Assembly: GCA_019186985.1 (NCBI GenBank)
Contig: JABARQ010000046.1
Coordinates: 1 to 64,000, forward strand
From: Prosthecobacter sp.
GTDB taxonomy: Bacteria > Verrucomicrobiota > Verrucomicrobiia > Verrucomicrobiales > Verrucomicrobiaceae
DNA length: 64,000 nucleotides
Direction: 5' to 3'
The translations under genes and the position numbers were made by a program. Shown here piece after piece: positions 1 through 64,000 of the stretch. The notes under the pieces were generated by a model. That model was not told where the DNA came from, did not search any database, and saw only the letters and a program-made list of their open reading frames with translations. Numbering within the stretch: the first letter of the stretch is position 1; every line of letters begins with the position of its first letter.

Positions 1-1
1 A

Positions 2-25
2 CAGCCACAGCCACAGCCACAGCCA
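2..25 (+). repeat. (CAGCCA)4 hexanucleotide tandem repeat
   Basis: Four perfect in-frame copies of CAGCCA encode a QP run at the left edge of the visible RHS coding region. The array may extend to the left of the window, so its full copy number is unknown. In-frame hexamer copy changes would only alter linker length. Confidence 0.8.
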
Positions 26-3000
26 GGATCAGACGCCACCAAAGAGCCGAAAGATTACAAGAGTGAGGAATCTAGCCATCCCTGCGGGAACGACAAGCCA
101 GGCGGGCCCTCGCAGCCTCCAGAACCTCCTGATGCAAATCTATGTAATTACTTTTCATCGTATTCAGGCAATGCGCATCGGGCAGTCGTTGATCTCAAGG
201 TTTTTGGTTCCGTGGGGGATCTTCCGCTCCAGTTTGTCCGGTACAGCAACACACGGCGGGTGTCACAAAACTCGCTTGGCGGTCCGTTTGGCCGTGAAAG
301 CGTCTGGACTCACAATTATCAGTGGCTCATGCGTGATGCGGGCACTGTGGTGAACCCATGGTCGCCCCTCGACGAGGAGACCAGGCATTTCCCGGTGATT
401 CGCATCACCTTCCCTGACGGAAGCGATTATGATTTTGTCAGTACGCTCAGCGTTGAGGATGAGGAGCAGATCGGAATGGGTGAAGTCCCCTACATGCAGC
501 GAAACTGGGTTTCCGTTCAGGCAGCGACTTCAGTGCTTACCCAGGAGGAAAACGATTTTACGCTTCAGCTGCAGGACGGAACCCTCTGTCAGTTCACGGA
601 TGTAAACCAAACATGGTCGTTCTCCGATAACGATGCCCAGGGCGGCTCCGTCGGACAGGTCCAGGAACTCTGGAAAAGCAGGGGCGCCTCCTATTATCTG
701 ACGGCCATCGTTGATGCCAGTGGCAACGAATATGCCATGGAATATCAGTCCATGGGGGGAGGGAGCCTGCTGAAGAAGGTGACGGACCCATCCGGGCGCT
801 ATCTGGAGTTTACCTACTCCATGCCGCCGGCAGAACGGGGCCGATTTTCGAAAACCTATGCCCAGGTCAGACGCAACCAGGGTTCAACCGGTGAATGGCA
901 GGAAATAGTGGTGAACTCCCACATGGCCAGGTATTTGATGATGATTGTGAGAAATCCGGTGGCCGGCCTGCCAGCCCTGAGAGTTTCCGAGCTGGAGTTT
1001 TATGATTTGAACAACCAGCTGATTACAGGCACGCCGTTTGGGGCGAATCAGGCTGGGGGGCCTGGGAATGCTTTTGATGGCAACACAGCGACCTTTTACC
1101 AGCACGAATCCCCGACCAGCGGCTATGTCGGCATTGACTGTGGTTCACCAAAGAGGGTCAGCCGCATCCGCTATTTCGTGACCGGCGACACGGGTGTTTC
1201 GACTGAGTTTGAGCTGGTTGGAATGAACCAGGGCTTCACATCCAACCATGTCATCACCCAGGTCAGCGCAGGCGACGGCCGCAGCGTCAGCTACGCCTAC
1301 ACAACCGTCACGGACCCCACCGGATGGTTCAACTGGGACGTGCTGAGCACCGTGAGCTATCAGGATGGGGCCGTCGCGGCCTATGAGCACCAGCAGGTTG
1401 AGCCCTTCGGTCGTCCGCTGATGAAGCACTGCGTGGACCCACGGCTGGAGGGCAACGGCACCAGCATCGAATACACCTTTGATGAAAACGGGCCCGTTGG
1501 ATTCCTCAGCAGTGAGAAAAGCGGTGTCACCGGCGAGCTGATCGCCAGCACCGGCAGTGAAGGGCCGCATCTCACAAAGGCTGTCTATCCTAGCGGAAGA
1601 ATCGTGTCCTATGCCTATGCGCCCGGCTCGGGCCGCCTGACTTCGATGACCAACGGGCTTGGCGGTGTGACCGCATTCACCTACGATGCCAGCGGCTTCA
1701 GGAACTCCATCACAGATCCGCTGGGACGGGTCACGTCCATCACAAACAATGCGCAAGGCCTGCCCTTGCTCACCACGCTCCCCGACGGCACCCAGGAGGT
1801 GCGCACCTACGACGGACGCAACCGGCTGATGAGCGTCAGCCTCCAGGGAGCCGGCCTTGTCACCCGCACCACATCCTACGCCCGCGATTCCCTGGGCCGT
1901 GTGACACAGATCACCCATCCCGATGGCACGATGGAGAGCTGGACCTACAACAGTTACGGCCAGCCGGTCACACACACGCAGCGCAACGGCCAGACGGAAA
2001 GCTTCAGCTATGATATCTCTGGCAGGCTGCTTGCCAGGACAGACGCCGTCGGCTCAGTGACCTCCTATGCCTGCAACACCCTCGATCAGGTTGAAACCAT
2101 CACCGATCCTCTCGGCCGCGTTCAGGGCTTTCTCTACAATGACCGAGGCCAGGTCACCAGGCACACCTTTGCCGACGGCACCTTTGTGGAATACGATTAT
2201 GACGACTTTGGCAACCTGATCACGCAGGTCAACGAACTGGGGCACTTCTGGTCCACCACCCATGATGAGTTCCGCAATCCGCTGACCAAGACGGACCCGC
2301 TGGGACGCATCACCACTTTCAGCTATGGCGAAAACTCCCCCAGCGCCTGTGGGGCCTGCCGAAGCTCGGGCAAGCCCTCGGCCGTCACCAGCCCGGGCGG
2401 CCGCGTGATCCGCTACACCTACGACCTCGAGTGGCGGCTCACCAGCGAGACAGACGCCTTCGGCACGGCTCATGCCGCCACCACCAACTACGCTTATGAT
2501 GCCGCGGGCAACCGCACCCAGGTCACCGATCCAGGCGGCTCCACGACCACTCATGTCCATGATGTCATGGACCGCGTGGTCAGCACCACGGATCCTTTGG
2601 GACGCACCAGCAGCCGGTCTTATGACCGTGCGGGCAATGTCATCTCAGAAACACGGCCCGACAACGGCGTCACCGGGCACACCTATGACCAGATGAACCG
2701 CCGCCTGAGCACGGAGGATGCCAAGCATCAGGTGACCCAGTTCGCCTACGACGCCTCAGGAAACCTCCTCACCCTCACCGATGCTCGCGGCAAGGCTTAT
2801 GGCTGGCTTTACAATGCAGTGAACCAGCCCGTTCAAAAAAACTATCCGGATGGCAGCCACGAGCAGTGGACCTATGACGCCGCCGGCCAGCGTGTCACCG
2901 CCCGCAGCCGCAACGGAGCCGTCGCCACCTCCACGTTTGACCTGCGCGGCAGGGAGACGGCGGTGGACTGGAGTGACAGCACGCCGGACATCACCCGAAC

Positions 3001-4837
3001 CTACGATCTCGCCGGGCACCTGCTCACCTCCGGCAACGGCCTCAGCTCCAGCAGCTACAGTTATGACAGCGCCGGGCAGCAGCTCACGGAGACGCAGCAC
3101 CTGCATGGCATCGCCCCGTCATTGCCAGCCTACACGGTCAGCTACACCTGGGATGCCGATGGCCGGAACGCCACCGTCACCTATCCCGGTGGCACCGTTG
3201 TCAGCCGCACCTACACTCCACGAGGGCAGGTGGAAACCGTCAGTGAAGGGGCTCCGCCGCCACTCGTCACCTACGCCTACAATGTCTCCGGCACCCGGGC
3301 CTGGAAGGCGCTGGAAAACGGCATCATCACCAGTTATCAATACGACGTCTCCCATCAGCTGACCAACCTCAACCACAGCCTCGGCGGAAACTCCGTGCAA
3401 TCACGCGCCTATCAGTACAACAGCGTCGGCAACCGCAGCGCCATGCAGGTGGACGGCGGCATGTGGGATGTCTATGGCTTTGACGCCGTGGATCAGGTCA
3501 CCAGCGTGAAATATCAGGCCGCCAGCAGCACCGGCACAAGCCCGCAGAGCACCACCACCTATGACTGGGACCCCGTGGGCAACCGCGAAGTGGTGCAGAC
3601 CACGCCCGCCAGCGGTCCCATCGTCACCGACACCTACGGCACCGCCAACGCCGTGAACCAGTACGCTGCCATCAACGCCCAGAACACCGGTTACGACAGC
3701 AATGGCAACCTCACCTCCGCCCGCCTCCAGGACGCAGGCAGCGGTCCCGTCTCGACTCTGGGCTATGACTCCCAAAACCACCTGCTCAGCGCCAGCGACG
3801 GCACGCACAGCGTCACCAGCACCTACGACACGCGCAACCGTGTAACGAGCCGCACGATCAACGGCGTGACCACCCTCTTCCTCTGGGATGGCTGGAACCT
3901 CATCGAGGAGCGTGACCTCAATGGCGCCCAGACCCGCCGCTACGTCTACGGAGCCACCGTGGACGAGATCCTCATCATGGTGGACGCCACCGGAGCCAAA
4001 TACCACCTCCACGACGCCCTCGGCAGTGTCACCGCCCTCACCGACAGCACCGGAGCCGTCCTCGAGAGCTACAAATACGACGTCTTCGGCAAGGTCACCG
4101 TCACGGATTCATCCCTGATCTCTCATCCCTCATCCCCCCTCGGCAACCGCTTCCTCTACACCGGCCGCGAATGGATCGCCGAAGCCAGCCTCTACGACTA
4201 CCGCAACCGGGTGTATTCCCCCGTGATCGGCAGGTTCATGCAGATCGACCCCATCCGCTTCGATGCCGGGGATGTGAATCTCTATCGGTATGTGGGGAAT
4301 AGCACTCAATCTTGGCGTGATGCAAATGGGTTGTATGCTGGAGCAATTGGCTTCGGTGAATTGTTGGGAGGAGCATTAGCAGGGGCTGCAACTGGCGCAG
4401 CAGCTGGTTCAGTCATTCCGGGCATAGGAACAGGCGCTGGCATGGTAGTCGGAGTATTGGCTGGGTTATTCTTGTTTCCGGCTACTGCTGATGCGCCTGA
4501 AGTTCCGGTCGCTCCTTCTGCACCTGTTATTGACACCCCCGGCAGCACTCCTCCATTTCGAGGTGAGCCTGGCACAACCGTGCGAGGAGGCACTCAAACC
4601 AGAGAGTATGGTGACGATGGATATCCACTAAAAGATCGAGACCTGCCTCATCCTGATGAAGGCCCACCAGGAAACGGGGATCACAGTCATGATTGGACAC
4701 GCCCACCAGGAGGTGGACCACCTATTGGCCCACCTGGGAAACCAAACCCTTATCGTGGACCTCCCCGCGAGCCGCAATCTGGAGATCCACCTTGCCCACG
4801 TGGACCAAATGTTCCACCACCAACACCACTTGCATGA
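2..4837 (+). CDS. RHS/YD-repeat polymorphic toxin protein, 5'-truncated by window edge
   Basis: The frame is open from base 2 with no stop, so the true start lies to the left; the GTG at 212 is internal. About 1611 residues are visible. Order: QP repeats (residues 1-8); an RHS N-terminal segment (VDLKVFGSVGDLPLQFVRY, about 61-79); a discoidin-like insert (about 306-411); many YD repeats of the YDxxGN..T type (about 415-1370); and the RHS core end (LYDYRNRVYSPVIGRFMQID, about 1398-1417, then NLYRY and DANGL near 1440). RHS proteins form a shell that encloses a C-terminal toxin. The 167-residue tail here begins with a Gly/Ala-rich, glycine-zipper-like hydrophobic stretch, then Pro- and His-rich sequence (DHSHDW). 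Tail base composition is visibly less GC-rich than the core, as expected of a swapped toxin tip. The toxin activity is not identified. Confidence 0.9.
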   Translation, partial: QPQPQPQPGSDATKEPKDYKSEESSHPCGNDKPGGPSQPPEPPDANLCNYFSSYSGNAHRAVVDLKVFGSVGDLPLQFVRYSNTRRVSQNSLGGPFGRESVWTHNYQWLMRDAGTVVNPWSPLDEETRHFPVIRITFPDGSDYDFVSTLSVEDEEQIGMGEVPYMQRNWVSVQAATSVLTQEENDFTLQLQDGTLCQFTDVNQTWSFSDNDAQGGSVGQVQELWKSRGASYYLTAIVDASGNEYAMEYQSMGGGSLLKKVTDPSGRYLEFTYSMPPAERGRFSKTYAQVRRNQGSTGEWQEIVVNSHMARYLMMIVRNPVAGLPALRVSELEFYDLNNQLITGTPFGANQAGGPGNAFDGNTATFYQHESPTSGYVGIDCGSPKRVSRIRYFVTGDTGVSTEFELVGMNQGFTSNHVITQVSAGDGRSVSYAYTTVTDPTGWFNWDVLSTVSYQDGAVAAYEHQQVEPFGRPLMKHCVDPRLEGNGTSIEYTFDENGPVGFLSSEKSGVTGELIASTGSEGPHLTKAVYPSGRIVSYAYAPGSGRLTSMTNGLGGVTAFTYDASGFRNSITDPLGRVTSITNNAQGLPLLTTLPDGTQEVRTYDGRNRLMSVSLQGAGLVTRTTSYARDSLGRVTQITHPDGTMESWTYNSYGQPVTHTQRNGQTESFSYDISGRLLARTDAVGSVTSYACNTLDQVETITDPLGRVQGFLYNDRGQVTRHTFADGTFVEYDYDDFGNLITQVNELGHFWSTTHDEFRNPLTKTDPLGRITTFSYGENSPSACGACRSSGKPSAVTSPGGRVIRYTYDLEWRLTSETDAFGTAHAATTNYAYDAAGNRTQVTDPGGSTTTHVHDVMDRVVSTTDPLGRTSSRSYDRAGNVISETRPDNGVTGHTYDQMNRRLSTEDAKHQVTQFAYDASGNLLTLTDARGKAYGWLYNAVNQPVQKNYPDGSHEQWTYDAAGQRVTARSRNGAVATSTFDLRGRETAVDWSDSTPDITRTYDLAGHLLTSGNGLSSSSYSYDSAGQQLTETQHLHGIAPSLPAYTVSYTWDADGRNATVTYPGGTVVSRTYTPRGQVETVSEGAPPPLVTYAYNVSGTRAWKALENGIITSYQYDVSHQLTNLNHSLGGNSVQSRAYQYNSVGNRSAMQVDGGMWDVYGFDAVDQVTSVKYQAASSTGTSPQSTTTYDWDPVGNREVVQTTPASGPIVTDTYGTANAVNQYAAINAQNTGYDSNGNLTSARLQDAGSGPVSTLGYDSQNHLLSASDGTHSVTSTYDTRNRVTSRTINGVTTLFLWDGWNLIEERDLNGAQTRRYVYGATVDEILIMVDATGAKYHLHDALGSVTALTDSTGAVLESYKYDVFGKVTVTDSSLISHPSSPLGNRFLYTGREWIAEASLYDYRNRVYSPVIGRFMQIDPIRFDAGDVNLYRYVGNSTQSWRDANGLYAGAIGFGELLGGALAGAATGAAAGSVIPGIGTGAGMVVGVLAGLFLFPATADAPEVPVAPSAPVIDTPGSTPPFRGEPGTTVRGGTQTREYGDDGYPLKDRDLPHPDEGPPGNGDHSHDWTRPPGGGPPIGPPGKPNPYRGPPREPQSGDPPCPRGPNVPPPTPLA
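4109..4136 (+). repeat. TCATCCC short repeats inside RHS core
   Basis: Three copies of TCATCCC (4109-4115, 4123-4129, 4130-4136) lie in frame just before the conserved LGNRFLYTGREW segment of the RHS core. They encode a Ser/His/Pro-rich insert (SSLISHPSSP) that interrupts an otherwise ordinary YD-repeat stretch. It may be slippage-generated linker sequence. Confidence 0.5.
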
Positions 4838-5211
4838 ATAATATCAATATCACTACTGATCAGGACGGAATGATGACTGGATTTCCATATCATGACGCAT
4901 TAATTAAAGAACTTTGCTTTTTTGGCGGAAGCGCGTCCATCAAACTTGTCAAAGACGACATAACTTATGTTTTGACCCTTGATGGACTTGTTGCATTTGC
5001 TTGCTCAGAATTCTTGCCCGGGGCTCTTTGCGGATGGATTTGGATTGTTCCCCCGGAATCAAAAATAGCGCACCAGAATCAAGCCTTTAGTTCGCACCTA
5101 GCCAAGCAAGGGGGCTGGCCTGATGATGTTGTTGCTTTTTGTTTAGATGGAGCATTCGGGATATCTTTTGCTGCATATTGTCAGTCTGTGACTGCACGAA
5201 TTTGTGAATAA
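4834..5211 (+). CDS. candidate immunity protein for the RHS toxin
   Basis: The ATG at 4834 overlaps the RHS stop as ATGA, implying translational coupling. The product is 125 aa, small, acidic and without a signal peptide, starting MNNINITTDQDG. A FPYHDALIKEL segment near residue 17 recalls small immunity-like proteins with an early H-D motif. Position directly behind an RHS toxin tip, length, and a base composition lower in GC than the RHS core all fit a cognate cytoplasmic immunity protein. The same frame is open further upstream inside the RHS tail, but the coupled ATG is preferred. Sequence family not recognised; the role is inferred from context. Confidence 0.7.
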   Translation: MNNINITTDQDGMMTGFPYHDALIKELCFFGGSASIKLVKDDITYVLTLDGLVAFACSEFLPGALCGWIWIVPPESKIAHQNQAFSSHLAKQGGWPDDVVAFCLDGAFGISFAAYCQSVTARICE

Positions 5212-5260
5212 TTCACAGACGAGACAAGCGGTCTAAGCTCACGCTCATCCCACAGCCAGC

Positions 5261-5944
5261 ATGAAGCCACAAACCAAGCTCACCCTAGTCCTCATCTCCG
5301 CCTACAGCTTTTTCATGCTGTGGTGGTTCCTGCGTGAGGATGTGCCGAAGCTGGGAATTTCCAAGGCGGCAGGCGTTTCCATCCAGCCGAAGGCCAAGAA
5401 GGCCGAGCCTGTGGCTTCTGTCGGAAGATCAGATGGGACAAACTCACGTTTGCCATTACAGGGAGAGGCCACGCTGCCTTCAGGCCGGGTGGTGGTGCAG
5501 GCTTCGGCGCAGCACATCAAGCTGGGGGAGGAGGGCGGCTTTGCGCCTTACCGCTGGCCGGGCAGCCCGCCTGCCTACCCTGGGGAGGCGGTGACGGCTT
5601 TTGTGCGGGTGTCGAGCACAAAGATGCAGCAGGCGCTGACGGTGAACCAGGCGGGTGAGTTTCCCCGGATGATGACGCAGCCGGGGGAGACGGTGCAGGT
5701 AAGGCTGGCATTCACCCAGTCTAAGCCCGGAAGCCCCGTCGCCCTAAGCTCCGAGGACGGGGGACTCATTGAAAGCACCTGGCGCACCACAGCCGGGAAG
5801 CTGGACGCCGCCCGCCAGCTTGCCTTTGCTTACACCGTCTCGAAGAACCCAGGCATTCACCGCATCTCCATTCGCACTCCTTCGGGTGAATCGAAAATTC
5901 TCGAATTCTGGGCAGGCCAGCCGCTGGCGCTCAAAAAGCCATGA
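5261..5944 (+). CDS. hypothetical membrane-anchored or secreted protein
   Basis: The product is 227 aa. A basic N-terminus followed by a hydrophobic segment (LTLVLISAYSFFMLWWFL, residues 7-24) suggests a membrane anchor or uncleaved signal. The rest is soluble, with Lys/Ala-rich linker sequence near 38-55 and beta-rich-looking sequence thereafter, including an IRTPSGES segment near the end. No family recognised. It starts 49 bases after the candidate immunity gene and its stop overlaps an ATG (5941) on the way to the next gene, so the two probably share a transcript. The start at 5261 precedes the hydrophobic segment directly and is the natural choice. Confidence 0.65.
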   Translation: MKPQTKLTLVLISAYSFFMLWWFLREDVPKLGISKAAGVSIQPKAKKAEPVASVGRSDGTNSRLPLQGEATLPSGRVVVQASAQHIKLGEEGGFAPYRWPGSPPAYPGEAVTAFVRVSSTKMQQALTVNQAGEFPRMMTQPGETVQVRLAFTQSKPGSPVALSSEDGGLIESTWRTTAGKLDAARQLAFAYTVSKNPGIHRISIRTPSGESKILEFWAGQPLALKKP

Positions 5945-6060
5945 ACCGAACCCACCCAGTGCCAGCCACGGAATGTACGGAACCAGGAGAGACTGGTTTT
6001 AACCACCGCCCAGGCTGCCGCCCTCTGCCATTTCCCAGCTTCACCACAAGAGCCACGCCC

Positions 6061-7314
6061 ATGAAAATCCGAGTCGTCCTCCTCCTGCTCAGTGCCTCCG
6101 CCCTGCTTGGCAGCCACCTCCAAGCCCAGGCTCCTGAACTGCGTGTCTGGACGAACCAACAAGGCCGCACGGTGAAAGCGGCCTTTGTGGAAATGCAGGG
6201 GGCGAATGTGGTCATCCAGCTCGAAAATGGCACCAGAACCCAGGTGCCCGTGAACACGCTGGCGAAGTCGGACCAGGGCTATCTACAGGCGATGCATGGA
6301 GCTAAAATCCCCAGCACGCCGGGGCTGACACCGGCCACAAAAACTCCAGTCATGCCTGGGTCGCTGGCCTGGCCGGGAACAATCGCAGTGAGTCCGAAAG
6401 CCATCGTGGTGACTCCAGGTCAGCAGGATGATGTCGGCAGGAATTATCATTATCAAACGGGTACTTTTGGCTTCATCGCCAAAGCGCCGCTGGCAGGCAC
6501 GGTCATGAAGGAGGTGGCGGCTGACTTTGAGCTGACGAGAGCGCTTTTCTCCTCGCTGCCATGGAACTGGCACCCCAAGCCAGAACAAGGCACCCTGTTT
6601 AAAATCTATCTCACGGAAACCGAGGAGGATTTTGTGTCTCTGGGTGGAACGGATGGCTCCGCTGCCGGTTCGCAGGATGACTATGCGTTCATCAAGTTCT
6701 CGGCCATCGGCTTGAAAAAAGTGGGAGCCAAGTATGCATTTGATGCCCGCCAGAAAACGGAGGGGCAGGTGGTGGGCATGACGACCCGCCTGCTTATTGG
6801 AGACATGAGAAACCTGCTGCAACCCTGGGCTGCGCTAGGGCTCGAAAAGTTTCTGCGAACCGTGGCTTATCACAATGGTGGCTTTCAATTCAGCGGACTG
6901 GAGTCGCGATTGAAAGCAGAGATCAAAAATGACCTCGACTTGGGGGCCAAGCTTGACCTTAAAAGCCTGGTTGAAACCTTCAGGAGTCCTTGGAGCGCCC
7001 AACGCAGCAACGTAAAGCAGATTCGTGTGCAAAACTACCTCAACGGCATGCTCCTGGTCTACTACTTCGGATACCTTGAAAACCAGGGGGCTGCTTTGCA
7101 CGAATACTTCCGACTCGTGGCAGAGGAGGCGACAGCCTGGCGTGTGTATCGTGAGACGGACGGGAAATCAGGACGTCCGCAGGACCGCAGCAAAACAAGC
7201 GAGGATATCGCGCTCGGATTTTTGGACAGGCTTCTTGCCGGACGCGATGACGTGCGGTTGTCTGCGGACATTGCCAGCGGCTTCAGGACAATCGGAATCA
7301 AGTTTGAAGGCTAG
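6061..7314 (+). CDS. secreted SHD1-domain protein
   Basis: The product is 417 aa from the ATG at 6061, chosen over the in-frame ATG at 5941 because it starts a clean signal peptide (MKIRVVLLLLSASALLG...LQAQ). Residues about 24-75 form an SLA1-homology-1 (SHD1)-like module (LRVWTNQQGRTVKAAFVEM, then a block ending VNTLAKSDQGYL). This domain is common in secreted proteins of Planctomycetes and Verrucomicrobia, where its function is unknown. The remainder, about residues 110-417, has no motif I can name. It precedes two membrane-protein genes with very short gaps, suggesting one transcript. Confidence 0.75.
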   Translation: MKIRVVLLLLSASALLGSHLQAQAPELRVWTNQQGRTVKAAFVEMQGANVVIQLENGTRTQVPVNTLAKSDQGYLQAMHGAKIPSTPGLTPATKTPVMPGSLAWPGTIAVSPKAIVVTPGQQDDVGRNYHYQTGTFGFIAKAPLAGTVMKEVAADFELTRALFSSLPWNWHPKPEQGTLFKIYLTETEEDFVSLGGTDGSAAGSQDDYAFIKFSAIGLKKVGAKYAFDARQKTEGQVVGMTTRLLIGDMRNLLQPWAALGLEKFLRTVAYHNGGFQFSGLESRLKAEIKNDLDLGAKLDLKSLVETFRSPWSAQRSNVKQIRVQNYLNGMLLVYYFGYLENQGAALHEYFRLVAEEATAWRVYRETDGKSGRPQDRSKTSEDIALGFLDRLLAGRDDVRLSADIASGFRTIGIKFEG

Positions 7315-7318
7315 CACC

Positions 7319-7969
7319 ATGGAAGATGCGCACCCGGGCTTTTGGCGGCGTTGTCACGCTGGACTTTTCGGTGTCGGAGCCATGCTTTTCTGGGTTGTGC
7401 CGTTCTTCGTGTCAGGATGGTCGGGCAGAAGCTGGCAATGGCTGCCGCGCACGGTCTCGTTTCAACATACAGCGGCGGGTCTTTTCACTCAACGCACGGA
7501 AGTATGGTGGGACCATCACATGGAGGCAGAGAGTTTGGACGGCAGGCGTTTTGAGATGCCTGAACATGTCCTCTTCCCCACAGGGGCGTTTGGGTATCGT
7601 TCCAAATTTGACCGGATCATGAATGAAAGCGCCCGCAGCAGGTTGGTGAAGCGCATAAGGCTGCGTCTCGCGGAGCATGTTTTCAGACGGTGGATTGAAC
7701 TTGGAATGGAGCCTCGTCAGCTCAAGGCGGTGCGTTTTATCCGGTCGTTGTGGCACACTGGAGGCATGGAGATGGCCCATCCCTCCGGACACTGGAAGCC
7801 CCCGCCGGTAACCGCATTGCCGCAGGCCCGGAAAGTGCTGCTGGGTGGCTATCATCTGGCGAATGGTCGTATCAGGCCGTTCTGGCAGGAAGGTGATCCT
7901 CTGGTGCGCCCTTCATCGGGGCAGCCTCCAGGCTCTTTCAAGGCACCCCGAAGGCGGTTGAGCAAATAA
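7319..7969 (+). CDS. hypothetical single-pass membrane protein beside HTTM gene
   Basis: The product is 216 aa from the ATG at 7319, four bases after the preceding stop. One N-terminal transmembrane segment (LFGVGAMLFWVVPFFVSGW, about 15-33) is followed by a Trp/Arg-rich soluble domain and a basic tail ending APRRRLSK. No known family. The next gene, an HTTM-domain protein, begins five bases after this stop, so the two are likely co-translated and may act together. The upstream frame stays open into the previous gene but lacks a better start. Confidence 0.6.
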   Translation: MEDAHPGFWRRCHAGLFGVGAMLFWVVPFFVSGWSGRSWQWLPRTVSFQHTAAGLFTQRTEVWWDHHMEAESLDGRRFEMPEHVLFPTGAFGYRSKFDRIMNESARSRLVKRIRLRLAEHVFRRWIELGMEPRQLKAVRFIRSLWHTGGMEMAHPSGHWKPPPVTALPQARKVLLGGYHLANGRIRPFWQEGDPLVRPSSGQPPGSFKAPRRRLSK

Positions 7970-7974
7970 GAGCC

Positions 7975-8892
7975 ATGAGCTTGATAACACACACGATTGT
8001 ACATAGATGCAAGGTGCTTTGGAACTGGACGTCGCATGAAGAGGGTGCGATGCCTGCAAGGCTTTTCGAGTGTGGTTTTGCAGCTGCCTTTCTTGGCTGG
8101 ACAATCACACGGGCCTTCTCCTGGAGGGACTGGCTTACAGGCGAAGGATTTCACCTGACCGAGGACGAACTGTTGTCCATGGGATATCCGCCGCCCTGGC
8201 AGCCCATGAGCCCGGTCCAGGCATGGTTGTTCATGGCTGTAGTGGTGACCGGAGTTTTGATGCTTCTGGCTCCGATTGCAAAAGGGGTGCCGGTGCGATT
8301 TTGGACCCGGCACCGGCGAAAAGCCGGTTTGTGGACGCTGGCTTTCTGCGCGCTGCTGTTTCAGAAGGTGGATTTCATGGCTGCATTCACGTTGAACAAG
8401 CTGTACATCGGGGTTTTTTTCCTTCTTGCCCTGTCTCCAGGGATGCGGTTTTGCAGCGATACGGGGAAGCTGGTCATTCCAGGCATCACCATCCGGGTGC
8501 TTCAATGGACCCTGGTCCTGCAGTATTTTGCCGCCGGTCTGGCGAAGATGGAAGGTGACTGGCTGCGCTCAAATGATGTGCTCTGGGAGCATGTGCAGGG
8601 TGTTTATCGCACGAGTGTGGCGGCCTGGGCGCTGCAACACATGCCTCGATGGGTCTGGTCAGCCCTGCAGAATCTGTCCCTGGCATTCGAAGTTTTGGCA
8701 CCGCTGCTCTTTTTCATCAGGTTTCTGCGCCCTGCGGGCATTTTCATCGGCATTTGCTTTCATTTGATGATCGCGCTGATGATGAAGGACCTGATCTTTT
8801 TCAGCGCCCAGATGTGGACATTTTATTTGCTGTTTGTGACACCGGAGCAACTGCGATGGGCCCGTGCCTGGTTTCAGAAATCTTCCTGTTAG
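7975..8892 (+). CDS. HTTM-domain (vitamin K-dependent gamma-carboxylase-like) membrane protein
   Basis: The product is 305 aa and highly hydrophobic with about six to seven transmembrane segments. Features of the HTTM family are visible: an early membrane segment (LFECGFAAAFLGWTITRAF), an AGLAKMEGDWLRS segment like the family's aK...W motif, and a late membrane block with F-H (GICFHLMIALMM). HTTM proteins share the fold of vitamin K-dependent gamma-glutamyl carboxylase; bacterial members mostly have unknown substrates. An internal ATG at 8050 is an alternative start that would remove 25 N-terminal residues. It faces the esterase gene convergently. Confidence 0.7.
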   Translation: MSLITHTIVHRCKVLWNWTSHEEGAMPARLFECGFAAAFLGWTITRAFSWRDWLTGEGFHLTEDELLSMGYPPPWQPMSPVQAWLFMAVVVTGVLMLLAPIAKGVPVRFWTRHRRKAGLWTLAFCALLFQKVDFMAAFTLNKLYIGVFFLLALSPGMRFCSDTGKLVIPGITIRVLQWTLVLQYFAAGLAKMEGDWLRSNDVLWEHVQGVYRTSVAAWALQHMPRWVWSALQNLSLAFEVLAPLLFFIRFLRPAGIFIGICFHLMIALMMKDLIFFSAQMWTFYLLFVTPEQLRWARAWFQKSSC

Positions 8893-8955
8893 AATCTGAT
8901 TTCACAGGGTTGTGGAAATGCTGCATGGGTGACTTGCCCATGTGAAACCTGTGGT

Positions 8956-11013
8956 TCATTTCACCTGCCAGCGGTCGTCGAAGAAGTCGGTGGCGACGAC
9001 CCGGGCGGCGGCTTCCGGCCCGGGGGGCTGGGTGATGTCAAAGATGACCCAGTCGGGCAGCTTCGGATTTTGCAGCGAGTTGGTGCGGTCGTGGGCTTCG
9101 CGGAAGGTCAGGCCGGAGTTGATGACCACCTCGAACCCGGCGGACTTCAGGGCCGGATAGGTCAGGGCGGGCAGGTGTGTGGCGGCGTCAAAGGCGGGCT
9201 TCGACTTCAGCCCAACCTTCCTGGCATCCCATTCCAGAGGCAGGGCGGGCAGCAGGGCGCGGATGCAGGAGTTGGACTCCGGCGTGCCCCAGAGGATGAG
9301 GCTCTGGGTCTTGCCGGCCTCGTAAACGTCCTTGATTTCCGAGGCCTTTGCCACGCGGACATCACCGCGCATCAGGCTGCGCCAGCGGGTGATGAAGTGG
9401 CTGGACTCGGCCTCCACCCAGGCGTCGACGGCGGCCGACGTGGATTTGCCGTCCGGCAGCACGACAAGAAAGCGCTTCATGAAGCTGGCATCCATCGGCC
9501 CGGGATGCGCGCCGCCCTTGCCGCCTTCGGGGCCCTCATGCTGGAAGGGCGTGGAATTGCCAAAGTCGCGCCATTGACCGCCTTCCTTGATCAGACGGCA
9601 GAGGGAGTCCGGTACGCGCGGACCTGGGCTGAGGAAGTTTTCAAACTTCGGCAGCACGGGGCCGATCTTCAGGACAAGCTCCTGGCCGTCGATCTTCACG
9701 GTCAGCTTGTCGCCACCCTTGCGGACCTGGGGCGGCGGATAAAGGACGATGCGGCTGACATTGCGGGTGTCGATCTTCAGCGTGCTGCCGTCCAACACGC
9801 GGGCGTCGAGCCGGGCGTCCTTCCAGCTTTCCTCCAGGCCGTGCAGGTTCATCCATTTCACGCGGCCGTAGAAGGCGGTCCTGGTCTGGACGTGCACTTC
9901 ATCGGGGAAGTCGTTGCGGCCCCCGGCCACCTCCTTCTCGATCAGCGCCTGCACCTCCTTGATCGTCTCGGGATGATACTTGTGGCCCATGCCGGGACCG
10001 ATGAGGTGCGGCGGCTTCAGGCCCTCTTTGCCAAGCACTTCCATCATGTATTCGGCGCTGTCACGCTGGGCGTCATTCTCGCCGCTGTAGCTGACCAGCG
10101 GCACGTTGAGGAAGTTGCGCGCATAATCCGGCACGTCGTAGAAGCCCCACAGCGTCTGCTCATAAGCAGGCGGATACTTGTCGGGCGTGAGCTTCTGATA
10201 GCGCTTCACATCGGCGAAGCCCGCGCCGGTGTGCACGCAGGCCCACTGGTCGGGGTAGTGCGCGCCCAGATGCCAGGCGCCGGCGCCGCCCATGCTGAAG
10301 CCTGCCAGGGCGATGCGGCGGGTGTCCACGTGAAAGCGGGCGATGGCGTCGTCGCGGGCTTCAAAAACATCGGTCTCACCAGCCGATTTCCAGCCGTTGC
10401 AGTAACGGCCGAAGGGATGGATGACGATGCTTCCCGCAGGTTGAAACTGGCCCGGCTTTTTCGCCATCAGACGGCTGTAGACAAAGTTCAGGTCCGTCGT
10501 GGTGTCGCCCCGGCCATGCAGCCAGATCCACATCGGCACGGTTTTTTTGCCGACCTCCAGGCCTTCGGGAACCTCCACGCCGTAGGGCTGCGCGGAGTCG
10601 TCAATCCGGGAGTAAAAGCCCAGAACCTTCTGGCCGGGACCGTCCATCCAGGGCGTCCGTCCCTTCTGCAGTTCGGCGATGCGTCTTCCCGCTTCCTCCA
10701 GGAGGGCGTTCACCTTTTTGAGGTTGTCCTGCGGCTTCTTGTCATACCATTCGTCGAAGTCGAGCGCGTAACGCACGGCCTTCAGGAAGATGGCGGCGTC
10801 GGCGGAGCGCGGGTGCTTCTTCACCCTGGCAAAACGGGTCTCAAGGGCGGCGAGCTTTTTCTCTGTGGCCGCCTCTTCGTCGGCGCTGAGCGGCGCGACG
10901 GCCTTGGGCGGCAGGCTGCCCTTGAAGGAGGCCGTGGCGCCGTTCGGACTGAGCTGGGCCTGGGCGGGCAGGCTGAGGCAGGTGATGAAAAGGGTGGGGA
11001 GGAACAATCGCAT
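8956..11013 (-). CDS. secreted alpha/beta-hydrolase (PHB-depolymerase-type esterase)
   Basis: The product is 685 aa from the ATG at 11013, chosen because it begins a signal peptide (MRLFLPTLFITCLSLPAQAQ). Residues about 155-360 form an esterase core: the oxyanion-type WLHGRGD near 164-170, nucleophile elbow GFSMGG at 238-243 (Ser240), and a likely catalytic His in GMGHKYHPE. The arrangement resembles PHB-depolymerase/feruloyl-esterase-like hydrolases annotated as peptidase or dienelactone-hydrolase relatives in this phylum. A long C-terminal region of unknown role follows. It is divergent from the DUF6807 gene with 65 bases between starts, so the two may share a promoter region. Substrate unknown; a plant or algal polymer ester is plausible. 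Confidence 0.8.
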   Translation of the reverse strand: MRLFLPTLFITCLSLPAQAQLSPNGATASFKGSLPPKAVAPLSADEEAATEKKLAALETRFARVKKHPRSADAAIFLKAVRYALDFDEWYDKKPQDNLKKVNALLEEAGRRIAELQKGRTPWMDGPGQKVLGFYSRIDDSAQPYGVEVPEGLEVGKKTVPMWIWLHGRGDTTTDLNFVYSRLMAKKPGQFQPAGSIVIHPFGRYCNGWKSAGETDVFEARDDAIARFHVDTRRIALAGFSMGGAGAWHLGAHYPDQWACVHTGAGFADVKRYQKLTPDKYPPAYEQTLWGFYDVPDYARNFLNVPLVSYSGENDAQRDSAEYMMEVLGKEGLKPPHLIGPGMGHKYHPETIKEVQALIEKEVAGGRNDFPDEVHVQTRTAFYGRVKWMNLHGLEESWKDARLDARVLDGSTLKIDTRNVSRIVLYPPPQVRKGGDKLTVKIDGQELVLKIGPVLPKFENFLSPGPRVPDSLCRLIKEGGQWRDFGNSTPFQHEGPEGGKGGAHPGPMDASFMKRFLVVLPDGKSTSAAVDAWVEAESSHFITRWRSLMRGDVRVAKASEIKDVYEAGKTQSLILWGTPESNSCIRALLPALPLEWDARKVGLKSKPAFDAATHLPALTYPALKSAGFEVVINSGLTFREAHDRTNSLQNPKLPDWVIFDITQPPGPEAAARVVATDFFDDRWQVK

Positions 11014-11078
11014 ACTACAGGGGAAGAGCGAAGAAACGCCTGACAAAGCCCGTTCCTTCGTCTCTCATCCGACTCCCC

Positions 11079-12071
11079 ATGAAGTTCCCCACCCTCCTTG
11101 TCCTCTCCGCGCTTTGGGTCCTGCCGCAGCTCAAGGCAGCGACGTTCTCTGTTGAAAAGACACCTGCTGGAGGTGCCATCGTGAAGCTGGATGGCGAGTT
11201 CTTCACCGAGCTGGTGGTCGACCAGGCCAACAAGACCTACCTCTGGCCCATCATTGGCACGAGCGGCGTCACGATGACCCGTGCCTACCCGATGAAAACG
11301 GTCGAGGGTGAGCAGCACGACCACCCGCATCATCGTGGCCTGTGCTTCGGCCATGAAAACATCGCCGGTTACGACACCTGGGCCGAGCGCGCGACCTTTG
11401 GCGAAAAGCCCAGCGGCAAGACCTCCGAGCGGGTGGAGCACCTGGGGGCGATCAAGCTGCGTGAGATCACGAACATGCAAGGCGGTGAGAAGGCCGTCCT
11501 CCGCACGGTTTCCGACTACGTGGACGCCACCGGCAAAAAGACCTCCGAGGAGGTGCGCGAATACGTCTTCGCCGTGAAGGGCGCCAATCGTGTGATCGAC
11601 GTGGACATCGTGCTGATCGCCAGCGAGGGCGACATCCTGGTGGATGACAAGAAGGACGCCGGGTTGAGCATCCGTGTGCCCACCGAGATGGCCGTGGACC
11701 GCGGCAAGGAAGGCGGCAAGGGCACCGGCAGGATCATCAACAGCGAGGGCGTGACCGACGAGGAAGCCTGGGGCAAGCGCGCCACCTGGGTCGATTATCA
11801 TGGCACCGTCGGCGGCAAGGCGGTCGGCGTGGCGATGCTCAACCATCCAAGCAGCTTCCGCCACCCCACACCCTGGCACGTCCGCACCTACGGCCTGTTC
11901 ACCGCCAATCCCTTCGGCCTGTCACAGCTCAAGGTGCAGCCCGAGACCGGCGCGGTGACCCTGAAGAAAGGCGAGAAGATCACCATGCGCCATCGCTTCG
12001 TCTTCCATGACGGCGACGAGAAGGCCGGCAGGATCGCCGAGGCCTATGCAGAATATGCCAAGGAGAAGTGA
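11079..12071 (+). CDS. secreted DUF6807 (PmoA-type) family protein
   Basis: The product is 330 aa with a signal peptide (MKFPTLLVLSALWVLPQLKA). The body matches the DUF6807 family (often labelled 'methane oxygenase PmoA'): LDGEFFTELVVD, YLWPIIGTSG, then the His-rich HDHPHHRGLCFGHENI (about 78-93), and late WHVRTYGLFTANPFG. No true methane monooxygenase subunit is implied; the family is common beside glycan-degradation genes in Planctomycetes and Verrucomicrobia and its chemistry is unproven. The HDHPHHRG cluster may bind metal. Divergently paired with the esterase. Confidence 0.85.
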   Translation: MKFPTLLVLSALWVLPQLKAATFSVEKTPAGGAIVKLDGEFFTELVVDQANKTYLWPIIGTSGVTMTRAYPMKTVEGEQHDHPHHRGLCFGHENIAGYDTWAERATFGEKPSGKTSERVEHLGAIKLREITNMQGGEKAVLRTVSDYVDATGKKTSEEVREYVFAVKGANRVIDVDIVLIASEGDILVDDKKDAGLSIRVPTEMAVDRGKEGGKGTGRIINSEGVTDEEAWGKRATWVDYHGTVGGKAVGVAMLNHPSSFRHPTPWHVRTYGLFTANPFGLSQLKVQPETGAVTLKKGEKITMRHRFVFHDGDEKAGRIAEAYAEYAKEK

Positions 12072-12404
12072 CACTCCTTGACGCCTTGCTGAATCATCCC
12101 ATCAGGCTTTCCCAGGTGCAGCCCAGGGTTATCTGAATCCGCTGCACCGTGGTGAGGAGCTTCTGCGTCATGCCCAGCGCCGGGCGCTCACGGCGGACCG
12201 CCGCACCGAAGAGGCGCAGGGCTTTCTGTTCTGAGGCTGACAAAGACACCCTCCACACGAAGCAGCATTCCCAAAATGTGGAACGCCCTAATGGGGCGTA
12301 AAATGGCGGGATCGGCGATTGACTGAGATTGGCTAAACATTAGTCTGGTCTGCAATCGAGTCGGCTTCGTCGAGCCTGTTCCGGCTGCTTATCTTCAATA
12401 AGCG
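12072..12404. other. intergenic region with hairpins and a possible promoter for the giant secreted gene
   Basis: This 333-base gap holds the XRE relic, a 6-bp hairpin (ACGCCC at 12283-12288 with GGGCGT at 12294-12299), a possible sigma-70-like promoter (TTGACT at 12319-12324, 16-base spacer, TAGTCT at 12341-12346; weak -10), and a second 6-bp hairpin (GCTTAT 12387-12392, ATAAGC 12398-12403) that ends one base before the ATG at 12405 and could limit ribosome access. No other gene was seen. Confidence 0.4.
12094..12249 (-). pseudogene. remnant of an XRE-type HTH regulator
   Basis: Reading the minus strand from about 12249 to the TGA at 12094 gives a 51-residue frame with ALRLFGAAVRRERPALGMTQ, which looks like the start of a cro/C1-type helix-turn-helix, directly followed by a segment (LTTVQRIQITLGCTWESLM) that looks like the end of such a domain. 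The middle recognition-helix part is missing, so this appears to be an internally deleted relic rather than a working gene. It is short and the call rests on visual similarity only. Confidence 0.4.
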
Positions 12405-15400
12405 ATGCTCATGAAAATGCGTGCCTTGAAATTAGCGAAGAAAAGCCTCGTGCCAATAACCCTTGCATTTGTGATGTCTGCGTGTTTGCAGACCCTAGCT
12501 GGAACACCTCCTGATCGGACATTCAATCCGGGCAACACGAGCAGTCCGTATGGTGTGGTTAACTTGGATGCCTTCGCAGCCTCAACGAGTTACGAATACT
12601 GCAAGTGGGGCGTTTTGATGTCTGAGGGCAAAGATGGCGATCCGGGTGTAGGTGAAGATACCAATCGCCGTTATTTCACGAACACAGGTCTCACCCAAAA
12701 CATCGACCTGTTTCTGCTGAGTAACTTGCAGAGCAATTCCCTTGTCCTTTACCCTGAGTTTGCCAGCAGGAATGTTGCATGGGGCCTGTCTGGATTGAGC
12801 TTTCCTTATTCACAACTTCCCTCGGCGAATGCGGTCTTGATGCGGCGGTATCATTTCCCCTCTAGCTTGCAGGATGTGCGCGGAACAGGGGCTACAGTTG
12901 GCCCCAGCACCAAGAAAGTCGTCGTTCTCATTCATGGCTGGAACCCTGGCAGTTCTTCAAATAGTTACGATGATCCAGTCGCAGACAAAGATTTCTACCT
13001 TCTCTCTGAGGCTCTCAAAAGGGCGCTAACTGGGACAGACTGGGCACTCGTTCAGTATCATTGGGAAAAGGATGCCGACACCGGGCCAATCTTTAGTCCA
13101 AGTGGCATCTTGGGTGTCAACGGGGCTGAAGCTGCGGAAGCGGGGCGTTGGCATGGCTATCATCTGGGTGAGCTGCTGGATCGGCTGACGGATCAGCAAC
13201 TCGAAAAAGCTCAATTCATCGCCCACAGCGCGGGCACATGGGTGGGGCGAGGTGCTATCAAGTATCTGCTCAGTGCCCGAGCAAATAGTCCCTCGGCACC
13301 CCGCATTAAAACACAACTGACCTTGCTTGATCCTTTCATTCCAAGCGCTTTGGGGCTGCCCAACGGACGAGATCAAAGCCAACTCACGACTGAACTTGTC
13401 AGCCAAATACCTTCCAGCCACGGTGCGAACTCTGACTCGCTATTTAGACTCGAAAACTACTTTTCAGATGATCCTTTTCCACCAAGCACTGGAGATGCGA
13501 CAAGCCGCCATTTTTCCTGGAGAGGAGACACATGGGACGAGAACGGTTTTGAGGTTGGTGAGCTAGGACTTTTTGTTCTTTCTTCACAAACTTATGAGTC
13601 AGGCTACCTAACTGACCCTTATGGCTCTCATTCTGGCCCAGTACTGTTCTATGCTGACACTGTAGAAGTGTCCACATTTGGACACAGCGCTTCCAATAGT
13701 CGTTGGGGACGCTTGGCGATGTCTCGAACTGCACCTATTCAAATGGAAACGGATGATGCCCTCAACAGCTGGGGATGGCGTCGTAGCATGTTTTTCAATG
13801 AGCCATTGGTGATAGCCCATCCATCTGCTCCAACCACTGCCGTCGCTGTGGGAGCATCCATTGCTTTTTCCGCGCGCGCAGTTCTGCGTGGGAATCGACA
13901 AGCGAATCCTTGGACGAGCCCCATCGAATACCTGTGGGAGCGGCGGCTATCAGGAGGGCAGTGGGAGACACTGCGCGACTGGCAGACTGACCTCACAGGC
14001 ACAGGCAGCAGCTACATCGCCACCGCTGTGCAGAGCTGGATGAATAACATGGAGGTGCGGGCGCAGATTCGCACTCGGGCAGGATATGAGATCACCAATT
14101 CTACAACTCTAAGGGTTAACACCGGAGCACCTCCTATAGTCATCACGGCCCCTGCTGCTCCATCGAACCTTCAAGCGTTGGCTCTCTCCACCTCTTCGAT
14201 CAGCTTGTCCTGGCAGGACAACTCGAACAACGAGACAGCGTTCCGTATCCAACGCAGGCTTGGAGGAAGTGGCTCTTGGTCAGCACCGACAGGGCAGACG
14301 GCAGATAAGCCCGTCGGAACACGGTCCTTGACTGACAATGCCGGGCTCTCTCCAGGCACCACTTATCAATACCGTGTGGCGGCAATCAATTCAGCCAACA
14401 CAGCGAACCCGGCTTACACCCAGGCGGTATCGGTGACAACGCTATCTGGTCCGCCGCCACAACGACAACTGAGCGTGACCAGCGTCAATCCGTTCACAGG
14501 CATCACATTCACAGTTTCTCCAACTGCGGTCTCCAGTCCATCAAGCGGGGTGTTCAACTATGCCCACGGAACCGAAGTAACTCTCACCGCCCCCAGCACG
14601 GCTCCCAACGGGAATATCTTCCTGCACTGGGAGAAGAACGGGCTTCCATTGGCCACCACGCAATCCGTCACAGTGCTGATGGATGGCAATCATCAGATGT
14701 CGATAATTTATGGTGCACCTACAGTCACGCCTGCATACACGGTCAGCCTTGCAAGCGAGCCCATTGCAGGTGGTGTGGTAACAGGGGGAGGGTCGTTCGG
14801 GTCCGGAGCCCTGGTGTCCGCACATGCAGTGCCCAACACTGGATACCGGTTTGTGAACTGGACGGCTGCCGGGCAGGTCTTTTCACTGTCGCCCGATCCA
14901 TCTTTTCAAGTGACGGGGAACATGAGCCTGGTGGCTAACTTTGCTCCAGCCACTGGAACGCACACGATCGCCACCAGTAGCAATCCTATGGCTGGTGGAA
15001 CGACCAGTGGGGCAGGCAGCTACTCCAACGGGCAGATAGTGACCCTGAATGCAACCCCTGCCGATGGCTGGCTGTTCGGCACTTGGACGGAGAACGGCAC
15101 GGTCATAGGATTCACCAGCAGCCTAGTCTTTCCAGCCTATCAGAGCCGGGATCTTCTGGCAACTTTCACGCCGGATTTCTCCAAGAATTACTACCTCTCG
15201 ATAACCTCCGAAAACGGCACCGCGATCAGGACACCGAACCAAACAGCCTACACGCCCGGGAGCACGGTGTCAGTGAAGGCTACACCTGCGGTGGGTTATT
15301 ATTTCTCGGGATGGAGCGGGGCCGCCGCAGGCACGGAAAACCCGCTGACGGTGACAATGACTGCAAACAAATCACTCATTGCCAACTTCACGGCAGCGCC

Positions 15401-18400
15401 GCCCAACACCTACACGTTGTCAGTGAATACAAGCACCCGAGGCGCAGTGAGCAAAAGTCCGGACCAGGCATTTTATAATGCTGGATCAGTGGTGACGCTG
15501 ACAGCCACGCCCACTGCAGGAAATTCATTCGCTGGCTGGCGGCGTGGCGCATTCGGCATCACCAATCCGGTGCAGGTGACCATGGATGCGGACAAACTGA
15601 TCGCTCCTAATTTTATCCCGACCTCTCCCGGCAGCTCTCGACTGACGATCAGCACCCCTTTCGCCGTGAATGTGGGCTACCAGGCTGGTGACAACAGCAG
15701 CGCCTACTATTCCGTGTCGAACACGGGCAGCGGCACGATGTATTATCATGGCACCGCCACCGTGAACTGGCTCCAAGTGAACAGCGGGGGCACACCTGTG
15801 TCGGGAGGAGGAAGCAGCGGCCTGGCTATTTCCTGGGAGGAGAATACAAGCTCTTCACCACGCACAGGTGAGGTTTGGGTTTACGCCCCCGGTGCACAAA
15901 ACAGTCCCCAGATTTACACCATCACACAGGCGGCCGGAGTGCCGAAGTTCGCCCTGACGGTGGAAGCTGTAAACGGCGCTGTGACACGCACGCCCGATGC
16001 AGCAACCTATTCATCGGGCTCTTCTGTGGTGCTGAGTGCAAACCCGATTGCAGGTTACGCATTTGCTGGATGGGCTGGGGATGCAAGCGGCACTCTCAAC
16101 CCGCTCACGGTTGTCATGGCCGCCCCCAGAAGCATCACGGCGACATTTGCACGCCTGCCTGCTCCTGATCTCAAATTGGAGTTCAACCTTGCGTCCAACA
16201 CGGCAATCGCCGGGCTGAATGTTGTTGTAACGGGAATGATCAAAAATTTCGGCGCTGATTCTTCAGCGGCGTGCCGCACCTACTTCAGGCTGTCTAGTTC
16301 GGCCACCGTGCCCCCTTCAATCACAGTTGGTGAAACGCCTTTCATTGAAGTCGGCGCCCTGGCTGTGGGTGCGCAGCAGTCCATCGCAAGCACAGTAGAG
16401 TTTGATGCCAAGCTTGCAGCTGGAACCTACTATGTGTGGGCGCTGGTTGATCCTGAACTTTCAGGGAACGAGCAGTCCACAGCACGCACGAATAACCATG
16501 CAGTGACTTCAGTTCTGGTGGTGCCAGACACGACTCCTCCAGCCATTTCGTTCACCAGCCCCGCAACGCCCGTAGCTTTGGCGACAAGCACTGCCTTGGG
16601 CTTGGCCGGCTCGGCCTCCGACAATGTAGGAGTGACGCAGGTAACGTGGGTGAACAATCGTGGAGGGAGCGGCACGGCGATAGGTACCACGGCCTGGAGT
16701 ATTGTGGGTGTTACACTGGCTGATGGAGAAAATGTGATCAATGTCACAGCAGCAGATGCAGAGGGAAATTACTCGACGAACATGGTGACGGTGGTCAACT
16801 ACCTCGCTGATCAAACGCCCCCCTCGGTCAACATCAGTTTCCCAACCGCTTTAGGGACAACCGACGTGGAGAGGGGTGAGATTAGCCTGGGCGGGCAGGC
16901 CAACGACGACGGATCGTCTCTGGCATCTGTGTCCTGGAGCAATGATCGTGGGGGCGGTGGAACTTGTTTAGGCAAAGAAACATGGACTGTCGCTGACGTC
17001 AGACTTCTGCCTGGTGTAAACACAATCACAATCACTGCGATGGACCGTGCAGGCAATCAAGGAACAGCCAGTCTGGCCGTGACTGCCAACATCGTACCCG
17101 CAAGCACAGATCCAAACAGGCCGTCCATTGCCATCACTGCGCCTGCAGTGAATGGAAGGGTCGAAGTCGGTGGTTTTACAGTCAGCGGCACAGCTTCCGC
17201 AAAGATGGGAGTGCAGTCCATTCTCTACAAACTCGATGATGGACCCTGGAAAGAACATCTGGTCGGAGTTGCCTCCAAAACTTCCTGGAGCATATCGCCA
17301 CCTTCACCAACTTATGGCACACACGCGATTTATGTGCGGAGCAAAGACGCTGAAGGGCACCTCTCTCTGATCAGCAGCAGAACCTTCGTGTTCGTCATCC
17401 GTTCTAATCTCATTTTGACCGTTAATGGACCTGGAACCGTGAAGTACGGTGGTTTTACCAACACCACAGGCCTCGAGATCGGTAAAAATTACACGCTCAC
17501 TGCCAAACCCAACGCGGGGGCGATCTTTGCGGGCTGGAGCGGGGGGGTCGTTTCTGCTGTGCCAGCCATTACCTTCACCATGCAGGAGGGGCTGGAGGTG
17601 ACGGCGACCTTTGTGGACAATCCGTTTAGCACGGTGGCAGGGGCTTACCTCGGCCTAGCCAGAGGTGAAACGGATGACCATGCCACCAGCGGCCTGCTGC
17701 GGAGCACGGTGACGAAGGCGGGCTCCTTTTCTGGCACCCTTCTGCTTGGTGGGAAGAGCCACAGACTGAACGGTAAGTTTGACAGCAACGGGCAGTGGGT
17801 GGGGCAGATCACACGCTCAAAGCAGGTGCCGCTCTCTCTGCTGCTGATGCTGGATGTGGCAGGCGGCTCCGACACGCTCACGGGGCTGGTTTCCGATGGG
17901 ACCGTCACGGCAGCGATCCAGACAGACCGTGCCACCTATAACGCTAAGACGAATGCAGCCCCGAGCATGGGGAGGTACACCTTTGTCATCGAGCCCGAGG
18001 TGGGAGACGCCACGGCACCGAGCGGCTTCGGTGTGGGCACTCTGGTGGTGGATGGTGCGGGTAAGGTGACGCTGACGGGCAAGCTGGCTGAGACCACGGG
18101 CCTGAGCATGACCAGCCAAGTCGCCAAAGATGGTCGATGGCCTCTGCATGTGCTGCTTTACTCCAGCACGGGATCGTTCACGGGAGAGATGCTTTTTGCT
18201 GACCTGAGCGAGAGGGATGCCTCGGGAGGCGTGTTTTGGTTCAAACCGGTCCGCACGAAGGACAGCTATTTCAAAAATGGTTTCAGCACCCAGCCCAGCC
18301 TCGTAGCCCAGCGTTACGCACCATCTGCCAAAGGAGTGCGAATCTTGACCGACTGGGATGCAAGCAGCGGAGCTGGTCTGCTGACCGCTGACAGCGCTGA

Positions 18401-18659
18401 TTTGCCTTCTGCACTGTCTCAACCAGTGACCTGGACGACGGCGAACCTTATCCAGTCAGATCAAACGATATTGCCCGGCCTCAAAGTGACCACAGTGGTC
18501 AGCACCGGACTCTTCAGTGGCTCGTTTCTGCACCCGACGACCCATAAGTCGATGACTTTCTCCGGGGTCTTGCTCCAGAATACTCAGGAGGGCCTTGGCT
18601 GGTTTCAGGGCACAACCAGCACGGGTTTGGTGATTTTGAAAAAAGCTCCGGCTCCGTAA
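12405..18659 (+). CDS. giant secreted mosaic protein with alpha/beta-hydrolase head and B-repeats
   Basis: The product is 2084 aa with a signal-like N-terminus. Approximate order: alpha/beta-hydrolase domain (165-310) with VVVLIHGWNPG and a nucleophile-like AHSAGTWVG; a linker; fibronectin type III (582-680); several divergent InlB B-repeats ending in xFxGWSG-type blocks (690-1078); a BACON-like module (1078-1175); another B-repeat (1182-1250); a CARDB-like domain (1252-1375); Ig-like modules with DNVGVTQVTW (1378-1665); a last B-repeat (1667-1737); and a C-terminal beta domain (1742-2084) of a kind seen in other large secreted verrucomicrobial proteins. It is probably cell-surface or extracellular, with the hydrolase on a long adhesive stalk. 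Starts at 12405, 12411 and 12417 are nearly equivalent. Confidence 0.8.
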   Translation: MLMKMRALKLAKKSLVPITLAFVMSACLQTLAGTPPDRTFNPGNTSSPYGVVNLDAFAASTSYEYCKWGVLMSEGKDGDPGVGEDTNRRYFTNTGLTQNIDLFLLSNLQSNSLVLYPEFASRNVAWGLSGLSFPYSQLPSANAVLMRRYHFPSSLQDVRGTGATVGPSTKKVVVLIHGWNPGSSSNSYDDPVADKDFYLLSEALKRALTGTDWALVQYHWEKDADTGPIFSPSGILGVNGAEAAEAGRWHGYHLGELLDRLTDQQLEKAQFIAHSAGTWVGRGAIKYLLSARANSPSAPRIKTQLTLLDPFIPSALGLPNGRDQSQLTTELVSQIPSSHGANSDSLFRLENYFSDDPFPPSTGDATSRHFSWRGDTWDENGFEVGELGLFVLSSQTYESGYLTDPYGSHSGPVLFYADTVEVSTFGHSASNSRWGRLAMSRTAPIQMETDDALNSWGWRRSMFFNEPLVIAHPSAPTTAVAVGASIAFSARAVLRGNRQANPWTSPIEYLWERRLSGGQWETLRDWQTDLTGTGSSYIATAVQSWMNNMEVRAQIRTRAGYEITNSTTLRVNTGAPPIVITAPAAPSNLQALALSTSSISLSWQDNSNNETAFRIQRRLGGSGSWSAPTGQTADKPVGTRSLTDNAGLSPGTTYQYRVAAINSANTANPAYTQAVSVTTLSGPPPQRQLSVTSVNPFTGITFTVSPTAVSSPSSGVFNYAHGTEVTLTAPSTAPNGNIFLHWEKNGLPLATTQSVTVLMDGNHQMSIIYGAPTVTPAYTVSLASEPIAGGVVTGGGSFGSGALVSAHAVPNTGYRFVNWTAAGQVFSLSPDPSFQVTGNMSLVANFAPATGTHTIATSSNPMAGGTTSGAGSYSNGQIVTLNATPADGWLFGTWTENGTVIGFTSSLVFPAYQSRDLLATFTPDFSKNYYLSITSENGTAIRTPNQTAYTPGSTVSVKATPAVGYYFSGWSGAAAGTENPLTVTMTANKSLIANFTAAPPNTYTLSVNTSTRGAVSKSPDQAFYNAGSVVTLTATPTAGNSFAGWRRGAFGITNPVQVTMDADKLIAPNFIPTSPGSSRLTISTPFAVNVGYQAGDNSSAYYSVSNTGSGTMYYHGTATVNWLQVNSGGTPVSGGGSSGLAISWEENTSSSPRTGEVWVYAPGAQNSPQIYTITQAAGVPKFALTVEAVNGAVTRTPDAATYSSGSSVVLSANPIAGYAFAGWAGDASGTLNPLTVVMAAPRSITATFARLPAPDLKLEFNLASNTAIAGLNVVVTGMIKNFGADSSAACRTYFRLSSSATVPPSITVGETPFIEVGALAVGAQQSIASTVEFDAKLAAGTYYVWALVDPELSGNEQSTARTNNHAVTSVLVVPDTTPPAISFTSPATPVALATSTALGLAGSASDNVGVTQVTWVNNRGGSGTAIGTTAWSIVGVTLADGENVINVTAADAEGNYSTNMVTVVNYLADQTPPSVNISFPTALGTTDVERGEISLGGQANDDGSSLASVSWSNDRGGGGTCLGKETWTVADVRLLPGVNTITITAMDRAGNQGTASLAVTANIVPASTDPNRPSIAITAPAVNGRVEVGGFTVSGTASAKMGVQSILYKLDDGPWKEHLVGVASKTSWSISPPSPTYGTHAIYVRSKDAEGHLSLISSRTFVFVIRSNLILTVNGPGTVKYGGFTNTTGLEIGKNYTLTAKPNAGAIFAGWSGGVVSAVPAITFTMQEGLEVTATFVDNPFSTVAGAYLGLARGETDDHATSGLLRSTVTKAGSFSGTLLLGGKSHRLNGKFDSNGQWVGQITRSKQVPLSLLLMLDVAGGSDTLTGLVSDGTVTAAIQTDRATYNAKTNAAPSMGRYTFVIEPEVGDATAPSGFGVGTLVVDGAGKVTLTGKLAETTGLSMTSQVAKDGRWPLHVLLYSSTGSFTGEMLFADLSERDASGGVFWFKPVRTKDSYFKNGFSTQPSLVAQRYAPSAKGVRILTDWDASSGAGLLTADSADLPSALSQPVTWTTANLIQSDQTILPGLKVTTVVSTGLFSGSFLHPTTHKSMTFSGVLLQNTQEGLGWFQGTTSTGLVILKKAPAP

Positions 18660-18743
18660 CAGAACCGAGCGAATGTTCCGGAGGCTTGAAGAGATCCATA
18701 TCGGGCGTACATGCTTGTGGCTCTGGTTGAGGAAACCCAAAAG

Positions 18744-20363
18744 TCAGATGCCGGTGATGCCGCCGTCCTCGCCGACCTGGATGCGTTCGGCGGCGGGTAC
18801 CTTGGGCAGGGCGGGCATGCGCATCATGGTGCCGGTGAGGGCGACCAGGAAACCGGCGCCGTTGGCAATCTCAAAGTCGCGCACGGTGATCTGGAAACCC
18901 TTGGGCCTGCCCAGCTTCGTGGCGTCGTCGGAGAGCGAGTTCTGGGTCTTGGCCATGCACAGCGGCAGGTGGCCGAAGCCGCTGCGGTCAAAGAGCGCGA
19001 ACTTGGCCTTCGCCTCGTCCGTGAGCATGACGCCGTCGGCGCCGTAGATGCGGGTGGCGATGGCGTGCAGCTTCTGTTCGACGCTGTCGTGCGGCTGGTA
19101 GAGGAAGGGCAGGGGCTTCGCGGGCTCCTTCGGCAGGGCGGCGAGCACGGTCTCTGCGAGCTTCGTGGCGCCGGCGCCGCCTTCGCCAAAGACGTTCGCC
19201 AGGGCGCAGGGCACGCCGCGTGACTCGCAGAACTCCTTCACCAGCGCGATCTCCTCGGCGCTGTCGTTGGTGAACTGGTTGATGGCGACGATCACGGGCC
19301 GCTCGAACTGCTGCGCGCTGTCGAGGTGCGCGGCGAGGTTGTCCAGGCCCTTCTTCAAGGCCTCGGGATCGGGGTGCGTGAGGGCGTCCAGGGCGACTCC
19401 GCCATGCATCTTCAGGGCGCGGATGGTGGCGACGATGACGATGGCCTCGGGCTGCAGGCCGGACTGGCGGCACTTGATGTGCATGAACTTCTCACCGCCA
19501 AGGTCGAAGGCGAATCCGGCCTCGGTGACGGCGAAGTCGGCGTGGGCCAGGGCCATGCGGGTGGCGAGCACGGAGTTGCAGCCGTGGGCGATGTTGGCAA
19601 AGGGGCCGCCATGAAGAAAGGCGGGCACGCCTTCGACGGACTGCACGAGGTTGGGCTGAAGGGCGTCGCGCAGCAGGGCGAGCAGGGCGCCGGTGACACG
19701 GGCTTCCTTGGCCAGCACGGGCTCGCCTTCGGGCGTGAAGCCGGTGACGATGCGGTCGAGGCGGGAGCGGAGGTCGGCGAGGTTTTCGGAGAGGCAGAGG
19801 ATGGCCATCACCTCGGAGGCAGCGGTGATGTCGAAGCCGGTGGCGCGCTCCGTGGTGGCGCCGAGGCTGGTGCGGATGCGGCGCAGCGCGCGATCATTCA
19901 CGTCCATCACGCGCTTCCACAGAAGGCCGCCTGGCGTCAGGCGCGTCTGCTGGTTGAAGAGCTGATTGTCCAGCACTGAGCTGAGCAGGTTGTGGGCGCT
20001 GGTGATGGCGTGAAAGTCACCGGTGAAGTGCAGGTTGATCGACTGGGCGGGCTGGACGGTGCTTTTGCCGCCGCCGGTGGCGCCGCCCTTGCGTCCGAAC
20101 ACGGGGCCCATGGAGGGCTGGCGCAGCGCCAGGGCCACGCTCTGGCCGATTCGTTTCAGGCCCTGGGCCAGGCCGATGGAGACGGTGGTCTTGCCCTCGC
20201 CGGCCGGTGTCGGGGTGATGGCGGAGACGAGGATCAGCCTGCCGCGCCGCGGCTTGTCCTTCAGGGCCTTGAGGGAGACCTTTGCCTTGTCGACGCCGTG
20301 AAGGCTCAGGTGGTCGTTGGAGATGCTGAGCGAGTGGGCGAGGGAGGCGATGTCCGGAAGCAT
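18744..20363 (-). CDS. fhs: formate--tetrahydrofolate ligase
   Basis: The product is 539 aa, close to the usual 550-560. It ligates formate to THF using ATP, giving 10-formyl-THF in the cytoplasm. The family signature ATP-binding loop PTPAGEGKTT is at residues 51-60, followed by the conserved ALRQPSMGPVFGRKGGATGG block and NLHFTGDFHAI. It is convergent with the giant secreted gene and divergent from the ThuA gene. A second folate gene (5-formyl-THF cyclo-ligase) lies 11 kb away. No acetogenesis genes were seen nearby, so a one-carbon supply role for purine or formyl-methionine synthesis is most likely. Confidence 0.95.
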   Translation of the reverse strand: MLPDIASLAHSLSISNDHLSLHGVDKAKVSLKALKDKPRRGRLILVSAITPTPAGEGKTTVSIGLAQGLKRIGQSVALALRQPSMGPVFGRKGGATGGGKSTVQPAQSINLHFTGDFHAITSAHNLLSSVLDNQLFNQQTRLTPGGLLWKRVMDVNDRALRRIRTSLGATTERATGFDITAASEVMAILCLSENLADLRSRLDRIVTGFTPEGEPVLAKEARVTGALLALLRDALQPNLVQSVEGVPAFLHGGPFANIAHGCNSVLATRMALAHADFAVTEAGFAFDLGGEKFMHIKCRQSGLQPEAIVIVATIRALKMHGGVALDALTHPDPEALKKGLDNLAAHLDSAQQFERPVIVAINQFTNDSAEEIALVKEFCESRGVPCALANVFGEGGAGATKLAETVLAALPKEPAKPLPFLYQPHDSVEQKLHAIATRIYGADGVMLTDEAKAKFALFDRSGFGHLPLCMAKTQNSLSDDATKLGRPKGFQITVRDFEIANGAGFLVALTGTMMRMPALPKVPAAERIQVGEDGGITGI

Positions 20364-20518
20364 GACGGGGGATGAGGCTGGCCGATGATGAAGGGCGGCG
20401 GTTCGAAGAAAAGGGCGAATTGTGCGTCAGTCGTGGAATTCGTTATGCCGGATGAAATGCGGAGACGTGCATCTTTCCGCTGGCGGCCGAACAACGGATG
20501 CGTTCCTTTGCCTCACGC

Positions 20519-21475
20519 ATGAACCTTACCAACCTGCTCCGTTCCTCGCTGCTCGTCCTCGGCCTCGCCCTGCCCGCCATGGCGGCCGCGCCGAAGAAGC
20601 TCCTGGTGGTCACCGTCACCACCGGCTTCCGTCATTCGTCGATTGAAACCGCTGAGAAGGTGCTGAAGGAGCTGGGTGAAAAGTCCGGCGCCTGGACCGT
20701 GGACTACGTGCACCAGCCCGGGGGGCAGCCGAAAAACCCGGGCCGCCCGCCGGAAAAGAAGCCGCAGGACAGCGACGAGTCCTTCAAGGCGAAGCAGGAG
20801 GCCTACAGCAAGGCGCTGGCCGACTACAACGCGGCGAACAAGGTGTGGAACGACCAGGTGAAGGCCTACATGGCGGAGAAGATGGCGATTGAGAAGATCA
20901 AGGACTATGACGGCTTCGTCTTTGCCAACACCACCGGCGACCTGCAGTTCCCGGACCGTGAGGGATTTGTGGAGCTGATCAAGGGTGGCAAGGCCATGGT
21001 GGCCATGCATTCCGGCTCCGACACCTACCATCCCTTCCGCGGCTATGTGGACATGCTGGGCGGCGAGTTTGAGACACACAAGGCGCAGGTGGAGGTGCAG
21101 CCCATCCTTCATGACCCGGCCCACGCCGCCACGCGGCCGATCCCGACCGGCTTCAAGGTGTTTGACGAGATCTACATCATCAAGAGCTATGAGAAGTCCC
21201 AGGTGCATGCGCTGATGGGCCTTGACGCGCATCCGAACGACAAGACGCCCGGCTATTTCCCGATGTCCTGGTGCAAGGAGTTCGGCAAGGGCCGTGTGTT
21301 TTACACCTCCCTCGGCCATCGTGAGGACGTCTGGGATCCCACCTGGCGTGAAGGCACGCCGGACCGCAAGAACTCGCCCGAGATCGCCAAAACCTACCAG
21401 GAGCACATCCTGGGAGGCATCCAGTGGGCGTTGAAGCTTGCCGAGGGCGACGGCACGCCGGGCAACCTGAAGTAA
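20519..21475 (+). CDS. secreted ThuA-domain protein
   Basis: The product is 318 aa from the ATG at 20519, which begins a signal peptide (MNLTNLLRSSLLVLGLALPAMA); an in-frame ATG at 20498 would add seven residues. The ThuA fold (glutamine-amidotransferase-like, named for trehalose utilisation) is visible: LLVVTVTTGFRHSSIETAE, MVAMHSGSDTYH, YVDMLGGEFETH, and the closing GRVFYTSLGHREDVW. A charged insert rich in Lys/Glu (about 68-120) interrupts the domain. ThuA proteins in this phylum usually accompany sugar-degradation enzymes; catalysis is unproven. It heads a same-strand run of genes reaching the sulfatase. Confidence 0.85.
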   Translation: MNLTNLLRSSLLVLGLALPAMAAAPKKLLVVTVTTGFRHSSIETAEKVLKELGEKSGAWTVDYVHQPGGQPKNPGRPPEKKPQDSDESFKAKQEAYSKALADYNAANKVWNDQVKAYMAEKMAIEKIKDYDGFVFANTTGDLQFPDREGFVELIKGGKAMVAMHSGSDTYHPFRGYVDMLGGEFETHKAQVEVQPILHDPAHAATRPIPTGFKVFDEIYIIKSYEKSQVHALMGLDAHPNDKTPGYFPMSWCKEFGKGRVFYTSLGHREDVWDPTWREGTPDRKNSPEIAKTYQEHILGGIQWALKLAEGDGTPGNLK

Positions 21476-21482
21476 GCTGCCC

Positions 21483-21740
21483 ATGCGTGACCTTCGGTCC
21501 ACCCGGGCCATGTGGCTGAAGGGCTGGCTGTTCCTGGTCATCGGGCTGCTCTCAGCCGGCATGCTGCTGGTTGAGCACTGGAGCTGGCGCACCGCGCTGC
21601 TGCTCGCCCTGTGCGTGTGGGGCTTCTGCCGGGCCTACTACTTCGCCTTCCATGTCATCGAGCGCTGGGTGGACCCGTCCTTCAAGTTCAGCGGCCTGGG
21701 GCACTTCATCGCGCATGCCTGGCGTGCGCGCCGCCGCTGA
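21483..21740 (+). CDS. small two-pass membrane protein
   Basis: The product is 85 aa, starting seven bases after the ThuA stop. Two hydrophobic helices are visible (WLKGWLFLVIGLLSAGMLLV, about 11-30, and TALLLALCVWGFCRAYYFAF, about 37-56), then a basic tail ending WRARRR. No family recognised. Because it starts so close to the ThuA gene it is probably translated from the same message. Confidence 0.7.
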   Translation: MRDLRSTRAMWLKGWLFLVIGLLSAGMLLVEHWSWRTALLLALCVWGFCRAYYFAFHVIERWVDPSFKFSGLGHFIAHAWRARRR

Positions 21741-21816
21741 ACGTGGCAGGTCCGGCAGGCCTTCCCTTGCCATGAAAGCGAGGCCGCTTTAGAGACGCCT
21801 CCCCCCTTTTTCCAGC

Positions 21817-23304
21817 ATGAGTGACCTTCTGCATCATCCGCTCTGGCAGGCCGACAGCCTGGGCTCGCCGCTGCCTGACGATGAATTCGGTGTCAGTGTC
21901 AGCCTGCCGCTGTGGAGACACGTCATTGGTTATGAGGAGAAGGACCCCGAGGTGGTGTCGAAGTTCCGTTCGGGTTATCCGCGCTTCTGCTGCCCGCCTG
22001 CGGTGGCCGAGCTGTTCACCGTGGCTGAGCGGGAGCTTGCCGGCCCCGGGGAGCGCTGCCTGGTCTTTCCCCGCCTTGTTCATGCGGAGCGGTGCGTCCA
22101 GTTCATCGCCCGCGACGGCCATGTCGGCCGCGCCATGGAATGGCGGCACGGGCTTGGCGCGGTGACCTTTCCCGAGGCGGCGCATCCGAAGGCGCGGAGT
22201 TACTGGCGTTTCTGCGGCGAGATCGTCAGCACACGCCAGGCCTGCGACGCCCTCGGACGCAGGGTGACCGAGGCGACGGTGGAGGACGGAGCGCGCGCCA
22301 GCCGGGTGATCAGCGAAAGGCTGGCGGGATTCTCGGGCCAGCAGCCGGAGGATGTCTTCCTTTTTCCCTCCGGCATGGCCGCCAACTTCGCCGTGCACCG
22401 GATGCTCACCACCTTGTTTCCCGGACGCAGGACGGCGCAGCTCGACTTCCCGTATGTGGATGTGCTGAAGCTGCAGCAGATGTTCGGCAGCGGGGCGTAC
22501 TTTCTGCCGCTGGTCCGGCCGGAGGAATATGACGAGCTGCGCGGCATCCTGAAGGCCGAGGCCCTGGCGGGCATCTTCTGCGAGGTGCCGAGCAATCCGA
22601 TGCTGCGCTGTGCCGATCTGGAGCGCCTGCTGGCGATCCGTGCGGAAACCCGTCCCGACACGCCGATCATCGCCGATGACACCATCGCCACGGTCGCCCA
22701 TGCCGATGCGATGCGCGTGGCCGACGTGGTCACCTCCAGCCTGACCAAAAGCTTTTCAGGCGTGGGCGACGTGCTGGCGGGCAGCGTCATCCTGAACCGC
22801 GCCTCGCCGCATCACGCCGCTTTCTCCGCCTTCCTGAAGTCCCATGCCGACAACCGCCTATGGCACGGAGACGCCGTGGCTCTGGAGCGGAACAGCCGTG
22901 ACTTTGCCGAACGTGCGGAACGAATGAGCCGCAATGCCCTGGCGCTGGCCGGATGGCTGCGCGGGCATCCGAAGGTGGCGAAGGTCTGGCATGCCTGGGA
23001 ACAGGGCGGTGCCGGCTATGAGTTCATCCGGCGCGAAGGCGGCGGCTACGGGTGCCTGTTCTCCTTCCTGCTCAAGGATGCGGAGAACACCAGCGCCCGC
23101 TTTTACGACGCCCTGCGAGTCTGCAAGGGGCCGAGCCTCGGCACCTGCTTCACCCTGGTCTGCCCCTACACGCTGCTCGCTCATTACGAGGAGCTGGAGT
23201 GGGCCGCGCAGTGCGGCGTGCCTTCACATCTGATTCGTGTCTCCGCAGGACTGGAGGACGAGGCCGACCTGATCGCGCGTTTCGAACAGGCCCTGGCCGC
23301 CTGA
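21817..23304 (+). CDS. PLP-dependent cystathionine gamma-synthase-like enzyme, fungal-type
   Basis: The product is 495 aa. The PLP lysine lies in SSLTKSFSGVGDVLAG (Lys311), with the cofactor-binding FPSGMAANF upstream and PIIADDTIA (PLP aspartate) before it, as in the Cys/Met-metabolism PLP family. The N-terminal segment FGVSVSLPLWRHVIGYEEKD...GYPRF closely recalls the N-terminal part of fungal cystathionine gamma-synthases (STR2/Met-7 type), which are longer than bacterial MetB (about 390 aa). Likely reaction: activated homoserine plus cysteine to cystathionine, or a related thiol lyase reaction. It precedes two Cys-rich paralogues, suggesting a sulfur amino-acid pathway. Exact substrate not deducible. 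Confidence 0.8.
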   Translation: MSDLLHHPLWQADSLGSPLPDDEFGVSVSLPLWRHVIGYEEKDPEVVSKFRSGYPRFCCPPAVAELFTVAERELAGPGERCLVFPRLVHAERCVQFIARDGHVGRAMEWRHGLGAVTFPEAAHPKARSYWRFCGEIVSTRQACDALGRRVTEATVEDGARASRVISERLAGFSGQQPEDVFLFPSGMAANFAVHRMLTTLFPGRRTAQLDFPYVDVLKLQQMFGSGAYFLPLVRPEEYDELRGILKAEALAGIFCEVPSNPMLRCADLERLLAIRAETRPDTPIIADDTIATVAHADAMRVADVVTSSLTKSFSGVGDVLAGSVILNRASPHHAAFSAFLKSHADNRLWHGDAVALERNSRDFAERAERMSRNALALAGWLRGHPKVAKVWHAWEQGGAGYEFIRREGGGYGCLFSFLLKDAENTSARFYDALRVCKGPSLGTCFTLVCPYTLLAHYEELEWAAQCGVPSHLIRVSAGLEDEADLIARFEQALAA

Positions 23305-23349
23305 TCCGAATGCTGGTCGAGGGAGGAGACCAGGAGGCGCGCTGAAAGG

Positions 23350-23883
23350 ATGCATCGGCGGAGCCGTCCCTATGGCGTGCCCGATTCGTCATCACCCCTG
23401 CCTTACACCGACACCAAGCCGGTGGGGGCGGCGGATTTCTATGCGGCGGTGAACGCGACCTTCCGCTTCATCCTGGGTGAGCAGGGCCTGGAGGGTTTGC
23501 GACGTTACTGGCTGGACCTGGGCCGGAAGTATTTCGCCCCGGTGACCCGGCGCTGGAGCGAGGGCGGCCTGCAGGCGGTGGCGGAGCACTGGCGTGCCTT
23601 CTTTGCTGCGGAGCCGGGTGCGGAGGTGGAGGTGACGCGTGGAGCGGCGGAGGTGGTGCTGGAGGTGCGCACCTGCCCGGCCATCGCCTATCTGCGCGCC
23701 CATGGCCGTGAAATCGTGCCCTGCTTCTGCCAGCACTGCCATTTTGTCAGCGCCGCCATGGGCGAGGGCGCTGGAATCGAGGTGCGGGTGGAAGGCGGCA
23801 ACGGCTCCTGCACGCAGCGCTTCGCCCTTGCCGGACATTTTGTTCAACCGCAGCAGCTGGAGGACATCGCCACCGCGTCATGA
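23350..23883 (+). CDS. Cys-rich protein resembling ATC-hydrolase-like family (copy 1)
   Basis: The product is 177 aa. N-terminal helical half (YAAVNATFRFILGEQGLEGLRRYW) and a C-terminal half with VRTCPAIAYLRAHG, PCFCQHCHFV and a final GSCTQRF. This layout (a CP motif, a C-x-x-C pair and a last Cys before the end) resembles L-2-amino-thiazoline-4-carboxylate hydrolase-like proteins. The next gene is a paralogue with the same layout and overlaps it by ATGA. The cysteines may bind a metal. Family assignment is visual and tentative; the link with the preceding cystathionine-synthase-like gene is inference. Confidence 0.6.
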   Translation: MHRRSRPYGVPDSSSPLPYTDTKPVGAADFYAAVNATFRFILGEQGLEGLRRYWLDLGRKYFAPVTRRWSEGGLQAVAEHWRAFFAAEPGAEVEVTRGAAEVVLEVRTCPAIAYLRAHGREIVPCFCQHCHFVSAAMGEGAGIEVRVEGGNGSCTQRFALAGHFVQPQQLEDIATAS

Positions 23884-24467
23884 TCGGCATCTACGACTTC
23901 TGCGGACATTACGAGTGGACCTTCCAGTGGCTGCACGAGCAGGGCGGTCATGAGCTGGTGCGCCGCTACTGGGACGAGGCGATTCACCAGGACTCCCAGC
24001 GTCATGCCGATGCGCTGATCACCGCGAAGGGTTTTGACGGCATGGATGAATACTGGGGGCACACCCTGGGCGAGGAGGGCGGTGAGTGGGAGGTGACCCG
24101 CGGTGACGATGTCTTCCGCATCGACATGCACCACTGTCCTTCCAAGGGCTTTCTGATCCGCAACGGCCTGAAGAGCCATCCCGACTACTGCGACCACTGC
24201 CTGGGCTGGATCGGGCCGCTGATGAAGAAGGCCGGCTTTGTGGTCAACCACGAGCACAACCACTGCGGCCAGTGCTGGTGGGAGATCCGTCGTGCGGAGG
24301 ATGCGACGCCCGCCTCCAGGCCAGGCGAGCTTTCTGGTGACGCCGACGTGCGTCTGCACGATGACTGGACGGCCACGGGTTCTCATCTCGACTCTTATGA
24401 ACGCGCCACGGATCCTGACGACAAGCGTCCTCCTCCTTCTGCTGACGAACCTGCTGCCGGCCGCTGA
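23880..24467 (+). CDS. Cys/His-rich protein resembling ATC-hydrolase-like family (copy 2)
   Basis: The product is 195 aa, starting inside the stop of copy 1 (ATGA). It repeats the same plan: EWTFQWLHEQGGHELVRRYW, then HHCPSKGFLIRNGLKSHPDYCDHCLGWI and a late HNHCGQCWW. Extra His residues (NHEHNHCG) strengthen a metal-site interpretation. The last 50 or so residues are low-complexity (DPDDKRPPPSADEPAAGR) and overlap the start of the kelch gene by 71 bases, so the ancestral stop may have been earlier and lost. Tentative family call, as for copy 1. Confidence 0.6.
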   Translation: MIGIYDFCGHYEWTFQWLHEQGGHELVRRYWDEAIHQDSQRHADALITAKGFDGMDEYWGHTLGEEGGEWEVTRGDDVFRIDMHHCPSKGFLIRNGLKSHPDYCDHCLGWIGPLMKKAGFVVNHEHNHCGQCWWEIRRAEDATPASRPGELSGDADVRLHDDWTATGSHLDSYERATDPDDKRPPPSADEPAAGR

Positions 24468-25395
24468 ACCCGGCTGGGAAAAGCTGCCGCCGCTGCCGGA
24501 GCCTAACGGCGGATTCGTCAGCGGGGTGGATCATGGCCGGGTGGTCGTGGCCGGTGGCACGAACTGGGCGGGCGGCAGGAAGAACTGGCTCAGGGCCGTG
24601 CATGTGCTGGATCCGGTGAAACGCACCTGGGAAGCCGTGAACGGGCTCGGCCAGCCTCTGGCCTATGGCGTCGCCGGCCAGTCCGCAACGGGCATGATGG
24701 CCGGAGGGGCGCTGGTGATCCTGGGCGGCTTCACCGGTGAGCAGGGGTTTCTCCGCCAGATCTGGATGGAAAACGGCAGCCGGCTGGTGCGCGACGCCCT
24801 TCCCGCCACCGACGCCCGCGCACTGGCCGCAGGCGGCTGGATCGGGGAGGAGATGATCCTCTGCGGCGGCAGCCGTGACCCGGCCGACCTTGCCGGGGCG
24901 CGCCGTGACACGCTGGCGGTGGACGCGCGGGGCAACGTGCGCAGGCTCGCCGACCGTCCGGGGCCAGGCTTTGTCTCCTCCGGATACGCCGTGGCCGCCA
25001 ACCAATTGTTTGTTTTCGGTGGCGCCGCCTGGGATGTCGAGGGGAAGTCCGTGCGGAACCTGGCGGACGCCTCCGCCCTCCGCCCTGCGGACAAGGCCTG
25101 GCGGCAGCTCCGGACGCTGCCCTTTGCGGTGCGGGGCTGCACGGCGGCGGCCTTGTCAGACGAGCGCATCTACCTCGCGGGCGGCTACAAGGGTGACGAG
25201 GAGGGCTTCACCGACGAGGCCTTCATCTACGACATCGGCAGGGATGAGTACCGCCCGGCGCAACCACTGCCCTACAGGGCCATGGTGTCGCTCGTTGTCT
25301 GTGACGGCTTCCTCTACTGCCTGGGGGGCGAGGATAAAAAGCAGTCGCGTACCGACGCCGCCTTCCGGATTGCCATCGCCGATCTGCTGAAGTGA
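24397..25395 (+). CDS. secreted kelch-repeat protein, NanM/mutarotase-like
   Basis: The product is 332 aa from the ATG at 24397, which starts a signal peptide (MNAPRILTTSVLLLLLTNLLPAA). Kelch blades follow: WEKLPPLPEPNGGFVSGV, VVVAGGTNWAGG, ALVILGGFTGEQG, EMILCGGSRDP, LFVFGGAAWDVEG, IYLAGGYKGDEEG and YCLGGEDKKQ. The spacing fits a six-bladed propeller like N-acetylneuraminate epimerase (NanM/YjhT) and related mutarotases. The start lies inside the preceding gene (71-base overlap). Being upstream of a sulfatase suggests a role on sulfated or sialylated glycans; substrate is inference. Confidence 0.8.
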   Translation: MNAPRILTTSVLLLLLTNLLPAAEPGWEKLPPLPEPNGGFVSGVDHGRVVVAGGTNWAGGRKNWLRAVHVLDPVKRTWEAVNGLGQPLAYGVAGQSATGMMAGGALVILGGFTGEQGFLRQIWMENGSRLVRDALPATDARALAAGGWIGEEMILCGGSRDPADLAGARRDTLAVDARGNVRRLADRPGPGFVSSGYAVAANQLFVFGGAAWDVEGKSVRNLADASALRPADKAWRQLRTLPFAVRGCTAAALSDERIYLAGGYKGDEEGFTDEAFIYDIGRDEYRPAQPLPYRAMVSLVVCDGFLYCLGGEDKKQSRTDAAFRIAIADLLK

Positions 25396-25439
25396 CGTGC
25401 TGGTGAAAAGCGGTGGCACGGAGGGCGTTAAGGCGCTGC

Positions 25440-26963
25440 ATGAAACGGCTCCTCCTGCTGTCCGCCCTGTTGTCCTTCCTCACGGCCCCGGCCTTCGCCG
25501 CCGAAGCCGCCCGGCCTAACATCCTTTTCATCATCTTTGACGACTGGGGCTGGCAGCATGCGGGCGCGCATGGCTGCGACTGGGTGAAGACGCCGAACTT
25601 TGACCGCATCGCGAAGGAGGGCGTGCTGTTCAGGAACGCCTTCACCTCGAACCCCAAGTGCAGCCCCTGCCGCGCCACCATCCTCACCGGCCGCAACTCC
25701 TGGCAGCTTGAGGAGGCGGTCTGTCATGGGGGCATCTTCCCGCCCAAGTTCGCCGTCTATCCCGACCTGCTGGAGGCCGGCGGTTATGATGTGGGGCTGA
25801 CGGGCAAGGGCTGGGGGCCGGGTGAGTTCAGGCTGGAGGGCCGCACACGCAATCCCGCCGGGCCTTCGTTTGACGAGCTCACCCAGAAGGCGCCCACCAA
25901 GGCCATCGCCACCACGGATTATCCACGCAACTTCCAGGCCTTTCTCGATCAGCGTGACAAGGGCCGGCCCTTCTGCTTCTGGATGGGCTTCAAGGAGCCG
26001 CACCGAGGCTATGAGGAGGGCTCGGGGGTGCGCCTTGGCAAGAAGCTCGACGAGGTGAAGGTGCCCGGCTATCTGCCCGACAACGCCGTCGTGCGCGGTG
26101 ACCTGGCCGATTATGCCATCGAGGTGGAATGGGGCGACCGCCAGATCGGCCGCACGCTGGAGCTGCTGGAGAAGCAGGGGCTGCTGGAGGACACGCTCAT
26201 CATCGTCACCTCGGACCATGGCATGCCCTTTCCCCGCGTGAAGGGCCAGATCTACGAGGACGGCTACCATCTGCCGCTCGCCATGCGCTGGGGCCGCGGG
26301 ATCAAGCCCGGCCGCGTGGTCAATGACTTCGTGAATGTCCGTGATCTCGCGCCCACCTACCTGGAGCTCGCCGGGCTCCCCGTTCATGAGCAGATGACCG
26401 GGAAAAGCCTCGCCGCCATCCTGCGAAGTGAAGGCAGCGGCTTTGTCGAAGGCCGCCGGGTGATGCTGGCGGGCAAGGAACGCCATGACCTGGGGCGGCC
26501 TAACGACTGGGGCTATCCGGTGCGGGCGATTCGCACGCCGGAGTTTTTCTACAGCCACAACTACCACCCCGAACGCTGGCCTGCCTGCAACCCGGAAACA
26601 GGCTATGGCAACTGCGACGACGGCCCGACCAAAAGCTGGATCATCGAGAACAAGGGGCCCTTCTACGACCTTGCCTTCGCCTACCGCCCCGAGGAGGAGC
26701 TTTACGACATCGTCAGGGATCCCGAGTGCCTGAGAAACCTGGCCGCCGACCCGGCGCGCGCCGCCTTGAAAAGGCAGCTGCGCACGACGATGGAGTCGCT
26801 GCTGCGCGAGGAGAAGGATCCGCGCGTCGTCGGAGATGCGGCCGTCTTTGACACCTACAAGTACCTCGGCAACCGCAGCAAAAAAGGTTACGCCGAATGG
26901 GAGGCCCGGCAGAAGGGCATGCCTCTACCGGAAGTGCCGAAAAGGAAGAAGCAGGAGGAGTGA
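25440..26963 (+). CDS. secreted type I sulfatase
   Basis: The product is 507 aa from the ATG at 25440, giving a signal peptide (MKRLLLLSALLSFLTAPAFA); an in-frame ATG at 25413 would spoil it. Metal-binding start RPNILFIIFDDWGWQH, sulfatase signature CSPCRATILTGR with Cys74 as the formylglycine precursor (C-x-P-x-R, here with Cys in the fourth place), and VTSDHGMPFPRVKGQIYEDG carrying the later Asp/His ligands. It cleaves sulfate esters outside the cytoplasm once Cys74 is oxidised by a formylglycine-generating enzyme, which is not in this window. It ends five bases from the convergent DUF1648 gene. Confidence 0.92.
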   Translation: MKRLLLLSALLSFLTAPAFAAEAARPNILFIIFDDWGWQHAGAHGCDWVKTPNFDRIAKEGVLFRNAFTSNPKCSPCRATILTGRNSWQLEEAVCHGGIFPPKFAVYPDLLEAGGYDVGLTGKGWGPGEFRLEGRTRNPAGPSFDELTQKAPTKAIATTDYPRNFQAFLDQRDKGRPFCFWMGFKEPHRGYEEGSGVRLGKKLDEVKVPGYLPDNAVVRGDLADYAIEVEWGDRQIGRTLELLEKQGLLEDTLIIVTSDHGMPFPRVKGQIYEDGYHLPLAMRWGRGIKPGRVVNDFVNVRDLAPTYLELAGLPVHEQMTGKSLAAILRSEGSGFVEGRRVMLAGKERHDLGRPNDWGYPVRAIRTPEFFYSHNYHPERWPACNPETGYGNCDDGPTKSWIIENKGPFYDLAFAYRPEEELYDIVRDPECLRNLAADPARAALKRQLRTTMESLLREEKDPRVVGDAAVFDTYKYLGNRSKKGYAEWEARQKGMPLPEVPKRKKQEE

Positions 26964-26969
26964 CCCGCC

Positions 26970-27494
26970 TCAGGCCGCACCCGGTTCCGTCACCCTGGGC
27001 ACACGATTCAGGCGGATCAGCATGAGCCCGATGCTCAGGAGGGTGAAGCCCACGAAGGCGGCGGTCAGCATCCACACGGCGCCGGAGTCCAGCCGGGGAG
27101 GCCGGACCTGGTTGGCAAGCATGAGCTGGCGGTCCATCAGAGTCGCCCAGACGAGCTGGCCGGTGGCGAACCAGCGTGCCCAGTGGCGGGTGATCCGGCA
27201 GGCCTGGGGATAATTTTCCGGCCGACGCCAGTAGCCGGACTTCGGCAGGTTCATCGTGCTCGGAGGCAGCCGGTGCAGGAAGGAGGTGACGAGCACCAGC
27301 ACGCCCGCGACACCGAGGTGCAGGGCGGCGGTTGCCACGGCCAGGGACTGCCTGGAATCCCATCGGTTAGGCCGCCCGGCGGCGTCAAAGTGCACGGCGA
27401 CCTTCTCCGGAAGCTCCTGCCAGTCCAGGCGGAGAAGCAAAAGCGCCGTGGCGGCCAGGAGGAGGGCGATCCAGGAAAGGAGGCTGGTTTTCAT
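26970..27494 (-). CDS. DUF1648-type membrane protein
   Basis: The product is 174 aa with three to four transmembrane helices. The N-terminal LPEKVAVHFDAAGRPNRWDS (about 28-47) is the DUF1648 signature (P.x.HFxxxGxpxxw), seen in SdpI-like immunity/membrane proteins. It is the last gene of a three-gene unit with a DUF2089 regulator and another membrane protein, separated from the latter by 16 bases. Function unknown; SdpI-like resistance to membrane stress is one possibility. Confidence 0.7.
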   Translation of the reverse strand: MKTSLLSWIALLLAATALLLLRLDWQELPEKVAVHFDAAGRPNRWDSRQSLAVATAALHLGVAGVLVLVTSFLHRLPPSTMNLPKSGYWRRPENYPQACRITRHWARWFATGQLVWATLMDRQLMLANQVRPPRLDSGAVWMLTAAFVGFTLLSIGLMLIRLNRVPRVTEPGAA

Positions 27495-27510
27495 GGGAGC
27501 AGGGAGGGTG

Positions 27511-28125
27511 TCAGGCGATCAGGAACAGACGGCCGATGAGCAGCTTGGAGAGCACTTCGGCGATGAGCAGGCCAAGGATGAAGGCCGTCACCGCACGGCC
27601 TCCGCGGACGTTGCAGCAATGGCTGAAGGACTTCCACATCAGCGCCACCATCCAGACCGTGCCGAGGAGCATCACCAGCGTTACCACAGCAAAGACGACG
27701 ACATCCGGGCTGTCCGTCGGCAGGCTGGGAATCTCACCCGGCTTCAGGCTGGTGAGGGCCTTCAGCAGCTCCTCGTTGAAGCGGTGAAAGCCCGGGGCGA
27801 GACAGGCGAGCGCCACCCCAAGCGTGGGCCAGCGCGCCAGCGCCTGCGTGCCGATCAGGTCGATGCTGCGAAAGGCGGACCTGGACACCAGCCTGCCCGC
27901 CGCCAGCAGCACCAGGGCGAGGCTGAGCCAGTCAATCAGTCCCTCCGCGACAAACAACCACCAGGGGCCGGCGCGGCCGACGTGAATGTCGAGCACTCCG
28001 TCGAAATGCAGCCCCTGTCTCGCACCGAGCAGGCCGACGGCGACAAGGATGGCCAGCCCGATCCCGAGGGCCTGGACGCCTGCGATGCGGTGGAAGGGGT
28101 GAAAAAGGATCTGGGGGAGCTTCAT
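27511..28125 (-). CDS. hypothetical multi-pass membrane protein
   Basis: The product is 204 aa with about five hydrophobic helices, including ALGIGLAILVAVGLLGA, DVVVFAVVTLVMLLGTVWMVALMW and VTAFILGLLIAEVLSKLLIG. No family named with certainty; a Yip1-like fold is possible. Its start overlaps the stop of the DUF2089 regulator (28122-28125), so the two are translationally coupled. It and the DUF1648 protein are the likely targets of that regulator. Confidence 0.65.
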   Translation of the reverse strand: MKLPQILFHPFHRIAGVQALGIGLAILVAVGLLGARQGLHFDGVLDIHVGRAGPWWLFVAEGLIDWLSLALVLLAAGRLVSRSAFRSIDLIGTQALARWPTLGVALACLAPGFHRFNEELLKALTSLKPGEIPSLPTDSPDVVVFAVVTLVMLLGTVWMVALMWKSFSHCCNVRGGRAVTAFILGLLIAEVLSKLLIGRLFLIA

Positions 28126-28421
28126 GGTGCGGAGTCAGGGGTTGACGAGGCTGTGTCAGCGGCGGCCTGAAGGCGGCTGATGACTTCATCGAGGCGGTTG
28201 CGCACCGTCGGGTAGCTGACCTTCATCAGAGCGGCCATGTCCTTGAGACTGCCGCTTGCCTTCACGAACTCGAGGATGAAGGCCTGGTCCTCCGCCGACA
28301 GGGAGGCGAGGGGCGGCAGCGGATACATGCCCTCGACCTCGGTTCCACAATGCTCACAGGCCAGCCGCCTGACCTGAAGCTGGTGATCACAGCTTGGGCA
28401 GAGAGTTGGGACACGCTTCAT
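28122..28421 (-). CDS. DUF2089-family transcriptional regulator
   Basis: The product is 99 aa. N-terminal zinc-ribbon (CPSCDHQLQ...CEHCG, Cys at about 8, 11, 22 and 25) followed by a helix-turn-helix-like half (FILEFVKASGSLKDMAALMKVSYPTVRNRLDEV), as in DUF2089 proteins. The start at 28421 is preferred because family members begin right before the CPxC pair; an upstream TTG at 28457 would add 12 residues encoded by the palindrome. It probably controls its own three-gene unit through the palindrome covering its start codon. The ligand or signal is unknown. Confidence 0.8.
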   Translation of the reverse strand: MKRVPTLCPSCDHQLQVRRLACEHCGTEVEGMYPLPPLASLSAEDQAFILEFVKASGSLKDMAALMKVSYPTVRNRLDEVISRLQAAADTASSTPDSAP

Positions 28422-28460
28422 TTGAATAAAGTTGAACACATGTTCAACTTTATTCAAATG
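28419..28460. promoter_or_regulatory. 42-bp palindrome over the DUF2089 gene start
   Basis: Two perfect 20-base arms (CATTTGAATAAAGTTGAACA and its reverse complement) flank a 2-base centre. The left arm, read on the minus strand, ends with the ATG of the DUF2089 regulator, so the element is either an operator for autoregulation or, in RNA, a 20-bp hairpin that hides the start codon. It is AT-rich in a GC-rich setting. Its tail toward the antiporter gene (stop at 28479) leaves only 18 bases, so it might also end that transcript. Confidence 0.8.
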
Positions 28461-28478
28461 AATTTTAAAATATGGAAA

Positions 28479-29750
28479 CTAAAGGAACCAAAAACACAGA
28501 AGCGCCACCAGGGTCGGGGCGAGGGCACCCAGGAAAAGGCCGAGGGGGCTGATGCCCTCGCCCCGGAAGGCTTCACTGGTTTGCAGGATGCCGACGCCGG
28601 CGGGATTCGGAGCGTTGGCGATGACCGTCAGGCCGCCACCGGTGACGGCTCCTGCGACGAGGGCGTATTTTAAATCCGGCGTGATGCCCTCCACCAGGCT
28701 GCCCAGGTAGGTGAGTGCGGCGTTGTCCGTGATGGCGGTCAGTCCGGTGGCTCCGAGGAAGAGCGTGATGCCGTCCATGCCGGCGATGAGCGGCTTGAGC
28801 CACCAGGACTGGAGCGAGCCGAGGGTCACGAGGCCGGCCAGGAAAAAGCCGACGAGCAGGCCTTCGCGCAGCTTCAGGTTGTCCTGATGCTCACGGGTGG
28901 CGGTGACCAGGCCCAGGAAGAGCATGAACACGCCGAAGAAGACATCCGGGTGATGGGCAAAGGCCACCACGGCGGCGAGGAAGAGCACATGCATCAGCGT
29001 CAGCCAGACGGGGATGCTCTGCTGAGCGTGGGCCTGGGGTTTTACGGCGAGGATTTCCTTCCGGAAAAGGGCGGCGACCAGGGCGGTGGAGGCGAGGCAG
29101 GCGATGGCGGCCTTCCACCCGAAATGGGTGAACATGAAGGCCGTGTCCCACTGCCATTTGGCCGCCACCATGAGCACCGGCGGAGCGGCAAAGTGGGTGA
29201 GCGTGCCGCCGATGGAGACATTGACGAACAGCAGGCCGAGGGTGGCGTAGGCAAGCCGGGGGCTGATGTCGCGGTCAAAATAACGGCGCTTCAGCAGGAT
29301 GGCCAGCAGGGTCATGGCCGCCGGTTCGGTGATGAAGGAGCCGAGCAGGCTGCCGAAGGACAGCGCGGAGACGTAGAAGGCCATGCTTTCCTGAAGCGGC
29401 AGGGCCCGGGCGATCAGGGAGATGAACGACTCCGCCAGCCTGACCACCGGCCGTGTGGCCGCCACGACCATGACGACGAGCACAAACTTCGGCTCCGTGT
29501 AGTTCAGGCTTTCGATGTAGTGAACGGCCTCGTGGACGCTGCCCTTCAGGGCGGCCACGCCTGCGAAAAGGGCGGCGGCCCAGAGGCCGAAGACAACCTC
29601 GGTTTCCGCCAGGAAATGCAGCAGGTTCTCCTGGACCGAGCCTTTTGGAAACTGATGCGCCCAATGGGCGAAGCGCTTCACTGAAAAGGTGTGCAGCACC
29701 GCAAGGGCAAAGAGGCTGGTGGCGAGAAGCTCGACAGGTGTGGCGGTCAT
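28479..29750 (-). CDS. putative Na+/H+ antiporter
   Basis: The product is 423 aa with about 11-12 membrane helices. Segments such as SFGSLLGSFITEPAAMTLLA, GGTLTHFAAPPVLMVA and the closing TGLTAITDNAALTYLGSLVEG resemble the putative Na+/H+ antiporter family (Na_H_antiport_3, related to the NhaD/ion-transporter group) with its helix-break TEP and TDNAA motifs. Acts in the inner membrane exchanging sodium for protons. Its start overlaps the stop of the Na+/Ca2+ antiporter gene by four bases, so the two form an operon for cation export. Confidence 0.8.
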   Translation of the reverse strand: MTATPVELLATSLFALAVLHTFSVKRFAHWAHQFPKGSVQENLLHFLAETEVVFGLWAAALFAGVAALKGSVHEAVHYIESLNYTEPKFVLVVMVVAATRPVVRLAESFISLIARALPLQESMAFYVSALSFGSLLGSFITEPAAMTLLAILLKRRYFDRDISPRLAYATLGLLFVNVSIGGTLTHFAAPPVLMVAAKWQWDTAFMFTHFGWKAAIACLASTALVAALFRKEILAVKPQAHAQQSIPVWLTLMHVLFLAAVVAFAHHPDVFFGVFMLFLGLVTATREHQDNLKLREGLLVGFFLAGLVTLGSLQSWWLKPLIAGMDGITLFLGATGLTAITDNAALTYLGSLVEGITPDLKYALVAGAVTGGGLTVIANAPNPAGVGILQTSEAFRGEGISPLGLFLGALAPTLVALLCFWFL

Positions 29751-30685
29751 GGGTGAGAGGCGTTCTGGTTCAAGGTCAGCAGGACGTAGGCGCCGTAGGC
29801 GGCGAGCAGGATGACGCCGCGCCAGCGGCGGAGCTCGCCGGAGCGGGAGGGCATGATCAGCAGCACGGTGAGCACCCCCCAGAGCAGGCTGGGCTGGACC
29901 TCCGGCAGGCTGACCTTGTAGGGCTGGATCAGGGCCGCCACGGAGGCGATGAACAGGGCGTTGAAGACGTTGCTGCCCAGGATGTTGCCGAGGCCGACAT
30001 CGTGATGGCCGCGCAGACGCGAGATCAGGGTGGTGGCAAATTCAGGCGTGCTGGTGGCCACCGCCACCACGACGGCCCCGACCACGAAGGGGCTCCAGCC
30101 CAGGGCTTCTGCGACCCCCTTGCCACCGGTCACCACGAGCTGCGCCGCAACCACCAGCACTCCGAGGCCGGCCAGCAGGAAAAAGCCGGGCTTGTAGGGA
30201 GGCTCCTGGCGGGCATGGGCGGGCTGCTTCCGGGCATGCGCCCTGGCCTGGCGGATCACCGCCCACAGCCAGGCAAAGAAGCCGGTCATGAGCAGGCAGG
30301 CGTCGAGGCGTGAAAACCAGCCGTCCTGGAGCAGCGCGTAAACGGCGCCGGGCACCAGCAGGGCCACCGTCCAGTCCCGCCAAAGGCCTTCACCCTCCGC
30401 CTTCATGCCCGAGGCGGCCAGGACCACCGCCAGCACGAGGGCGATGTTGACGACATTGCTGCCCAGGACGTCACCCAGGGAAATTTGTGGCAGCCCGCTC
30501 ATGGCGGCGTTCACCGCCACCAGCAGCTCCGGAGACGAGGTGCCGAAGGCGGCCACGGTGACGCCCACCACCGCCGTCGGCCAGCGTGCCCAGCGTGCGA
30601 GTCCGACGCCGCCCTTGACGAACCATTCGCCGCCAAACCAGGCCAGCAGGACGCCGGCCATGAGCAGAAGCACGGATGCAAGCAT
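29747..30685 (-). CDS. calcium/sodium antiporter (CaCA family)
   Basis: The product is 312 aa with ten helices in two inverted halves. Both signature alpha-repeats are seen: AAFGTSSPELLVAVNAAMSG with SLGDVLGSNVVNIAL, and VVVAVATSTPEFATTLIS with GLGNILGSNVFNALF. These carry the ion-binding acidic residues (GTSSPE, ATSTPE) and Asn of the SNxxN motifs. YrbG-like. It lies 18 bases downstream of a universal stress protein gene and overlaps the Na+/H+ antiporter gene, forming one cation-stress transcript. Confidence 0.92.
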   Translation of the reverse strand: MLASVLLLMAGVLLAWFGGEWFVKGGVGLARWARWPTAVVGVTVAAFGTSSPELLVAVNAAMSGLPQISLGDVLGSNVVNIALVLAVVLAASGMKAEGEGLWRDWTVALLVPGAVYALLQDGWFSRLDACLLMTGFFAWLWAVIRQARAHARKQPAHARQEPPYKPGFFLLAGLGVLVVAAQLVVTGGKGVAEALGWSPFVVGAVVVAVATSTPEFATTLISRLRGHHDVGLGNILGSNVFNALFIASVAALIQPYKVSLPEVQPSLLWGVLTVLLIMPSRSGELRRWRGVILLAAYGAYVLLTLNQNASHP

Positions 30686-30703
30686 GAGGGGGGAGGGAAG
30701 GGT

Positions 30704-31147
30704 TCAGCCACGCACCACCAGCACGCTGCACGGAGCCTGCCTGACCACTTTTTCCGCCACGCTGCCAAGCAGCAGATGACCCAGCCCCGTGCGGCCGTGG
30801 GTGGGCATCAGGATCACTCCGGCCTCCTCATCCGCCGCCGTCCGGCAGATCACGTCCGCAGGGTTCCCGGCACGCACGAGGACGGTCACGTTTTCCGGAT
30901 GGCTGAAGTGCTCCTGCACCAGGCTCCGCAACCTTTGTCCGGCGGCTTCCTCCGCCGCATGATGAAGCTCCGCCGTCTGGATGCGCAGACCCTCCAGGGC
31001 GGGCTCGGTCACATGCAGCAGCAGCACAGGGCCCTTTGTCTCACGCTGCCAGTCCGATGCGGCGCGGACGCCCGCCAGGGAGGCCTCGGAAAAGTCGGTC
31101 GGCACCAGGACCCTGCTCCAGAAACCGGGAATGGAAGTGGTGTTCAT
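30704..31147 (-). CDS. universal stress protein (UspA family)
   Basis: The product is 147 aa from the ATG at 31147 (an in-frame start at 31183 would add 12 unrelated residues). RVLVPTDFSEASLAGVRAA begins the fold, and the ATP-binding motif G-R-T-G-x-x-x-x-L-L-G-S-V-A is at the end (MPTHGRTGLGHLLLGSVAEK, then SVLVVRG). A soluble, nucleotide-binding stress protein. It leads the antiporter operon, suggesting coupling of ion transport to energy or osmotic state. Confidence 0.9.
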   Translation of the reverse strand: MNTTSIPGFWSRVLVPTDFSEASLAGVRAASDWQRETKGPVLLLHVTEPALEGLRIQTAELHHAAEEAAGQRLRSLVQEHFSHPENVTVLVRAGNPADVICRTAADEEAGVILMPTHGRTGLGHLLLGSVAEKVVRQAPCSVLVVRG

Positions 31148-31222
31148 GCATGGAACCATGAGGCCGCCCGCGACGGCGGGCAAGGCTTTCCGGCCTGGGA
31201 GGCCGCGTTGTGGAGGCTGGCG

Positions 31223-31792
31223 CTACAGCTCCGTGACCAGGTCGGGGATCCTGGCGTCGTGCGGCTCGCAGGGCACATCGGGCAGCAGCTGCATGTGGAA
31301 GCCGACGCCGACAAGCCGTGCGCGCATCCTTGGTTGGGCAAGCAGGCGGTCATAGTAGCCGCCTCCACGTCCCAGCCTGGCGCCGTCACGCGCAGAAAAC
31401 GCCAGTCCGGGGACCAGGATGACGTCCAGTTCCCCGATGTCGGCCGGTTCGCTGCCAGACGGTTCCCAGACTCCAAGGGGGCCGCGCCGCAGATCCTCCA
31501 CGCCAACCACCTCCACCGGGACGAGCCCAGCCTGGGCAACTTTGAAAAAAACGGTCCGCCAGCCATGGTTGCGCAGCCAGGGAAGGAAGGAGGTCACCAG
31601 GTCCGGCTCGTTGCGCAGGCCGCCAAAGAGGGCCGCCACGCCCGGCCGGGCCCAGAGATCCTCCCTGGCCTGGAGACGGCTCACCAATTGTTCGGACCAG
31701 CGCCGCAGCGTGCCCTCCGGCACCGCGCGAAACCTCTCCCGGATCGAACGCCGGACGGCCTCCTTGGTCCATGTGTCTGTCATTTCCGCCAT
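31223..31792 (-). CDS. 5-formyltetrahydrofolate cyclo-ligase
   Basis: The product is 189 aa from the ATG at 31792 (MAEMTDTW); another ATG at 31783 is possible. The signature GRGGGYYDRLL near the C-terminus and the substrate loop VPGLAFSARDGARLGRGGG match the MTHFS/YgfA family, which converts 5-formyl-THF to 5,10-methenyl-THF with ATP. The N-terminus TKEAVRRSIRERFRAV matches the usual first helix. It complements fhs in the one-carbon pool. It is divergent from the MBL-fold gene and ends 75 bases before the stress-protein start. Confidence 0.9.
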   Translation of the reverse strand: MAEMTDTWTKEAVRRSIRERFRAVPEGTLRRWSEQLVSRLQAREDLWARPGVAALFGGLRNEPDLVTSFLPWLRNHGWRTVFFKVAQAGLVPVEVVGVEDLRRGPLGVWEPSGSEPADIGELDVILVPGLAFSARDGARLGRGGGYYDRLLAQPRMRARLVGVGFHMQLLPDVPCEPHDARIPDLVTEL

Positions 31793-31916
31793 GATTCGTG
31801 CCGACAACCTGCGCCTCCCGGCCTCCGCTGCCAAGCTCCGTGACCGGGAAAATCGCGGTTGTCAGCAACCATGAACGGCCTTTTAGTTAAGAGCAGTCAG
31901 GCAATTCCCCGCCACG

Positions 31917-32891
31917 ATGATCCATGACCCCGCCCCTGACCACGGAGGGCCGGCCCTTCTCAGCCGCCCCAGGAGGAGCATCTTCTCCCGCCGTGAACGT
32001 GATGAAAACCGCATCGGCCTGCTTCCCACGGAAGGCTGGCGGCAGCGGAACCTTCAGTTTCTCGGCGAGGTGCTCATCCCCAGCATTCTCGCCCCCAGGA
32101 AGCCGGGACGCATCCCCGATGGCGGCCTGCCCCTTGCCGACGCGGACCAGCTCGGCGTCACCTGGCTGGGACACGCGGGCTTCTTTGCCCAGGTCGGAGG
32201 GGTCAACCTTGTCATCGACCCCAACTGGGCTCTCTGGCATGGACCGGTGAAACGCCTCCGCCATCCCAGCGTCTGGGCCAGCGACCTGCCGCCCATCGAC
32301 CTGGTGCTGGTCACCCATGCGCACTTCGACCACCTCCACCTGCCCAGCCTGCGCCGCATCGCCCACGGCCAGCCGGTCATCGTCCCCAGGGGCGTCGGCA
32401 CCGTGGTGAAACGCTGCGGCTTCGGGCAGATCGTCGAGCTCGACACCTGGCAGGGCGCGCAGTTTCGTGACCTCCACATCACGCTCACGCCTGCCCGGCA
32501 CTGGGGCGCCCGCATGATCCACGACACCCATCGCGGCTTCGGCGGCTACCTGATCCGCTCAGACGAACGAACTTTGTTTCATTGCGGCGACAGCTCGATG
32601 TTCGACGGCTTCCAGGAGATCGGCCGCCGCGCCGACATCGACCTCGCGCTCATGCCCATCGGCGCCTACCAGGCCCCCAGCGGCCGGCCCGTGCACATGA
32701 ACCCTGAGGAGGCCCTGGACGCCTTTGAAATGATGGGCGCACGCCACATGGTGCCCATGCATCACGACACCTTTCCGCTGGGCGGAGAACCGCTGCATGA
32801 GCCCGCCGAATGGCTGGCTCGCTCCGCCTGCCAACGCGGGCTCGACGCACGTGTCCGGCTGCTTCACGAAGGCGAGACGGCGCTCTATTGA
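31917..32891 (+). CDS. MBL-fold metallo-hydrolase, NAPE-PLD/UlaG-like
   Basis: The product is 324 aa. Metal-binding motif THAHFDHL at residues 133-140 (His134, His136, Asp138, His139), preceded by VTWLGHAGFFAQVGG and VIDPNW, with later metal ligands in TPARHWGAR and HCGDSSMFDGF, and a final VPMHHDTFPLGG. The layout fits NAPE-hydrolysing phospholipase D-like and UlaG-like MBL enzymes acting on phosphodiesters or lactones in the cytoplasm. No signal peptide. It stands alone between divergent and intergenic sequence. Confidence 0.85.
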   Translation: MIHDPAPDHGGPALLSRPRRSIFSRRERDENRIGLLPTEGWRQRNLQFLGEVLIPSILAPRKPGRIPDGGLPLADADQLGVTWLGHAGFFAQVGGVNLVIDPNWALWHGPVKRLRHPSVWASDLPPIDLVLVTHAHFDHLHLPSLRRIAHGQPVIVPRGVGTVVKRCGFGQIVELDTWQGAQFRDLHITLTPARHWGARMIHDTHRGFGGYLIRSDERTLFHCGDSSMFDGFQEIGRRADIDLALMPIGAYQAPSGRPVHMNPEEALDAFEMMGARHMVPMHHDTFPLGGEPLHEPAEWLARSACQRGLDARVRLLHEGETALY

Positions 32892-33069
32892 GCGTGCCGG
32901 ACCAGCCGCCTGGAGGTGGATGAGGCCCTGAACTCCAGGCTTCCATCCCGCCTGCCTGCTGATGCCGCGGCCGGCGACGGCCTGCCTAGCAAGCCGTGAT
33001 TTCAGCCTTGTCCTGAGGCGGCCTTTCTGATGCAATCACGGCTGTCGGACAACCCCGATCCCCCCCGCC

Positions 33070-33612
33070 ATGAAAATCAATGTTCATTGTCTCGTGGTTC
33101 GTACGGCGCTGGCCCTTGTGGCCGGCGCATCCCTTGGGGCCGCTCCTCTGCGTGCGGCTGATGACATCGAGAACCTCTTCAGGATGGGCCGCGCGGCCTA
33201 TTACAAGGGCGACCTCGAGCAGGCGCACCAGCTCCTGTCCATGGTGGAGGCGCAGAACCCCCGCCATCAGGAGACACGCATCCTTCTCGCCGACGTGCGG
33301 ATGAAGCTGCGTGCCACGGGCACCTCGCTGAAGAAGAAATACCAGGGGGTGATGATCTCCAGGATCGAGTTTGCCGACGTCACCCTGCAGGAGGCGCTGG
33401 AAGGCCTGCGCGCCCTGTCCAAGAATGCCAGCGGCGGCCAGGTGGTGCCGAACTTCATCGTCACCGACACGAAGGTCGCCGGCAACAAGGTGTCGCTGAA
33501 CCTGACCGACGTGCCGCTCACCACCGCCATTGACTATGTGGCGCGCGTGGCCGGTGCACGCGCCAGCTATGACCAGCACGCCGTCATGTTCACCAGCGCT
33601 GCCGGCGGCTGA
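33070..33612 (+). CDS. secreted TPR plus secretin/STN-like domain protein
   Basis: The product is 180 aa with a signal peptide (to about residue 30, ending PLRAA). Residues about 31-75 look like one or two TPR helices (LFRMGRAAYYKGDLEQAHQLL). Residues about 95-175 resemble a secretin N-domain/STN module: ISRIEFADVTLQEALEGLRALSKN and VSLNLTDVPLTTAIDYVARVAGAR. Such proteins accompany type IV pilus or secretin systems in Verrucomicrobia, but no pilus genes are here. Role unknown. Confidence 0.7.
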   Translation: MKINVHCLVVRTALALVAGASLGAAPLRAADDIENLFRMGRAAYYKGDLEQAHQLLSMVEAQNPRHQETRILLADVRMKLRATGTSLKKKYQGVMISRIEFADVTLQEALEGLRALSKNASGGQVVPNFIVTDTKVAGNKVSLNLTDVPLTTAIDYVARVAGARASYDQHAVMFTSAAGG

Positions 33613-33631
33613 GATGCGGGCTTCCGTGCGT

Positions 33632-33667
33632 GACATGGCGTGGGGTCGTTTTTTCCCACGCCATGTC
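33632..33667. terminator. 13-bp perfect inverted repeat between convergent genes
   Basis: GACATGGCGTGGG (33632-33644) pairs exactly with CCCACGCCATGTC (33655-33667) around a T-rich 10-base loop. It sits between the converging TPR/STN gene and the Ste24-like protease gene. No long U-tract follows the stem on either strand, so it could be a weak bidirectional terminator or an RNA end-protecting hairpin. Confidence 0.55.
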
Positions 33668-33693
33668 CATGGATGCCGGCCTGGGACGCCTTC

Positions 33694-34932
33694 TCAATCC
33701 CTGTTCAAAGCCGCCAGTCGTTCGGCCAGAGGCGGGTGGCTGTAATGCAGCCAGACCGCCAGCGGATGAGGCTGAGGGTGGCTCAGGTGGTCGTGGGAAA
33801 GTTTCCTGAGGCTGTCCATGAGCGGCCTGCCGCCGCCCATCGCCCTTCTGGCATAGGCATCCGCCTGAAACTCATGCCTGCGGCTGACAGCGAGTCCGAG
33901 CAGTCCTGTCAGGACGCCCAGCGGCTGGTAGAGGATGCCGAAAAGCACCAGTCCCATGCCGGCCGGCGTGCCCCGGACTCCGAATGCTGCGAAAAAGTCC
34001 GGTGACTTCAGCGCCCAGCCCAGCAGCGCGAGCATCAGCCCCATCTCCGCCAGTCCAAGCGCCAGGTTCACCGGCACATGGCGGCATTTGTTATGGCCGA
34101 TCTCGTGGGCGAGGATGGCCAGGATCTCCTCCTGTCCGTGGTTTTGCAGCAGGGTGTCAAACAGGGCGATCCTGCGCGTGCGGCCGAAGCCGGCGAAGAA
34201 GGCGTTCGCCTTGGAGGAACGGCGCGAGCCATCGACGATGCTCACCTCCTGAACGGGAAACTGCAGCCTCCCCGCCAGCTCCAGGATGGCCTCGCGAAGA
34301 GGGCCCGCCTCCAGCGGGGTGAACTTCAGGAACAGGGGCATCAGCACGCGAGGGGCGAGCCAGGTCATCAGCACGCTCACGGCCGCCAGGAACAGCCAGG
34401 CATGAAGCGGTGCCAGGGGTTCATGATGGAAAAGCCAGACCACGACCCAGGCCGCCGGCAGGCCGAGCACCGCCATGAGCGCGAGGCTTTTGAGGTGATC
34501 TCCGGCAAAGGTGCGCCAGGTCATGCGGTTGAAGCCGTGCCGCTCCTCCACGCCGAAGGTGTCCCAGGCGGCGAAGGGCAGGCCTAACAAGCTTTGTGCC
34601 AGCATCATCACGGCGATGACGATGACCCCGCTCGTGACGGGCCCCCATCCCAGCAGGTTCACCTCCGCCTGCAGGGTGCCAAAGCCTCCGCACCACCAGA
34701 AGAGAAGAAGCGCCGCCAGTCCGGTGGCTTCGCGCATCACATCCACCCGGGCCCCGTCCGAGATGTAGGCCTGCAGCTTCTCGCGAGTTTCCTCAGGGTA
34801 GGTGTCCTCCAGCTCCGGGGGAACCGGACGTCCCAGCCGCGCCAGGTTGAGCAGGCGCACCACCAGTTCGAGGTGGAAGACGCCGAGGACGGCGGCCAGG
34901 GCGGCGACAAACCAGGGGTTGGAAAGGTTCAT
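33694..34932 (-). CDS. M48 family zinc metalloprotease (Ste24/CAAX prenyl protease 1-like)
   Basis: The product is 412 aa from the ATG at 34932 (MNLSNPWF). Zinc motif HEIGH at 276-280, with the third ligand in EFQADAYARRAMGG. Several membrane helices precede the site, as in Ste24, with AWDTFGVEERHGFNRMTW typical of the family, and VSIVDGSRRSSKANAFFAGFGRTRRI before the zinc site. An integral membrane protease for misfolded or precursor proteins. It lies downstream of acpP but behind a strong terminator. Confidence 0.92.
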   Translation of the reverse strand: MNLSNPWFVAALAAVLGVFHLELVVRLLNLARLGRPVPPELEDTYPEETREKLQAYISDGARVDVMREATGLAALLLFWWCGGFGTLQAEVNLLGWGPVTSGVIVIAVMMLAQSLLGLPFAAWDTFGVEERHGFNRMTWRTFAGDHLKSLALMAVLGLPAAWVVVWLFHHEPLAPLHAWLFLAAVSVLMTWLAPRVLMPLFLKFTPLEAGPLREAILELAGRLQFPVQEVSIVDGSRRSSKANAFFAGFGRTRRIALFDTLLQNHGQEEILAILAHEIGHNKCRHVPVNLALGLAEMGLMLALLGWALKSPDFFAAFGVRGTPAGMGLVLFGILYQPLGVLTGLLGLAVSRRHEFQADAYARRAMGGGRPLMDSLRKLSHDHLSHPQPHPLAVWLHYSHPPLAERLAALNRD

Positions 34933-34959
34933 GGGGCGGGTGAGGCAGCCGGTGCCGGG

Positions 34960-34996
34960 CAAAACGAAACAAGCAGGCGGGGGACCGCCTGCTTGT
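34960..34996 (-). terminator. Rho-independent terminator of acpP
   Basis: On the minus strand ACAAGCAGGCGG pairs perfectly over 12 bp with CCGCCTGCTTGT across a four-base loop (34969-34996), then TTCGTTTTG follows. Located 30 bases after the acpP stop, it fits an intrinsic terminator that separates acpP from the protease gene. Confidence 0.75.
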
Positions 34997-35025
34997 GAAA
35001 TGGGTTTCGGGATGGATGCGCCGTG

Positions 35026-35265
35026 TTACTCGGCGTTCTCCTCGACGTAACGGACGACATCACCGACGGAGAGAAGCTTCTCGGCCTCTTCGTCAGGCAC
35101 GTCGATGCCGAACTCTTCTTCGAAGGCCATGACCAGCTCCACCGTGTCCAGGGAGTCAGCACCGAGATCCTCGATGAACTTGGCTTCCGGCGTCACCTGC
35201 TCAGGGTTCACGCCGAGCTGCTCGACGATGATGTCACGGACTTTGTCTTGGATGTTGTCTGCCAT
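35026..35265 (-). CDS. acpP: acyl carrier protein
   Basis: The product is 79 aa, acidic, typical ACP length. The phosphopantetheine attachment site is Ser38 in [20 protein letters not shown]. It carries acyl intermediates in fatty-acid synthesis in the cytoplasm. It is unusual here in standing alone: the usual fabD, fabG and fabF neighbours are absent. A strong hairpin terminator follows at once. Confidence 0.96.
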
Positions 35266-35361
35266 AATGGGGAGGGGGATGTGCGGCGGAGAGGTAGCGG
35301 CTCGTTTTTCTTTGGCAAGAGCGAATTCGCGGATTTTTGACGGGGCTCAAACCCTTGTTTT

Positions 35362-36096
35362 TCAGGCCTCCGGGGGCGGCTCCTCTGCAGGTTCCGGCGC
35401 GGATCCGGGCGTGTGCACCTTTTCGATCAGCTCGCCTTTCATGTTGGCCGCCACCTGCGCAAGCACCTGCACGGCCCCGTCGAACTTCAGGTCGTCCACC
35501 ACCACCTTCTGCTCGGAACCGCCCTCGGGCCGGTGCCAGACATAGGCGAGCCCCTTGTTGTCCCAGAGACGCTTGTCCACGCGGAAGACGTCGGCATGAC
35601 GCACGACCACTCCTTCGGGCGAGATGAAATGATCCGCCTCGCCACGCAGCACCTTGTGCCTGTTGCGCAGGATGGTCAGCCCGACGAACAGGGCGGCCAG
35701 AAGCGTTCCGCCTCCCCACCAGAACTGCTCGTCAATCTCCTTCTGCGTGTAGCGGTGCGGCTTTTCCGGCCAGCCGTTCTGCGCGGCATGGGAGACCCAG
35801 CGCGGGGGCTCTCCGTCACGCCCCGTCGGCCAGCCCTGCTGGCGGGCGTTCTCCACCCACACGTCCACCTTCCCGGCCGCCTTCGCCTCGTCAAAGGTCC
35901 GCAGCACCACCTCCTCAAACCACACCTGCTTGTCCGCGATCCGGTTGGCGGCGGGATAACCAAATTTGCCGTCGTAGAGAAAGTACAGGCCGAAGGCCGC
36001 CAGCATCCCGGCCAGCATGGCCATGCGCTTGAAGTACCACGGCGTGACGCGGCAGAGGATGGGAAAGTCGGGCGGCCTGGTGGTGGCGTCGGTCAT
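35362..36096 (-). CDS. hypothetical membrane protein
   Basis: The product is 244 aa from the ATG at 36096 (MTDATTRPPDFPILCRV); an in-frame start at 36144 is less likely. Two transmembrane helices (MAMLAGMLAAFGLYFLY, about 26-42, and FWWGGGTLLAALFVGLTIL, about 126-144) enclose a polar segment with Trp-rich repeats (QQGWPTGRDGEPPRWVSHAA, AQNGWPEKPH). The C-terminal domain (about 145-244) looks like a PH-like beta domain with VVVDDLKFDGAVQVL, then a Pro/Glu tail. No family named. It is divergent from the monooxygenase fusion gene. Confidence 0.65.
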   Translation of the reverse strand: MTDATTRPPDFPILCRVTPWYFKRMAMLAGMLAAFGLYFLYDGKFGYPAANRIADKQVWFEEVVLRTFDEAKAAGKVDVWVENARQQGWPTGRDGEPPRWVSHAAQNGWPEKPHRYTQKEIDEQFWWGGGTLLAALFVGLTILRNRHKVLRGEADHFISPEGVVVRHADVFRVDKRLWDNKGLAYVWHRPEGGSEQKVVVDDLKFDGAVQVLAQVAANMKGELIEKVHTPGSAPEPAEEPPPEA

Positions 36097-36237
36097 GCCC
36101 CATTCCATCACCGCACCCGCCCCCTCCGCAACCAGACTTTGCACCCCGGCGCAACCGTCCCGCTTCTCCCGGGTTCTGGCTGCACCCTCGTTTTTATGTC
36201 ATACAAGGCTGCGTCCGGCCTCACTCACCCCGTCCCC

Positions 36238-38469
36238 ATGAAACGCCCTGCCGTCGCCTCCCTCCTGGTCTTTGCCGCCGCCGGATTCCACCTGCACGCC
36301 CAGTCCGCAGGGCTGCGCTCCAAGTTTGACGCCTTTGACTCCAACAAGGACGGTGTCATCGACGGCGAGGAAATGAACGCCAGCCCCGTGCTCGGTCCCC
36401 TTGACCTGGATGCCGACGGACGCCTGACCTTCCTGGAGGCTGTGAAGGCCCTGCGCCAGAAGGCTGCGCCGGCTTCGGCCTCCACCTCCGCCGAGCCCGC
36501 CCCTGGCGACCGCCGGCTCTTCGACTTCCTCGACAAGAACAAGGATGGCAGGCTTGTCGAAGATGAACTTCCGCGCAGGCAGTGGTTTGAACGCCTCGAC
36601 ACTGACAAGGACGGTGAAGTCACCTTTGAAGAGGCCGACGCCGTCGTCGCCCGCATGAGGGAGATGGGTGAAAAGATCCCCGCCATCCCTGGCGCGCCCG
36701 GACAGGAGTCCTCCGCTGCAGAACCGCCTGCCGAGGATCTCTCCGAGGCACCCCGCATCCTCAAGGCCAATGAGCATGGTGTCGGCAGCCTGGTCGCGGA
36801 TGTCCTGCTCAGGGATTTCGCCGGCCAGGAAAGGCACCTGCGTGACCATGTCACCGGCAGCAAGGGGCTGGTGATCGCCTTCTTCGGCGCCACCTGTCCC
36901 ATCAGCGGCAAGCTCGGGCCTGAACTGGCCCGGCTTGAAAAGGATCTTCCCCCGCAGGGCCTGCGCATGATCCTGGTCTGCCCGGTCGGGGCGGAGTCCC
37001 GGGAGGACATCCAAAAGTTTGTGAGCGCCCATGCACTGGCCTCGCCCGTCATTCATGACGCGGACGGCAGGCTTGGCGCCGCCCTCGCCGCCACCACCAC
37101 GACCGAGGTCTTCCTGCTCGACGCTGCGCGCACGCTTTTCTACCGCGGCGCCGTCAATGACCAGTACGGCCTTGGTTATGCCAGGGAGTCCGCCACCCGG
37201 CCCTATCTGCGCGACGCCGTGAAGGCGCTGCTCAAGGGGGTGGAGCCGGAGATCGCCGCCACCACCGCCCCCGGATGCGCCCTGGACCTGAAGACGGCGG
37301 GCGCGGTGTCGAAATCGGACGTCACCTACCACAACCAGGTCGAACGCATCATGCAGAACCGCTGCGTCGAATGCCACCATCAGGGAGGTGTCGGCCCCTT
37401 CAGCCTGGAGTCCTATGAAGACGTCATCGAAAACGCCGGCATGATCCGCAAGCAGGTGGAGCGAGGCGCCATGCCGCCCTGGTTTGCCGCCGCACCCGCC
37501 GGGGACGAGGAGAGCCCATGGGCCAATGATTGTTCGCTGTCGAAACAGGAGAAGTCCGATCTGATTGCCTGGCTGGCCGGCGACCGCCCGCGCGGCAATC
37601 CGGCGGAGGCTCCGTTGAAGCGCGCCTTCAGCTCCGAATGGCAGCTTGGAAAACCGGATGCCGTCCTGCAGCTTCCGCGTGCTGTTTCGATCAAGGCCGA
37701 GGGAACGATGCCCTACCAGTTCCTCACCGTGGAGACGGGCTTCACCGAGGACCGCTGGGTGCGCGGTTACGAAATCCTGCCCACGGATGCGAGCGTGGTT
37801 CATCACGTCATCGTACAGGTGCATCCCAAGGGCAGCAAGGTGCGCAACCGTGGCGAGGGCACCGAAGGTTACTGGGCGGCCTACGTGCCTGGCAACACGC
37901 ATCACCTGTGGCCGGAAGGTTATGCCAAAAAGCTGCCTGCCGGAGCCACAGTCAGCTTCCAGATTCATTACACGCCCAACGGCCGGGCCACCCAGGACCA
38001 GCTTCGCATGGGCCTTCATTTCGCCACCGGGGAGCCGCGCCACATCGTGCACACCGCCGCTGTCGCCAACCTGCGCCTGAACATTCCGCCGGGCGCTTCA
38101 AAACATCTCGAGACCAAGGAGCAGGCCGTCCCGTTTGACATGAACGTCATGGCCTACATGGCCCACATGCACCTGCGGGGAAAAGCCTTCAAGTTCGAGG
38201 TCACGCGCCCCGATGGCAGCCAGGAGGTGCTGCTCGACATTCCTCGCTACGACTTCAACTGGCAGCTCCGCTACGACTATGCGCGCTCGCATTTCCTGCC
38301 GCGCGGCAGCCGGGTTAAAATCACCGCCGTGTTTGACAACAGCGAGGGCAACCCCGCCAACCCGGACCCGTCGAAGACCGTCCGCTGGGGCTCCCAGACC
38401 TTCGACGAGATGATGATCGGCTACATCGAGTACTCCACGCCTCACAAGCGCGACGTCGCGGCCCGGTGA
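36238..38469 (+). CDS. secreted EF-hand/redoxin/cytochrome c/copper monooxygenase fusion
   Basis: The product is 743 aa from the ATG at 36238 (signal peptide MKRPAVASLLVFAAAGFHLHAQ). Order: four EF-hand loops (about 34-45, 57-68, 99-110, 121-132; for example DSNKDGVIDGEE, DKNKDGRLVEDE); an AhpC/TSA-redoxin-like domain with ATCPISGKLGPEL; one c-type heme site CVECH (376-380); and a C-terminal PHM/DBH-like type II copper monooxygenase region with HHVIVQVHP, NTHHLWPEG, QIHYTPNG and MAYMAHMHLRG copper-ligand motifs. This architecture is typical of secreted planctomycete and verrucomicrobial oxidoreductases. Likely a periplasmic, calcium-binding, heme- and copper-containing oxidoreductase; substrate unknown. 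Confidence 0.85.
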   Translation: MKRPAVASLLVFAAAGFHLHAQSAGLRSKFDAFDSNKDGVIDGEEMNASPVLGPLDLDADGRLTFLEAVKALRQKAAPASASTSAEPAPGDRRLFDFLDKNKDGRLVEDELPRRQWFERLDTDKDGEVTFEEADAVVARMREMGEKIPAIPGAPGQESSAAEPPAEDLSEAPRILKANEHGVGSLVADVLLRDFAGQERHLRDHVTGSKGLVIAFFGATCPISGKLGPELARLEKDLPPQGLRMILVCPVGAESREDIQKFVSAHALASPVIHDADGRLGAALAATTTTEVFLLDAARTLFYRGAVNDQYGLGYARESATRPYLRDAVKALLKGVEPEIAATTAPGCALDLKTAGAVSKSDVTYHNQVERIMQNRCVECHHQGGVGPFSLESYEDVIENAGMIRKQVERGAMPPWFAAAPAGDEESPWANDCSLSKQEKSDLIAWLAGDRPRGNPAEAPLKRAFSSEWQLGKPDAVLQLPRAVSIKAEGTMPYQFLTVETGFTEDRWVRGYEILPTDASVVHHVIVQVHPKGSKVRNRGEGTEGYWAAYVPGNTHHLWPEGYAKKLPAGATVSFQIHYTPNGRATQDQLRMGLHFATGEPRHIVHTAAVANLRLNIPPGASKHLETKEQAVPFDMNVMAYMAHMHLRGKAFKFEVTRPDGSQEVLLDIPRYDFNWQLRYDYARSHFLPRGSRVKITAVFDNSEGNPANPDPSKTVRWGSQTFDEMMIGYIEYSTPHKRDVAAR

Positions 38470-38547
38470 CCGGCGTGTTTTGGGGAGCAAGGACCGATGC
38501 AGATGCAGCGTGAAGTTCATCGATGCAGGCATCCCAGGATAGGATGC

Positions 38548-38575
38548 TTGACGTAATAACATTCGTGACTACATT
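38548..38575 (+). promoter_or_regulatory. candidate promoter of the AbrB/Doc pair
   Basis: TTGACG (38548-38553), 16-base spacer, TACATT (38570-38575). Transcription would begin about one or two bases before the ATG at 38584, giving an almost leaderless message; no clear Shine-Dalgarno is present between. AT-rich relative to flanks. Autorepression by the AbrB-like protein would be expected to act here. Confidence 0.45.
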
Positions 38576-38583
38576 GAGATGTC

Positions 38584-38811
38584 ATGGTTCTTGAACTCAA
38601 GCTTCGCAAAATTGGCAATTCCGTGGGGCTTGTCCTGCCCAAGGAAGCCCTCGCACATCTCAAGGTTGAAGAGGGTGACACGGTGACATTGACCGAATCC
38701 CAGGACGGCATGCGGCTGACCGCCAGCAACCCCGAGTTTGCCAAAACCATGGAGGTCTTTGAAAGCCTGAACCGTCGTTACCGAAACACGCTGCGAGAGC
38801 TGGCAAAATGA
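38584..38811 (+). CDS. AbrB/MazE-type antitoxin
   Basis: The product is 75 aa. Residues 3-50 form an AbrB/SpoVT swapped-hairpin domain: LELKLRKIGNSVGLVLPKEA then LKVEEGDTVTLTESQDG. The C-terminal 25 residues (MEVFESLNRRYRNTLRELAK) are probably the toxin-binding helix. The stop overlaps the start of the Doc-family toxin gene (ATGA). As usual for antitoxins it should bind DNA, repress its own promoter, and neutralise the toxin. Confidence 0.88.
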   Translation: MVLELKLRKIGNSVGLVLPKEALAHLKVEEGDTVTLTESQDGMRLTASNPEFAKTMEVFESLNRRYRNTLRELAK

Positions 38812-39203
38812 AGCCGCCGTACTGGATGACGCGTGATGAGTGCCTTGCGCTGCATGACATGATGCTGTCGTTCTATGGAGGCATCGAGGGAGTGCGTGAT
38901 GGTCATCTCCTGGAGTCCGCTCTTGCCCGCCCACGGCAGCTTTTTCATTATGGCAGGCCCTCCATGGCTGAGCTGGCCGCCGCTTACACGGCGGGAATCG
39001 TGAAAAATCATCCGTTTGTTGATGGAAACAAACGCACGGGCTTCATGCTTGGTGCGGGTTTTTTGGAACGCAACGGCCATGAATTCCATGCATCTGAAGC
39101 CGATGCAGTGGTTTGCACGCTGGCCCTGGCCGCAGGTGAAATGACGGAAGCAGCCTACGCCTTGTGGATGAAGGCCAGCTCGAGCACGCAAAAACGTGGC
39201 TAG
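38808..39203 (+). CDS. doc: death-on-curing (Doc) family Fic-fold toxin
   Basis: The product is 131 aa. The active-site loop HPFVDGNKRTG (residues 68-78) matches the Doc motif, with the catalytic His68 and the Asp-Gly-Asn-Lys-Arg run; the early RDGHLLESALARP block is also typical. Doc toxins transfer phosphate to elongation factor Tu and stop translation. Translationally coupled to the AbrB-type antitoxin. It sits at the edge of the accessory island that holds the ATPase-nuclease gene and the integrase relic. Confidence 0.9.
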   Translation: MKPPYWMTRDECLALHDMMLSFYGGIEGVRDGHLLESALARPRQLFHYGRPSMAELAAAYTAGIVKNHPFVDGNKRTGFMLGAGFLERNGHEFHASEADAVVCTLALAAGEMTEAAYALWMKASSSTQKRG

Positions 39204-39545
39204 AATGCCTCATGCATAAGTGGTCATGGTGCAGAACAGCGCTGCATCCGCACAGCCTGATCATGCACTGCACATGACCGGAAGATTAAATCAACCTCTT
39301 CTATTTCGTTTATAATCAACGAAGAGGGCGACTGATGTTCGCGAACTGAGAATGCGCCTAAGAACATGTCCACCATCATCTATTGACGTTGCTCCCTTCC
39401 TTTGCATCGCAGGCTGCCTCGAGAGAAACGAAGTTGTTGAAAGCCACCAACGAGAACACTGTTTCGTGACAGCCTTGACTTAGCTTTCTACCACGGGCTT
39501 AGATTCAGCATCGTGGCTCTCGCCCCGTAGCCCAAGTTATTTCCA
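39204..39545. other. intergenic region of the accessory island with inverted repeat
   Basis: This 342-base gap has no open frame of note and is less GC-rich than the flanks. It holds an inverted repeat around 39296-39329 in which CCTCTTC pairs with GAAGAGG and, nested, TTCGTT with AACGAA. It could be a terminator for the toxin gene, a recombination site or a binding site. The right end carries the possible promoter of the next gene. Confidence 0.45.
39475..39503 (+). promoter_or_regulatory. possible promoter of the ATPase-nuclease gene
   Basis: TTGACT (39475-39480) is followed after exactly 17 bases by CTTAGA (39498-39503). The -35 is good, the -10 weak. Predicted start of transcription is about 35 bases before the ATG at 39546. 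No clear Shine-Dalgarno was seen. Confidence 0.3.
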
Positions 39546-41642
39546 ATGTCGACTAATCCTACCCCCATTGGGCCACACTCCCTTGGCGACGTGACCGCCG
39601 AAATCGATAAGGCGATGCTCAACAGGGCCTTCTTCGAAACGCGGGACTATTTTGCGCTCCAAGAATCGGCGGAGCACTGCATCATTGTGGGCAGGCGGGG
39701 AACTGGGAAAAGCGCCCTGTGCTACAAGTTGGGGCAACATTGGGGGAGGGACGAACATAACGTGATTCTCCGAGTCTCACCGGAAGATCACCAGCTGATC
39801 CTCCTCCGCCATTATGTAGGCACGTTTGGGACGAGTCCCAATCTCTTACGAGCGGCAGCAAAGACGTTCTGGCGGTACGCTATCATTTTGGAGGTGGCGG
39901 ACCTCTGCCAGAATTTCCGGGATGGCCCTGAAACTGCAAAGATCACTCTGCATCTGTCGAATTGGAGGAAAAGTGGAACCGGGATGTTCGAGCGTCTCGG
40001 CTCGACACTCAGCGGTTTAAAGCTGAGCACCGAACCCGACCTGCAACTGCCGACATTGGTCAAGCTGCTTGAGGTCGATGACCTACAGCAAGAGCTTAAC
40101 CACGTGCTTACAAAGACGAGGAAGCAGGCACGGGTGTTGGTGGACCGGCTTGATGAAGGTTTTGAACCCACCGCGTCCGGCGTTGCTGTGATTGGAGGAG
40201 CCGCGCTAGCTGCCACCCTGCTTAACGCTGCCGTGGAAAAAATGCGAGTTTACATTTTCGTCCGAGACAATATCGCGAGGGCAATCGCTGAGAGCGACAT
40301 GGATTATTCACGGAATCTTGAAAGTCGGGTGCTGAGGCTTCACTGGGAAGAGCAATCTCTGTTTTATATGATCTGTCGGCGCCTCCGTGCTGCCTTTGCC
40401 ATTGATGAGGTAAAGGACCTCCGGGTGTGGGATGCCATGACCCACCAAGATGTTAGGGGCAGGGAAGGCTTTCGAAAATGCCTCCGGCTTACGCTTTACC
40501 GGCCTCGCGATTTGATTTTGCTTTTGAATAAGGCTTTATACCGGGCTGGCACCCATGGCCGTCGCCATGTTGACAATTCTGACATCAACGCATCCGCAAG
40601 GGAGATTTCAGAGAACCGTAAGCGCGATCTCGTCAGCGAATATAGCTCCTCCATACCAGGTTTGGATCGTTTCGTGGATGCTTTTAAGGAAGCAGGCACG
40701 ACCTTCACATACCCAGAAGCTGTCCAGAGGATCAACTCGATCTTTGATGGAACTGGTTCTGCCTTTATGTCGATCCCAGCGGTTGCCCTCCAAACCGCAA
40801 GAATAATCGGAGATGCCGGGGAAGTGGTGCGGCTGCTGTACTCAGTGGGTTTCTTGGGGGTGACAGCTGAGCAGGGCACAAGCTTCATATTCTCGCACGA
40901 TGGCAAAAGCCCCCTGCATGAATTCAAGTCCACTACGAAGCTGCTCGTTCACCCGTGCTACTGGTTGGCATTGAATCTACAGGAGCAGTTTTTCGGTGAA
41001 GCCGGAGCAGCGGAGATCCACGATGACTTGGATCTGGAGGTAATCACAGATTCAACTGAAATCCGAAATAGGAAACTTGGGCAGCTTATTTCAGAATTGG
41101 ATTCTATCGAAGAAGGAGCGGAAGACGCGCATGATTTCGAAGATTGGTGTCTGCGGGCTCTCCAAATCTTGTTTGCTGGCGCTTTGGACAATATCCGGCT
41201 TCATCCGAACAAGACCGCAAACCAGCGACGCGACATCGTCGCTCGGAATACAGAATCCACACCCTTTTGGAAGCGGATTCTGACAGACTATGGCTGCCGC
41301 CAAGTCATTTTTGAAATAAAGAACTATTCTGATTCTCTTGGTCCCACCGAGTTTAGGCAGATGGCGTCGTACCTCGGTCAGGCATATGGAAGGATTGGGT
41401 TCATCGTCAACAGGGCGGAGGGTGACGACTTGAGAAAGGGCGCAGAGTTAGACTGGTTCCGCGAGCTTTATTATCACGATCAGCAGAAGAAGGTGGTAAT
41501 AAAGCTTCCCGCGAAAATCATCGCTACCTTACTATCGAAGCTGCGCAGCCCAGAAAAGTATTCAGCGGCTGATAAGCGTCTCAACAAGCTTTTGGACACA
41601 TACGAGACCATTTATTTGGCTCAAGGTGGGCGTGGACGCTGA
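39546..41642 (+). CDS. P-loop ATPase with C-terminal PD-(D/E)XK-like nuclease (Sll1717-like), putative defence protein
   Basis: The product is 698 aa with no signal peptide. Walker A is GRRGTGKS (residues 49-56); a Walker B-like VLVDRLDEGF lies near 197-206 and a helical region with ESRVLRLHWEEQSL and LYRPRDLILLLNKAL follows, as in Sll1717-type P-loop ATPases. Near the C-terminus RRDIVARN (Asp563) and VIFEIKNYSD (Glu590, Lys592), with EFRQMASYLGQAYGRIG, form a restriction-endonuclease-like D...E-x-K core. ATPase sensor plus nuclease in one chain fits an abortive-infection defence effector. Base composition is lower in GC than the flanks, and an AbrB/Doc pair and an integrase relic flank it. 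Function is inferred. Confidence 0.75.
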   Translation: MSTNPTPIGPHSLGDVTAEIDKAMLNRAFFETRDYFALQESAEHCIIVGRRGTGKSALCYKLGQHWGRDEHNVILRVSPEDHQLILLRHYVGTFGTSPNLLRAAAKTFWRYAIILEVADLCQNFRDGPETAKITLHLSNWRKSGTGMFERLGSTLSGLKLSTEPDLQLPTLVKLLEVDDLQQELNHVLTKTRKQARVLVDRLDEGFEPTASGVAVIGGAALAATLLNAAVEKMRVYIFVRDNIARAIAESDMDYSRNLESRVLRLHWEEQSLFYMICRRLRAAFAIDEVKDLRVWDAMTHQDVRGREGFRKCLRLTLYRPRDLILLLNKALYRAGTHGRRHVDNSDINASAREISENRKRDLVSEYSSSIPGLDRFVDAFKEAGTTFTYPEAVQRINSIFDGTGSAFMSIPAVALQTARIIGDAGEVVRLLYSVGFLGVTAEQGTSFIFSHDGKSPLHEFKSTTKLLVHPCYWLALNLQEQFFGEAGAAEIHDDLDLEVITDSTEIRNRKLGQLISELDSIEEGAEDAHDFEDWCLRALQILFAGALDNIRLHPNKTANQRRDIVARNTESTPFWKRILTDYGCRQVIFEIKNYSDSLGPTEFRQMASYLGQAYGRIGFIVNRAEGDDLRKGAELDWFRELYYHDQQKKVVIKLPAKIIATLLSKLRSPEKYSAADKRLNKLLDTYETIYLAQGGRGR

Positions 41643-41746
41643 AGCTGCTTGCTGTTGCGCGTGCGGTTAAAAACCTGCCCCGAGCCGAGGCAGGAACAGA
41701 TCGCTTGGAAACTGCTCCTGATCGGACATTGACGCGGCTGAAGTCC

Positions 41747-42150
41747 TCAAAAGACATAGTGTAATGCTCCCCTCAAAGTTGGACAAGAGCCAGTGTTGTT
41801 CAGGCGGCTTGTTGATGGGGTGGGTTTGGAGCTTGCCTGAGTAATGAGTTGATTCCGGTAGGCGAGGATCGTTTTCGAATCGATCTTACTAATGCAGGCG
41901 TCCGCCCGCCCCTCCAGGAAGCTGAGAAATTTGTTCACTGAGCCCCGGCAAAACGCCAGCGTTGCGGCGGCGGTGCCTTTTTTCAGCAAGCCAGTTTTCG
42001 GTGTACTCCCGCATTGTAAGCGCCACGACATCTTGCCCCGTAATCGTCTTGTGAAGCTCTGCAATCACGCTGCGGATTTGGCGAACGGTCTGCTTCTGCC
42101 TCGCCGCCAGTTCGAAGGAGTCGGCGATCCTCTGCCCTTCGCCCGGTGAG
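41747..42150 (-). pseudogene. frameshifted and truncated tyrosine integrase
   Basis: On the minus strand from about 42150, one frame reads GEGQRIADSFELAARQKQTV then VVALTMREYTENWLAEK; near 41985 the reading jumps to a second frame reading GTAAATLAFCRGSVNKFLSF then KIDSKTILAYRNQLITQASS, ending at 41747. Joined, this is the N-terminal arm and core-binding (SAM-like) part of a tyrosine recombinase. The catalytic R...HxxR...Y domain is absent. The relic marks past integration of the accessory island and lies directly against the 3' end of the D-aminoacylase gene. Confidence 0.7.
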
Positions 42151-42153
42151 TCT

Positions 42154-43710
42154 TCACGAGCCGTGTCGCAGAGGTCCGCCGGGCCGTGCCTGGGTGAGCC
42201 GGCCGTCCTCGATCACCGGCACGCCGTTCACCAGCACCTGGGAGAAGCCCTCCGCGTAATGATGCGGATCCTTGAAGGTGGACGGGTCCGACACCCGGCC
42301 CGGATCCAGGACGACGATGTCCGCCCACGCCCCGTGCTTCAGCTCGCCACGGCCTTCCAGCCGGAAGGTCCGCGCCGGCAGGCTGGTCATGCGCCGCACG
42401 GCCTCCTCCAGTGAAAGCACTTTTTGTTCGCGGACATAGCGTGCCAGGATGCGCGCGTTGTTGCCGTAGCTGCGCGGATGAGGCACGTCCTCGCCCAGGC
42501 GGCGGGGGCCGCCGTCGCTGGCCACCAGGGTCTGCGGATGCTTCAGGAAGACCCGGAGGTCCTTCTCGTTCATGCCATGGTAGATGCCGCTGCCGCCGCC
42601 GCGCGCCTCCATGTCCAGGAGCAGCTCCACCTGGTCGTCCAGCGAGTCGCCGCCGCGCACTTTCCGGGCCGCCTCGGGAATGCTCAGGCCGTTCAGGGAC
42701 GGGTCGGCGGCAAACCTGGCGACGACGGCGTAACTGTAGTCCTTGCGGCCTCCGCGCGCCAGGATCGCCTTCATGCCCTCGACGATCCGCGCCTTCTCCG
42801 CAGGGGCCGCCAGGCGTTTGAGAAAGTCCTCCTTCGTGCCTTCCAGGGCGCTGTCGGGAATGGTCTGGCGCAGCCCGGTGCTGGAGGCGGTGTAAGCATA
42901 GATGTCGTGGGTGATCTCCAGCCCTCCGGCACGCGCCTGATCCAGCTTTTCCAGCACCTCCGCCGCCCTGCCCCAGGCTGTCGGCCCGGTCAGCTTGATG
43001 TGGCTCAGCTCCGCCCGCACGCCGGCCTCGCGGGCGATTTTCAGGAACTCGTCCACCGCCTCGAAGATGCGCACGGTCTCGTGCCGGATGTGGCTGGCAT
43101 AGACGCCTCCGTGCTTCGACACGACCCTGGCCAGCTCGATGATCTCGTCCGTCTTCGCAAACGAGCCCGGCACATAGATCAGGCCCGTGCTCATGCCCAC
43201 CGCGCCGTCCTTCATCGCCTGGTCCACGATCTGCTTCATGGTTTCCATCTGCGCGGCGCCGGGTGCGCGGATGAACCTGCCGCCCATGCCCTGCTCGCGC
43301 ACCGCCCCGTGGCCGATGAGCGTCGCCACGTTCAGCGTCATGCCAGCCTTGCCGATCTCTTCAAAGAAGGCCGCCACATCCGTGCGCGAGTTGCCGCAGT
43401 TGCCGGTGATGATCGTGGTCACGCCCATGCGCAGGAAGTTCTCCGCCGCCGGATTCTCCGCGATCTTTTCCGAATGGGTGTGCACGTCGATGAAGCCCGG
43501 GGCGACCACCTGGCCTGCGGCGTCGATGACCTTGTCGGCCGTTCCCCGGACTTCGCCCAGGGCGGCGATTCGTCCTTCCTTGACCGCCACATCACCTTTG
43601 CGTGCCGGTGCTCCGGTGCCGTCGACGATCCGGCCGCCGGTGATCAGAAGATCAAAGTCGGCGGCGGGGAGCAGGCAGGCCGAGATGAAGAGGATGGCGA
43701 GGAGACGCAT
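42154..43710 (-). CDS. secreted N-acyl-D-amino-acid deacylase (D-aminoacylase)
   Basis: The product is 518 aa from the ATG at 43710, giving a short signal peptide (MRLLAILFISACLLPA). Amidohydrolase features: FDLLITGGRIVDGTG, the metal motif GFIDVHTHSEK, later ASHIRHE and HGMNEKDL, and SDGGPRR with the catalytic Asp. This family removes acyl groups from N-acyl-D-amino acids and often lies with peptidoglycan-peptide or D-amino-acid catabolism genes. It ends four bases from the integrase relic, and the last residues (QARPGGPLRHGS) may have been altered by the insertion. Third gene of a cytochrome, peptide-binding protein, deacylase run. Confidence 0.88.
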   Translation of the reverse strand: MRLLAILFISACLLPAADFDLLITGGRIVDGTGAPARKGDVAVKEGRIAALGEVRGTADKVIDAAGQVVAPGFIDVHTHSEKIAENPAAENFLRMGVTTIITGNCGNSRTDVAAFFEEIGKAGMTLNVATLIGHGAVREQGMGGRFIRAPGAAQMETMKQIVDQAMKDGAVGMSTGLIYVPGSFAKTDEIIELARVVSKHGGVYASHIRHETVRIFEAVDEFLKIAREAGVRAELSHIKLTGPTAWGRAAEVLEKLDQARAGGLEITHDIYAYTASSTGLRQTIPDSALEGTKEDFLKRLAAPAEKARIVEGMKAILARGGRKDYSYAVVARFAADPSLNGLSIPEAARKVRGGDSLDDQVELLLDMEARGGGSGIYHGMNEKDLRVFLKHPQTLVASDGGPRRLGEDVPHPRSYGNNARILARYVREQKVLSLEEAVRRMTSLPARTFRLEGRGELKHGAWADIVVLDPGRVSDPSTFKDPHHYAEGFSQVLVNGVPVIEDGRLTQARPGGPLRHGS

Positions 43711-43749
43711 GGCCTGAGAACGTTCCTTCATGCCTTCGCCAAACATTTT

Positions 43750-45327
43750 TCAGCGCCACCTCATGCAGCGGAAGGGGTGGTCGTCGATCAGGTTGGCCTG
43801 CACGCCCTCGAGCCGGTCGGCATGATAAAACTGCACGCCGACATAGTGATACACCGGGATCACCGCCGCCTCGCGGCTCACCAGCAGCGCCTCGGCCTGC
43901 TGGAAGATGCCGTTGCGCCGGACGGGATCCGCCTCCTTCGCCGCCGCCTGGATGAAGGCGTCATACCCGGGGCTTTTGAATCCCGTGCGGTTCTGGCCGT
44001 TGCCGCTGGTGAACAGCTCCAGGAAGGTGCTCGGGTCGTTGTAGTCGCCCACCCAGCTGGACCGGCAGAGGTGATAGTCCAGCTCGCGCATCGACTTGAG
44101 CCAGACCTTCTGCTCCTGCTTGGTCAGGTTGACGGTGACGCCCAGGGCCTGCTCCCACATGCTCTGCAGCTCGATGGCGATGCTGCGTTCGATCGGCAGC
44201 GGGATGTAAAGGTACTCCACCCTGGGGAAGCCCCGGCCGCCCGGATAGCCGGCCTGCGCCAGGAGCTCGCGAGCCCTCGCCACATTGAGTTCCAGCCCCG
44301 GCGGAGGCTGGTAGTTCCGTCCTGCTCCCGGCGGCGTGATGCCATGTGCGACCGGCTCGCCCAGCTGGGTGATCTTTTCCACCAGCCGCTTCTTGTCCAC
44401 CGTCAGGGCGAAGGCCTGGCGCACCCGGGCGTCGTTGAAGGGCGGGCGGGTGACGTTGATGCGCACGAACCAGGAGCCCAGGAAGGGGCCGGTGTGGAAC
44501 CAGGGCTCGGCCTTCAGCCGCTGCGTGAGGGACGGCGGCACCATGCCCTTGTCCATCATCAGGTCGCAGCCGCCCGTGTGGAAGTAGCTGAGCGCCGTGT
44601 TGGCATCCTGCACGGGCCGCACCTCGACCGTGGCCAGGCGCACGCTGGCGGCATCCCAGTAGCGCGGGTTCTTTCTCAGCCGGATGCGGTCGTCCAGCAG
44701 CCATTCATCCAGGATGTAGGCGCCGTTGCCGACGATGTTCCCCGGCTTGATCCAGGCGCTGCCATGCCGGCGCACCACCTCCGCTGGCACGGGGCTCAGG
44801 GTGACGAAGGCGCAGAGGTCGATGAAATACGGCGTCGGGTTCTCCAGCTCCACACGCAATGTTTGTTCGTCCAGCGCGTGCACGCCGACATGGGGGAAGT
44901 CCCTGTCCGTCTCCTCGGCAAAGGCGCGTGCGCCCTTGATGACAAACATCAGGTTCGCGTAGTCCGACCCCGTTTCGGGAAGCAGCGCGCGGCGCCAGGA
45001 CTCGACGAAATCGGCGGCTCTCACCGGCCTGCCGTCCGTCCAGGTCACGCCGGGACGCAGATGGAAGGTGTAGGTTTTCCCATCCTCGGAAACTTCCCAC
45101 CTCTCCGCCATGCCCGGCTCCGGCCTGCCGTCCTGGGTGACGCGGCAAAGGCCTTCAAAAAGCGAGGTCGAGATGCGCATCGACACCTGGTCGGAGGCCA
45201 GTGCGGGATCGATTGTCTCCGGCTCCGCGCTTTGCAGGAAGACCAGGTCAGCCCTCGGCCGGTCCGGCGTGCAGGCGCACGGCAGCAGGGCCAGGCAGGA
45301 GGCAATGACGCAGAGTCGGACGTGCAC
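43750..45327 (-). CDS. peptide ABC transporter substrate-binding lipoprotein (OppA family)
   Basis: The product is 525 aa with a signal peptide and a lipobox-like Cys near residue 17-19 (LALLPCAC). SBP_bac_5 features: AEPETIDPALASDQVSMRI, FEGLCRV...PGMAERWEVSEDGKTYTFHLR, GVTWTDGRPVRAADFVESW and PFNDARVRQAFALTVDKKRL. It binds oligopeptides at the outer face of the inner membrane or in the periplasm. No permease or ATPase genes are adjacent, so it must work with a transporter elsewhere. It ends 39 bases before the D-aminoacylase start, suggesting uptake and trimming of D-amino-acid peptides, for example from peptidoglycan. Confidence 0.92.
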   Translation of the reverse strand: MHVRLCVIASCLALLPCACTPDRPRADLVFLQSAEPETIDPALASDQVSMRISTSLFEGLCRVTQDGRPEPGMAERWEVSEDGKTYTFHLRPGVTWTDGRPVRAADFVESWRRALLPETGSDYANLMFVIKGARAFAEETDRDFPHVGVHALDEQTLRVELENPTPYFIDLCAFVTLSPVPAEVVRRHGSAWIKPGNIVGNGAYILDEWLLDDRIRLRKNPRYWDAASVRLATVEVRPVQDANTALSYFHTGGCDLMMDKGMVPPSLTQRLKAEPWFHTGPFLGSWFVRINVTRPPFNDARVRQAFALTVDKKRLVEKITQLGEPVAHGITPPGAGRNYQPPPGLELNVARARELLAQAGYPGGRGFPRVEYLYIPLPIERSIAIELQSMWEQALGVTVNLTKQEQKVWLKSMRELDYHLCRSSWVGDYNDPSTFLELFTSGNGQNRTGFKSPGYDAFIQAAAKEADPVRRNGIFQQAEALLVSREAAVIPVYHYVGVQFYHADRLEGVQANLIDDHPFRCMRWR

Positions 45328-45345
45328 GGGCGGCGTGAGGAAGGA

Positions 45346-45807
45346 TCAGGGTTCGGTCTTGAGCCTTCCTGCCGCGCCTGCGGGCCAGGATGCGCCCTGC
45401 GCGATCCAACGCTGGATCAGGGCGACCTCCTCCTCCGTCAGCACCTCGCCGACGGGAGGCATGGCCTTCACGCTGGCATGAGCCTTGCCGAGGTGGGTGA
45501 TGAAGCGGCTCTGGGCCGGCCTGCCAGGAACGATGAAAATGCCTAGCGTGCCGGTCTGCACCGCCTCCGCCTGGCTGGCGAGGCTGAGGCGTCCGGGCTG
45601 GGCCTTGGAGTTGTGGCACATGGCGCACTTGGCCTCCAGCACCGGCTTCACATGCTCGGAGAAGCTGACCATGCCGGACTGTGCCTCCTTCAGCGCCGCC
45701 GCATCCAGGACATTGCGGCCGGGCAGGCGGGTTTCGCTTTCATGTTCGGCGGAGGAACAGGCCGAGAGGACGGCGGCAAGCGGGACGAGCAGGAGGGAAC
45801 GGATCAT
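45346..45807 (-). CDS. monoheme c-type cytochrome lipoprotein
   Basis: The product is 153 aa. Lipobox LSAC with lipidated Cys17, then one heme-binding CAMCH (61-65) in VSFSEHVKPVLEAKCAMCHN, the planctomycete-type cytochrome context, and a final Met candidate in VKAMPPVGEVLTEEEVALIQ. Exported, membrane-anchored. It ends 18 bases before the peptide-binding-protein start, so both probably share a transcript; why a cytochrome leads a peptide-uptake unit is unclear. Confidence 0.85.
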   Translation of the reverse strand: MIRSLLLVPLAAVLSACSSAEHESETRLPGRNVLDAAALKEAQSGMVSFSEHVKPVLEAKCAMCHNSKAQPGRLSLASQAEAVQTGTLGIFIVPGRPAQSRFITHLGKAHASVKAMPPVGEVLTEEEVALIQRWIAQGASWPAGAAGRLKTEP

Positions 45808-45993
45808 GGTGTCGGCAAAATGTTACCGCAGGTTTGCCCGGCGACAATGCCCGTCTTCAAAGCATGAACGGATGCGTGAAGCGATTTTAAAAAAGGAAGT
45901 CAAGAGCAGTCATCTTGAGTTGGGAAATGATATTCACCCTGTCTTGAAGGCATCAGCGCCTTTGAGAACGTTCGCCAAAGCGATCCATTCATC

Positions 45994-46494
45994 ATGATGA
46001 ACCATTCTTCCTGGAAGCAGCGCGCGATTGTCGGCGTCACCATTCTCGTTTCGGCCGCGACTTTGATTTGTGCGCCATGGGGGAATCTCAGAAAATCCAA
46101 AGAACCTTCTGAGAAAAAAGCGGCTCAAGGGATTCCCGTCAGGAGTGTTTCCTCCCCAGCGTCGAGTTCTGCGCAGGTGTCGGATCATGAAGATGAAGAT
46201 CTGATTTCTGAAATGCTTTCGTTGCTTGCGAAGAAGCCGACCAAAGTCATGCCCTTGTTTTGCGGTCAGAAAATTCATCATGTCATGGCTGAGGACATCT
46301 ATGAGGATGAGGTCTCGGGCATGATTGTCGTGACCGGCCTTAGGCGCCTTGAACTGGACGATGGTCGCTGGGTGGAGACATCGACGGATGGAAAGCTAAT
46401 AGTCAATCCTGACTCAGGTCAGATGGAAGTGACAGCAACGTCTTCTTCTTTTTCCATGCCTGATCCACGGCAAAAGAAGGAGCTTTCAGATTGA
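45994..46494 (+). CDS. hypothetical secreted or anchored protein, AT-rich
   Basis: The product is 166 aa. Basic N-terminus and one hydrophobic helix (AIVGVTILVSAATLICAPWG, about 11-30), then Ser-rich linker and an acidic stretch (DHEDEDLISEM). The C-terminal half contains VSGMIVVTGLRRLELDDGRWVETSTDGKL. No family recognised. The gene and its 185-base upstream region are more AT-rich than neighbours, which may mean acquisition. It is convergent with the second kdpE. Starts at 45994 and 45997 are equivalent. Confidence 0.6.
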   Translation: MMNHSSWKQRAIVGVTILVSAATLICAPWGNLRKSKEPSEKKAAQGIPVRSVSSPASSSAQVSDHEDEDLISEMLSLLAKKPTKVMPLFCGQKIHHVMAEDIYEDEVSGMIVVTGLRRLELDDGRWVETSTDGKLIVNPDSGQMEVTATSSSFSMPDPRQKKELSD

Positions 46495-46559
46495 TGCGCT
46501 GACAGGACCGGCCCGCGTCCCGCCGACCCCGACCTGAACGGGTGGCTGCGCAGGAGCCC

Positions 46560-47222
46560 TCAGCCCTCCAGCCGGTAGCCGATGCCGGGTTCGTTGAGGA
46601 TGCGCAGGCCGCGGTCGCCGAGCTTTTTGCGGAGGTGGTTGATGTGGACGCGCAGGCCTTCGCCAGGGTCGCTCACCTGCCCGGGCCAGACCTGCCGGAT
46701 GATCTGGTTCTGGGTGACGATGCGCCCGGCATGCGCGGCCAGGGCCTTGAGCAGCTCAAACTCCGTCGGGGTGAGCTTCAAGGCTTCATCGGCGATCCGT
46801 GCCTCGTGATGCAGCAGGTCGAGCCTGAGCGGGCCGGCGGTGATCTCCGGCGTGTGCCGGGTGCCCCGGCGGCGCTGGATGACCTCAAGGCGCGCGAGCA
46901 GCTCGGCCGAACCAAAAGGTTTGGTGACATAGTCGTCGGCGCCGCCCTCCAGGGCCTGGACCTTCACGGCCTCCTGGTCGCGCACGCTGAGGATGAGCAC
47001 GGGCGCGTCGCTCCATTCACGCAGGCGCTTCAGCACCTCAAGCCCGCCGATTCCGGGCAGGCCGAGGTCGAGCAGGATGACGTCGGGCCGGTGAAAGGCG
47101 GCCTCCTGAAGGCCGCGCTGTCCTTCATCGGCCTCGCAGACCTCATAGCCTCGGGACTCCAGCACCATGCGCAGCAGGCGGCGCATCTGCGGCTCGTCAT
47201 CAATGATCAGGGCTTTGCTCAT
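46560..47222 (-). CDS. kdpE: KdpE-like response regulator (second copy)
   Basis: The product is 220 aa. Receiver domain KALIIDDEPQMRRLLRMVLE with phospho-acceptor Asp near residue 52 in PDVILLDLGLPGIGGLEVLK, Thr/Ser and Lys switch residues (ILSVRD, TKPF), then an OmpR-type winged helix (LTPTEFELLKALAAHAGRIV...VRVHINHLRKKL region). Close to KdpE. Start overlaps the stop of the short KdpD-like kinase. A second full kdpE lies 2 kb upstream, so the locus has two pairs. Confidence 0.9.
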   Translation of the reverse strand: MSKALIIDDEPQMRRLLRMVLESRGYEVCEADEGQRGLQEAAFHRPDVILLDLGLPGIGGLEVLKRLREWSDAPVLILSVRDQEAVKVQALEGGADDYVTKPFGSAELLARLEVIQRRRGTRHTPEITAGPLRLDLLHHEARIADEALKLTPTEFELLKALAAHAGRIVTQNQIIRQVWPGQVSDPGEGLRVHINHLRKKLGDRGLRILNEPGIGYRLEG

Positions 47223-48355
47223 GGCTGGCGTGTCTTGACGGGCAGGCTGAGGAGGAACTCCGCGCCGCCCTCGGGATGGTTGCGCACGGTGATGTCACCC
47301 TTCATCGCGCGCATCAGGCCGCGTGAGATGGCGAGCCCAAGGCCGGTGCCGCCTGCGGGGGCGCCGCGGGCGCGGGAAAACTTGTCAAACACGCGGTCCT
47401 CCATCTCCGGCGCCAGGCCGGGGCCGTGGTCGCGGACCCGCAGGTGCAAAAGCAGGTTAGGCCCGTCACCCGGCCCGGCTGAGGGCGGGGTGACATGGAT
47501 TTCGATGTCCGTGCCCGCCGGGGCGTGCTGGGCGGCGTTGTGCAGGATGTTGGCCAGGGCCTGGGCCAGCAGGCGGCTGTCGAGCCGCAGCAGGGGCAGA
47601 TGGTCCGTGCCGGTGACGCGCAACGGGTGGGCGGCAAGCTCGCGCTGAAGAGGGGCTGTGGCGGCATGGAGCACATCGCCGATTTCACACCAGTCGGGCG
47701 CGGGTTTCACGGCGTCGGATTCCACCCGGGTGATTTCGAGGAGGTTCTCGACGATGCGCTGAAGACGGCGTGTTGCGGTGTCGATCTCCGCAGTGAAGGG
47801 GTTGGCGGCGTCGAGGCCGTCGAGGGCGGTGCGGATGATGGTGATGGGCGTCTTGAGCTCGTGGGAGACGCTGTCGAGCAGGGTCCGGTGCAGGCGTTCG
47901 GCCTCGGCGGCGATTTCAGCACGGTGCCTGGCCTGCAGGAGCTGCTCGCGTTCCTGATGATAGTGTTCCAGGGCCGCCTCGCGGGCGCGCAGCCTTGTGA
48001 TGAGGTGGCCCATCGCCATGGCCACGACGAAGAACATGCCGAACATGACCACGTCCTCCGGGCGTTCGATGTGCAGGGTGAAGCGCGGAGGGATGAAGAA
48101 GTAGTTCCAGACCAGCGCCGCCACGGCGGCCATGGCGAGCACGGGCCCGCGGTTCCAGCGCGTGCCGGCGAGGACGATGGCCAGCAGGAAGACCAGCGCG
48201 GAGAACATCGAGCCCGTGAAGGGCAGCAGCCACCAGCAGAGGGAGGCCAGCACGAAGAGGAGGGTCAGCCCCCAGCTGAACTGTCCCACCACATGCACCG
48301 GCACGGGCTGGCGGGGCGGCCTGGGGGCAGGGCCATGACTTGGGGCGGCGTTCAT
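47219..48355 (-). CDS. short KdpD-like sensor histidine kinase lacking the KdpD N-terminal domain
   Basis: The product is 378 aa from the ATG at 48355. It holds the four-helix DUF4118 membrane block of KdpD (LLFVLASLCWWLLPFTGSMF to MFGMFFVVAMAMGHLITRL), HisKA with His165 in DSVSHELKTPITIIRTALDG, and the ATPase boxes LANILHNAAQHAP, VRDHGPGLAP and GGTGLGLAISRG. The cytoplasmic KdpD osmosensor and USP-like domains (about 370 residues) found in the first copy are absent. Sensing must therefore use the membrane block. Coupled to its regulator gene by a four-base overlap. A 17-bp direct-repeat site lies 56 bases upstream. Confidence 0.88.
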   Translation of the reverse strand: MNAAPSHGPAPRPPRQPVPVHVVGQFSWGLTLLFVLASLCWWLLPFTGSMFSALVFLLAIVLAGTRWNRGPVLAMAAVAALVWNYFFIPPRFTLHIERPEDVVMFGMFFVVAMAMGHLITRLRAREAALEHYHQEREQLLQARHRAEIAAEAERLHRTLLDSVSHELKTPITIIRTALDGLDAANPFTAEIDTATRRLQRIVENLLEITRVESDAVKPAPDWCEIGDVLHAATAPLQRELAAHPLRVTGTDHLPLLRLDSRLLAQALANILHNAAQHAPAGTDIEIHVTPPSAGPGDGPNLLLHLRVRDHGPGLAPEMEDRVFDKFSRARGAPAGGTGLGLAISRGLMRAMKGDITVRNHPEGGAEFLLSLPVKTRQP

Positions 48356-48410
48356 GGCGTCATCCTGCGCCTGAAATGCGGCTCCGCCAGTAAACAGGCG
48401 GCGGCGGGGT

Positions 48411-48427
48411 GTTAAGAAGGTGTGAAA
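48411..48427 (-). promoter_or_regulatory. candidate KdpE-type box upstream of the second kdpD-like gene
   Basis: Minus strand TTTCACACCTTCTTAAC: TTCAC and TTAAC spaced 11 bases apart (N6 spacer ACCTTC), as direct repeats bound by OmpR/PhoB-type regulators usually are. Fifteen of 17 bases equal the site upstream of kup, and the distance to the gene start (56 bases) is nearly the same. Confidence 0.55.
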
Positions 48428-48450
48428 CTCAGGGCATGGACCGGGGGGCT

Positions 48451-48834
48451 TCAAGGTCGCCAGCGTGCCTTGGTGAGGCGCACGAGAATGATAAACAGGG
48501 CGATGCAGGCGATGCCAATGGCGTTCTCGTGCAGGGTTGGCGGGAAGATCAGGAAAAAGTCCGCGCCTTTGGCCAGGGCGGAGAAGCTGGAGACGCAGAA
48601 CGGCATCAGGAACAGCCGGAACACCACCCATGGATCCTGCCTGCCCACCGGTGCCGAGCCCTGGGTGCTCAGCAGCAGCGCGACGCCGATGATGGCGCTC
48701 AGTCCCAGCGAGGTGAACCAGAGCCGCAGGCTTGGGTCAAAACGTGCCGCCACCACCAGCATCCACCAGATGAAGTAGCACCACAGGATCATTCGTGCGG
48801 TGCTGAGCGAGGCGAGGTAGCGAAGGACTGGCAT
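48451..48834 (-). CDS. hypothetical multi-pass membrane protein in the kdp locus
   Basis: The product is 127 aa with three to four helices (ILWCYFIWWMLVVAARF, LGLSAIIGVALLLSTQG, ENAIGIACIALFIILVRLTKA). No family recognised. It lies between the first kdpE (93 bases upstream) and the second kdpD-like gene, on the same strand, so it may belong to either unit. A role in potassium or turgor response is inferred from position only. Confidence 0.6.
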   Translation of the reverse strand: MPVLRYLASLSTARMILWCYFIWWMLVVAARFDPSLRLWFTSLGLSAIIGVALLLSTQGSAPVGRQDPWVVFRLFLMPFCVSSFSALAKGADFFLIFPPTLHENAIGIACIALFIILVRLTKARWRP

Positions 48835-48927
48835 GCTTGGAACAATGCGTGAGAAGCGAGGTCCGGACCATGTATTCCTGGAATCTCACGCAGCTGCGGC
48901 CGGCGCTCTGAAAGCCGCTGACGAACT

Positions 48928-49599
48928 TCAGGACTGGCGGCTGTCTTCCAGGCGATAGCCAATTCCTGGTTCGTTTTGAATCTCAAGTCCCGAGCTGCCG
49001 AGCTTCCTGCGCAGATGGTTGGCATAGACGCGCAGGTAGTTGCTCTGCTGCTCGGCCTGCGGACCCCAGACGGCACGCAGGAGCTGCTTGAGAGTGACCA
49101 CCTTTCCGGCATGGCTCACGAGCTGGGCGAGCATGGCGTATTCGGTGGGGGTGAGCTTCAGGGGCAGGCCTGACAGCGCAGCCGCATGATGAACGGGATC
49201 CAGGGTGAGCGGGCCGAGCTGGAGCCTGGCGGCCTCATCGCCCTGATGCCGGCGCTGAATGGCGGCGAGTCGTGCGAGCAGCTCGGCGGTGCTGAAGGGC
49301 TTGGTGACGTAGTCGTCGGCCCCGGCGTCAAAGGCGGCGAGCCTGGAGGCCTCCTGATCGCGAACGCTGAGGATGAGAACGGGGATGCGGCTCCATTCGC
49401 GCAGGCGCTTCAGGGCTTCGACGCCGTCCATGTCCGGCAGGCCGAGGTCGAGCAGGATGACGTCCGGCCTTTCGAAGACGGCGGCCTGCAGGCCGAGCGT
49501 GGCGTTTTCCGCTTCGCGAACGACGTGTCCTTTAGACTCCAGCGCCAGCCGGAGCAGGCGCCGGATCTGGATTTCGTCATCAATGACTAGCACGGTCAT
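48928..49599 (-). CDS. kdpE: KdpE response regulator (first copy)
   Basis: The product is 223 aa. TVLVIDDEIQIRRLLRLALE begins the receiver; phospho-acceptor Asp in PDVILLDLGLPDMDGVEALK; TKPFSTAELLARL follows. OmpR-type winged-helix C-terminus with LTPTEYAMLAQLVSHAGKVV and RVYANHLRRKLGSSGLEIQN. Starts in a four-base overlap with kdpD. Activates the kdp promoter when potassium is scarce. Its DNA-binding half is similar to that of the second copy, so both may recognise the same sites. Confidence 0.93.
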   Translation of the reverse strand: MTVLVIDDEIQIRRLLRLALESKGHVVREAENATLGLQAAVFERPDVILLDLGLPDMDGVEALKRLREWSRIPVLILSVRDQEASRLAAFDAGADDYVTKPFSTAELLARLAAIQRRHQGDEAARLQLGPLTLDPVHHAAALSGLPLKLTPTEYAMLAQLVSHAGKVVTLKQLLRAVWGPQAEQQSNYLRVYANHLRRKLGSSGLEIQNEPGIGYRLEDSRQS

Positions 49600-52280
49600 G
49601 GCTGGGTGCTTTGGAGGTGAGCAGGCGGCGGGTTGTCAGCAAGGGTGAACGCGGAGGTCTGCGGCAGCTCCATCACCAGCTCCGCGCCGCCTTCGGGATG
49701 ATTGCGCGCCGATAGGTCGCCGTTCATCGCCCGGAGGAAGCCGCGTGCAATGGCCAGGCCAAGGCCGGTGCCGCCGGCCGGCGTGCCGGGTGCGCGGTAG
49801 AACTTTTCAAACACCTTCTGCTCCATGCCCGGAGGCAGGCCGGGACCGTGATCCCGCACCATGATTCGCAGGGCACCCTCCCGAAGCACGGCGGTGAGGT
49901 TGATCCCTGCGCCCTCCGGCGTGTGGACGGCGGCATTGTGAAGCAGGTTGGCCAGGGCCTGGGACAGCAGGTGATGGTCGAGCCACACCAGCGGGAAGTC
50001 ATCGTCCATTTGCAGGCTGAAAGGATGCTTTTCCAAGCACGGGCCGGCGGCCTGGCGGGCGGCGCTGATGACGTCATGGAGGTCGCACCAGTCGGGCCTC
50101 GGCTGCAACACCTCGGATTCAAGCCGGGTCATGTGCAGCAGCCCGTCCACCACGCGCTGCAGGCGCTGCACGGCGGTGTTCAGCTCGGTGACGTAGGGGT
50201 TGTGAATGTCTCCCAGCCCTTCGATGGCGGCATGAATGACGGCGATCGGGGTCTTCAGTTCGTGCGACACGCTGTCGAGCAGGGTGCGATGAAGCTTTTC
50301 CGACTCGGCGACGACTTCGGCGAGGCGGATGGCCTGGATGAAATGCTCCTTTTCCAGAACGACCGCGAGCTGCAGGGCGAAGGCCTCGATGGTCTGGCGG
50401 ATGGAGAAGTCAAGGCGGGCCTCCTGGGGCAGCTGCACGCCGAGCACGCCCATCGTGGCGGTGGCGGTCTGCAGGGGGAACCAGGTGGCGGCGGATTCCG
50501 GCAGGGTGTCGGTGAAGCGGCCGGCGCACTGCCGGTTTTCATAGGCCCATGCGGCAACCCCCCATTCCTTGGGGGAAGGCGGGAAGCTGCTGGCCTTGTG
50601 CACCGTCCTGGGCAGCGACCGGTCGTTTTCACGCACGACCAGCGCGGTGCTGGCGTGGAGCAGTTCGTCAATGGTGCGCAGGGCTTCGGCGAGGCCCTTT
50701 GCAGGATTGGCGGCGAGTGCGGCGCTCTGCGTGACGCGAAGCAGGGCGTCCGTCTGGCGCAGCCTGCGGCGTTCGGCGATCTCGCGCAGGCGCAGGCGGC
50801 TGGTCAGGCTTCCCATGCTCAGGGCGACGATGAAGAACATGCCGAACATGATCCAGTCCTCGGCCTTGCTGATGTAGAGCGTGAACTGCGGCGGGATGAA
50901 GAAGAAGTTCCAGCAGAAGGCGCTGAGCGCCGCCATGAGCATGACCGGACCGCGTCGGAAGCGCAGCGCGGCGAGAACGACGGCGAGCAGGAAGACCAGG
51001 GCCACAAACATGTAGCCGGTGATGGAAACGAGGCCCCGGCAGACGCTGGCGATGACGAAGACGGAGACCAGGATCCAGCTGTATTCGCCGATGATGGATT
51101 CGGACAGCGGCTCCTGGAGCGGGGCGGCGCCGCAGGTCACCTCCGGGGCGGCGAGGGGGCGCACCAAGCAGACATCAATGTCGCCGCTGCCCAGGATGAG
51201 CAGGTCGGCGAGCGACTTCCTCCAGGGCGAGGGCCTGTCGGGCTTGCCGACAACCAATTGGGTGACATTGCGCTCCCGGGCGGTTTGAAGCAGCGCCTCG
51301 GCGATGTTGTCACCGGCCACCGGGACGATTTCTCCGCCGAGCCTGCGGGCCAGGCCGAGCGCATGGGTCAGCCGCTCCTGCTCGGCGGCGCTGAGGGCTC
51401 GGGAGCCTTCGACCCAGACGACGAGCCAGGGGCAGTTCAGACGCGTGGCCGCCCGGCGCGTCCAGCGGATGAGGCTTTCGGCATAGGGGCTGGGACCGAT
51501 GCCGACCATGAGCCGGGCGCTGGTCTTCCAGGGGCTGCGCACGCGCTTCAGGCGGCGGATGTCCTCCAGGTCACGGTCCACCTGTTCTGCGGTGAAGCGC
51601 AGGGCAAGCTCGCGCAACGCGGTCAGGTTGCCTTCCTTGAAGAAGTTCGACACGGCGTGTTCCGCGCGTTCGCCAAGGTACACCTTGCCGTCCGCCATGC
51701 GCTCCAGCAGCTTCTCGACGCTGAGGTCGATGAGCTGGATTTCATCGGCGACGTCCAGGACGGAGTCCGGCACGGTCTCGCGGATCGCCACGCCGCTGAT
51801 CTGCTGGACGATGTCCACCTGGCTTTCGATGTGCTGGACGTTGAGCGTCGTGTAAACATCGATGCCCGACTCGATCAGCTCCAGCACGTCCTGGCAGCGC
51901 TTGGCATGCCGCGAGCCCGGGGCGTTGGTGTGTGCCAGCTCGTCCACCAGCACGAGCTGCGGCCTTTGCGCAAGCACGGCGTCAATGTCAAACTCCTCCA
52001 GGGTGAAGCCGCGATGATCGAGCTTCATGCGCGGCAGAACGCGCAAGCCTTCGAGCAGCGAGGCGGTTTCATGCCGTCCGTGTGTCTCGACGACGCCCAC
52101 AAGCACGTCCGCGCCCTCCTGCACGCGCTGCCGCGCCGCCTGGAGCATGGCATAGGTCTTGCCGACGCCCGGGCACATGCCGAGGAAGATGTGAAGCCTG
52201 CCGGTTCTGGACTTCACCTCCTCACGCCGCATCTGCGCCAGAAGGGCGTCGGGATCAGGGCGTGGATCTTCGGCGTTCAT
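49596..52280 (-). CDS. kdpD: KdpD sensor histidine kinase, full length
   Basis: The product is 894 aa, normal for KdpD. N-terminal KdpD domain with Walker A GMCPGVGKTYAML (about 34-46) and VDELAHTNAPGSRHAKR; a USP-like domain (about 245-370); DUF4118 four-helix membrane block (about 395-500); a GAF-like segment (about 525-640); HisKA with His673 in SVSHELKTP; and ATPase boxes VRDHGPGLPP and GGTGLGLAIARG. Inner membrane. Couples low potassium or turgor to KdpE phosphorylation. Start overlaps the kdpC stop. Confidence 0.95.
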   Translation of the reverse strand: MNAEDPRPDPDALLAQMRREEVKSRTGRLHIFLGMCPGVGKTYAMLQAARQRVQEGADVLVGVVETHGRHETASLLEGLRVLPRMKLDHRGFTLEEFDIDAVLAQRPQLVLVDELAHTNAPGSRHAKRCQDVLELIESGIDVYTTLNVQHIESQVDIVQQISGVAIRETVPDSVLDVADEIQLIDLSVEKLLERMADGKVYLGERAEHAVSNFFKEGNLTALRELALRFTAEQVDRDLEDIRRLKRVRSPWKTSARLMVGIGPSPYAESLIRWTRRAATRLNCPWLVVWVEGSRALSAAEQERLTHALGLARRLGGEIVPVAGDNIAEALLQTARERNVTQLVVGKPDRPSPWRKSLADLLILGSGDIDVCLVRPLAAPEVTCGAAPLQEPLSESIIGEYSWILVSVFVIASVCRGLVSITGYMFVALVFLLAVVLAALRFRRGPVMLMAALSAFCWNFFFIPPQFTLYISKAEDWIMFGMFFIVALSMGSLTSRLRLREIAERRRLRQTDALLRVTQSAALAANPAKGLAEALRTIDELLHASTALVVRENDRSLPRTVHKASSFPPSPKEWGVAAWAYENRQCAGRFTDTLPESAATWFPLQTATATMGVLGVQLPQEARLDFSIRQTIEAFALQLAVVLEKEHFIQAIRLAEVVAESEKLHRTLLDSVSHELKTPIAVIHAAIEGLGDIHNPYVTELNTAVQRLQRVVDGLLHMTRLESEVLQPRPDWCDLHDVISAARQAAGPCLEKHPFSLQMDDDFPLVWLDHHLLSQALANLLHNAAVHTPEGAGINLTAVLREGALRIMVRDHGPGLPPGMEQKVFEKFYRAPGTPAGGTGLGLAIARGFLRAMNGDLSARNHPEGGAELVMELPQTSAFTLADNPPPAHLQSTQP

Positions 52281-52876
52281 GGCCTTGAGGCGGGCGCCAG
52301 GGTGTCGAGGCCGAGGTTCAGGGCCAGTACGTTCACGGCCGGCTCCCCAAGAAGGCCAAGGCCGGGGTCTGTGGTGTGCGTGGAGATCAGCGCCTTCACC
52401 CTTTCAAGGCCGAGCCCCCTGGCCCTGGCGACGCGTGCGGCCTGAAGCAGGGCGTTGCTGACGCTGATGTGCGGGTCGAGGCCGCTGCCGGAGGCGGTGA
52501 CGGCGTCGGCCGGAACTTCGGCATCGTTAGTTAGGCCGTTGAGCCTGCGGTAGGCGGCGACACGCTCCTTCAGGGCGTCATGGAGCTTTTGCGAGGTGGG
52601 GCCGAGGTTGCTGCCGCCTGAGCCGGCGGCGTCGTGACCGCCTCCGGCGGCGCTGGGGCGCGGGTGGAAGAAGTTTTCGGCCGCGAAGTTCTGGCTGAGC
52701 AGCGCGGAGCCGCGTACGGCGCCGTCCTTGTCGATGATGAGGCTGCCACCAGCCTTGTCTTTGAAGACCTTTTGGGCAACGCCCGTGACGAGCAGCGGGT
52801 AGGCGCCGCAGGTGACGACGGCGAGCACAAGCGTGGCGCGGAGCGAGGGGAGAAGTTCGGAAACGAGGGCTTGCAT
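52277..52876 (-). CDS. kdpC: K+-transporting ATPase subunit KdpC
   Basis: The product is 199 aa. One N-terminal helix (LRATLVLAVVTCGAYPLLVTGVA), then KdpC hallmarks: GSALLSQNFAAENFFHPRPSA, SGGSNLGPTS, and the VTASGSGLDPHISVSNA motif. Inner-membrane catalytic chaperone of the KdpFABC pump. Lies three bases after kdpB and overlaps kdpD by four, completing the canonical operon order. Confidence 0.96.
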   Translation of the reverse strand: MQALVSELLPSLRATLVLAVVTCGAYPLLVTGVAQKVFKDKAGGSLIIDKDGAVRGSALLSQNFAAENFFHPRPSAAGGGHDAAGSGGSNLGPTSQKLHDALKERVAAYRRLNGLTNDAEVPADAVTASGSGLDPHISVSNALLQAARVARARGLGLERVKALISTHTTDPGLGLLGEPAVNVLALNLGLDTLAPASRP

Positions 52877-52879
52877 GGT

Positions 52880-54901
<2,022 letters not shown>

Positions 54902-54920
54902 GGTCGCAGAAAAGAAAGGT

Positions 54921-56633
54921 TTAAAACAGCCTGCCCTGGCCCATCAGGAAGTGCTCGACGATGGGGCCGAGGGCGAGGGCGGGGAGGAAATTGAGCGCGC
55001 CGATGAGCAGCACGGTGCCGATGAGCAGGACCGTGAAGGTCGCGCCATTGACCGGGAAGGTGCCCGCGCTCGGCGGCACGGTTTGCTTGCCAGCGAGCGA
55101 TCCGGCGAGCGCCATGATCGGCACGATCATGAGGAAGCGGCCGATGAGCATGGCGAGGCCGAGGGTGGTGTTATACCAGGGTGTGTTCGCGGTGAGGCCG
55201 GCGAAGGCACTGCCATTGTTGCCGGTGGCGGAGCTGTAGGCATAGAGCATCTCGCTGAACCCGTGCGGGCCGCTGTTGTTCAGGCCGGCGACGCCCCAGC
55301 CGCTCACGCAGGCCCAGGCGGTGAAGCCGAGGATGCTCAATGTGAGAACGAGCAGCGTGAGCATGGCCAGCTTCACCTCCTTGGCCTGGATCTTCTTGCC
55401 CAGATACTCCGGCGTGCGGCCGACCATGAGGCCGGCGATGAACACGGCAAGCACGACAAAGACGAGCATGCCATACAGGCCCGCGCCGACACCGCCGATG
55501 ACGACTTCGCCCAGCTCCATCATGAACAACGGCACCAGACCGCCGAGGGGCGTGAAGGAGTCGTGCATGGAGTTCACCGCGCCGCAGGACGCGGCGGTGG
55601 TGATGGTGGCGAAGAGGGAGGAGTTGAAGATGCCGAAGCGGACCTCCTTGCCCTCCAGGTTGCCATCGGCGGCGGCGATGCCGAGCTGTTGATGGATCGG
55701 ATTGCCGACGGCCTCGTAGTGAGCACACACGAGCACGCTGCCGAGAAAGAGCGCCACCATCGCGGCCCACACGGCCCAGCCGTGCGCCTGGTTCTTCACC
55801 ATGCGGCCAAGATAATAGGTGAGTCCGCTGCCGATGCTGAAAATGGAGAGCATCTGGATGAAGTTCGACAGGGGGGTCGGGTTCTCGAAGGGGTGGGCGG
55901 CGTTTGTGTTCATGAAGCCGCCGCCGTTGGTGCCGAGCATCTTGATCGCCACCTGCGAGGCCATGGGGCCCTGGGCGATCACCTGCTCCGCCCCTTCGAG
56001 CGTCTTCACCTGGGTGTAGGGATCAAAGTTTTGGATCATGCCCTGCGACACGAGAAAGAGTGCAAACACGACGCAGATCGGAAGCAGCAGGTAATAAGTG
56101 GCGCGGACGAGGTCAGCCCAGAAATTGCCGAGCGTCTTCGCTGAGCTGCGGGCGATGCCGCGCACGAGCGCCGCAGCGATGCCGATGCCAACAGCAGCAG
56201 AGACGAAGTTGTGGAACGTCAGTCCTACCATCTGCGAGAAGTAACTCATGGCGGCCTCGCCGCCGTAGCTCTGCCAGTTGGTGTTCGTGGTGAAGCTCAC
56301 CGCCGTGTTGAAGGCCAGATGATGGCTCAGGCCGGGCAGGGTCTGTGGATTCCATGGCAGGAGATGCTGCAGGCGCAGGATGGCATAGGTGAACACCACG
56401 CCGACAAGGCTGAAGGCCAGCATGGCAAAGGTGTATTGCTTCCACCCGTGTTCGCGCTGCGGATCGACGCCGAGCAGCCTGTAGGTGAGCTTTTCGACCG
56501 GCTTGACCACCGGATCGAGCCAGGTGCGGCCGTTGGTGTCGAGCACCTGCATGAGGTAGAGGCCCATCGGCTTCGTGATGAGCGTGAGGATGCCCAGGTA
56601 GAGGGCGAACTGAAGCCAGTCGGTCGCGTGCAT
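54921..56633 (-). CDS. kdpA: K+-transporting ATPase subunit KdpA
   Basis: The product is 570 aa with about ten helices. Selectivity-filter loops of the four pseudo-repeats can be seen ([71 protein letters not shown]). It forms the potassium channel-like pore of the pump. Ten bases follow the kdpF stop before its start. Confidence 0.97.
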
Positions 56634-56643
56634 GGTGGTGGGA

Positions 56644-56727
56644 TTAGAACTTTTCCGGACGCAGCATCGCCACGATCAGGTAGGCGAGCAGGGCGAGGGC
56701 GATGAGCCCGACGAGAAGGGTTTCCAT
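56644..56727 (-). CDS. kdpF: K+-transporting ATPase subunit KdpF
   Basis: A 27-residue single-helix peptide with LLVGLIALALLAYLIVAMLR then PEKF, the typical KdpF ending (Y-L-x-x-A-x-L-x-P-E-x-F). It stabilises the KdpABC complex. Position immediately upstream of kdpA is canonical. Found by reading the gap directly because it is short. Confidence 0.9.
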   Translation of the reverse strand: METLLVGLIALALLAYLIVAMLRPEKF

Positions 56728-56739
56728 GGCGCGGGGCGG

Positions 56740-56850
56740 CTAGAGGGTTTCGCAGCCGCCTGCGTAGGCGGCGCAGATGACGAAGAAGACCACCAGGGTG
56801 GTGAGGAAGACGAGGTCGATCATGACGCCGCCATCCTCATGGAGGTTCAT
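56740..56850 (-). CDS. 36-residue membrane peptide at the head of the kdp operon
   Basis: Frame from the ATG at 56850 to the TAG at 56740, 12 bases before kdpF. Product has one helix (IDLVFLTTLVVFFVICAAYA, 11-30) ending GGCETL. Small one-helix ORFs ending in C-[ED]-x-L occur beside kdpF in other bacteria as far as I recall, so this is probably a real leader gene or accessory subunit. An internal ATG (56823) would give a 27-residue form, the same length as KdpF. Confidence 0.65.
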   Translation of the reverse strand: MNLHEDGGVMIDLVFLTTLVVFFVICAAYAGGCETL

Positions 56851-56867
56851 GAGAAGCGTGAGTTAAA

Positions 56868-56885
56868 GGCGCCCCTGTGGGCGTC
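56868..56885 (-). terminator. weak hairpin between kup and the kdp operon
   Basis: Minus strand GACGCCC, loop ACAG, GGGCGCC (7-bp stem with one G-T pair), then TTTAA. It could end the kup transcript or lie in the kdp leader. It overlaps the right edge of the direct-repeat site at 56883-56899 by three bases, so regulator binding and hairpin are adjacent. Confidence 0.35.
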
Positions 56886-56899
56886 AAAAAAGCGTTAAC
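56883..56899 (-). promoter_or_regulatory. candidate KdpE-type box upstream of the kdp operon
   Basis: Minus strand GTTAACGCTTTTTTGAC: TTAAC and TTGAC spaced 11 bases apart, the same arrangement as the sites before kup and before the second kdpD-like gene. It ends 33 bases before the start of the 36-residue ORF. The T-run spacer resembles the T-rich KdpE site known from E. coli. Confidence 0.55.
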
Positions 56900-56908
56900 A
56901 AACGCGGC

Positions 56909-58852
56909 CTAGATCTCCACCTGCTGGCCGAGCTCAATGACGCGGCCGACGGGGATCTGGAAGTAGGTGGCGGGCTGCTGGGCGAGCTTGCTGGCGAGCG
57001 AGAAGAGGTGCTTGCGCCAGCGTGCCATGCCCGGGGCTGGGTTTGGCACGATGATCTCACGGCCGAGGAAGAAGGTGGCCTTGTCGGGGTCGACCTCGAG
57101 GCCGTGCCCCGCGCACTGGCGCAGCAGGCGGGGCACGTTGGGTTTCTGCATGAAGCCGAAGCGGCCGGTGACGCGCCAGAAGTTGTCGCCGAGCTTCTCG
57201 ACCTCGACCCGCCGTCCCGGCGGCACCCAGGGTTCGTCCTCGGTGGTCAGCGTCATGAAGATGACGCGCTGATGAATGGCCTGGTAATGCTTCAGGCTGT
57301 GCAGGAGCGCGACGGGTGCGCGGCCCTGGGTGCTGGTCATGAAGACGGCGGTGCCCGGAACCTGCACCACCCTGCCGCGGGCGAGGCTTTCAATGAGCGT
57401 CTCCTGCGAGAGGGCGCTGCGTTCCATGGAGGCGCGCACCATCCTGCGTCCCGTGGCCCAGGTGGTCATCACCAGGAAGATCATCGCACCGACGGCGAGC
57501 GGGAACCAGCCGCCGTCGAAGAACTTCACCAGGTTGGCGCTGAGGAAGGCGGCTTCGATGAGTCCGAACACCAGGCAGAGCGGCACGACCTTGAGCAGGG
57601 ACCATTGCCACAGGTGCCGGGCGGCGAAGTAAAACAGCACGGTGGTGATGAGCATCGTCATCGTCACGGCCACGCCGTAGGCGGCGGCGAGGTTGGACGA
57701 GGTGCGGAAGGCGATGACCAGGGTCAGGCAGGCGAGCATGAGCAGCCAGTTCACCAGCGGGATGTAGATCTGGCCGCGGGCGTGTTCGGAGGTGTGGCGG
57801 ATGTTCAGACGCGGCAGGTAGCCGAGCTGAACGGCGCTGAGCGTTAGGGAGTAGGTGCCGGTGATGAGGGCCTGGGAGGCGATGACGGTGGCGGCCGTGG
57901 CGAGCAGCACAAGCGGCAGCGCGGCCCAGGACGGGGCCATCTGGAAGAACGGCGCGTGCGCCAGCTCCGGACGATGCAGCAGCAGGGCGCCCTGGCCGAG
58001 GTAGTTCAGCCCCAGCGCGGGGAAGACGAGCATGAACCAGCCGCGGCGGATCGGCCCGGCGCCGAAGTGTCCCATGTCGGCATAGAGCGCCTCGCCGCCG
58101 GTCACGGCCAGGAAGACGCTGCCGAGGATGACAAAGGCGGCATGGCCTCCGGTGGTCAGGAAATGCCAGCCATGCCAGGGGTTGAAGGCGGCCAGGATTT
58201 CCGGCCCGTTCACCAGCTGTGACAGGCCGAGCAGGCCGAGGCTGACAAACCAAAGGCCTGTCACCGGGCCAAAGAAACGCCCGACGCGGGCGGTGCCGAG
58301 AAACTGCACGGCGAACAGCGCCACCAGGATGACCAGCGTGATGCCGATGATGAGCCATTGCATGCGATGCTCCCAGGCGGCGGCCAGGACCAGGTCGGCC
58401 GGAGGCGCGCCGAGCAGGCCGCCGTCCTTCAAACCCTCCACCGCGCTGAGCACGGAGATGGCTGGCGTGATGATGCCGTCGCCGAACAAAAGCGAGGCTC
58501 CAAACAAGCCCAGCAGCACCGTCACCACGCGACGCTTCATCGTTTCACCCATGCCATGCGTGGCGAGAGCCATGAGCGAGAGCACGCCGCCTTCGCCCTT
58601 GTTGTCGGCGCGCAGGATGAAGACGAGGTATTTGACGCAGATGAGGAGAATGAGCGACCAGAGCACCAGTGAGACCACGCCAAGGATGTGCGCGTGGCTG
58701 GCGGCGACATGATGGGGGCTGTGCGGGCTGAAGCACTCCTTGAGCGTGTAAATCGGGCTGGTGCCGATGTCTCCGAAGACGACGCCAAGAGCCGCGATGA
58801 CGAGGGTGGTGCCGGAGAGCTTGTGGAGGCCGTGACGATCAGGGTCTTTCAT
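56909..58852 (-). CDS. kup: Kup-family potassium uptake transporter
   Basis: The product is 647 aa from the ATG at 58852 (an in-frame start at 58906 lacks family similarity). Family hallmarks: GVVFGDIGTSPIYTLKECF near the N-terminus, LRADNKGEGGVLSLMALA, FGDGIITPAISVLSAVEGL, ADMGHFGAGPIRRGW and a C-terminal cytoplasmic domain. Twelve helices expected. Proton-coupled potassium uptake with modest affinity. It is next to kdp and both have the same candidate operator, so the two systems are likely co-regulated. Confidence 0.95.
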   Translation of the reverse strand: MKDPDRHGLHKLSGTTLVIAALGVVFGDIGTSPIYTLKECFSPHSPHHVAASHAHILGVVSLVLWSLILLICVKYLVFILRADNKGEGGVLSLMALATHGMGETMKRRVVTVLLGLFGASLLFGDGIITPAISVLSAVEGLKDGGLLGAPPADLVLAAAWEHRMQWLIIGITLVILVALFAVQFLGTARVGRFFGPVTGLWFVSLGLLGLSQLVNGPEILAAFNPWHGWHFLTTGGHAAFVILGSVFLAVTGGEALYADMGHFGAGPIRRGWFMLVFPALGLNYLGQGALLLHRPELAHAPFFQMAPSWAALPLVLLATAATVIASQALITGTYSLTLSAVQLGYLPRLNIRHTSEHARGQIYIPLVNWLLMLACLTLVIAFRTSSNLAAAYGVAVTMTMLITTVLFYFAARHLWQWSLLKVVPLCLVFGLIEAAFLSANLVKFFDGGWFPLAVGAMIFLVMTTWATGRRMVRASMERSALSQETLIESLARGRVVQVPGTAVFMTSTQGRAPVALLHSLKHYQAIHQRVIFMTLTTEDEPWVPPGRRVEVEKLGDNFWRVTGRFGFMQKPNVPRLLRQCAGHGLEVDPDKATFFLGREIIVPNPAPGMARWRKHLFSLASKLAQQPATYFQIPVGRVIELGQQVEI

Positions 58853-58909
58853 GACGCCCCAGGCTCCCCCGCCTGTCCAGAGCCGCCAGTGAAGGCGGGC
58901 AGGCACCGA

Positions 58910-58926
58910 GTTAAGAAGGTGTTAAC
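58910..58926 (-). promoter_or_regulatory. candidate KdpE-type box upstream of kup
   Basis: Minus strand GTTAACACCTTCTTAAC: two TTAAC half-sites spaced 11 bases apart, 58 bases upstream of the kup ATG and also 67 bases before the divergent ThuA-like gene. Compare the sites at 48411-48427 and 56883-56899. Confidence 0.6.
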
Positions 58927-58992
58927 GGCAGATCCGGACACCGGACCTTTCATCTGCGGAAGGAACCTGGTCATCCTGTTCGTTATGCGCGG

Positions 58993-59910
58993 ATGTTCCT
59001 TGTCCGATCCGCCATCCTCTGCCTGGCCGCCTCCGGCCTTTTGCACGCCGAACTGACGCCTGAACAGCAGCAGGTGCCGCTGGAGCGGCTGCCTTCCGAC
59101 CCCTCGAAGGCAAGGATCGTTCTGATCGCCGGCAGCACCAGCAACAAGCCCGGCCAGCATGAGTACTTCGCCGGCTGCGCCCTGATCATGGACTGGCTGA
59201 AGAAGGTGCCCGGCGTGGCACCTGTGCTTGTCGCCGAGGGCTGGCCGAAGAATCAAGCCGTGCTCGAAGGGGCGAAATCCGTCCTGCTGTTCCTCGACGG
59301 CGGCCCCAAGCTGTCGTTTCTGGAGCCCGCCCGCTGGGCCAGGATGCAGGCGCTGGCGGATGCCGGCACCGGCTTTGTCGTGCTGCACCAGGGCATCGAC
59401 TGCCCGGCTGACCGTGCCGCCGCCTTCAAGCAGTGGTTTGGCGCGGCTTTCCAGCCTGACATCGGCTGCCGCGGCCACTGGGACGTGAAGTTTGAAGCCG
59501 TGCCTGCTCATCCCGTCACCCGTGGCATCCGCCCCTTCGAGCTGCTCAAGGATGGCTGGCTCTACAACCTGCATTTCGCCGCACAAGGTGTTACGCCGGT
59601 CCTGGCCGGCGCCATGCCGGACAGCAGCCGGAAGACGGCGGACGCCAAGGCTCATGCGGGACGTGCGGAAACCGTGGCCTGGACTTATGAGCGTCCGAAC
59701 GGCGGCCGCAGCTTTGGCTTCACCGGCTGTGACCTGCATGCCAACTGGGCGGACGCCAACCAGCGCCTGCTGGTGCTCAACGGCCTGCTCTGGACCGCCG
59801 GGGTTGAAGTTCCTGAAGGCGGGCTGGTTTCGGAGGTGAGCGAGGCTGACCTGAAGAAAAACTGGGACCGCAAGGTCTTCCTCAAGAAGGACAAGGCGAA
59901 GACGAAGTGA
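58993..59910 (+). CDS. secreted ThuA-like domain protein
   Basis: The product is 305 aa with a signal peptide (MFLVRSAILCLAASGLLHAE). ThuA-like features: ARIVLIAGSTSNKPGQHEYF, SVLLFLDGG, ADAGTGFVVLHQGIDCPADR, and a closing RSFGFTGCDLHANWADANQRLLVLNGLLWTAG. The C-terminus is Lys-rich. Distinct from the first ThuA protein (no Lys/Glu insert). Divergent from kup. Catalysis of ThuA domains remains unproven; a sugar-related role is likely in this phylum. Confidence 0.8.
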   Translation: MFLVRSAILCLAASGLLHAELTPEQQQVPLERLPSDPSKARIVLIAGSTSNKPGQHEYFAGCALIMDWLKKVPGVAPVLVAEGWPKNQAVLEGAKSVLLFLDGGPKLSFLEPARWARMQALADAGTGFVVLHQGIDCPADRAAAFKQWFGAAFQPDIGCRGHWDVKFEAVPAHPVTRGIRPFELLKDGWLYNLHFAAQGVTPVLAGAMPDSSRKTADAKAHAGRAETVAWTYERPNGGRSFGFTGCDLHANWADANQRLLVLNGLLWTAGVEVPEGGLVSEVSEADLKKNWDRKVFLKKDKAKTK

Positions 59911-59977
59911 GCGGCGGAAGGTCCGGAGCGCAGCCGACGGTTGCATCCCGTCGTAATATCGGCTCTGTCCGCCTTCC

Positions 59978-60265
59978 ATGGTCAATGTCATCGTCATCCT
60001 CGAAGTCGATCCCGCCCGGGTCGATGAATTCCTGCAGGTCATCACCCACAACGCCGCCGAGTCCGTGAAGGAGCCCGGCTGCACCCGCTTCGAGGTCAAT
60101 CGTCAGGCCGACCAGCCGAATCTTTTCGCCCTGAGCGAGCAGTATGTCGACGCGGCCGCCCTGGAGGCGCACACGAAAACGCCGCACTTTGCGCTCTGGA
60201 AGGAAAAGTCGGCGACCGGCTTTGTCATCAAACGCTGGGCGGTGAAGGGCCCGGTGCTGGAGTAA
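59978..60265 (+). CDS. ABM-domain monooxygenase-like protein (YgiN type)
   Basis: The product is 95 aa, one ferredoxin-like domain: VNVIVILEVDPARVDEFLQVI, EPGCTRFEVNRQADQPNLFAL, EQYVDAAALEAHTKTPHF. Matches the antibiotic biosynthesis monooxygenase fold (putative quinol monooxygenase). Seven bases separate it from moaA, so both may be co-expressed; no functional link is known. Confidence 0.85.
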   Translation: MVNVIVILEVDPARVDEFLQVITHNAAESVKEPGCTRFEVNRQADQPNLFALSEQYVDAAALEAHTKTPHFALWKEKSATGFVIKRWAVKGPVLE

Positions 60266-60272
60266 CACGACT

Positions 60273-61271
60273 GTGCAAGACGCCTTCGGCCATCGCATCT
60301 CCTACCTGCGCGTCTCGGTCACCGACCGCTGCAACGAGCGCTGCCGCTACTGCATGCCCGAGGAGGAGCAGGCCTGGTTTCCGCGCGAGGAGGTGCTGGG
60401 CTATGATGAAATGCTGCGCGTGCTGCGTGTCGGCGCCACGCTGGGCATCAAGAAGGTGCGCGTGACCGGCGGCGAGCCGCTGACACGACCGGGCGTTGCC
60501 GAGTTCTGCGCCGATGTCGCAGCGATCCCCGGCATCGAGCAGGTGGGCATCTCCACCAACGGCACGCTGCTGGGCAGGCTGGAGGACGGGGAAACCATGG
60601 CTGCACGACTGGTGAAGGCCGGCGTGGGCAGCGCCAACATCTCGCTCGACTCGCTCGACCGCGAATCCTACCGGCGCACGACCAGCCGCGACCTGCTGCC
60701 GAAGGTGCTGGAGGGCATTGACGCCGCCATCGCCGCCGGCTTTGCCTCCCTCCGTCTGAACTGCGTGCTGATGAAGCACCAGACCGAGGCGGAGATGGTG
60801 CCGCTGATCGAGTATGCCCGGGAAAAAGGCGCCCTGCTGCGCTTCATCGAGCTCATGCCGGTGAGCACGCAGGAGGTGCTGAGCGAGGACAACTTTCTCT
60901 CCGCAGGATCGGCCCTGCGGCTGGTGGAGGCTCATTACGGAGCGCTGAAGCCGCTGCCGGACTTCAGGACCAACGGACCGGCAACCTATTATGAGATTCC
61001 GGGCTCAGGGCAGAAGGTTGGGTTCATCGGTGCAATGACCAACCTGCACTTCTGCGAGGCCTGCAACAAGCTGCGGCTGACCAGCGACGGCAAGCTGCGT
61101 CCCTGCCTGGGAAGCTGCCTGGAGTTCGACCTGCGCGAGAAGCTGCGAGCCGGCTGCAGTGACGAGGAGCTGGCGCAGCTCATCCACAACGTCGTGGCGC
61201 GCAAGCCGAAGGAGCACGACTTCCGCCACAACTACCAGCCCAACCGCCGCATGATCGCCATCGGCGGCTGA
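60273..61271 (+). CDS. moaA: GTP 3',8-cyclase
   Basis: The product is 332 aa from a GTG start at 60273. Radical-SAM cluster motif C20-NER-C24-RY-C27, GTP- and SAM-binding RVTGGEPLTRPG, and the second cluster motif FCEACNKLRLTSDGKLRPCL; the C-terminus ends with the functional Gly-Gly. First step of molybdenum cofactor synthesis in the cytoplasm. Other moa genes are not in the window, so it is an isolated copy. Confidence 0.96.
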   Translation: MQDAFGHRISYLRVSVTDRCNERCRYCMPEEEQAWFPREEVLGYDEMLRVLRVGATLGIKKVRVTGGEPLTRPGVAEFCADVAAIPGIEQVGISTNGTLLGRLEDGETMAARLVKAGVGSANISLDSLDRESYRRTTSRDLLPKVLEGIDAAIAAGFASLRLNCVLMKHQTEAEMVPLIEYAREKGALLRFIELMPVSTQEVLSEDNFLSAGSALRLVEAHYGALKPLPDFRTNGPATYYEIPGSGQKVGFIGAMTNLHFCEACNKLRLTSDGKLRPCLGSCLEFDLREKLRAGCSDEELAQLIHNVVARKPKEHDFRHNYQPNRRMIAIGG

Positions 61272-61286
61272 CGGGGCGTCCTCAGG

Positions 61287-63356
61287 CTACTCGGCCAAGA
61301 ACTGCACGGCGTCGATGATGACGTGGCCCTTTGTGCCCTCGTTGGAGATCTGCACCCAGCCGGACCTGCCGGCTTCAAAACGGAAGGTGCCGAGAGTGTG
61401 CAGGTTGAACTTGCCGGCGGGCTTCTGCTTCTGATCGACAATCACGACCTTGTCCCCATCGGCTGAGTGGATGGTGACGGGCACGTTGGCGGCGCGGTTG
61501 CCGAGGGCCCCATAGCTGACGGCCACGGTGTAGCGTCCGGCCTTCGGCAGGGTTGGTGTGTACTTCGCCTTTTGTTCGCCCTTCAACGCGTCGCCGTCAT
61601 GGCGGTAGCCGCGCTCAACGAAACCACCCGTGGTGTGGCCTTCGGACTCAAAGCCGGTGAGCTCGGCCTCGTTGTCATCCACGACGATGCCGGGGATCTG
61701 GTCCTTCTTGAAGGAGCTGACCTCGGGGGCGGGAGGCGATTCAAAGTCGAGCACCTGGCCGTCCTTGAGCAGGCGCTCCTTCAGCTTCGCGTAGTCGACG
61801 CCCTGGACCGTGGTTCCCTGTTCGATGGCATGCACGGCTGCGGTGGCGGCGCTCTGGCCGAGCACCATGAACACCGGCTCCATGCGGATGCTGCCATAGG
61901 CGATGTGGCTGGCGCTGAGGCAGACGGGCACGAGCAGGTTGCTGCACTCGGAGGCCTTCGGGCGGATGCTGCGGTAGCTCACCGGATAGGGGCGGCTGCC
62001 GACCTGGACGTCACCCTCGTTGCGGACGAAACCCTCCCTGGTGACGTAACGCTGGATGTTATGGGAGTCCATGTTGTAGGCGCCCATGCCGACGCTGTCC
62101 TCGACGACCTCGCGGCGCTTGCAGTTCTTCTCGGTCATCACGTAGTCGCTGATCATGCGGCGGGCCTCGCGGACGTAGAGCTGGCGCGGCCAGTTGTCGT
62201 TGTCGGTGAACTCGTCCTTCGCCAGGCCGAGCCTCCGGAAGGCCTCACGGATCTTTTCCGGAACGCGCGGATGATGGGCGTAGGTCCACATGAGGCCCTT
62301 CTGCCAGTCCTCGTGGGCCTTCCAGATTTTCGCACGGGTCTCGTAGTCCGCCTCGGGGTAGTCCCAGTTCTGGCCGATGAAGTCGGTGCTGACGGCGAAG
62401 TTGTTGTTCGTGTCGGTCTTGCGGTTGGGCATCCAGCTCGGAGCCCAGGAGATGCGCATGTCCCCGGCCTCGACGTTGCGCAGGGCGAGCTCAAACCAGC
62501 GTTCGTCATAGTTCGCCGGCTTCTCCCAGTCGCGCCGGTTTTCCGGCACGTCGGTGGTGCACATGCGGAAGTTGTAGGCCTGCACCTTTTTATCGCCGCT
62601 GAACTCCTCGCCGGGCTCCTTTTCGATGCCGGGCAGCAGGCCGCTGGAGGGATCGCCGGGCTTCACATAGGGGTCGACGTTCTTGGTGAACTGATGATGG
62701 ATGCTGTGGCCGACCTGCACGCCGTTGAGGGTTTCGTTGTAGACGCTGTTGGCCTCGCGGCCGACATGATAGCCGACGCCCGCCTTCGCCATCAGGTCGC
62801 CCTCGTAGGTGGTGTCGATGAACATCGGCGCGGTGAACTCACGGCCGCTTTCCATGCGGATGCGGGTGATCTTCGCGCCCTCCTTCACGACGCCCTTCTT
62901 CAGGTCGAGGCGTTCGCCGAACACCACGGCGACCTTGTCACCCGCCTCCTTGAGCATGGCGTCGTAGATCTCGGACGCGGCATGGGGTTCGAAAGTCCAC
63001 ATCGTGGATTCCGTCCCTGAGTTGCCGTGGGGTTTCTTCGCATAGTATTCGTCACGGGTCTGGTGCTTCCAGCGGGTGGCGTCGGAGTAGTGGCGGAAGA
63101 TGTTTGCGTAGAACTCCCGGGAGAGGCCGCCGATGGCCTTTTTGTTGCCGATGTCCGTGGCGCCCAGACCGCCGGTGGTGAGGCCGCCGAGGAAGCGGGT
63201 GGGCTCGATCAGGATGGCGGTCCGGCCCATGCGGGCGGTCTGGATGGCGGCGGTGATGCCGCCGGAGGTGCCGCCATAGATGACGACATCGGCGGAATCC
63301 GCGGCGGAGAGGCTGGCGACGGCCAGGAGGAGGCAGGCGGTGGGTCGGAAAAGCAT
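61287..63356 (-). CDS. secreted FAD-dependent oxidoreductase with golvesin-like C-terminal domain
   Basis: The product is 689 aa with a signal peptide (MLFRPTACLLLAVASLSAA). FAD-binding start ADVVIYGGTSGGITAAIQTARMG, followed by EPTRFLGGLTTGGLGATDIGN, then a central block with VSYRSIRPKASECSNLLVPVCLSASHIAYGSIRMEPVFM typical of the FAD-dependent oxidoreductases abundant in Planctomycetes and Verrucomicrobia. Residues about 560-689 are a golvesin/xanthan-lyase-type beta domain (GFVERGYRHDG, AGRYTVAVSYGALGNRAANVPVTI). Exported; substrate unknown, probably glycan-related. Convergent with moaA and divergent from the right-edge gene. Confidence 0.88.
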   Translation of the reverse strand: MLFRPTACLLLAVASLSAADSADVVIYGGTSGGITAAIQTARMGRTAILIEPTRFLGGLTTGGLGATDIGNKKAIGGLSREFYANIFRHYSDATRWKHQTRDEYYAKKPHGNSGTESTMWTFEPHAASEIYDAMLKEAGDKVAVVFGERLDLKKGVVKEGAKITRIRMESGREFTAPMFIDTTYEGDLMAKAGVGYHVGREANSVYNETLNGVQVGHSIHHQFTKNVDPYVKPGDPSSGLLPGIEKEPGEEFSGDKKVQAYNFRMCTTDVPENRRDWEKPANYDERWFELALRNVEAGDMRISWAPSWMPNRKTDTNNNFAVSTDFIGQNWDYPEADYETRAKIWKAHEDWQKGLMWTYAHHPRVPEKIREAFRRLGLAKDEFTDNDNWPRQLYVREARRMISDYVMTEKNCKRREVVEDSVGMGAYNMDSHNIQRYVTREGFVRNEGDVQVGSRPYPVSYRSIRPKASECSNLLVPVCLSASHIAYGSIRMEPVFMVLGQSAATAAVHAIEQGTTVQGVDYAKLKERLLKDGQVLDFESPPAPEVSSFKKDQIPGIVVDDNEAELTGFESEGHTTGGFVERGYRHDGDALKGEQKAKYTPTLPKAGRYTVAVSYGALGNRAANVPVTIHSADGDKVVIVDQKQKPAGKFNLHTLGTFRFEAGRSGWVQISNEGTKGHVIIDAVQFLAE

Positions 63357-63493
63357 GGGGATGGAGGGAAGAATGGCGGGCTGAGATGTGGCCGTCTTTC
63401 AGGGGCAGGAAAACAAAAAGTGCGGTCAAAGGCAAAAACAGGCCGGTGCGGCGGCCTCCTGCCGGGCTTGATTCCGCGCCATGTTTACCGACC

Positions 63494-64000
63494 ATGGCGG
63501 AGATGAAACCTTTCTCACTCCTGCTTTTGCTCGCGATGATCACGGCGGCCCCCTGTCAGGAAAAGCCGGCGCTGGAGACGCTGCTGATGCTGCCCGAGCC
63601 CAGGGCGATGCGCACCGAGCGCAGCCTGGTGCCCGAAGGGGCGCAGGCCACGGTGCTGAGCCCCGCCCGCGAGATTGCCGAAAAGCCGTTCATCGAGGCC
63701 TATCCCAAGGAGGATTTTGCCAGGCTCGGCCTGAGCCCGGGGACCTTTGCCGAGCGTTCCAAAAAAGCCGCCGACCGCCTGCTTGCCTCATTGAAGCCCG
63801 ACCTGGTCAAGGACGCGGACGGACGGGTGATCTACGCGGTTTATCGTGGTGACCGGCCGGTGATGGCCTGCCTGCTCATCGCTCCCTCGCTGCCTGCCGT
63901 GCTCGAACCCGTGCTGGGCGAAAAGCTGTGGGCGGCGCTGCCGGACCGGCATTCGCTCTATCTGTTTCCGGCCCGTGCCGGCGCCCTGGAGGAGTTCGCC
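63494..64000 (+). CDS. partial hypothetical secreted protein, cut by window edge
   Basis: 169 codons are visible with no stop. Signal peptide-like start (MAEMKPFSLLLLLAMITAAP), then AREIAEKPFIEAYPKEDFARLG and, near the edge, VYRGDRPVMACLLIAPSL and PDRHSLYLFPARAGALEEF. An in-frame ATG at 63503 gives an equally good signal peptide. No family recognised with certainty; the end resembles proteins whose C-terminal half judges a value against a threshold, but no function can be given. Confidence 0.6.
   Translation, partial: MAEMKPFSLLLLLAMITAAPCQEKPALETLLMLPEPRAMRTERSLVPEGAQATVLSPAREIAEKPFIEAYPKEDFARLGLSPGTFAERSKKAADRLLASLKPDLVKDADGRVIYAVYRGDRPVMACLLIAPSLPAVLEPVLGEKLWAALPDRHSLYLFPARAGALEEFA

What the first reader, a model, noticed from the sequence alone, without database searches (positions are those of the whole stretch)
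48411..58926. Three matching direct-repeat sites define a potassium regulon
TTAAC-N6-TTAAC before kup, TTAAC-N6-TTGAC before the kdp operon and TTCAC-N6-TTAAC before the second kdpD-like gene share an 11-base spacing, as OmpR/PhoB-family sites do. Two share 15 of 17 bases and lie 56-58 bases from their genes. They predict joint control of both potassium uptake systems and of the second sensor pair.
Basis: partly seen in the sequence, partly recalled or inferred. Interest (0 to 1): 0.65.

Follow-up and report, generated by a model that had tools for sequence, protein, structure and literature searches.

The report
Two linked potassium-uptake gene switches
Three matching DNA switch sites next to potassium-uptake genes are real and conserved in relatives, and they seem to belong to two related but separate control circuits, one for each potassium pump, rather than to one shared circuit.

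Summary
Each 11-bp repeat (S1-S2) is followed exactly 21 bp after S2 by a third repeat (S3, TTHACT) and, 21-22 nt after S3, by a -10-like NAnnnT. This layout lies before kup in 35 of 37 family genomes with this kup, before kdp in 30 of 32 scored family loci, and in kdp promoters across the phylum. A matrix trained on kdp promoters from outside the family puts the three window sites first; none of 758,594 positions in a 380-kb background sample scores as high.

S1-S2 matches the footprinted E. coli KdpE box, so KdpE-type control is likely. A single joint regulon is less likely. The kup and hk2 sites form one class, the kdp site another. The kup site persists in 20 genomes where no kdpA was found. 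It is missing only in two genomes that lack the second sensor-regulator pair but keep KdpDE. The regulators differ in the recognition helix (YLRVY versus GLRVH).

Best reading: KdpE drives kdp; a KdpE-derived regulator (RR2, with a short KdpD-like kinase) drives kup and its own operon. No binding was measured.

The parts
58921..58925 (-). kup promoter, half-site S1 TTAAC
   Evidence: three-part site in 35 of 37 class-I kup promoters
58910..58914 (-). kup promoter, half-site S2 TTAAC (11 bp after S1; base before it is C)
58888..58893 (-). kup promoter, third repeat S3 TTCACT (21 bp after S2)
   Evidence: mean 1.93 bits per column in 35 kup promoters that were chosen for the motif
58861..58866 (-). 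kup promoter, -10-like GAGCCT (NAnnnT), 21 nt after S3
   Evidence: NAnnnT at this spacing in 29 of 35 kup promoters
56909..58852 (-). kup (class I, 647 aa)
   Evidence: Pfam K_trans and K_trans_C
56894..56898 (-). kdp promoter, half-site S1 TTAAC
56883..56887 (-). kdp promoter, half-site S2 TTGAC (base before it is T)
56861..56866 (-). kdp promoter, third repeat S3 TTAACT
56833..56838 (-). kdp promoter, -10-like GAGGAT, 22 nt after S3
   Evidence: NAnnnT at 21 or 22 nt in 29 of 30 family kdp promoters
56740..56823 (-). conserved 27-aa small ORF (MIDLVFLTTLVVFFVICAAYAGGCETL), first ORF of the kdp operon
   Evidence: no NCBIfam match
56644..56727 (-). kdpF
   Evidence: TIGR02115 above cut-off; offset
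54921..56633 (-). kdpA
   Evidence: Pfam KdpA
52880..54901 (-). kdpB
   Evidence: ORF and position between kdpA and kdpC; not scanned against families
52277..52876 (-). kdpC
   Evidence: Pfam KdpC
49596..52280 (-). kdpD, full length (PF02702, DUF4118, HisKA, HATPase)
48928..49599 (-). kdpE, recognition helix NYLRVYANHLRRKL
48422..48426 (-). HK2 promoter, half-site S1 TTCAC
48411..48415 (-). HK2 promoter, half-site S2 TTAAC (base before it is C)
48389..48394 (-). HK2 promoter, third repeat S3 TTTACT
48362..48367 (-). HK2 promoter, -10-like CAGGAT, 21 nt after S3
   Evidence: NAnnnT at this spacing in 12 of 12 HK2 promoters long enough to score, of 20 in the set
47219..48355 (-). HK2: short KdpD-like kinase (DUF4118, HisKA, HATPase; no PF02702)
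46560..47222 (-). RR2: KdpE paralogue, 60% identical to KdpE, recognition helix EGLRVHINHLRKKL

Best explanation
The three sites are operators of KdpE-type response regulators in activator-dependent promoters with one fixed layout: S1 at about -71, S2 at -60, S3 at -39, no recognisable -35 box, a weak NAnnnT -10, and a start codon only 6-9 nt after the -10 (near-leaderless mRNA). Two paralogous circuits use this layout. KdpD/KdpE (helix YLRVY) activates the kdp operon. HK2/RR2, a KdpD-like kinase without the N-terminal KdpD module and a KdpE-derived regulator (helix GLRVH), activates kup and its own operon. Shown by sequence: the layout, its conservation, the two site classes and the joint absence of RR2 and the kup site. 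Inferred: that these proteins bind, that they activate, that S3 is a third half-site, the transcription starts, and that low potassium is the signal.
For: Kup sites in 35 of 37 class-I kup genomes at a nearly fixed distance from ATG; opposite-strand control 0 of 37. HK2 has its own three-part site in 21 of 34 genomes (20 of 33 scored by script, plus G002 read); the 13 without it have HK2 9-195 bp behind kup on the same strand. Exact TTYACAYNTTYTTAAC in 68 genomes: 47 hits, 45 of them before kup or HK2; reversed control 0. The matrix from 23 kdp sites outside the family scores kdp 39, hk2 30, kup 28, background maximum 20. Kup matrix: hk2 46, kup 40, kdp 22; kdp matrix: kdp 43, hk2 29, kup 19. 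The kup site is kept in all 20 class-I kup genomes without a kdpA match; there the only KdpE-like match at E<=1e-60 is RR2 (19 of 20; none in G057, 52% complete). The site is absent in G048 and G059, which have no HK2 or RR2 match but keep kdp and KdpE. E. coli KdpE half-sites TTTATA and TTTACA have the same 11-bp period, footprint -72 to -50.
Against: No binding or expression data. The kdp matrix still scores the kup and hk2 sites far above background (19 and 29 against a maximum of 2.7), so cross-talk is possible. The residue-base covariation rests on few independent changes: 2 independent pairs on well-supported branches, test not significant. Promoters of orthologues are alike partly by descent. 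Several genomes are incomplete, so absences (kdpA, HK2, RR2) are not proof. G057 has the kup site but no HK2 or RR2 was found. The sites used for training were picked with a consensus that came from the window. With up to 2 mismatches the two-part kup-type pattern is not enriched in the own genome (12 hits, reversed control 21).
Confidence: 0.72

Rival explanations
1. One joint regulon: both KdpE and RR2 bind all three sites.
For: All three sites share S1-S2-S3; each class matrix scores the other class well above background; the regulators are 60% identical.
Against: Class-specific bases; the kup site is kept where no KdpDE was found and absent where RR2 is absent while KdpDE remains; different recognition helices.
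Confidence: 0.2
2. S3 is not a regulator half-site but a sigma-factor element, so only S1-S2 is the operator.
For: S3 lies just upstream of the -35 position; E. coli has only a weak TTTGCG at that place; the E. coli footprint ends at -50. The third letter of S2 and S3 does not vary together clearly (414 of 5000 shuffles as high).
Against: The spacer from S3 to the -10 is 21-22 nt, not about 17; S3 has the half-site sequence and lies two helical turns from S2; the third letter of S1 and S3 varies together in kdp promoters (0 of 5000 shuffles as high in all rows, 135 of 5000 outside the family; relatedness not corrected).
Confidence: 0.3
3. Chance or composition: T-rich patches in GC-rich intergenic DNA.
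For: The two-part motif has about as many genome hits as its reversed control.
Against: No background position reaches the three-part sites' scores; the layout recurs at orthologous promoters; 47 hits against 0 for the reversed control in 68 genomes.
Confidence: 0.01
4. Control by a riboswitch (such as c-di-AMP) rather than by a DNA-binding regulator.
For: Described for kdp in Bacillus thuringiensis (start of abstract seen in the listing).
Against: No Rfam family at gathering score in 46000-60000; near-leaderless mRNAs, if right, leave no room.
Confidence: 0.02

Closest known systems
E. coli KdpE box before kdpFABC (PMC3264566; abstract and passages seen)
   Same: Two T-rich 6-bp half-sites with 11-bp period; footprint -72 to -50, the position inferred here for S1-S2
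   Different: No clear S3 in E. coli (weak TTTGCG at that place); kup is not a known KdpE target there (recalled)
M. smegmatis KdpE 22-bp site (PMC5401905; abstract, passages and section 20 seen)
   Same: Its complementary strand reads GGCC-TTGAT-GGTTTC-TTTAC-GG, the same 11-bp repeat; the 18-bp probe that lacked the TTTAC half was not bound
   Different: The authors report no noticeable similarity to other KdpE motifs; as printed the repeat lies on the opposite strand; their model has a SigF-dependent promoter
Deinococcus radiodurans split kdpD with separate short kinase and regulator (PMC5716572; passages seen)
   Same: Short KdpD-like kinase without the N-terminal half, with a KdpE-like regulator
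   Different: There the pair controls kdp itself; here it is a second pair tied to kup
Sinorhizobium fredii KdpDE (PMC9239096; passages seen)
   Same: KdpE activates kdpFABC directly
   Different: KdpE does not bind the kup promoter there; here kup has a KdpE-type operator that tracks a second regulator
PhoB/OmpR pho-box promoters (recalled)
   Same: 11-bp direct repeats, activator makes up for a poor -35
   Different: Different half-site sequence; here the pair lies further up and a third repeat sits at -39

Membership tests
KdpE operator (KdpE box) | Two T-rich half-sites at 11-bp period upstream of kdpFABC | tested here: met
KdpE operator (KdpE box) | Bound by phosphorylated KdpE | not testable with these tools
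   needs EMSA or footprinting
OmpR/PhoB-family response regulators (KdpE, RR2) | Response_reg plus Trans_reg_C domains | tested here: met
KdpE orthologue (NCBIfam NF007820) | Score above the curated cut-off 325 | tested here: not met
   RR2 199.5 and the kdp-operon KdpE 206.9, each still the best family listed; KdpE is therefore named by operon position and similarity, RR2 as its paralogue
KdpD, for HK2 | N-terminal KdpD domain (PF02702) | tested here: not met
   present in KdpD, absent in HK2; NF007793 155.5 against cut-off 1123: HK2 is KdpD-like, not KdpD
Activator-dependent sigma70-type promoter | -10 element at fixed distance, no -35 | tested here: inconclusive
   NAnnnT 21-22 nt after S3; transcription start not mapped
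Potassium-responsive regulon | Induction at low potassium | not testable with these tools
   needs expression data

The most novel reading that the evidence does not exclude
A KdpDE-derived two-component system dedicated to kup, confined so far to the Verrucomicrobiaceae, which became insulated from KdpDE by a paired change of the regulator's recognition helix (positions equivalent to E. coli Y191 and Y195, to G and H) and of one operator base (T to C before S2), both circuits using a three-half-site, -35-less, near-leaderless promoter.
Probability: 0.5. Interest if true: 0.62.

Novelty: new variant of a known kind. Interest (0 to 1): 0.5.

Why it matters
In the passages seen here, KdpE binding to a kup promoter was tested once and found absent (S. 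fredii). A kup-linked, KdpE-derived pair next to the kdp system would be a compact natural case of duplication, rewiring and insulation of two-component regulators, with a concrete residue-to-base prediction. It also suggests that the mycobacterial KdpE site, reported as unlike others, is the same repeat read on the other strand.

Tried and rejected
Chance was rejected. No riboswitch was found. Reading S3 as an ordinary -10 was dropped, because a clearer -10 signature lies 21-22 nt further on. S3 as a standard -35 is disfavoured by that spacing but kept as a rival. Own-genome hits to the kup-type pattern with up to 2 mismatches (12 hits, reversed control 21): two are the HK2 and kup sites; of the other 10, 9 were read and none has S3 (L249 not read). 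The matrix scan covered the window and a 380-kb sample, not the whole genome, so further weaker targets are not excluded.

A one-letter code was tested. In 60 KdpE rows a residue other than Y at the position of E. coli Y195 goes with C before S2 (17 of 18) and Y with T (37 of 42; 3 C, 1 A, 1 G) (one search gives 38 of 43 because it held L019, a copy of a family row). RR2 rows: 26 C, 4 T. Uncorrected one-sided Fisher p is 5e-11, but the residue changes only 6 times on the tree, and 2 independent pairs on supported branches cannot be significant. Fresh phylum rows taken alone: non-Y with C 10 of 10, Y with T 7 of 10; one search shows one more non-Y row (V, with C) that the tree set did not take in. 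The rule is a lead, not a result. The tree kept the helix columns and was a quick one. Controls: six Kup paralogues (46-48% identical) have no site; 5 Kup loci of 4 genomes outside the family (46-52%) have none.

Rows dropped or mended: G004 kdp (L190) was fetched but its kdpA start was not found, so 32 of 33 family kdpA genomes were scored. L019 and L027, first counted as outside the family, are copies of family loci and were removed. G055 HK2 stood twice (L169, L185) and G002 HK2 was not scored there; hence 33 genomes scored, and G002 was read. One HK2 locus at score 14 (L178) is spurious and counts as lacking a site. L341 duplicates L054 and was left out of the tree. 40 of the 55 non-family kdpA genomes were fetched; 3 of the 40 had no kdpA start. 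The 47-locus outside set holds other phyla, most without a site; its two hits at score 14 (L028, L048) look spurious. Literature listings used; one search failed on a slash. One search (E. coli site as query) found no match, so the E. coli promoter was taken by accession.
Full report
What is there. The window lies in a 5.88-Mb genome whose nearest named relatives by KdpA are Verrucomicrobia, several of them labelled Verrucomicrobiaceae. On the minus strand run kup, a 27-aa ORF, kdpF, kdpA, kdpB, kdpC, kdpD, kdpE, a 127-aa ORF without a known family, then a second kinase (HK2) and regulator (RR2) (kdpB by position only). HK2 keeps DUF4118, HisKA and HATPase but lacks the KdpD domain; RR2 is 60% identical to KdpE.

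The sites. The two-part motif occurs 9 times in the genome, its reversed control 10 times. But only these three are followed, 16 nt after S2, by TTHACT; the other 6 hits are not. The layout S1-11-S2-21-S3 recurs before kdp in relatives: 30 of 32 scored family loci match at least 15 of 16 constrained positions. So do 21 of 47 loci ranked next by KdpA similarity, other phyla included, and 27 of 37 in a fresh phylum sample under a slightly looser rule and without a control. Controls for the first sets: opposite strand 0 at that score in all four; shuffles at most 0.3%. Information is concentrated in S1, S2 and S3 (1.6-2.0 bits per column) and in the 6 nt between S1 and S2 (1.0-1.5), against 0.3-0.7 in the 16-nt spacer; the rows had been chosen for the repeats, so only the spacers and the -10 are free of that choice.

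The promoter. NAnnnT lies 21 nt after S3 in 29 of 35 kup promoters and in 12 of 12 HK2 promoters long enough to score. It lies 21 or 22 nt after S3 in 29 of 30 family kdp promoters and in 21 of 21 outside the family. If this is the -10, S1 starts near -71, S2 near -60 and S3 near -39. E. coli KdpE protects -72 to -50. No -35-like element was seen at normal spacing by eye. In the window the start codons follow the -10 by 6-9 nt, so the mRNAs may be near-leaderless, which would explain the constant distance of 56-60 bases. Starts are not mapped.

Who reads which site. Class-I kup (78-100% identical) is in 37 of 68 family genomes, HK2 in 34 and RR2 in the same 34, all within the 37. 35 of 37 kup promoters keep the site; the exceptions are G048 and G059, where no HK2 or RR2 was found but kdp and KdpE are present. 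In G059 the upstream region shows what look by eye like decayed pieces of S1 and S3. Twenty class-I kup genomes have no kdpA match and all keep the site. HK2 has its own site in 21 of 34 genomes; the other 13 have HK2 9-195 bp behind kup on the same strand, where the kup promoter can serve it. One close case, G042 (111-bp gap), has its own, weaker site.

Two classes. With the window's own sites left out of training, the kup matrix scores hk2 46, kup 40, kdp 22; the kdp matrix scores kdp 43, hk2 29, kup 19; the best of 758,594 background positions is below 3 in both. A matrix from 23 kdp sites outside the family gives 39 (kdp), 30 (hk2) and 28 (kup) against a background maximum of 20. The training sites were chosen with a consensus that came from the window, so the ranking is not fully independent; the controls limit that worry. 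Typical bases: kup TTCACACTTTC-TTAAC...TTCACTGG, kdp TTAACGCNTTT-TTGAC...TTAACTCG.

Helix and base. KdpE proteins of the family mostly carry YLRVY, all 30 RR2 rows GLRVH. E. coli Y191, the first Y, is equivalent to a PhoB residue that makes base contacts. Non-Y at the second position goes with C before S2 in 17 of 18 KdpE rows, Y with T in 37 of 42. RR2 forms one clade (support 100), whose neighbour is a set of three KdpE proteins that also have H and C-type sites (support 89). Few independent changes exist, so the correlation is not established after correction for relatedness.

Comparison. The sites belong with the KdpE box by layout and place; binding is untested. The M. smegmatis KdpE site, described as unlike others, reads TTGAT-N6-TTTAC on the other strand. 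S. fredii KdpE does not bind its kup promoter. The listings showed no paper, by title or start of abstract, on a kup-dedicated KdpDE-like pair or on Verrucomicrobia KdpE sites; most subscription journals are not held.

Verdict.

Noticed in passing
56740-56823 (-): A conserved small ORF of about 27 aa (pattern MNDLIYLG..FF...LYxRxCExL) stands between the promoter and kdpF in most of the kdp operons printed; in two relatives it is doubled (L107, L109). No NCBIfam match.
   Followed up: partly
48451-48834 (-): 127-aa probable membrane protein between kdpE and the HK2 promoter; no Pfam or NCBIfam family, and among all loci held its only full matches are the window's own copies.
   Followed up: partly
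PMC5401905: The reported A-rich 22-bp M. smegmatis KdpE site is the same TTRAY-N6-TTNAY repeat on the opposite strand; the shorter 18-bp probe that failed to bind lacks most of one half-site.
   Followed up: partly
L218 8874-8889 (-), E. coli K-12: Downstream of the E. coli KdpE box two TTTGC copies lie 21 and 32 bp after the start of S2 (11 bp apart), possibly a weak second pair of half-sites (read).
   Followed up: no
around S3 in L094, L107, L114, L115: Some kdp promoters have an inverted repeat around S3 (for example CCTGCCTTTAACTCGGCAGG); similar ones flank S3 in the window kup and HK2 promoters but not kdp. Read by eye, not counted; meaning unknown.
   Followed up: no
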